Below are positions 1 to 17,973 of a DNA stretch of 17,973 nucleotides, piece after piece. The translations under genes were made by a program, and so were the position numbers. The notes beneath the pieces were generated by a model, which ran no database searches, had not been told where the DNA came from, and worked only from the letters and a program-made list of their open reading frames with translations. Origin of the DNA: a bacterium (GTDB lineage Bacteria > Blakebacterota > Blakebacteria > Blakebacterales > Blakebacteraceae); contig JALGWK010000018.1 in assembly GCA_025774205.1 (NCBI GenBank), forward strand, positions 1-17,973, read 5' to 3'. The first letter of the stretch is position 1. The number at the start of each line of letters is the position of its first letter.

Positions 1-170
1 GGCCTGAAGGCCAGGCGGGCCGCGACCTCTATCACCGAGCCTTCCCCTGACCAGGCAGCCAGCGTGATGAAGAGGATGGGGAGCATCAGAATCGCGCCCC
101 AGAGCAGAACTCCGCCGGAGCTCTGGCCTGGTGAAGACGGGGTTGATTCTCTGCCGGTTTCGGCCCGCAT
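1..170 (-). CDS. N-terminus of unrecognised membrane protein (runs off window)
   Basis: Reading leftward from ATG at 170, the frame stays open for 56 codons to the window edge. The first 20 residues are polar and rich in Ser, Pro and Gly. One strongly hydrophobic segment follows at about residues 21-40 (VLLWGAILMLPILFITLAAW), then a short amphipathic stretch, so this looks like a single-pass N-terminally anchored protein. It follows rsmG by 32 nt on the same strand and is probably cotranscribed with it. The slot after rsmG often holds parA, but there is no Walker motif or ParA-like sequence here. I do not recognise the family. No clear ribosome binding site precedes the ATG, so the start is uncertain; an in-frame TGA at 195-197 limits upstream extension. 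Confidence 0.55.
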   Translation of the reverse strand, partial: MRAETGRESTPSSPGQSSGGVLLWGAILMLPILFITLAAWSGEGSVIEVAARLAFR

Positions 171-202
171 GGCGGGGATACTAGGTTCCCCGATTCAGGG
201 TG

Positions 203-877
203 TCAACGTGCTTCACGAATGCCGGTTATGCTTGAAGAGAAGTTTATAGGGTCAAAGACATATTTTAACGTGTAATAGTGAGTATGTCGGCTGTCGCCGC
301 GGAAACCCTCCAGGGCGGCGCTGATCTCTTCCAGCTGCTGACTGCTGTGCCAGAGGAGCAGGCTGGCATCACGACCGAGGGCCGGCAAGATCATCCGGAG
401 GGTGCGTCCGGGCGGAGCGAGGGCACGGGCCGTCACCACCTCGAAACGGCCCGCTGCCTCCCGCCCGAACTCCTCGAATCGTGTCTGCCGCACGGTCACC
501 CGTGAGGAGAGGTCGAGCCGGCCGACCGCCAGGCTGAGCCAGTCGGCTTTACGCTCCTTCGGCTCAAGCAGGGTGACCGAGAGATCGGGAACCGCAAGCG
601 CCAGGGGAATCCCCGGCAGCCCGCCACCCGATCCGACATCGAGCAGGGAGAGCCCACCGGACAGGTTCCATCCGGCCAGGGCCATCAATGAATCGCCGAT
701 ATGACGGAGCGGTCCCCCGGCCAGAGAATTGCGGGAAACCAGGTTGAGTTGATCGACCGAGTCGAGAAGCAGATCCCAGTACGCGAGGCACCGGTCAATG
801 GCTGCCGGCTCTATTTCAAGCCCGGCAGTGGCGAGTGTTTCCAGAAGGGACGGGGGGGAGTCAGGTTCATGTTTCAC
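203..877 (-). CDS. rsmG: 16S rRNA (guanine527-N7)-methyltransferase RsmG (GidB)
   Basis: A 224-residue cytosolic SAM-dependent methyltransferase that modifies G527 in the 530 loop of 16S rRNA. Visible motifs are HIGDSL (the family's H-x-x-DSL), the SAM-binding loop LLDVGSGGGLPGIPLAL at about residues 78-94, LLEPKERKADWL (motif II) and VTARALAPP (motif IV region). Length matches the family. The start is GTG at 877, which lies inside a parS palindrome; a weak GAGAAG ribosome site sits 6 nt upstream, and no ATG, GTG or TTG occurs in frame for at least 60 nt further up. rsmG near parS, yidC and dnaA is a common origin-proximal arrangement, but mnmE, mnmG and jag, which often intervene, are absent. 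Confidence 0.95.
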   Translation of the reverse strand: MKHEPDSPPSLLETLATAGLEIEPAAIDRCLAYWDLLLDSVDQLNLVSRNSLAGGPLRHIGDSLMALAGWNLSGGLSLLDVGSGGGLPGIPLALAVPDLSVTLLEPKERKADWLSLAVGRLDLSSRVTVRQTRFEEFGREAAGRFEVVTARALAPPGRTLRMILPALGRDASLLLWHSSQQLEEISAALEGFRGDSRHTHYYTLKYVFDPINFSSSITGIREAR

Positions 878-979
878 GTGAAACTTCTCGCCGGGACCGT
901 GGGGCAGGATCCTGAATGTTTCACGTGAAACATCTCGCCGGGACCGTGGGGCAGGATCCTGAATGTTTCACGTGAAACA
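870..979. other. parS: Triple parS centromere array (ParB-binding sites)
   Basis: The 14-bp palindrome GTTTCACGTGAAAC occurs three times, at 871-884, 918-931 and 965-978. Copies two and three carry the full 16-bp core TGTTTCACGTGAAACA known from Bacillus subtilis; copy one ends in T instead of A. These are the sites where ParB loads and spreads to organise origin segregation. They lie about 3 kb from dnaA, the expected position. The start-to-start spacing is exactly 47 bp both times, because the intervening 33-bp spacers are repeated too. parA and parB themselves are not in the window. Confidence 0.93.
886..979. repeat. Perfect 47-bp tandem duplication carrying parS
   Basis: 886-932 and 933-979 are identical over 47 bp. 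The flanking bases differ on the left (885 T against 932 A), and identity ends one base past the right end. The unit contains a 33-bp spacer plus one parS core. The first parS (871-884) is in register with the same period, so an ancestral two-parS arrangement that gained one unit by recombination or mis-assembly would explain the array. Confidence 0.9.
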
Positions 980-1026
980 TGGCCCTCTCCGATCAGGCGC
1001 CCGTCATCATGTTGCGTGGCAGGACA

Positions 1027-1959
1027 CTAAGTCGCCTCGGCCGGCTTCTTCTTGCCGGACATGAATTCCGTCTGGAGCAGCGAGAGGACGTTGAAGAGGG
1101 TCCAGTAAAGGATGAGCCCCGCCGGGAACGTCCTGAAGACGAAGAAGAGGACGGCCGGCATCATGAGGGCCATCGGTCGCTGTTTCGGATCTTTCAACTG
1201 TGCCCGCTGCTGGATCAGCATGGAGATCGCCATCAATCCCGGCAGAACCAGATAGGGATCTTTCAGGGAGAGGTCGGTGATCCAGAGCATGAACGGCTCG
1301 CCCCGCAGCTCAATGGTCGTTCTGAAGACGATGAACAGACCCCAGAAGATCGGCATCTGCAGCAGGAGCGGGAAGCAGCCACCCAGTGGGTTGACTTTGT
1401 GCTCCTTGTACAGGTTCATGATCTTCTTGTTCATCTTCTCCTGGTCGTCTTTGTACTTCGCTCGGATCTCCGCCATCTTCGGCGACAGTTCCTGCATGGC
1501 ATGCATACTCTGGTACGATTTCCTGGTAAGCGGGAAGACCACGATCTTCACCAGGATCGAGAAGATGATGATCACGAGTCCATAATTGGGAATAAAGGTG
1601 TGCAGCCAGGTGAAGAGGGTGAGGACCAGCCGGCTGATCGGCTTGATGATGCTGAAGCCGAAGTCCATCATCTTGTCGAGGTCCCGTTCGTAACTGCGCA
1701 GGATCTGATAATCGACTGGCCCCAGGAAGAGATCGGTGCTGATCTCGCCCCCTTCGCCGGCAGGCAGGCGACGGTCGGTGGCAACATTCATGCGGGCCGG
1801 TCCCGCAACCCCGGCGCCGCCGTTCATCTGGGCGCCACGGAAGGGCTCCCCGATGGGCATCATGATAGCCGCGAAGTACTTGACGCGGAGGGAGACCCAG
1901 TCGACCGTGCCGAACGACTGCGCAGTGACACTATCCCGCTTCAGCTTCGTCCGCTCCAC
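1027..1959 (-). CDS. yidC: Membrane insertase YidC, C-terminal part (frame broken from N-terminal part)
   Basis: This frame encodes the end of the periplasmic P1 domain (VKYFAAIMMPIGEP) and the conserved 60KD_IMP insertase core. The core starts at FGFSIIKPISRLVLTLFTWLH, then IPNYGLVIIIFSILVKIVVFPLTRKSYQSM with the conserved positive residues after the first core helix. A basic cytoplasmic hairpin rich in Lys and Glu follows, then NPLGGCFPLLLQMPIFWGL and the final helices ending in a short Lys tail. YidC inserts and folds inner-membrane proteins alone or with SecYEG. As written, the frame can only start at GTG 1959 or within the P1 domain, because a 47-bp duplication at 1947-2040 breaks it from its N-terminal part. 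Removing one copy gives one continuous 585-residue YidC of normal length. Confidence 0.93.
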   Translation of the reverse strand: MERTKLKRDSVTAQSFGTVDWVSLRVKYFAAIMMPIGEPFRGAQMNGGAGVAGPARMNVATDRRLPAGEGGEISTDLFLGPVDYQILRSYERDLDKMMDFGFSIIKPISRLVLTLFTWLHTFIPNYGLVIIIFSILVKIVVFPLTRKSYQSMHAMQELSPKMAEIRAKYKDDQEKMNKKIMNLYKEHKVNPLGGCFPLLLQMPIFWGLFIVFRTTIELRGEPFMLWITDLSLKDPYLVLPGLMAISMLIQQRAQLKDPKQRPMALMMPAVLFFVFRTFPAGLILYWTLFNVLSLLQTEFMSGKKKPAEAT

Positions 1960-2831
1960 ATCTCCGCCCTGGAAGGCGTAGTACCCCGAGTACTCGTCCG
2001 CTCCACATCTCCGCCCTGGAAGGCGTAGTACCCCGAGTACATCAGTTCTTCCCCTCGTTTCTTATCTAATTCCCTTTCTTGCTTATCATGTTCCTGTGGA
2101 TTCGTCGCGTATTCCTGTTGGATAGCCGCGTATTCCTGTTGGGTGGCCTCTGAAAAGGCAAGCCCACCGAGCCACATCAGGCGATAGGAGTCGTTCACCG
2201 GTGAGGTTTCAAAGCCGAAAAAGGTGTCGGTGATGTTAAAGTGGTACGCGCTTCCATAAAAGGTCAGTGTCCGGGTGACACTCCGGGTCTCGTCAATCCG
2301 GGCCGTCAGGGTGATGGTCTTCTGATCACCGGCAGCGATTGTTGTTATATCGGGAGCGACTGTGGTGAATTCCAATGACGAAGCCAGGAGGCGGTTCTGG
2401 CCTTCCATCGGTAATTCCATAACGGCCCCCATCGCGTCATCCGGTATCATCTCCACCGGAGGACTGCCCTCCCGCTCATATCCCTTGAGTGTCCAGCCTC
2501 TGAGGGCAGCACCCAGCAGACCGATCCTGGCAGTAAAGAGGGGGGTATCCACCGTAATACCGTCAAATAATGCCACCGTATCCACGGTGGCAGTTACTTC
2601 GGACTCCAAACGTTCTGGTGCTGACGGCACTGCAGGGACGAACGCCTCCACTCCGCTGGTCGGGGTCGCCTGCTGCTCCTGCGGGCCGGGAGTGACCACA
2701 CCTGGTGTGACCACAAGGGAATCTGAGGCCGCCGGTTCACCCGGAGGATTGATCAGCTTCATATAGGTAGGGGTCAGAAGCAGGATAGCTCCAATTACCA
2801 CCAGGGCGATGATGCTGCGCTTGTCTTCCAT
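1941..2831 (-). CDS. yidC: Membrane insertase YidC, N-terminal part (TM1 and P1 domain, truncated by duplication)
   Basis: The start is ATG at 2831, which shares its A with the yidD stop (TAATG), a coupled junction. Residues 1-25 are a short charged start (MEDKRS) and a signal-anchor helix (IIALVVIGAILLLTPTYMKL), followed by a Pro- and Thr-rich linker and the periplasmic P1 beta-sandwich. The frame then enters the 47-bp duplication, reads GGDVERT and continues into 16 out-of-frame residues before TGA at 1941. The authentic continuation KLKRDSVTAQ is in the other frame. P1 also contains a heptad-like insertion with repeated QQEYA. Because YidC is essential in most bacteria, the break is more likely an artefact than a true null allele. 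Confidence 0.9.
   Translation of the reverse strand: MEDKRSIIALVVIGAILLLTPTYMKLINPPGEPAASDSLVVTPGVVTPGPQEQQATPTSGVEAFVPAVPSAPERLESEVTATVDTVALFDGITVDTPLFTARIGLLGAALRGWTLKGYEREGSPPVEMIPDDAMGAVMELPMEGQNRLLASSLEFTTVAPDITTIAAGDQKTITLTARIDETRSVTRTLTFYGSAYHFNITDTFFGFETSPVNDSYRLMWLGGLAFSEATQQEYAAIQQEYATNPQEHDKQERELDKKRGEELMYSGYYAFQGGDVERTSTRGTTPSRAEMWSGRS
1947..2040. repeat. Perfect 47-bp tandem duplication disrupting yidC
   Basis: 1947-1993 and 1994-2040 are identical over 47 bp, with differing bases immediately outside on both sides, so no flanking microhomology remains. 47 is not a multiple of three, so the duplication shifts the yidC frame. Both copies encode the same P1-domain segment (YSGYYAFQGGDVERT). 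Deleting either copy exactly rejoins the two yidC fragments. Confidence 0.97.
2106..2142. repeat. 21-bp in-frame repeat within yidC P1 domain
   Basis: A 16-bp word, CGCGTATTCCTGTTGG, occurs at 2106-2121 and 2127-2142, a 21-bp period. In the YidC protein this gives consecutive heptads QQEYAAI and QQEYATN, followed by the more diverged PQEHDKQ and ERELDKK. The stretch is highly charged and could form a short coiled coil inserted in P1 just before the strand leading to GGDVERT. Confidence 0.75.
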
Positions 2832-3112
2832 TACCGGTTGTCCTTGGAGTCTGGCACGGGATCGAATCCGCCCCGGGACCACGGTCCGCACCTGATGACT
2901 CTCCACAGGGAATAACCGACCCCCTTCAAGGGACCGTGCCTGTCGAGGGCGGTCAGGGCGTACCGGGAGCAGGTTGGATGGAACCTGCAGTGGGGCCTGA
3001 ACATCGGTGAGATGATCGTTCTATAGAGCAGTATCGGCAGGCTCAGGATCCAGATCAGTAATCCGGCCGGCGAGTGATGTGAACGATTCGATGAGTTCCG
3101 CATAGGTTGCAT
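2831..3112 (-). CDS. yidD: Membrane protein insertion efficiency factor YidD
   Basis: A 93-residue protein with the full YidD signature: ISPMFRPHCRFHPTCSRYALTAL with two of the conserved cysteines, an HG, then RVIRCGPWSRGGFDPVP with the third cysteine. YidD is a small amphipathic membrane-associated protein encoded next to yidC that assists YidC-dependent insertion. It lies between rnpA and yidC as usual. The outermost ATG (3112) makes it overlap rnpA by 92 nt; a second ATG at 3103 is equally possible, and neither has a clear ribosome site. The family core starts at LLIWILSLPILLYR, so either start leaves a short extra N-terminus. The stop overlaps the yidC start by one base. Confidence 0.93.
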   Translation of the reverse strand: MQPMRNSSNRSHHSPAGLLIWILSLPILLYRTIISPMFRPHCRFHPTCSRYALTALDRHGPLKGVGYSLWRVIRCGPWSRGGFDPVPDSKDNR

Positions 3113-3398
3113 GTTCGGCGCCTGCTCTGGCGATGATCAGGAAGTCCCCCTTAGCCGGGAGCTGTTCCCGGTGGGTCCGGTAGACTTCCCGGAGCCGTCT
3201 CCTGACCAGGTTCCTGTCTACCGCTCTCCTGAATCGCCGGCTGACCGTAAATCCGGCGCGCCGCGCCACGCAGTCTGCGGGTACAAGGTATCTGATGACC
3301 AGGAGGCTGTTTTCAACGCTCGCGCCCCCCTGGATCATCCGGAGCATGGTAGTGCGGCCTTTGATGCGTTCCCTTATGGGCAACCGCATCCCAGTCAT
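3021..3398 (-). CDS. rnpA: Ribonuclease P protein component RnpA
   Basis: A 125-residue basic protein, the subunit that binds RnpB RNA and the 5' leader of pre-tRNA. The family opening RLPIRERIKGR is present. The diagnostic RNR motif is RNLVRRRLRE at residues 62-71, preceded by GFTVSRRFRRAVDR. The length is typical. The start is ATG at 3398, 3 nt after the rpmH stop; a second ATG at 3389 is possible. The C-terminus overlaps yidD by 92 nt, an overlap often seen for this pair. Confidence 0.95.
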   Translation of the reverse strand: MTGMRLPIRERIKGRTTMLRMIQGGASVENSLLVIRYLVPADCVARRAGFTVSRRFRRAVDRNLVRRRLREVYRTHREQLPAKGDFLIIARAGAEHATYAELIESFTSLAGRITDLDPEPADTAL

Positions 3399-3401
3399 GT
3401 C

Positions 3402-3536
3402 TTACACCGTCAGACGACGGCGCCCTTTGCTTCTCCGACGCTTGAGGATCGCGCGACCGCTCCGGCTCTTCATTCTCTTCCGGAAGCCGTGGGTGTTCCT
3501 CCGCTTGCGCCGGCTCGGCTGGTAGGTTCTCTTCAC
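3402..3536 (-). CDS. rpmH: 50S ribosomal protein L34
   Basis: A 44-residue, Arg- and Lys-rich protein read from GTG at 3536: it begins with [20 protein letters not shown] and ends KGRRRLTV, an almost canonical L34. A ribosome site AGGTGA lies at 3543-3548, six nt upstream of the GTG. It is the first gene of the leftward operon rpmH-rnpA-yidD-yidC, the standard order opposite dnaA. Confidence 0.97.
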
Positions 3537-3596
3537 TCTAAATCACCTGTGTCTGCGATGTACATATGGTACTGACGGTTTCCTGCAAGACCGGGC

Positions 3597-3626
3597 AACT
3601 TACGTTCCTCGTTTCCATTCTGTCAA
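3597..3626 (-). promoter_or_regulatory. Candidate promoter of the rpmH operon
   Basis: On the minus strand there is a perfect -35 box TTGACA (3626-3621), an 18-bp spacer and a weak -10 TAAGTT (3602-3597), about 60 nt before the rpmH start. The -10 match is only 3 of 6, so this is a guess from position and the -35. Confidence 0.35.
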
Positions 3627-3745
3627 GCCCGATAATGCAGAACTATCAACCAGGACTGCCGGCTGGCGGCCAGTTGGATCGCCTGGTGTTCGTCAGTTGG
3701 TGCGCAGACCATTGTGAACTAATTCCATTTACTGTGGAAAAACCC

Positions 3746-3773
3746 TTGACGGCCTCTCAGTTAGTGTGATAGG
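3746..3773 (+). promoter_or_regulatory. Candidate dnaA promoter
   Basis: TTGACG (3746-3751), a 16-bp spacer with TGT just before the hexamer, then GATAGG (3768-3773), a weak -10. It would place transcription start just upstream of the DnaA-box cluster at 3792-3831, a layout consistent with DnaA repressing its own gene. Confidence 0.35.
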
Positions 3774-3791
3774 TTGGCCCTTCGTTGGATG

Positions 3792-3831
3792 TGTTGATAT
3801 GTGGATAACTTGTTGATAAGTGTGTTGATAG
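3792..3831. promoter_or_regulatory. DnaA-box cluster upstream of dnaA
   Basis: There are four same-orientation boxes (consensus TGTGGATAA on this strand): TGTTGATAT 3792-3800, a perfect TGTGGATAA 3800-3808, TGTTGATAA 3811-3819 (one mismatch) and TGTTGATAG 3823-3831. They probably serve for dnaA autoregulation and as the incA-like half of the origin. Confidence 0.85.
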
Positions 3832-3951
3832 GGCGTGGAAAGGTGGTCTGTCGCTGGTGCACCAACGACCGCAATATACTACTGAGGTACAGGATAGCGC
3901 AAACAGCTGGTGTGAACTCTTGATTGTGTCACGGGTCGAGGAGAACAGGCT

Positions 3952-5325
3952 TTGACGGCATCGGTTGATACGATCTGGTCCCACTGCATGGATGACCTTG
4001 CGTCCCAGCTTCCTCCGCAGACCCTGGAGACCTGGTTCAAACCGATCCATCCGATCGAATGTTCGGAACGGGAATTCCGTCTCGGGGTTCCCAGCCAGTT
4101 CTTCATCAACTGGGTCGAGCAGCATTACTACCCGATCCTGCAGCAGGTGATCCGGTCACGGGCCGGCGACACGGTAGAGGTCATCTTCGATATCGCCGAG
4201 AGTCAGGGTCCCGAGGAGCTGGTTCCGCCGCCCCTGCAACTGCCTCCGCGGGAAGTGGAAACCGCCACAAGGGGGGGGCTTCTCGATCCGATCGCCCTCA
4301 ACCCCCGCTTCAGGTTCGAGTCCTTCGTGGTCGGAAACAGCAACCAGTTCGCCCATGCTGCTTCGAAGGCCGTCGCCGAGGCACCAGGGAAGACTGCATT
4401 CAATCCCCTGATGGTCTACGGCGGTGTCGGTCTGGGAAAGACACATCTGCTCCAGGCGATCGCAAATTATGCCATCGAGCAGAGTACCGCGACCAGGGTC
4501 ATGTACATCTCAAGTGAAAAGTTCATTAGTGACTTCATCACTTCCATCCAGAACAATCGGACCGTTGAATTCACCTCCCTCTACCGCAGCGTGGACCTGC
4601 TGCTGGTGGATGATATCCAGTTCTTCACTAACAAGGAGCGAACCCAGGAGGAATTCTTTCACACCTTTAACGCCCTGCATCAGCGCGGCAAACAGATTGT
4701 CCTGACCTGTGACCGGATGCCTCGCGAGGTGCCGGGGTTGGAGGAACGCCTGACATCGCGCTTCCTCTGGGGGCTGGTGACCGATATCCAGACTCCTGAT
4801 TTCGAGACCCGGGTCGCGATCCTGCAGAAAAAGGCTGATAATGATGGTTTTTCGGTTCCGAATGATGTGCTCCTGTTTATCGCCCAGCACGTCAAGTCGA
4901 ACATCCGTGAGCTGGAGAGCTGCCTGATCAAATTGCTGGCCTACTCCTCGCTGACGGGCAGGGAGATCTCCACTGAAATGGCGATGGAGATTCTGCACGA
5001 TCAGATAGAACACACCCGGAAGTGGATCACGATAGAAACCCTCCAGGAGACGGTTGCCTCACACTACAACATCACCTCTGATCTGATGAGGGCCAGAACC
5101 CGGAAAAAGGAGATCGTCGTTCCCCGTCAGGTGGCCATGTATCTCTGCAAGCATCTCACTGACAGCAGCTTGAAGACGATCGGTCTTCACTTCGGCGGCA
5201 GAGATCACACCACCGTCATCCATGCTTACCAGACCGTTGAAGAAAAGCTGGGAAAGAATCCGCAGTTGAAGCGGGAGATCGACACCATTCTTCTCTCTCT
5301 GGAACTCGATCCAGGTATCATCTGA
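3952..5325 (+). CDS. dnaA: Chromosomal replication initiator DnaA
   Basis: A 457-residue AAA+ initiator that binds DnaA boxes and melts the origin. Domain I is at about 1-85 (WFKPIHPIE, then FINWVEQHY). The short linker includes an 8-G DNA tract at 4271-4278. Domain III follows, with Walker A GGVGLGKT at 157-164 and Walker B LLLVDDIQFF with Asp at 220-221; the sensor region lies near LTSRFLWGL. Domain IV carries the DnaA signature GGRDHTTVIHA at 415-425. The start is TTG at 3952, with GAGGAG at 3938-3943 eight nt upstream; the next ATG (codon 13) would cut into domain I. It is flanked on both sides by DnaA-box regions. Confidence 0.97.
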   Translation: MTASVDTIWSHCMDDLASQLPPQTLETWFKPIHPIECSEREFRLGVPSQFFINWVEQHYYPILQQVIRSRAGDTVEVIFDIAESQGPEELVPPPLQLPPREVETATRGGLLDPIALNPRFRFESFVVGNSNQFAHAASKAVAEAPGKTAFNPLMVYGGVGLGKTHLLQAIANYAIEQSTATRVMYISSEKFISDFITSIQNNRTVEFTSLYRSVDLLLVDDIQFFTNKERTQEEFFHTFNALHQRGKQIVLTCDRMPREVPGLEERLTSRFLWGLVTDIQTPDFETRVAILQKKADNDGFSVPNDVLLFIAQHVKSNIRELESCLIKLLAYSSLTGREISTEMAMEILHDQIEHTRKWITIETLQETVASHYNITSDLMRARTRKKEIVVPRQVAMYLCKHLTDSSLKTIGLHFGGRDHTTVIHAYQTVEEKLGKNPQLKREIDTILLSLELDPGII

Positions 5326-5673
5326 TCAGATCCAGGTCTCCGTACCGGTGGAAAACCCGGTTGATATCATGGTGAAATCTGGTGGAAGAAATCTGGATAA
5401 ACCAGGTTTCTGATGTAGTTTGACTGTTCATTGTGATAGACGTGGATTACTCCTCTGGTTATCCACCTTTTAGTAGCCAGTTAACAACATCGAAGGGAAA
5501 TGTTAACTTGTTATATAATACTAAACTATGGGGAAATATTGGTGATATCCACGCCATCCACAGCCCCTATTACTACTATGTCTTTTCTTTACTTATATGT
5601 ATCTTAATAGTAGAGGGAACCGAACGACCGGAAGGTGCCTTCCAATCCAAACTCACCAGGTCAGGAGAAGCTG
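5326..5673. other. oriC: Candidate oriC between dnaA and dnaN
   Basis: A 348-bp spacer, markedly AT-richer than its surroundings, with no credible gene. DnaA boxes of either orientation include TCTGGATAA 5392-5400 (one mismatch), TTATCCACC 5459-5467 (one mismatch), CGTGGATTA 5441-5449, and an adjacent pair at 5545-5562. Two AT-rich tracts are present: about 5495-5540, and about 5568-5612 just after the adjacent pair. Strand bias of genes switches at dnaA, which fits replication starting here. Confidence 0.8.
5545..5578 (+). other. Basal-unwinding-type element: tandem DnaA boxes, GC step, DnaA-trios
   Basis: Two abutting DnaA-box-like 9-mers, ATATCCACG (5545-5553) and CCATCCACA (5554-5562), each two mismatches from TTATCCACA, are followed by the short GC stretch GCCCC (5563-5567). 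Then come four in-register triplets CTA-TTA-CTA-CTA (5567-5578). On the complementary strand these read 3'-GAT-AAT-GAT-GAT-5', matching the DnaA-trio rule 3'-(G/A)A(T/A)-5'. AT-rich DNA continues to about 5612. The order box, GC, trio and AT matches the unwinding element described in Bacillus subtilis. Confidence 0.65.
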
Positions 5674-6795
5674 ATGAAAGTTAGACTTTCGCGGGATGAG
5701 GTGACAGAAGCTCTGGCAAGCATTCAGCAGGTCGTTCCCCCGAAAACAACGCTTCCCATCCTCTCGAACCTGCTCCTGAAAGCGGGCGAAGGGCGCCTCT
5801 TTATCACCGCGACGGATCTTGACATCTCGATCAGAACTTCTCTAGAAGCGGACGTACTCGAAGAAGGCTCAACAACTGTCCCGGCCCGGAAATTTACTGA
5901 GATAGTGCGGGAACTTCCCCAGGATGTTTTTCAGCTCGACGAGAGCGAGGACCGCCTCACCATTACCTGCGGGAAAGGACAGTACAAGCTGACCGGTATG
6001 GATTGGGAGGAATTTCCAAAGATACAGGATACGGTCGAGGGTGCTGATATATCCATCGACGGCACCATTGTCAGAAGGATCGTGGGTTCTACGGCGTTCG
6101 CAGTATCGAGTGATGAGACGCGACCAGCTCTGGGTGGTGTCCTCTGGAAGATGTCGGGCCGGGATACCAGCCTGGTCGCTACCGACGGGCATCGACTTGC
6201 ACTGATGGAACTTATCGGAGTAGTTGAAGGTGATGGGGATTCGACAATGGAAGTAATCGTTCCCTCGAAAGCATTGAATCAGATCAACCGGCTCATCGGA
6301 GAGGGGAAGCAGCTGGAGGGATTCACCTTTGGAGAGAAGTACCTGCAGGTGAATATGCAGGAGACGGTCGTAATCACCCGTCTTGTTGAAGGTCCCTATC
6401 CCAACTATGAACTCGTCATGCCGAAAGACAACGACAAGCTGCTCGTGGTGGACCGGGATATACTTGAAGCAGCCGTCAGACGGGTTGCCATCCTGAGTAA
6501 CACCCAGACCCATCAGATTCGCTTCGATCTGGAAGACAACAGTGCCATGCTGAGTGCGGTCAGTCCTGATCTTGGCGCTGAGGCGAGAGAGCAGGTGGAG
6601 GTCTCATACGACGGCGATACGATGTCGGTGGCATACAACGCCTACTACCTGCAGGAGATCCTCAGGCACCTCCCGAAAGGTGACCTGGAAATGTCACTGA
6701 AGACACCGGTGAGCGCCTGTCTGGTCAGGCCGGTGGAACAGGCAGAAGGAGAGACGCTCACATTCCTGTTGATGCCGCTTCGATTGAATGACTGA
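5674..6795 (+). CDS. dnaN: DNA polymerase III sliding clamp (beta subunit)
   Basis: A 373-residue clamp that dimerises around DNA and tethers polymerase III. It has the three-domain beta-clamp pattern: N-terminal MKVRLSRDEVTEAL with VVPPKTTLPILSNLLL and ATDLDISI, the middle TDGHRLAL motif, and the C-terminal MPLRLND ending that forms part of the partner-binding pocket. The start is ATG at 5674 with AGGAG at 5663-5667; the frame extends up to a TTG at 5635, but that extension (Pro, Ser, Asn) is unlike the family. It follows the candidate oriC and overlaps recF by 8 nt. Confidence 0.97.
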   Translation: MKVRLSRDEVTEALASIQQVVPPKTTLPILSNLLLKAGEGRLFITATDLDISIRTSLEADVLEEGSTTVPARKFTEIVRELPQDVFQLDESEDRLTITCGKGQYKLTGMDWEEFPKIQDTVEGADISIDGTIVRRIVGSTAFAVSSDETRPALGGVLWKMSGRDTSLVATDGHRLALMELIGVVEGDGDSTMEVIVPSKALNQINRLIGEGKQLEGFTFGEKYLQVNMQETVVITRLVEGPYPNYELVMPKDNDKLLVVDRDILEAAVRRVAILSNTQTHQIRFDLEDNSAMLSAVSPDLGAEAREQVEVSYDGDTMSVAYNAYYLQEILRHLPKGDLEMSLKTPVSACLVRPVEQAEGETLTFLLMPLRLND

Positions 6796-7909
6796 CAGAG
6801 GGGGTGGAAGTACACCGCCCCCGGTACAGCTTCGGAACCTGTCCCTCCAGGCATTCCGCAACTACAGCTCCTTCGAGTTTGAACCGGATCCCGGTCTGAC
6901 GCTCATCGTCGGACCGAACGGTCAGGGCAAGACGAATCTGGTTGAAGCGATCTACTTCCTCTGCCTCGGGAGATCGTTCCGGGAGCGGAGTGACAGGCGC
7001 CTGATAAAATTCGGCGAACAGACGGCACAGCTCGAAGGAAGATTCAACCGGGCTGCGGAGAACAGTGAGATACGGATGGTTATCGACCGGGAGGCCGGGA
7101 AGAAGGTCATGATTGACGGGGTCGAGGTGGAGAGACTGCGGGACCTTGTGGGACAGGTACCGGTAGTCGGATTCACGCCGGAGGACAACGACATCGTCAA
7201 GGGGGATCCCGCCTCAAGGCGACGATTCCTTGACCTCGTTCTGGCTCAGACCAGTCGGGAATACCTCGAGTCTTTACAGCGGTATCGGCGGGCCCTGGCA
7301 CAGCGGAACATCTGTCTGCGGGAGGGCCGGGCCGAGCTCCTTGAAAGCTGGGAAGAGGCCCTGGTGGAGAACGGGACGGTGATCAGGGAACACCGCGCCC
7401 GGCTTGTTGAGTACTTCTCGGAAGTGGCTCTGGAAATGTACAGTGAGATCGGTCCGTTGCATGAATCATTCACGATCCAATACCGTCCCCGGCCGGCTCT
7501 CGAGAACGGTGACGCGGCTGAGCTGGCCTCGGCGCTGGAGTCGGGACGTGCGGACGATCTCGAGCGGGGCTTCACCGGAACCGGACCCCATCGGGACGAT
7601 CTGAACCTGGAAATCGGCGCCAGACATCTGCGCCTGTACGGCTCGCACGGCCAGGCCCGCACGGCCCTGGCGACACTGAAACTCGGGGAAGTGGCGTACT
7701 ACACGCACGCCCGGGAATGTCGGCCGATCCTGGTGATGGACGAGGTGGTCTCGGTCCTGGACCGGGACAGGACGGGGAACCTGATTGCCCTGCTATCGAG
7801 GGAGGCCTCCCAGGTGTTCATAACTTCCCCCACGGAGGAAGAATTCGGGAATATGACCCCCAGCGCAGGGTGTGTTGTCCGGGTCGACGAAAAAAGGGCG
7901 AACAACTGA
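6788..7909 (+). CDS. recF: DNA replication and repair protein RecF
   Basis: A 373-residue SMC-like ABC ATPase that helps load RecA at gaps with RecO and RecR. It has Walker A GPNGQGKT at 42-49, the conserved QAFRNY upstream (residues 21-26), the signature-like loop GSHGQARTALATLKL from 285 and Walker B VMDEV with Asp 318 and Glu 319, followed by D-loop SVLD. The DE pair and GSHGQART are mild variants of the usual DD and SQGQQRT. The ATG sits within the end of dnaN (8-nt overlap), implying coupled translation. The first residues (RGGGSTPPP) are a non-conserved extension. Confidence 0.96.
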   Translation: MTDRGGGSTPPPVQLRNLSLQAFRNYSSFEFEPDPGLTLIVGPNGQGKTNLVEAIYFLCLGRSFRERSDRRLIKFGEQTAQLEGRFNRAAENSEIRMVIDREAGKKVMIDGVEVERLRDLVGQVPVVGFTPEDNDIVKGDPASRRRFLDLVLAQTSREYLESLQRYRRALAQRNICLREGRAELLESWEEALVENGTVIREHRARLVEYFSEVALEMYSEIGPLHESFTIQYRPRPALENGDAAELASALESGRADDLERGFTGTGPHRDDLNLEIGARHLRLYGSHGQARTALATLKLGEVAYYTHARECRPILVMDEVVSVLDRDRTGNLIALLSREASQVFITSPTEEEFGNMTPSAGCVVRVDEKRANN

Positions 7910-7914
7910 CCGCA

Positions 7915-8223
7915 ATGAGCAGAATACCCAGGAAGCTGGGCGACGTGATCACAGCCTGGCTCTCTTCTTCGGGACTTGAAAAGGGGCTCGGCAAGGGCCG
8001 GCTTCTGGATGAGTGGGAATCCCTGGTGGGACCGCGTATAGCTGCGGTTTCACGCCCCGTTGATGTCAGGGGAGAAACGTTACTTTTGGAGGTGGAGGAT
8101 CCCGCCTGGAGGTCTGAATTGTCGATGATGCAGGAGCGTCTCATTGAGACGATTTCTGAACGGCAGGGACTGCCCAGGATCAGGCGGATTCGTTTTGTGG
8201 CAAGTGTCATGTCGCGTGACTGA
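7915..8223 (+). CDS. dciA: DciA-like DUF721 protein
   Basis: A 102-residue protein that starts 5 nt after recF. It has the DUF721 pattern: an N-terminal amphipathic helix (LGDVITAWLSSSGL), a conserved W (LLDEWESLVGPRIAA), a hydrophobic strand pair (GETLLLEVEDPAWRSEL) and a helix with a basic end (LPRIRRIRF). DciA is the ancestral loader of replicative helicase DnaB in bacteria lacking DnaC or DnaI, and short DUF721 proteins between recF and gyrB are a common arrangement. The family assignment is good; helicase loading is inferred. The frame is open further upstream within recF, but ATG at 7915 is where similarity starts. Its ribosome site is weak. Confidence 0.85.
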   Translation: MSRIPRKLGDVITAWLSSSGLEKGLGKGRLLDEWESLVGPRIAAVSRPVDVRGETLLLEVEDPAWRSELSMMQERLIETISERQGLPRIRRIRFVASVMSRD

Positions 8224-10312
<2,089 letters not shown>

Positions 10313-10317
10313 GACTC

Positions 10318-13095
10318 ATGGCATCACTGATCAGACAACGGATCGTACCGATCAACATCGAGGAGGAGATGAAGTCCTCCTACATCGACTATTCGATGTC
10401 GGTTATCGTCGCCCGGGCGCTCCCCGATGTGCGGGACGGCCTCAAACCGGTCCACCGCCGGATCCTCTACGGCATGCGCGATCTGGGATTGTTGCCCAAC
10501 CGGGGATACCGCAAGAGCGCGCGCCTGGTGGGTGATGTGCTCGGTAAGTACCACCCGCATGGCGACTCGGCTGTCTACGACTCGATGGTCCGCATGGCGC
10601 AGGTATTCTCCCTCCGCTACCCGCTGGTCGACGGACAGGGGAACTTCGGCAGCGTCGACGGCGACTCGGCCGCGGCGATGAGGTATACCGAATGCCGGAT
10701 GGCGAAGATCGCCGCAGAGATGCTGGAGGACCTGGATAAGAATACCGTCTCCTGGGCGCCCAACTTCGACGACACCCTGCAGGAGCCGGAAGTCCTGCCG
10801 ACCAAACTCCCGAACCTGCTCGTCAATGGAGCCTCCGGGATCGCGGTCGGGATGGCGACCAACATCCCGCCACACAACCTCACCGAAGTCGTGGACGGGC
10901 TGCTCCACCTGATCGAGAATCCCGACGCGCTGGTGGAAGACCTCATCGAACATATCCATGGTCCTGATTTCCCGACCGGAGGCATCATCTTCGGTCGACA
11001 GGGGATCCATGAAGCGTTCCGTACCGGCCGGGGCAAGATCACTGTACGGGGTAGAGTCCACATAGAGGACGTGAAGGACCGGGAGCGGATCATCATCACC
11101 GAGATCCCTTACCAGGTGAACAAATCCAGACTCCTCGAGAACATCGCCGCCCTGGTCCGTGACAAACGGGTGGAAGGTATCAGCGACCTGCGGGACGAGT
11201 CGGACCGGGAAGGGATGCGCATCGTCCTGGAGCTCAAGCGGGACGCCTACGCCGAAGTCATCCTCAACACCCTCTACAAGCACACTCAGCTGCAGACGAC
11301 CTTCGGGGTGATCAACCTCGCCCTGGTGGGTGGAGTGCCGAAGGAACTCAACCTGAAGGAGACCCTGCAGGAGTTCATAAAATTCCGGCATGAGGTGGTC
11401 GAGAGGAGGACGCGATTCGATCTCAAACAGGCGGAGGCCCGGGCGCACATCCTCGAGGGTCTGCGGATCTGTTCCGACAACATCGACGAGATCGTGGCGC
11501 TGATCAAGAAAGCCAAGGACCCGGCCGAAGCGAAGAAGGAACTGATAAAGCGGTTCAAGCTCAGTGACATCCAGGCTCAGGCCGTGCTCGACATGCGCCT
11601 CGCGCGCCTGACCAGCCTGGAACGGAAGAAAATCGAGGAGGAATACCGCGACCTGATCGAGATGATCGCCCACTACAAGGAGGTGCTGGCGAACAAGGGG
11701 CTCCGGATGGCGATCGTCCGGGAGGAGCTCACCGATATCCAGAAGCGGTACGGTGACGAGCGACGGACCGAGATCGTGGCGGACACGGGTGACTTCTCCA
11801 TCGAGGACCTGATTGCCGAAGAGGACATGGTCATCACCATCTCCCACCAGGGATACGCCAAGCGGATGCCGGTCTCTACCTATCGCAGGCAGGGACGCGG
11901 GGGGAAGGGTATCCGCGGAGTGGGCACCAAGGAGGAGGATTTCGTCGAGCACCTCTTCGTGGCCTCGACCCACTCCTACATCCTCTTCTTCACCGACCGC
12001 GGGAAGTGCTACTGGCTGAAGGTATATGACATCCCGCAGGGGGGCCGGATGGCGAAGGGCCGTCCGATCATCAACCTCATCCAGGTCGAGAAGGACGAGA
12101 CGGTCCAGGCGGTGGTGCCGGTCAGGAACTTCAATGAGGGCCGGAACATCATCTTCGCAACCGATCACGGGCTCGTCAAGAAGACCTCCCTCATCGATTA
12201 CAGCAATCCGCGCCGCGACGGTATCATCGCGATCGACATCGTCAAGGGTGACTCCCTCATCGACGCCCAGATCACCGATGGCACCTGCGACATCATCCTG
12301 GGAACCCGCAAAGGCATGGCGATCCGCTTCCGCGAGGATGACGTGCGCCGCATGGGCCGGAACACCCGCGGCGTGAAGGGGATCACCCTGGCGAAGAAGG
12401 ACGACGCTGTCGTCGGCATGGTCGTGGTCCGACGCGAGGGATATATCCTGGCCGTTGCCGAGAACGGATACGGCAAACGCACGAGGATCAGTGACTACAA
12501 TGCCCAGCACCGCGGCGGGAGAGGGGTCATCACTATCAAGTGTTCCGACCGCAACGGTGACGTCCTGACCCTGCAGGAAGTCGTGGACAGTGATGAACTG
12601 ATGCTGATCACCAGGAACGGCATCATCATTCGTCAGGCAGCCCGTGAGATCTCAGTGATGGGGCGGAACACTCAGGGCGTCAATCTCATGAACATGGGCG
12701 ATGGAGATTTCGTGGTTGATGTCGCGCGCGTTGCCGAGGAGGAGATCAACGGCGCGGAGGCTCCCGATCAATCAGAACTGACTGAAGAGATAACGACAGG
12801 GGCTCAGCCTGAGGAGAAACCGGCTGCTGACGAGGCTGCTGACGAGGCGGCTGCCGATGAAGCGGAGAGCCCCGCCGAAGAGGTGGCAGACGTCCCGGAG
12901 AAGACCACCGTGAAGAAGGGTGTGTCAAAGAAGGCCGGCGCGAAGAAGACAGCCGCTGCGAAGAAGGGGACGTCAAAGAAGGTAGTCGCAAAAAAGACTA
13001 CGGCCCAAAAGACCACAGCTAAAAAAACCGCAGCCGGAAAAACGGTGACGAAGAAGGCGGGGGCGGGGAAAAAGATCGGCGGTAGATCAGGGTGA
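10318..13095 (+). CDS. gyrA: DNA gyrase subunit A with acidic/H1-like C-terminal extension
   Basis: A 925-residue breakage-reunion subunit of gyrase, longer than the usual 800-880. The catalytic Tyr 123 is in [10 protein letters not shown]. The quinolone-determining loop reads GDSAVYD (82-88) with Ser 84 and Asp 88, the sensitive-type residues. The C-terminal beta-pinwheel starts near 500 and contains the GyrA box QGRGGKG at 525-531 and a box-like QHRGGRG near 731. The pinwheel ends near 805. What follows is not standard: about 55 acidic residues rich in Glu, Asp and Ala (806-861), then 64 residues (862-925) with 21 Lys as KK pairs spaced by Ala and Thr. It starts 5 nt after gyrB and overlaps rex by 4 nt. 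Confidence 0.97.
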
Positions 13096-13775
13096 CCTCC
13101 GCGGCTGAGCGTGACGGGGACACGGGCGGGCGTGAGCGGGATCAGATCAGCCTCTCCACCATCCGGCGGCTCTCGCGCTATTACCGCGTACTGGAAACGG
13201 CCGCCGAAGAAGACCTGACCCACATTTCAAGCAATCAACTGGCCGAACGGAACGGTGTCACCAGCGCCCAGGTCCGCAAGGACCTCTCATATTTCGGCAC
13301 CTTCGGCAAGCGAGGCCTGGGATATCCCGTCAGAGAGCTCCGTGACGAGATCCTGCACATCCTCGGTATGGACCACCAGTGGCCGGTGGTCCTGGTGGGG
13401 GCGGGGAACATCGGTCGGGCAATGATCGATTACGTGGAATTCCGCCGCCGGGGATTCTTTATCGTGGCCGCCTTCGATGTTGATCCCAGGAAGCTCGGGA
13501 TTTCCTATAAAGGAGTACCAGTCTTCCCGATGTTCAGACTGCCCGAAGTGATGCAGACCCATGAAGTCGAAATTGGGATCGTTGCGGTACCCGCGCTCTC
13601 CGCGCAACGGGTGTGCAATCAGCTGGCAGAGAGCGGCGTGAAGGGTATCCTCAATTTTGCGCATACCCGCCTGATCGTTCCCCCCGGGATCCGGGTGCGC
13701 ACCGTTGATATGAGTATCGAGATGGAGACCCTGGTCTACGTGGTGAACAAGAACGGCTCCTTTCCACTCGACTGA
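13092..13775 (+). CDS. rex: Redox-sensing transcriptional repressor Rex
   Basis: A 227-residue NADH-responsive repressor that senses the NADH/NAD+ ratio and controls fermentation and respiration genes. The N-terminal winged helix covers about 20-90 ([50 protein letters not shown]). A Rossmann domain follows, with GAGNIGRA at 103-110, [22 protein letters not shown], and [10 protein letters not shown] at the C-terminal side. The start is GTG at 13092, overlapping the gyrA stop (GTGA), so translation is probably coupled. The first 20 residues are a charged extension. Its placement behind gyrase is unusual. I did not find a canonical TTGTGAA-N4-TTCACAA operator nearby. Confidence 0.95.
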
Positions 13776-13866
13776 CGATGTTGACACCAATGTGGATTTT
13801 TCACCATTGTTCACCGTATCATGCTGTCTGACAACGCATTAAAAATATGTACGATAAAATTTACAG

Positions 13867-13875
13867 TGTGGATAA
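13867..13875 (-). promoter_or_regulatory. Perfect DnaA box downstream of rex
   Basis: TGTGGATAA on the plus strand (TTATCCACA on the minus), within an AT-rich stretch about 9 kb from the candidate oriC. It could be an outlying origin or titration site, or a regulatory site for the envelope cluster. Confidence 0.7.
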
Positions 13876-13956
13876 GTAGTTAATAGAGGCAGATAAACGG
13901 CGAAATCGCGGTCGGGATTCTCAGCAATACCCGGGAAACGACCGATTCGTGTATTG

Positions 13957-13984
13957 TTGACACACTCACAGAATACAGTATGTT
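13957..13984 (+). promoter_or_regulatory. Candidate promoter of the envelope cluster
   Basis: Consensus TTGACA at 13957-13962, 16-bp spacer, TATGTT at 13979-13984 (4 of 6). It lies in the only large gap upstream of the rightward envelope genes. Confidence 0.45.
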
Positions 13985-14189
13985 GCAAAATGACAACAAG
14001 CGGGGCCGGGAAGCCCGGACTCCGGGCGGCTCGCGTCAACAACCGTCCCGTAAACAGTAACCTTCCAGCGATCGGACCGGATCACGCCCTGTTGGCATGA
14101 ATGGTGCTTCTATATCATCGTACCCTGAGAGGTCTCTCCTCTCGGGAAGCGGGTATGAAAAGCGCCCTGAGGCGTGTAAGGAGAATCAC

Positions 14190-14744
14190 ATGCACTACCC
14201 ACGGATGGTAATGACAATCCGGACCGGGACGCTCATCCTGGCAGCCGCGCTCGTCATTCCCATGCATGCCGTGATGGGACATAACGGGGACGGGAAACAT
14301 CTGGTCGAACACCCGGGTGATGATGCCTCCGGTCGGCAGGAGTTCCGCCGGATAGAAGGTAACTATACGGTCGATCGTCACGAGTTCATCGAGGATAACC
14401 TCCTGATCGAACGGGGGAACCTCACCGTCGACGGAGAGATCAAGGGCACCGTGGTGGTAGCCTGGGGGGACGCGATCATCCGCGGGACGGTCGATGGTCT
14501 GCTGGTGGCTGTCCACGGTGACGTGATCGTTCTGGACGAAGGGCTCGTCCAGGGAGACGCGGTCAGTATCGAGGGGAATGTGAATCTCCGGGGCTCGGGT
14601 GTGGTGACGGGAAGCAACGTGACCACCACGCGTGAGACCGCGACTACCGGAGAGAGAACTTCCGCCGCTACGACAATCACGATTTCCTCGAGACCGCCAG
14701 TTTCCCGCTCGGCAGTCTGGTGTACAACCGGGTCGACGGTCTGA
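14190..14744 (+). CDS. Bactofilin-like beta-helix domain: N-terminal part of frameshifted outer-membrane protein
   Basis: The start is ATG 14190, with AAGGAG at 14178-14183 six nt upstream. Residues 1-30 are a signal peptide (MTIRTGTLILAAALVIPMHAVMG in its core, Ala/Gly before the likely cleavage). From about 70 to 145 there is a run of short alternating strands with regular Gly turns (NLTVDGEIKGTVVVAWGD, then AIIRGTVDGLLVAVHGD, then GLVQGDAVSIEGNVNLRG), as in polymer-forming bactofilin domains. Bactofilins are usually cytoplasmic, whereas this one would be exported. After codon 149 (GAG at 14634) the frame becomes low-complexity, while the neighbouring frame takes up a good barrel sequence. 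A single missing base near 14634-14636 explains this, so this is the first part of one gene ending at 15794. The last 36 codons here are out of frame. Confidence 0.7.
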   Translation: MHYPRMVMTIRTGTLILAAALVIPMHAVMGHNGDGKHLVEHPGDDASGRQEFRRIEGNYTVDRHEFIEDNLLIERGNLTVDGEIKGTVVVAWGDAIIRGTVDGLLVAVHGDVIVLDEGLVQGDAVSIEGNVNLRGSGVVTGSNVTTTRETATTGERTSAATTITISSRPPVSRSAVWCTTGSTV

Positions 14745-15649
14745 CCCTCCAGGGGCAGATCTTCAACAACAACTTCGACTGGGACCGCGCCGCCACCAGC
14801 TTCTACGGCGGCGCCGGGTACGGCTTCAAAAGCAAGCGCCTCTACTACCGTCTCGGACTGAATCGGTACTGGCTTCCCCGGACACCGATAGAGATCGGTG
14901 TGGGGGCGTACAAGCAGCTCGAGAGTGAAGACACCTGGTACATGCCGACCAATGAGAACGACTTCCACGCCTTCTTCATCAACTATGACTGGTACGATTA
15001 CTACCAGGTGGAAGGATTCGGCGGGGTGGTCCGGTTCAAACCGCAGCGCTGGGTGTCACTGGGAGCCAGGTATGTCCAGGAGACCGAAACCCCGGTCGTG
15101 AAGACCACCGACTGGGCCCTCTTCGGCGGAGAGAGGGATTTCCGGTCCAACGAATGGCTGACCGGGTGGGACTCCCTCCCGAGCTCGCGGACCTATGCGC
15201 CCGCTGATAAAGGCGACCTGAAACGCTGGATCTACTTCCTGCACGTTGATGTGACGTCCTGGGGACGGAGCCGGCCCGGACGGGGTCTGGTTCTCGACGC
15301 GTCACTGGAGCAGGTCGAACACCAGTCCGATGCCGCGGGAACCTTCAACTACGAACGGTTCCAGGCGGAGCTGAAGGCCTATCTGAGCCTGAGCCGGATC
15401 GACCATCTCGCTCTCAGGGTGCGGGTCGGTTCAACGAAGACCGATGCCGGCTTCGAGACCATGGTACCGGTCCAGCACCGCTACTACCTGGGTGGTGTGG
15501 GCAGCCTTCGCGGATACGAGTTCAAGCAGTTCACCGGCAACCGGTTCTTCCTGGCCACCGCCGAGTATACCCTCGGCCCTGGCGCTGACGGTCTTCTTCG
15601 ATTACGGCCTGGCCTGGGACGCCGATCCGACGACGGATCTGTACGATGA
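14636..15649 (+). CDS. Omp85/D15-type outer-membrane beta-barrel: middle part of frameshifted gene
   Basis: This frame is open from 14636; its first possible start is GTG 14720, but family-like sequence begins earlier (RDYRERNFRRYDNHDF, then SFPLGSLVYNRVDGLTL), so it continues the preceding bactofilin-like frame. The body alternates aromatic and polar residues as barrel strands do, with long acidic loops. Near the end it reads RYYLGGVGSLRGYEF and FTGNRFFLATAEYTL, the LGG-x-x-SLRGY motif typical of the surface-antigen/Omp85 barrel. No POTRA domain precedes it; the beta-helix takes that place. The frame is lost again at about 15572-15582; the last 23 codons are out of frame. Function is unknown: an assembly, secretion or envelope-anchoring role are all possible. 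Confidence 0.72.
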   Translation, partial: DRDYRRENFRRYDNHDFLETASFPLGSLVYNRVDGLTLQGQIFNNNFDWDRAATSFYGGAGYGFKSKRLYYRLGLNRYWLPRTPIEIGVGAYKQLESEDTWYMPTNENDFHAFFINYDWYDYYQVEGFGGVVRFKPQRWVSLGARYVQETETPVVKTTDWALFGGERDFRSNEWLTGWDSLPSSRTYAPADKGDLKRWIYFLHVDVTSWGRSRPGRGLVLDASLEQVEHQSDAAGTFNYERFQAELKAYLSLSRIDHLALRVRVGSTKTDAGFETMVPVQHRYYLGGVGSLRGYEFKQFTGNRFFLATAEYTLGPGADGLLRLRPGLGRRSDDGSVR

Positions 15650-15794
15650 ACTCTATCCCGATGAGGGGAAACGAGCTGTAGGTGTAGCTCTCTCCCCCTT
15701 CGGCTGGGATGGATTCAGATTCGAGATCGCGCGACCGCTCGATGCTGAAGAGAAAGAGTTCACCTATTACGTCCGTCTGGAATTCGACTTCTAG
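15582..15794 (+). CDS. C-terminal strands of the frameshifted outer-membrane barrel
   Basis: This frame has no start codon of its own that makes sense; it resumes the barrel with ALTVFFDYGLAWDADP, the last-strand motif that normally follows the SLRGY region, then a loop, GVALSPFGWDGFRFEIARPL, and the closing strand YYVRLEFDF ending in Phe, the usual signal for BAM recognition. Deleting one base near T15580 would fuse it to the preceding frame as EYTLGPALTVFF. The complete gene would be about 534 codons. Confidence 0.7.
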   Translation, partial: ALTVFFDYGLAWDADPTTDLYDELYPDEGKRAVGVALSPFGWDGFRFEIARPLDAEEKEFTYYVRLEFDF

Positions 15795-15858
15795 TGTCGA
15801 GTGACAGGACACTTGTGCGCCGGCGACAATACCGACTAACACACCGGCAAGGAATATG

Positions 15859-16734
15859 ATGATGACGAAGAACGAGAAACAGGCCCTGAAGACCATCGGG
15901 CTCACCCTCTTCTTCCTCATGATGGCGACAACGCTGCTCTTCGCCGCTGTCCAGGAGAAGGTGATCTCGAAGACGTTCACTCCCGACCGATCGCGCCCGC
16001 TCCTGGTCAAGGTGCGGGGAGACGGGGCGGAAGTACACCTGTCAGCTGTCGAGCGAGGCCGGGAGGGACGGGCCCGCTACCGGTACAACGAGGACCACTT
16101 TTCGGGCACCATGGAGTGGGACTCTGAACAGAACCGGTTCGAGACCGTCCTTGATATGGAAGGCATCGACTTCAACACCGACGACGAGGGCTCCGACTCG
16201 GAACTGGGTGTGATGCTGCCCGGCGGCGTACCGATCGATCTCGATTTCTCCCTCAAGGCGGGGGTACTCGACCTTGACGGTGACGGGCTCGAGTTCAATG
16301 GTCTTGAACTCTACCTGTGGGCGGGAGAGCTGACAGCAAACTTTCCGACCCCGTCCCGGCGCGTCATCAGACGGGCCAACATTGACGTGAAGATGGGCGA
16401 GACCCGGCTCGAGAATCTGGGCAATCTTGCTATCGAGGTTCTCGATGTGAATGGTTTCGCGGGTGCCTGCTATATTGACCTGACCGGGTCGGTGGAGATG
16501 GAACGCCAGGTCAGGGTGGATATGGAGATGGGAGAGATAGAGGTCGTCGTTCCGAAGGGCGCGACGGTGGAGGCCAGGATCTCGAAGCTGGGATTCCTGG
16601 CGAAAGTGGATCTGCCCCGCGGCTGGGAGAAGGATGGTCGTTATGCCTACTCGCCGGGAGCACGCCGCGGCGAGGCAGATATCAGACTGGACATTCGTGG
16701 CGGGATAGGTCAGATAACGATCGTGGAGAAGTGA
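15859..16734 (+). CDS. Secreted toast_rack/DUF2154-like protein
   Basis: About 291 residues. An N-terminal signal or anchor helix (IGLTLFFLMMATTLLFAA) precedes a beta-rich body. The central repeating pattern VPIDLDFSLKAGVLDLDGDG, then LELYLWAGELTANFPTPS, then NIDVKMGETRLENLG, and near the end VDMEMGEIEVVVPKG, is typical of the DUF2154 toast_rack fold shared with the C-terminal domain of LiaF/YvqF, a membrane-stress regulator. Three ATG codons occur in a row (15856, 15859, 15862); AAGGA at 15849-15853 fits the second or third best. It follows the barrel gene by 64 nt. Placement on the outer face of the inner membrane and a link to envelope stress are inferred. Confidence 0.75.
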   Translation: MMTKNEKQALKTIGLTLFFLMMATTLLFAAVQEKVISKTFTPDRSRPLLVKVRGDGAEVHLSAVERGREGRARYRYNEDHFSGTMEWDSEQNRFETVLDMEGIDFNTDDEGSDSELGVMLPGGVPIDLDFSLKAGVLDLDGDGLEFNGLELYLWAGELTANFPTPSRRVIRRANIDVKMGETRLENLGNLAIEVLDVNGFAGACYIDLTGSVEMERQVRVDMEMGEIEVVVPKGATVEARISKLGFLAKVDLPRGWEKDGRYAYSPGARRGEADIRLDIRGGIGQITIVEK

Positions 16735-16778
16735 TGTAATCCTACCTGACAGGGCACTAGACGCATGTGGGGAGTCGA

Positions 16779-17462
16779 GTGACGCGAATCTGTCTACATA
16801 TTCTGATCGCCGGCATGCTGGCACCGGTGGCGGTCTCCGCCCAGGGCGAAGAGACCACTGTCGAGGTGCCCGCGGTGTGGCTCATGGAGAACGATCTCCT
16901 CTGCTCGGTGGTCGCGAATAACCTGCTCGACGAGAGCGCCCGGGAGACCATCCGGGACGGCGGCACGGCTGCGGTCGATTACACCTTCGAGCTCTACCGC
17001 AACCGCCGCGGATGGTTCGACTCCCTGATCGAGAGCCGGGACCTGCAGTTGCGTATCAGTTATGACGCTTTCGAGCGCCAGTACCGCCTCATCAGCCCCG
17101 ATCTGCGCCTCAAGACCGAAGATTTCACGAAAGTCGTCACGCAATGCACGTCGCTCAGCGAGGTTTCGTTCGGAACCATGGACCAACTCCGCCTCGATCC
17201 GCAGGCCACCTACTATATCGTCGTGCGCGTCCGCTACCAGCCGATGTCGGTTGAGACGATCGATGATCTCCGGGACTGGGTAAGTGGCTCAGGGCGGGAC
17301 GAGGAGCAGCGGAACAGCAAGAACCGGGGGGAGGGTTTCGGATCACGGATCGCTCGGGTCCTGATGAGCGCCGCCGGATTCGGCGAAGAGGATCTCCAGG
17401 GAGAGAGCGAGCGGTTCCGCCCCTCCGAACTCGACGTCCGCGTACCCCCGGAGAGTGAGTGA
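16779..17462 (+). CDS. Secreted DUF4390 domain protein
   Basis: About 227 residues. A signal peptide (ICLHILIAGMLAPVAVSAQG) precedes a domain reading EVPAVWLMENDLLCSVVANN, then YTFELYRNRRGWFDSLIESR, LQLRISYDAFERQYRLI and TYYIVVRVRYQPMSVETIDD, and a W after it. This matches my memory of DUF4390, a periplasmic domain of unknown function typically encoded just before an NtrY-like sensor kinase. Starts are GTG 16779 (GGGGAG 4 nt upstream) or GTG 16767; the first gives a cleaner signal peptide. The C-terminal 50 residues are charged and poorly conserved. The stop overlaps the next start (TGATG), so the pair is probably coupled. Confidence 0.72.
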   Translation: MTRICLHILIAGMLAPVAVSAQGEETTVEVPAVWLMENDLLCSVVANNLLDESARETIRDGGTAAVDYTFELYRNRRGWFDSLIESRDLQLRISYDAFERQYRLISPDLRLKTEDFTKVVTQCTSLSEVSFGTMDQLRLDPQATYYIVVRVRYQPMSVETIDDLRDWVSGSGRDEEQRNSKNRGEGFGSRIARVLMSAAGFGEEDLQGESERFRPSELDVRVPPESE

Positions 17463-17716
17463 TGGGAGGGGGGGGGCTGCCGCCGGTCTACACCTTCATT
17501 GCCTGGGTTGTCTTTCTCGGCTTAGTCATCGCCGGCACCGTTTTCCACCGCTGGCGCCATCAGGAACGGTACAGCAGGTACCAGCTCAAACTGACCGTCG
17601 CCTTCATCCTCTTCCTCCTGGTGGGGACTCGATGTCCTGCGGGAATCACTCTCCGACGAAGTGAATCGACTCTCCACCTGGCAGGCCGACCTCCTGGGGG
17701 AAGAGATCGATGGTGA
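17462..17716 (+). CDS. N-terminus of probable NtrY-like sensor kinase (frameshifted)
   Basis: Starts at ATG 17462, sharing one base with the DUF4390 stop. The first codons include a 9-G run (17468-17476). TM1 is YTFIAWVVFLGLVIAGTVF, then a basic cytoplasmic loop HRWRHQERYSRYQLK, then the start of TM2 (LTVAFILFLLV). That loop-then-helix pattern is typical of the opening of NtrY-type kinases. After codon GTG 17621 the frame becomes implausible, and the acidic frame at 17625 takes over. No kinase domain is within the window, so the assignment rests on topology and the DUF4390 neighbour. Confidence 0.5.
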   Translation: MGGGGLPPVYTFIAWVVFLGLVIAGTVFHRWRHQERYSRYQLKLTVAFILFLLVGTRCPAGITLRRSESTLHLAGRPPGGRDRW

Positions 17717-17973
17717 ACGGCCGGCCCGCCCGGTCGACTTCACCATGCGCTTCGAGCGGGATGAGAACGAGCAATGGCAGATCATGGCTTTCGAGCCGGT
17801 GGCCCAGCGCAACTCCCCCTGGCCCGATTCAGTTCTGGCGACGCCTCCAGATCCCCGTTCGGAACAACTGCGGGCGCTCGATGACGCCGAGTTCTACGAG
17901 AGCGAGCGGACCTTCTTCCGTCATGGTGACGTCGGCGTCTACATGGTCCTGGTGAAGCCGGCGGGGAGCGAGA
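17625..17973 (+). CDS. Periplasmic segment of the same membrane protein, in shifted frame (runs off window)
   Basis: This frame is open without a stop to the window edge (116 codons) and reads as normal protein: LDVLRESLSDEVNRLSTWQA, a charged linker, VDFTMRFERD and YMVLVKPAGSE. Removing one G from GGGG at 17623-17626 joins it to the previous frame after the second TM. The joined TM2 would be only about 13 hydrophobic residues, so more than one base may be missing. The segment looks like an extracytoplasmic sensor region. It has no start codon near its beginning, so it is not an independent gene. Confidence 0.5.

Follow-up and report, generated by a model that had tools for sequence, protein, structure and literature searches.

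The C-terminal tail of GyrA is a known lever on supercoiling level and processivity across bacterial gyrases. The acidic tail of E. coli GyrA is described as repressing wrapping by GyrA alone (PMC7038939) and as necessary for normal supercoiling (PMC7038939, PMC11626157), and it has been proposed to time the loss of the wrap (PMC11626157). In E. coli and B. subtilis, the GyrA tails follow the pinwheel directly, are acidic and disordered, and stop with the acidic part. Our literature search found no paper on lysine-rich GyrA tails.

Basic ends of related design have been described on other proteins. The closest architecture is the C-terminal domain of Myxococcus xanthus CarD, in which a disordered acidic segment of about 140 residues is followed by a basic, DNA-binding segment with RGRP AT-hooks (PMC4374960); the domain is functionally equivalent to histone H1-like domains according to a title cited in that paper. 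Among topoisomerases, actinobacterial TopA carries H1-like lysine repeats at its C terminus, about 12 within 70 residues in Streptomyces, which confer processivity (PMC7398561); TopA is a type IA enzyme and has no long acidic spacer. Chlamydial Hc2 and Bordetella BpH1 consist of pentamers with two basic and three other residues, mainly Ala, Val, and Thr, whose gain or loss changes protein length, and the Hc2 pentamers bind DNA (PMC2848022). The KPAA tails of Pseudomonas AlgP and PhaF are long, disordered Lys-Ala repeats that bind polyanions or DNA (PMC9239181); these two proteins are granule-associated, and no acidic spacer is mentioned for them.

Here, we describe a type IIA gyrase whose A subunit extends the acidic tail by a 64-residue lysine module. 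It is encoded in the window, the whole 17,973-nucleotide stretch of DNA that was analysed. In sequence, the module resembles the lysine repeats of actinobacterial TopA, although the TopA of this lineage itself lacks such a tail, and it shares the repetitive pentamers of Hc2 and BpH1. Whereas the latter are free-standing nucleoproteins, the module is the tail of an enzyme. Its unit is KKxxx rather than KPAA and lies behind an acidic spacer; unlike CarD, it has no AT-hooks, a core of which (GRPPK) does occur in two GyrAs of other lineages. The protein is made of known parts in a new combination, with signs of several independent origins of similar combinations.

Anatomy of the window GyrA and its tail

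The gyrA gene is a single open frame from the ATG at 10318 to the stop codon at 13093-13095 (Table 1). Its product passes both NCBIfam gyrA equivalogs (PRK05560, 1252 bits with a cut-off of 902; TIGR01063, 1221 bits with a cut-off of 877) and matches Pfam PF00521 and six stretches of PF03989. The six-bladed pinwheel and the GyrA box are both intact, as judged by Pfam and sequence. In an alignment of 20 GyrAs, Gln-525, Arg-527, Gly-528, and Gly-531 of the box are invariant, as is Tyr-123, which we take to be the expected catalytic tyrosine. The GyrA box is required in gyrases for DNA wrapping. By these curated models, the protein is an ordinary, complete gyrase A subunit, predicted to support supercoiling. 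A search with this protein found just a single A subunit of type IIA per genome in the four genomes of the family, which are incomplete, so gyrase may be their sole type IIA topoisomerase. The closest named GyrAs outside the family are ~61% identical and come from MAGs of KSB1, Zixibacteria, and Neomarinimicrobia.

Table 1. Positions of gyrA, its parts and neighbors in the window, and of lysine-tailed proteins in the family genomes
Feature	Position	Strand	Description	Basis
gyrB	8354..10312	+	probable start GTG 8390	sequence reading
gyrA	10318..13095	+	complete DNA gyrase subunit A with tail, 925 aa	NCBIfam, Pfam
Tyr123 codon (AAMRYTE)	10684..10686	+	invariant	20-sequence GyrA alignment
GyrA box QGRGGKG	11890..11910	+	residues 525-531	sequence
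Acidic spacer	12733..12900	+	residues 806-861; 56 aa, 21 D/E, 1 K, net -20	
12- and 15-nt tandem repeats	12822..12865	+	code A/D/E-rich part of spacer	
Basic H1/HC2-like tail	12901..13092	+	residues 862-925; 64 aa, 21 K, 1 R, net +22	
Degenerate 15/18-nt repeats	12928..13035	+	code KKxxx pentamers	
rex	13092..13775	+	directly downstream of gyrA tail	
uL30 (rpmD)	L068 2353-2943 (G000 C361); L071 (G001 C28)		~13 N-terminal KKTAA-type pentamers	
FlpD/MvhD-type hydrogenase delta subunit	L069 3325-4281 (G000 C395); L075, L077, L079		long N-terminal Lys-rich tail	
Ribosomal protein S1	L067 1612-3129; L073 369-2558		C-terminal long acidic repeats, then K-rich end	
YtxH-like protein	source genome		C-terminal KK-pentamer tail	
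GyrB with N-terminal KKTST array	L080 2484-4550 (G003 C138)		15-nt repeat with 98% identity at lag 15	

Beyond VVDVARV, the last strand of the pinwheel, the protein continues in the same frame for 120 residues (806-925, 12733-13092), exactly the extension that the initial annotation had reported. The "about 55 acidic residues" given there hold as the length of the acidic stretch, only 21 residues of which are Asp or Glu. Our count agreed with the 21 lysines claimed for the 64-residue end, which also has a single Arg and is free of Asp and Glu. The lysines are spaced five residues apart: Lys/Arg pairs at a lag of five number 16 compared with 6.7 expected, a count that none of 2000 shuffles matched. 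When the whole protein was shuffled (2000 trials), no 64-residue window held more than 15 lysines (mean 9.9) versus 21 in the tail, and the terminal 60 residues of 301 other sampled ORFs of the source genome contain at most 6 lysines versus 20 in GyrA. The shuffles and the ORF comparison rule out chance composition as the origin of the lysine tail.

The description of this end as histone H1-like fits its five-residue lysine period and its profile matches, which are weak. Pfam HC2 (PF07382) aligns with E = 6e-7 and 30.2 bits, under its 40-bit cut-off, and the NCBIfam Hc2/H1-like profiles likewise match weakly below their cut-offs. By score, the tail thus falls outside HC2, whereas it does consist of tandem pentamers with two basic residues. 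An AT-hook core (RGRP or GRP) is absent from residues 862-925, and the layout of an acidic followed by a basic disordered segment is that of HMGA/CarD-type AT-hook tails (-20, then +22; pLDDT <50). In the structure model, residues 808-925 have pLDDT values below 50 and neither helix nor strand; as residues 1-127 are also poorly modelled from the 20-row alignment, the model supports disorder of the tail without proving it. We refer to the whole extension as predicted to be disordered.

Conservation in the family and basic ends of other GyrAs

All four genomes examined from the phylum, which represent one family and two genera and are incomplete MAGs (63-86% complete), encode both halves of the tail, in the comparison with relatives that the initial annotation had suggested. 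The acidic and basic halves carry net charges of -20/+22 and -14/+15 in the genus of the window and of -10/+21 and -7/+22 in the sister genus. In the three pairs compared, the GyrA core is 83-91% identical versus 39-53% for the tail at aligned positions, and the repeat unit shifts from five residues in the window's genus to six in the sister genus (TASKAK type, period 6). The charge of the basic half nevertheless stays between +15 and +22 in all four genomes; because it remains similar while sequence and repeat unit change, we conclude that the basic charge is kept. When substitutions were simulated in a simple model at the observed nucleotide divergence of 43%, the frame remained free of stops in 8.6% of the runs, and a net charge of at least +15 was retained in 1.1%. 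Re-expansion of the repeats could help to sustain the charge without selection, which makes its retention an argument and not a proof.

The nearly cancelling charges in one genus (-20/+22, -14/+15) recall the suggestion that the two halves pair with each other as an autoinhibitory element, or else recruit polyphosphate in a PASK-like manner, keeping gyrase off until release. Yeast Top1 carries such an acidic/lysine PASK region, which interacts with polyphosphate (PMC7008358), and the repression of wrapping by the E. coli acidic tail points in the same direction (PMC7038939). However, the charge match is lost in the sister genus (-10/+21, -7/+22), leaving a conserved exact pairing of charges unsupported, and single-chain prediction, a weak test, gave no structure in the tail. 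We consider a switch of this kind quite improbable.

The same comparison bears on the origin of the reading frame. The source genome is a MAG fragmented into 527 contigs (85.9% complete), and within the same window yidC is interrupted by an unrelated duplication of 47 bp, so an assembly or gene-calling artefact that fused gyrA with a separate Lys-rich gene might be suspected, as the initial annotation had allowed. The single frame and the identical arrangement in four separate genomes, together with rex following gyrA in both the window and G001, rule out a misassembled or separate gene and reduce the chance of such an artefact to a negligible one.

Of 97 distinct complete GyrA C-termini, 80 have a 20-residue window that is clearly acidic; a strongly basic window occurs in just six, namely those of the four family genomes, of L148, and of L293. 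The acidic half is therefore ordinary, although lengthened here, and the basic half alone is unusual; the earlier view of the whole bipartite tail as an addition stands for the basic half and not for the acidic one. The tail of L293 (G185 C73) has the end KRGRPPKKK and that of L148 (HyVt-354) has KRGRPPKIKLK, so that both share KRGRPPK with the AT-hook-like core GRPPK. This AT-hook-like tail is absent from the GyrA of G040, which belongs to the same order as L293 and is 78% identical to it over the aligned end. Two further basic GyrA tails were found, a Lys-rich one in a Bacteroidota MAG (L160) and one that is acidic and then K/P-rich (L280). At least four lineages outside the family thus appear to have acquired basic GyrA tails independently, two of them with the GRPPK core. 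We list these as separate cases and give no frequency, because the GyrA set is non-random (the batch L280-L299 was chosen for long frames). Nor does a search of 386 genomes with a C-terminal fragment provide a frequency of basic tails, since its alignments break off ahead of divergent tails: for G003 and G063, whose GyrAs do carry basic tails, they end at query positions 121 and 141.

Lysine arrays on other proteins and the possible role of the tail

We searched the family genomes for further carriers with a strict KKxxxKKxxxKK codon pattern, followed by ORF reading and Pfam; owing to this strict pattern, the inventory misses looser tails, such as those of the TASKAK type. The proteins recovered are diverse (Table 1); the source genome itself contributes uL30, the FlpD/MvhD-type subunit, S1, and the YtxH-like protein. 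The tails of uL30 and the FlpD/MvhD-type subunit pass the Pfam HC2 cut-off of 40 bits with 49.0 and 43.1 bits, respectively. The FlpD/MvhD-type subunit, for which a role with nucleic acids is unexpected, carries its Lys-rich tail in all four family genomes, whereas no uL30 turned up in G002 or G003, perhaps through genome incompleteness. In S1, the order of the tail is acidic and then basic, matching that of GyrA. The relatives add a SWIM-type protein (Pfam match below threshold) and, in G003, a GyrB with its own array. This GyrB array sits exactly at the probable start of the window GyrB, which has no repeat. Neither HU nor TopA of the lineage has a KK-pentamer tail; with uL30, FlpD-type, and YtxH proteins carrying one, we rejected the tail as a signature of topoisomerases or nucleoid proteins. 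The proposal that the tail tunes gyrase, made in the initial annotation, retains the fact that GyrA carries it; the same arrays on uL30, S1, FlpD/MvhD-type, and YtxH proteins make the view that it serves gyrase alone too narrow. Why one lineage places histone-like tails on unrelated proteins is a question that these carriers raise.

The arrays differ in age at the DNA level. Identity at third codon positions at a lag of 15 is only 0.47 in gyrA, indicating an old array, in contrast to 0.88 in rpmD and 0.94 in gyrB of G003, where the 15-nt repeats are young and near-perfect. In the GyrA protein, the lysine period is retained despite the decayed DNA repeats. These differences suggest that the tails arise when 15-nt units duplicate and are thereafter retained as protein. 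The young arrays show that slippage is active, and tail length and unit vary between the genera, as would be expected if the arrays were a tolerated by-product of 15-nt slippage that grows at gene ends into a soluble, disordered tail with little or no function. We think this explanation unlikely: the gyrA array is old in DNA but intact in protein, its charge is retained in four of four genomes, and random decay would bring stops and loss of charge, even if ongoing re-expansion could partly mimic retention.

Our preferred reading, which we hold to be moderately likely, is that of a disordered tail that anchors GyrA to DNA non-specifically from behind an acidic spacer. The basic module would plausibly bind DNA, electrostatically and without sequence preference, so that each GyrA would gain a second, flexible DNA contact outside the wrapped pinwheel. 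Between cycles, gyrase might thereby stay attached to DNA or the nucleoid, with raised processivity. The acidic spacer, in turn, would distance the basic end from the pinwheel and its wrapping surface and might temper wrapping, as in E. coli. We infer these steps from composition, conservation, and the systems compared above. From the side of the partner subunit, the KKTST array acquired by the GyrB of G003 supports a reading in terms of gyrase. The GyrA module would be one of several HC2-like tails that the lineage adds to proteins by duplication of 15-nt units.

Because the same arrays occur on proteins that do not act on DNA (FlpD-type, uL30, YtxH), the tail need not serve DNA, and RNA or polyphosphate are equally conceivable ligands of such basic tails. 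A general polycation tag, on the model of the AlgP/PhaF tails at polyphosphate and polyhydroxyalkanoate (PHA) granules, would let the KK-pentamers stick to rRNA, mRNA, DNA, and polyphosphate and bring diverse proteins into a shared compartment or condensate. It would account for the tails on uL30, S1, the FlpD-type subunit, the YtxH protein, and GyrA alike, two of which exceed the HC2 cut-off, and RNA binding has also been reported for Hc2 (PMC2848022). On the other hand, the majority of carriers are nucleic-acid enzymes or ribosomal proteins, and the AT-hook-type basic tails of GyrAs from other lineages suggest DNA as the ligand. We regard the tag as a credible but rather unlikely account.

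Beyond the DNA-anchoring reading, we tentatively raise a wider possibility, doubtful as it stands, that gyrase repeatedly evolves a further DNA-binding module at the GyrA C-terminus, disordered and of fixed design (an acidic spacer with an H1-like or AT-hook-like basic end), and so becomes tethered and anchored to the nucleoid; within this lineage, the module would be one use of a shared 15-nt-repeat system that marks ribosomal and redox proteins as well. A natural gyrase with a large module of opposite charge behind its acidic tail, together with the separate gains in other GyrAs, offers a ready-made system for swaps.

Genomic setting of gyrA

The ORFs of the window read as rsmG, yidC, dnaA, dnaN, recF, a short recF-adjacent protein, gyrB, gyrA, and rex, and with three parS-like sites the window is an origin-type region; profile searches cover gyrA only, and the other names come from reading the sequence. 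The ORF that follows the gyrA tail is presumably rex, the redox-sensing repressor, and rex is also the next gene after gyrA in G001. On the minus strand, a perfect 47-bp tandem duplication at 1947-2040 breaks yidC into two ORFs in different frames, 1027-1959 and 1941-2906. As 47 is not divisible by 3, this duplication reflects either a fault of the assembly or genuine damage to the gene.

Next to the rsmG-like ORF, at 870-979, a parS-like site (TGTTTCACGTGAAACA) occurs three times at an exact spacing of 47 bp; one of the three copies has one mismatch. No parS-like site within one mismatch was found in G002 or G003, both of which are incomplete genomes. In G001, which belongs to the same genus as the source genome, two perfect parS-like sites are likewise 47 bp apart (C184:1073 and 1120).

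What the first reader, a model, noticed from the sequence alone, without database searches (positions are those of the whole stretch)
14190..15794. Bactofilin-like beta-helix fused to an Omp85-type outer-membrane barrel
After repair of two single-base frame breaks, the gene reads signal peptide, about 75 residues of bactofilin-like repeats, then an Omp85/D15-type barrel with an LGGVGSLRGY motif and a terminal Phe. Omp85 proteins normally carry POTRA domains in the periplasm; a polymer-forming beta-helix in that place would be an unusual architecture. It could give a self-assembling periplasmic collar or anchor for an outer-membrane channel. The domain calls are from reading; the combination and its role are inference.
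Basis: partly seen in the sequence, partly recalled or inferred. Interest (0 to 1): 0.7.

Follow-up and report, generated by a model that had tools for sequence, protein, structure and literature searches.

The report
Bactofilin-fold domain on Omp85 outer-membrane barrel
In several little-studied bacterial phyla an outer-membrane channel protein of the family that builds outer membranes carries, in place of its usual periplasmic docking domains, a small helix-shaped domain with the fold of a bacterial cytoskeleton protein, and it often sits beside a gene for one particular exported partner.

Summary
The domain reading holds; the frame reading does not. The window (oriC region of a MAG contig, G000) carries a damaged copy of a gene that is one intact ORF in a congener (L038) and in at least 20 other genomes: signal peptide, bactofilin-fold beta-helix, linker, 16-strand Omp85 barrel, no POTRA. 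The window's own helix models at pLDDT about 97; among solved structures its best matches are the two bactofilins (Z 13.7 and 11.8). The congener's barrel matches BamA/TamA/Sam50 (Z 20-23). The "single-base" breaks are stretches of 103 and 29 nt absent relative to the congener. Coding parts on both sides are under purifying selection, and the contig has other frame-breaking irregularities (an exact 47-nt duplication in yidC), so assembly error is likelier than decay. Relatives span KSB1, Calditrichota, Zixibacteria and Bacteroidota-labelled MAGs; some have up to three helix modules, some have lost the helix. An exported Toastrack (LiaF-like) gene lies next door in the window and in five to six GTDB families. 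Most likely role: an accessory outer-membrane assembly or translocation factor whose helix docks that partner. Polymerisation ("collar") is untested, and the known bactofilin interface Phe is absent in all 24 members. Apparently undescribed: a new variant of a known kind.

The parts
14190..14279 (+). Sec-type signal peptide region of the fusion protein (hydrophobic core TLILAAALVIPMHA)
   Evidence: read in translation; the intact relatives begin the same way, many with an AxA-like site
14334..14633 (+). bactofilin-fold beta-helix; one coil (17 aa) longer than in relatives of other phyla
   Evidence: AF2 of the window's own sequence, pLDDT about 97; VIA-align Z 13.7 to bactofilin 6rib and 11.8 to BacA 2n3d; 17-residue insertion in A5
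14633..14634 (+). first frame break: 103 nt of the linker absent relative to the intact congener
   Evidence: DNA alignment with L038
14634..14717 (+). remainder of the helix-to-barrel linker, frame of 14192
14718..15575 (+). Omp85 barrel, first part, including the L6 motif LGGVGSLRGY
   Evidence: Pfam Omp85 E 8e-11; congener barrel Z 20-23 to BamA/TamA/Sam50; dN 0.095, dS 1.25 against L038
15575..15576 (+). second frame break: 29 nt absent relative to the congener
15576..15794 (+). C-terminal strands of the barrel with F-x-D-x-G (FFDYG) and terminal Phe, frame of 14190
   Evidence: model positions 466-543; dN 0.077, dS 0.87
15856..16734 (+). adjacent exported Toastrack / LiaF-like_C protein, proposed partner
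   Evidence: Pfam LiaF-like_C E 1e-3; orthologues beside the fusion in other families
16767..17462 (+). DUF4390 protein, next gene of the probable operon
   Evidence: Pfam E 3.5e-13; same order in L038 and L039
17455..17973 (+). N-terminal part of the next gene, a HAMP histidine kinase in L039; carries a third gap (92 nt after 17622)

Best explanation
The gene encodes an outer-membrane protein of the Omp85 superfamily in which the periplasmic POTRA module is replaced by a bactofilin-fold right-handed beta-helix. Shown by sequence and prediction: signal peptide, 5-6 coil helix, flexible linker, 15-16 strand barrel with the two Omp85 signature motifs, no detectable POTRA, conservation in several candidate phyla, and linkage to one Toastrack-family gene. 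Inferred: the barrel sits in the outer membrane with the helix in the periplasm, and acts as an accessory insertase or translocase. Inferred: the helix is the docking or stacking surface for the neighbouring exported Toastrack protein (itself a beta-helix fold), so the pair works as an outer-membrane assembly or maintenance module; in the window's family it is apparently co-transcribed with a two-component system. The copy in this contig is broken by missing stretches, most likely assembly errors. Confidence is about 0.93 for the architecture and about 0.4 for the mechanism.
For: Intact single-ORF homologues with the same domain order; helix plus barrel in one ORF in at least 22 of 386 sampled genomes, about 19 GTDB families (my count from the rows; 41 of 68 barrels carry the helix by HMM). 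Pfam Omp85 22/24, Bactofilin 17/24. AF2 of the congener: helix pLDDT over 90, 15-16 barrel strands; barrel Z 20-23 to BamA, TamA, Sam50. AF2 of the window's own helix and top matches to both bactofilins. Partner gene: one copy in nearly every genome that has it, adjacent in G000-G004, G200, G195, G053 and G192; 15 of the 20 genomes with it also have the fusion or its orthologue. Operon order barrel-Toastrack-DUF4390-HAMP kinase-response regulator. Purifying selection on both sides of both breaks.
Against: No experiment. Helix-less relatives exist (L059, L064, L099), and L099's barrel still neighbours the partner, so the helix is not indispensable for that association. The partner is unlinked or absent in many genomes with the fusion. 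The partner profile was built from neighbours, so the co-occurrence figure leans towards the hypothesis and ignores phylogeny. Nothing computed shows a helix-partner contact.
Confidence: 0.45

Rival explanations
1. Structural scaffold: the periplasmic helices stack end to end like bactofilins and tether many barrels into a collar or fence.
For: Bactofilin fold with Z above the other rows; helix modules gained in whole coils and in tandem, up to three per protein in KSB1; bactofilins polymerise through interfaces of this helix domain (PMC12448750).
Against: The Phe of the BacA C-terminal polymerisation interface (F130) is V, I or L in all 24 members; one end is tied to a linker that may cap it; the helix is lost in several relatives.
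Confidence: 0.15
2. Two-partner-secretion-like pair: the barrel exports the Toastrack beta-helix protein to the cell surface.
For: One adjacent exported beta-helix-type gene, as TpsB/TpsA pairs have; conserved linkage in 5-6 families.
Against: No POTRA domains; the partner is small (about 290 aa) with no recognised TPS secretion domain; it is often unlinked; Toastrack domains are usually described as intracellular (PMC11237479).
Confidence: 0.2
3. The gene in this genome is a real pseudogene decaying by deletions.
For: Two gaps that are not multiples of three in one gene.
Against: Purifying selection in every segment, dN/dS about 0.08-0.17; comparable irregularities in yidC and the next kinase gene of the same contig; intact copy in the congener.
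Confidence: 0.12

Closest known systems
Omp85/TpsB superfamily (BamA, TamA, Sam50, FhaC)
   Same: 15-16 strand barrel, L6 RGY motif, F-x-D-x-G motif, Z 20-23 to solved members
   Different: no POTRA found; bactofilin-fold helix instead
Non-POTRA or extra-domain Omp85 subfamilies of Heinz & Lithgow 2014 (WD40, Metallo, noNterm, patatin) and PlpD
   Same: the Omp85 barrel carries other N-terminal domains; PlpD's extra domain was shown to stay in the periplasm (PMC4104836; PMC11116518)
   Different: none of the subfamilies described in the section read has a bactofilin-like helix
Bactofilins (BacA 2n3d, Thermus bactofilin 6rib)
   Same: beta-helix fold over 89 residues, 22-24% identity, Z 11.8-13.7
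   Different: exported, fused to an outer-membrane barrel, interface Phe absent; this genome has a separate stand-alone bactofilin too
DUF5686 proteins of Bacteroidota/Ignavibacteria
   Same: barrel half aligns (E 4e-7, below Pfam's cut-off) and shares the D..YY region
   Different: DUF5686 relatives here begin with a carboxypeptidase-regulatory-like domain by reading (L026, L068); separate branch in the tree
Lia/PSP Toastrack systems (LiaF, LiaG, VraT)
   Same: the neighbour gene belongs to the Toastrack/LiaF-like_C group; a two-component system lies near it in the window's family (PMC11237479)
   Different: here it has an export signal by reading and pairs with an outer-membrane barrel in diderms

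Membership tests
Omp85 superfamily | 16-strand Omp85-type barrel at the C-terminus | tested here: met
   Pfam Omp85 22/24 members; AF2 strands, 15-16; VIA-align Z 20-23
Omp85 superfamily | L6 (V/L)RG(F/Y) motif and F-x-D-x-G motif | tested here: met
   SLRGY in the frame of 14192 and FFDYG in the C-terminal piece; R lost in a few distant members (L058, L062, L065)
[quoted passage not shown]
   no POTRA family among Pfam hits of 24 members at E <= 0.05; the region before the barrel is helix plus low-confidence linker
Bactofilin | beta-helix core of about 90 residues with the bactofilin fold | tested here: met
Bactofilin | sequence above Pfam PF04519 gathering score | tested here: inconclusive
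   window helix 16.3 bits against 27.9; relatives up to E 2e-13
Bactofilin | conserved Phe in the C-terminal polymerisation interface (F130 of BacA) | tested here: not met
   V/I/L in 24 of 24; the stand-alone bactofilin of the congener has L there too
Bactofilin | cytoplasmic, nucleotide-independent polymer | not testable with these tools
   the signal peptide argues against a cytoplasmic site; polymerisation needs experiment
DUF5686 family | full-length match above the gathering score | tested here: not met
   congener 29.4 bits against 39.2, barrel part only
Two-partner secretion (TpsB) | TpsB barrel with POTRA domains and a TpsA with secretion domain | tested here: not met
   no POTRA; ShlB only as weak hits; partner is Toastrack

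The most novel reading that the evidence does not exclude
An extracytoplasmic bactofilin system: the helix domains polymerise in the periplasm and organise arrays of Omp85 barrels (with the Toastrack beta-helix as a co-assembling subunit), so that outer-membrane assembly sites are positioned by a periplasmic cytoskeleton.
Probability: 0.1. Interest if true: 0.88.

Novelty: new variant of a known kind. Interest (0 to 1): 0.58.

Why it matters
POTRA domains are treated as the working handle of Omp85 machines. A widespread subfamily that has a bactofilin fold in their place, often with a linked exported partner, suggests that the barrel can be driven or positioned by another kind of module. It gives a concrete system for asking what the periplasmic domain of an Omp85 protein must do. 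It also extends the bactofilin fold to an exported, membrane-tethered setting.

Tried and rejected
Single-base frameshifts or programmed frameshifting: rejected, because 103 and 29 nt are missing relative to the congener. Missing linker on another contig of the MAG: not found. Contig-end or chimera artefact as the source of the fusion: rejected, since the same order is intact in many independent assemblies. Foldseek alone on the helix gave no match at E <= 0.001; the VIA-align second look did. A phylum-wide count was impossible, because the phylum of the chosen centre holds one genome. Literature: no held paper mentions both Omp85 and bactofilin, none DUF5686; the held library is open-access only. 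The first dN/dS run had wrong frames for the barrel and C-terminus; one search replaces it for those. The hypergeometric P of 5e-17 for fusion/partner co-occurrence is not corrected for phylogeny or for profile bias and is not used as proof.

Full report
WHAT IS IN THE WINDOW. The window is a whole contig (G000:C515, 17,973 nt) of a metagenome-assembled genome of 3.09 Mb in 527 contigs, 86% complete. By reading of the ORFs and by Pfam where checked, it is an origin region: rsmG, yidC and rnpA on the minus strand, then dnaA, dnaN, recF, a dciA-like ORF, gyrB, gyrA and rex, followed by the gene in question (14190-15794), a Toastrack/LiaF-like gene, a DUF4390 gene and the start of a histidine kinase.

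THE FRAME BREAKS. The congener G001 (L003/L038, JALGVQ010000106.1) has one intact ORF of 601 codons with the same neighbours. Aligned with it, the window lacks 103 nt after 14633 and 29 nt after 15575, and a further 92 nt after 17622 in the kinase gene. So the breaks are not single bases, and the first removes most of the helix-to-barrel linker. Segments on both sides of both breaks are under purifying selection: dN/dS about 0.17 for the N-terminus and helix, 0.08 for the barrel and 0.09 for the C-terminus. The same contig carries an exact 47-nt tandem duplication that breaks yidC (1947-2040) and another near-exact 47-nt repeat at 869-980. yidC being essential (established knowledge), and the same period occurring twice, point to assembly error (inference). 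Raw reads would settle it.

THE PARTS. Barrel: the window's middle piece hits Pfam Omp85 at E 8e-11. The congener model (mean pLDDT 75) has a 15-16 strand barrel at residues 204-571 and matches Sam50, BamA and TamA at Z 20-23. The L6 motif (SLRGY) and the F-x-D-x-G motif are present. Helix: folded alone from the window's own sequence it has pLDDT about 97 from residue 20 onward. Foldseek alone gave nothing significant, but the second-look aligner put the two solved bactofilins first: 6rib Z 13.7, rmsd 2.5 over 89 residues, 24% identity; 2n3d Z 11.8, rmsd 2.0 over 89, 22%; the next row is 10.0 with poor rmsd. Pfam Bactofilin is weak for the window (E 0.011) but hits 22 of 24 helix segments. No POTRA family is among the hits.

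DISTRIBUTION. A scan of species genomes gave 32 loci, mostly labelled KSB1, Calditrichota, Zixibacteria, Latescibacterota, Bacteroidetes or unclassified; most are helix plus barrel. In a domain-wide sample of 386 genomes at least 22 genomes in about 19 GTDB families have both in one ORF (counted from the match ranges; most of them confirmed by HMM). In a tree of 68 barrels the helix is clustered but needs 12 changes on the quick tree (the careful tree was not finished), at least 4 forced by well supported branches. Two of the helix-less rows (L040, L103) are only truncations, so this overcounts. Helix-less close relatives (L059, L064, L099) and replacement by a carbohydrate-binding module (L067) suggest that the N-terminal module is swapped or lost. 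Other members have two or three helix modules in tandem (L043, L049, L050, L053, L115). The window's lineage has exactly one extra 17-residue coil.

THE PARTNER. The next gene downstream encodes an apparently exported protein of the Toastrack group (LiaF-like_C in 14 of 19 collected neighbours, DUF4097 in 9). A profile of 13 such neighbours finds 20 of 386 genomes, one copy in nearly all; 15 of them also have the fusion or its orthologue. It is adjacent in G000-G004, G200, G195 and G053, also beside the helix-less barrel of G192, and the two genes lie at contig ends in G047. In G011, G055, G076, G217, G298 and G334 it is present but not adjacent. In the window's family the run continues DUF4390, HAMP histidine kinase, response regulator. 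PSP/Lia work links Toastrack domains with two-component systems and envelope stress, mostly as intracellular domains (PMC11237479); here the protein has an export signal by reading.

HOW IT MOST LIKELY WORKS. Shown: architecture, conservation, linkage. Inferred: a periplasmic helix and outer-membrane barrel, acting as an accessory insertase or translocase; the helix offering a docking or stacking edge for the exported Toastrack protein. Heinz and Lithgow define the superfamily by its barrel and propose assembly or translocation roles for odd architectures by default (PMC4104836); PlpD shows that an extra N-terminal domain can remain periplasmic (PMC11116518). The collar model remains open but weak: the Phe of the BacA C-terminal interface, whose replacement abolishes polymerisation (PMC12448750), is V/I/L in all 24 members. 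The congener's stand-alone bactofilin also has Leu there, so this is not decisive.

NOVELTY. No held paper mentions Omp85 and bactofilin together, and the Omp85 subfamilies described in the 2014 survey do not include this one. The library is open-access only, and domain databases list architectures I could not query, so 'undescribed' is provisional. I file it as a new variant of a known kind.

Noticed in passing
window 1947-2040 and 869-980: Two tandem duplications with the same period of 47 nt, one exact and breaking the frame of yidC; the shared period suggests a k-mer assembly artefact.
   Followed up: partly
window 17622: A 92-nt stretch is absent relative to the congener in the kinase gene downstream, breaking its frame as well.
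   Followed up: partly
L042 1607-1993: A genuine stand-alone bactofilin gene (Pfam E 5e-26) lies directly upstream of a helix-barrel fusion, same strand.
   Followed up: no
L067 2880-4754 and L110: Related barrels preceded by another domain: in L067 (Eisenbacteria) a carbohydrate-binding module (AMPK1_CBM/CBM48) with a DUF4390 gene next door, as in the window's operon; L110 has a different N-terminal region by reading.
   Followed up: partly
L043, L049, L050, L053, L115: Two or three bactofilin-like helix modules in tandem before the barrel.
   Followed up: partly
L038 protein residues 275-300 and 336-348: The most invariant residues of the family (W, EN, D..DY; W.LFGG, FR.N) fall in what strand counting suggests are extracellular loops L3 and L4 of the barrel, not in the helix; their role is unexplained.
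   Followed up: no
G000:C473 (L002) and L026: The window's genome and a genome of the same family carry DUF5686-like proteins with a related barrel.
   Followed up: no
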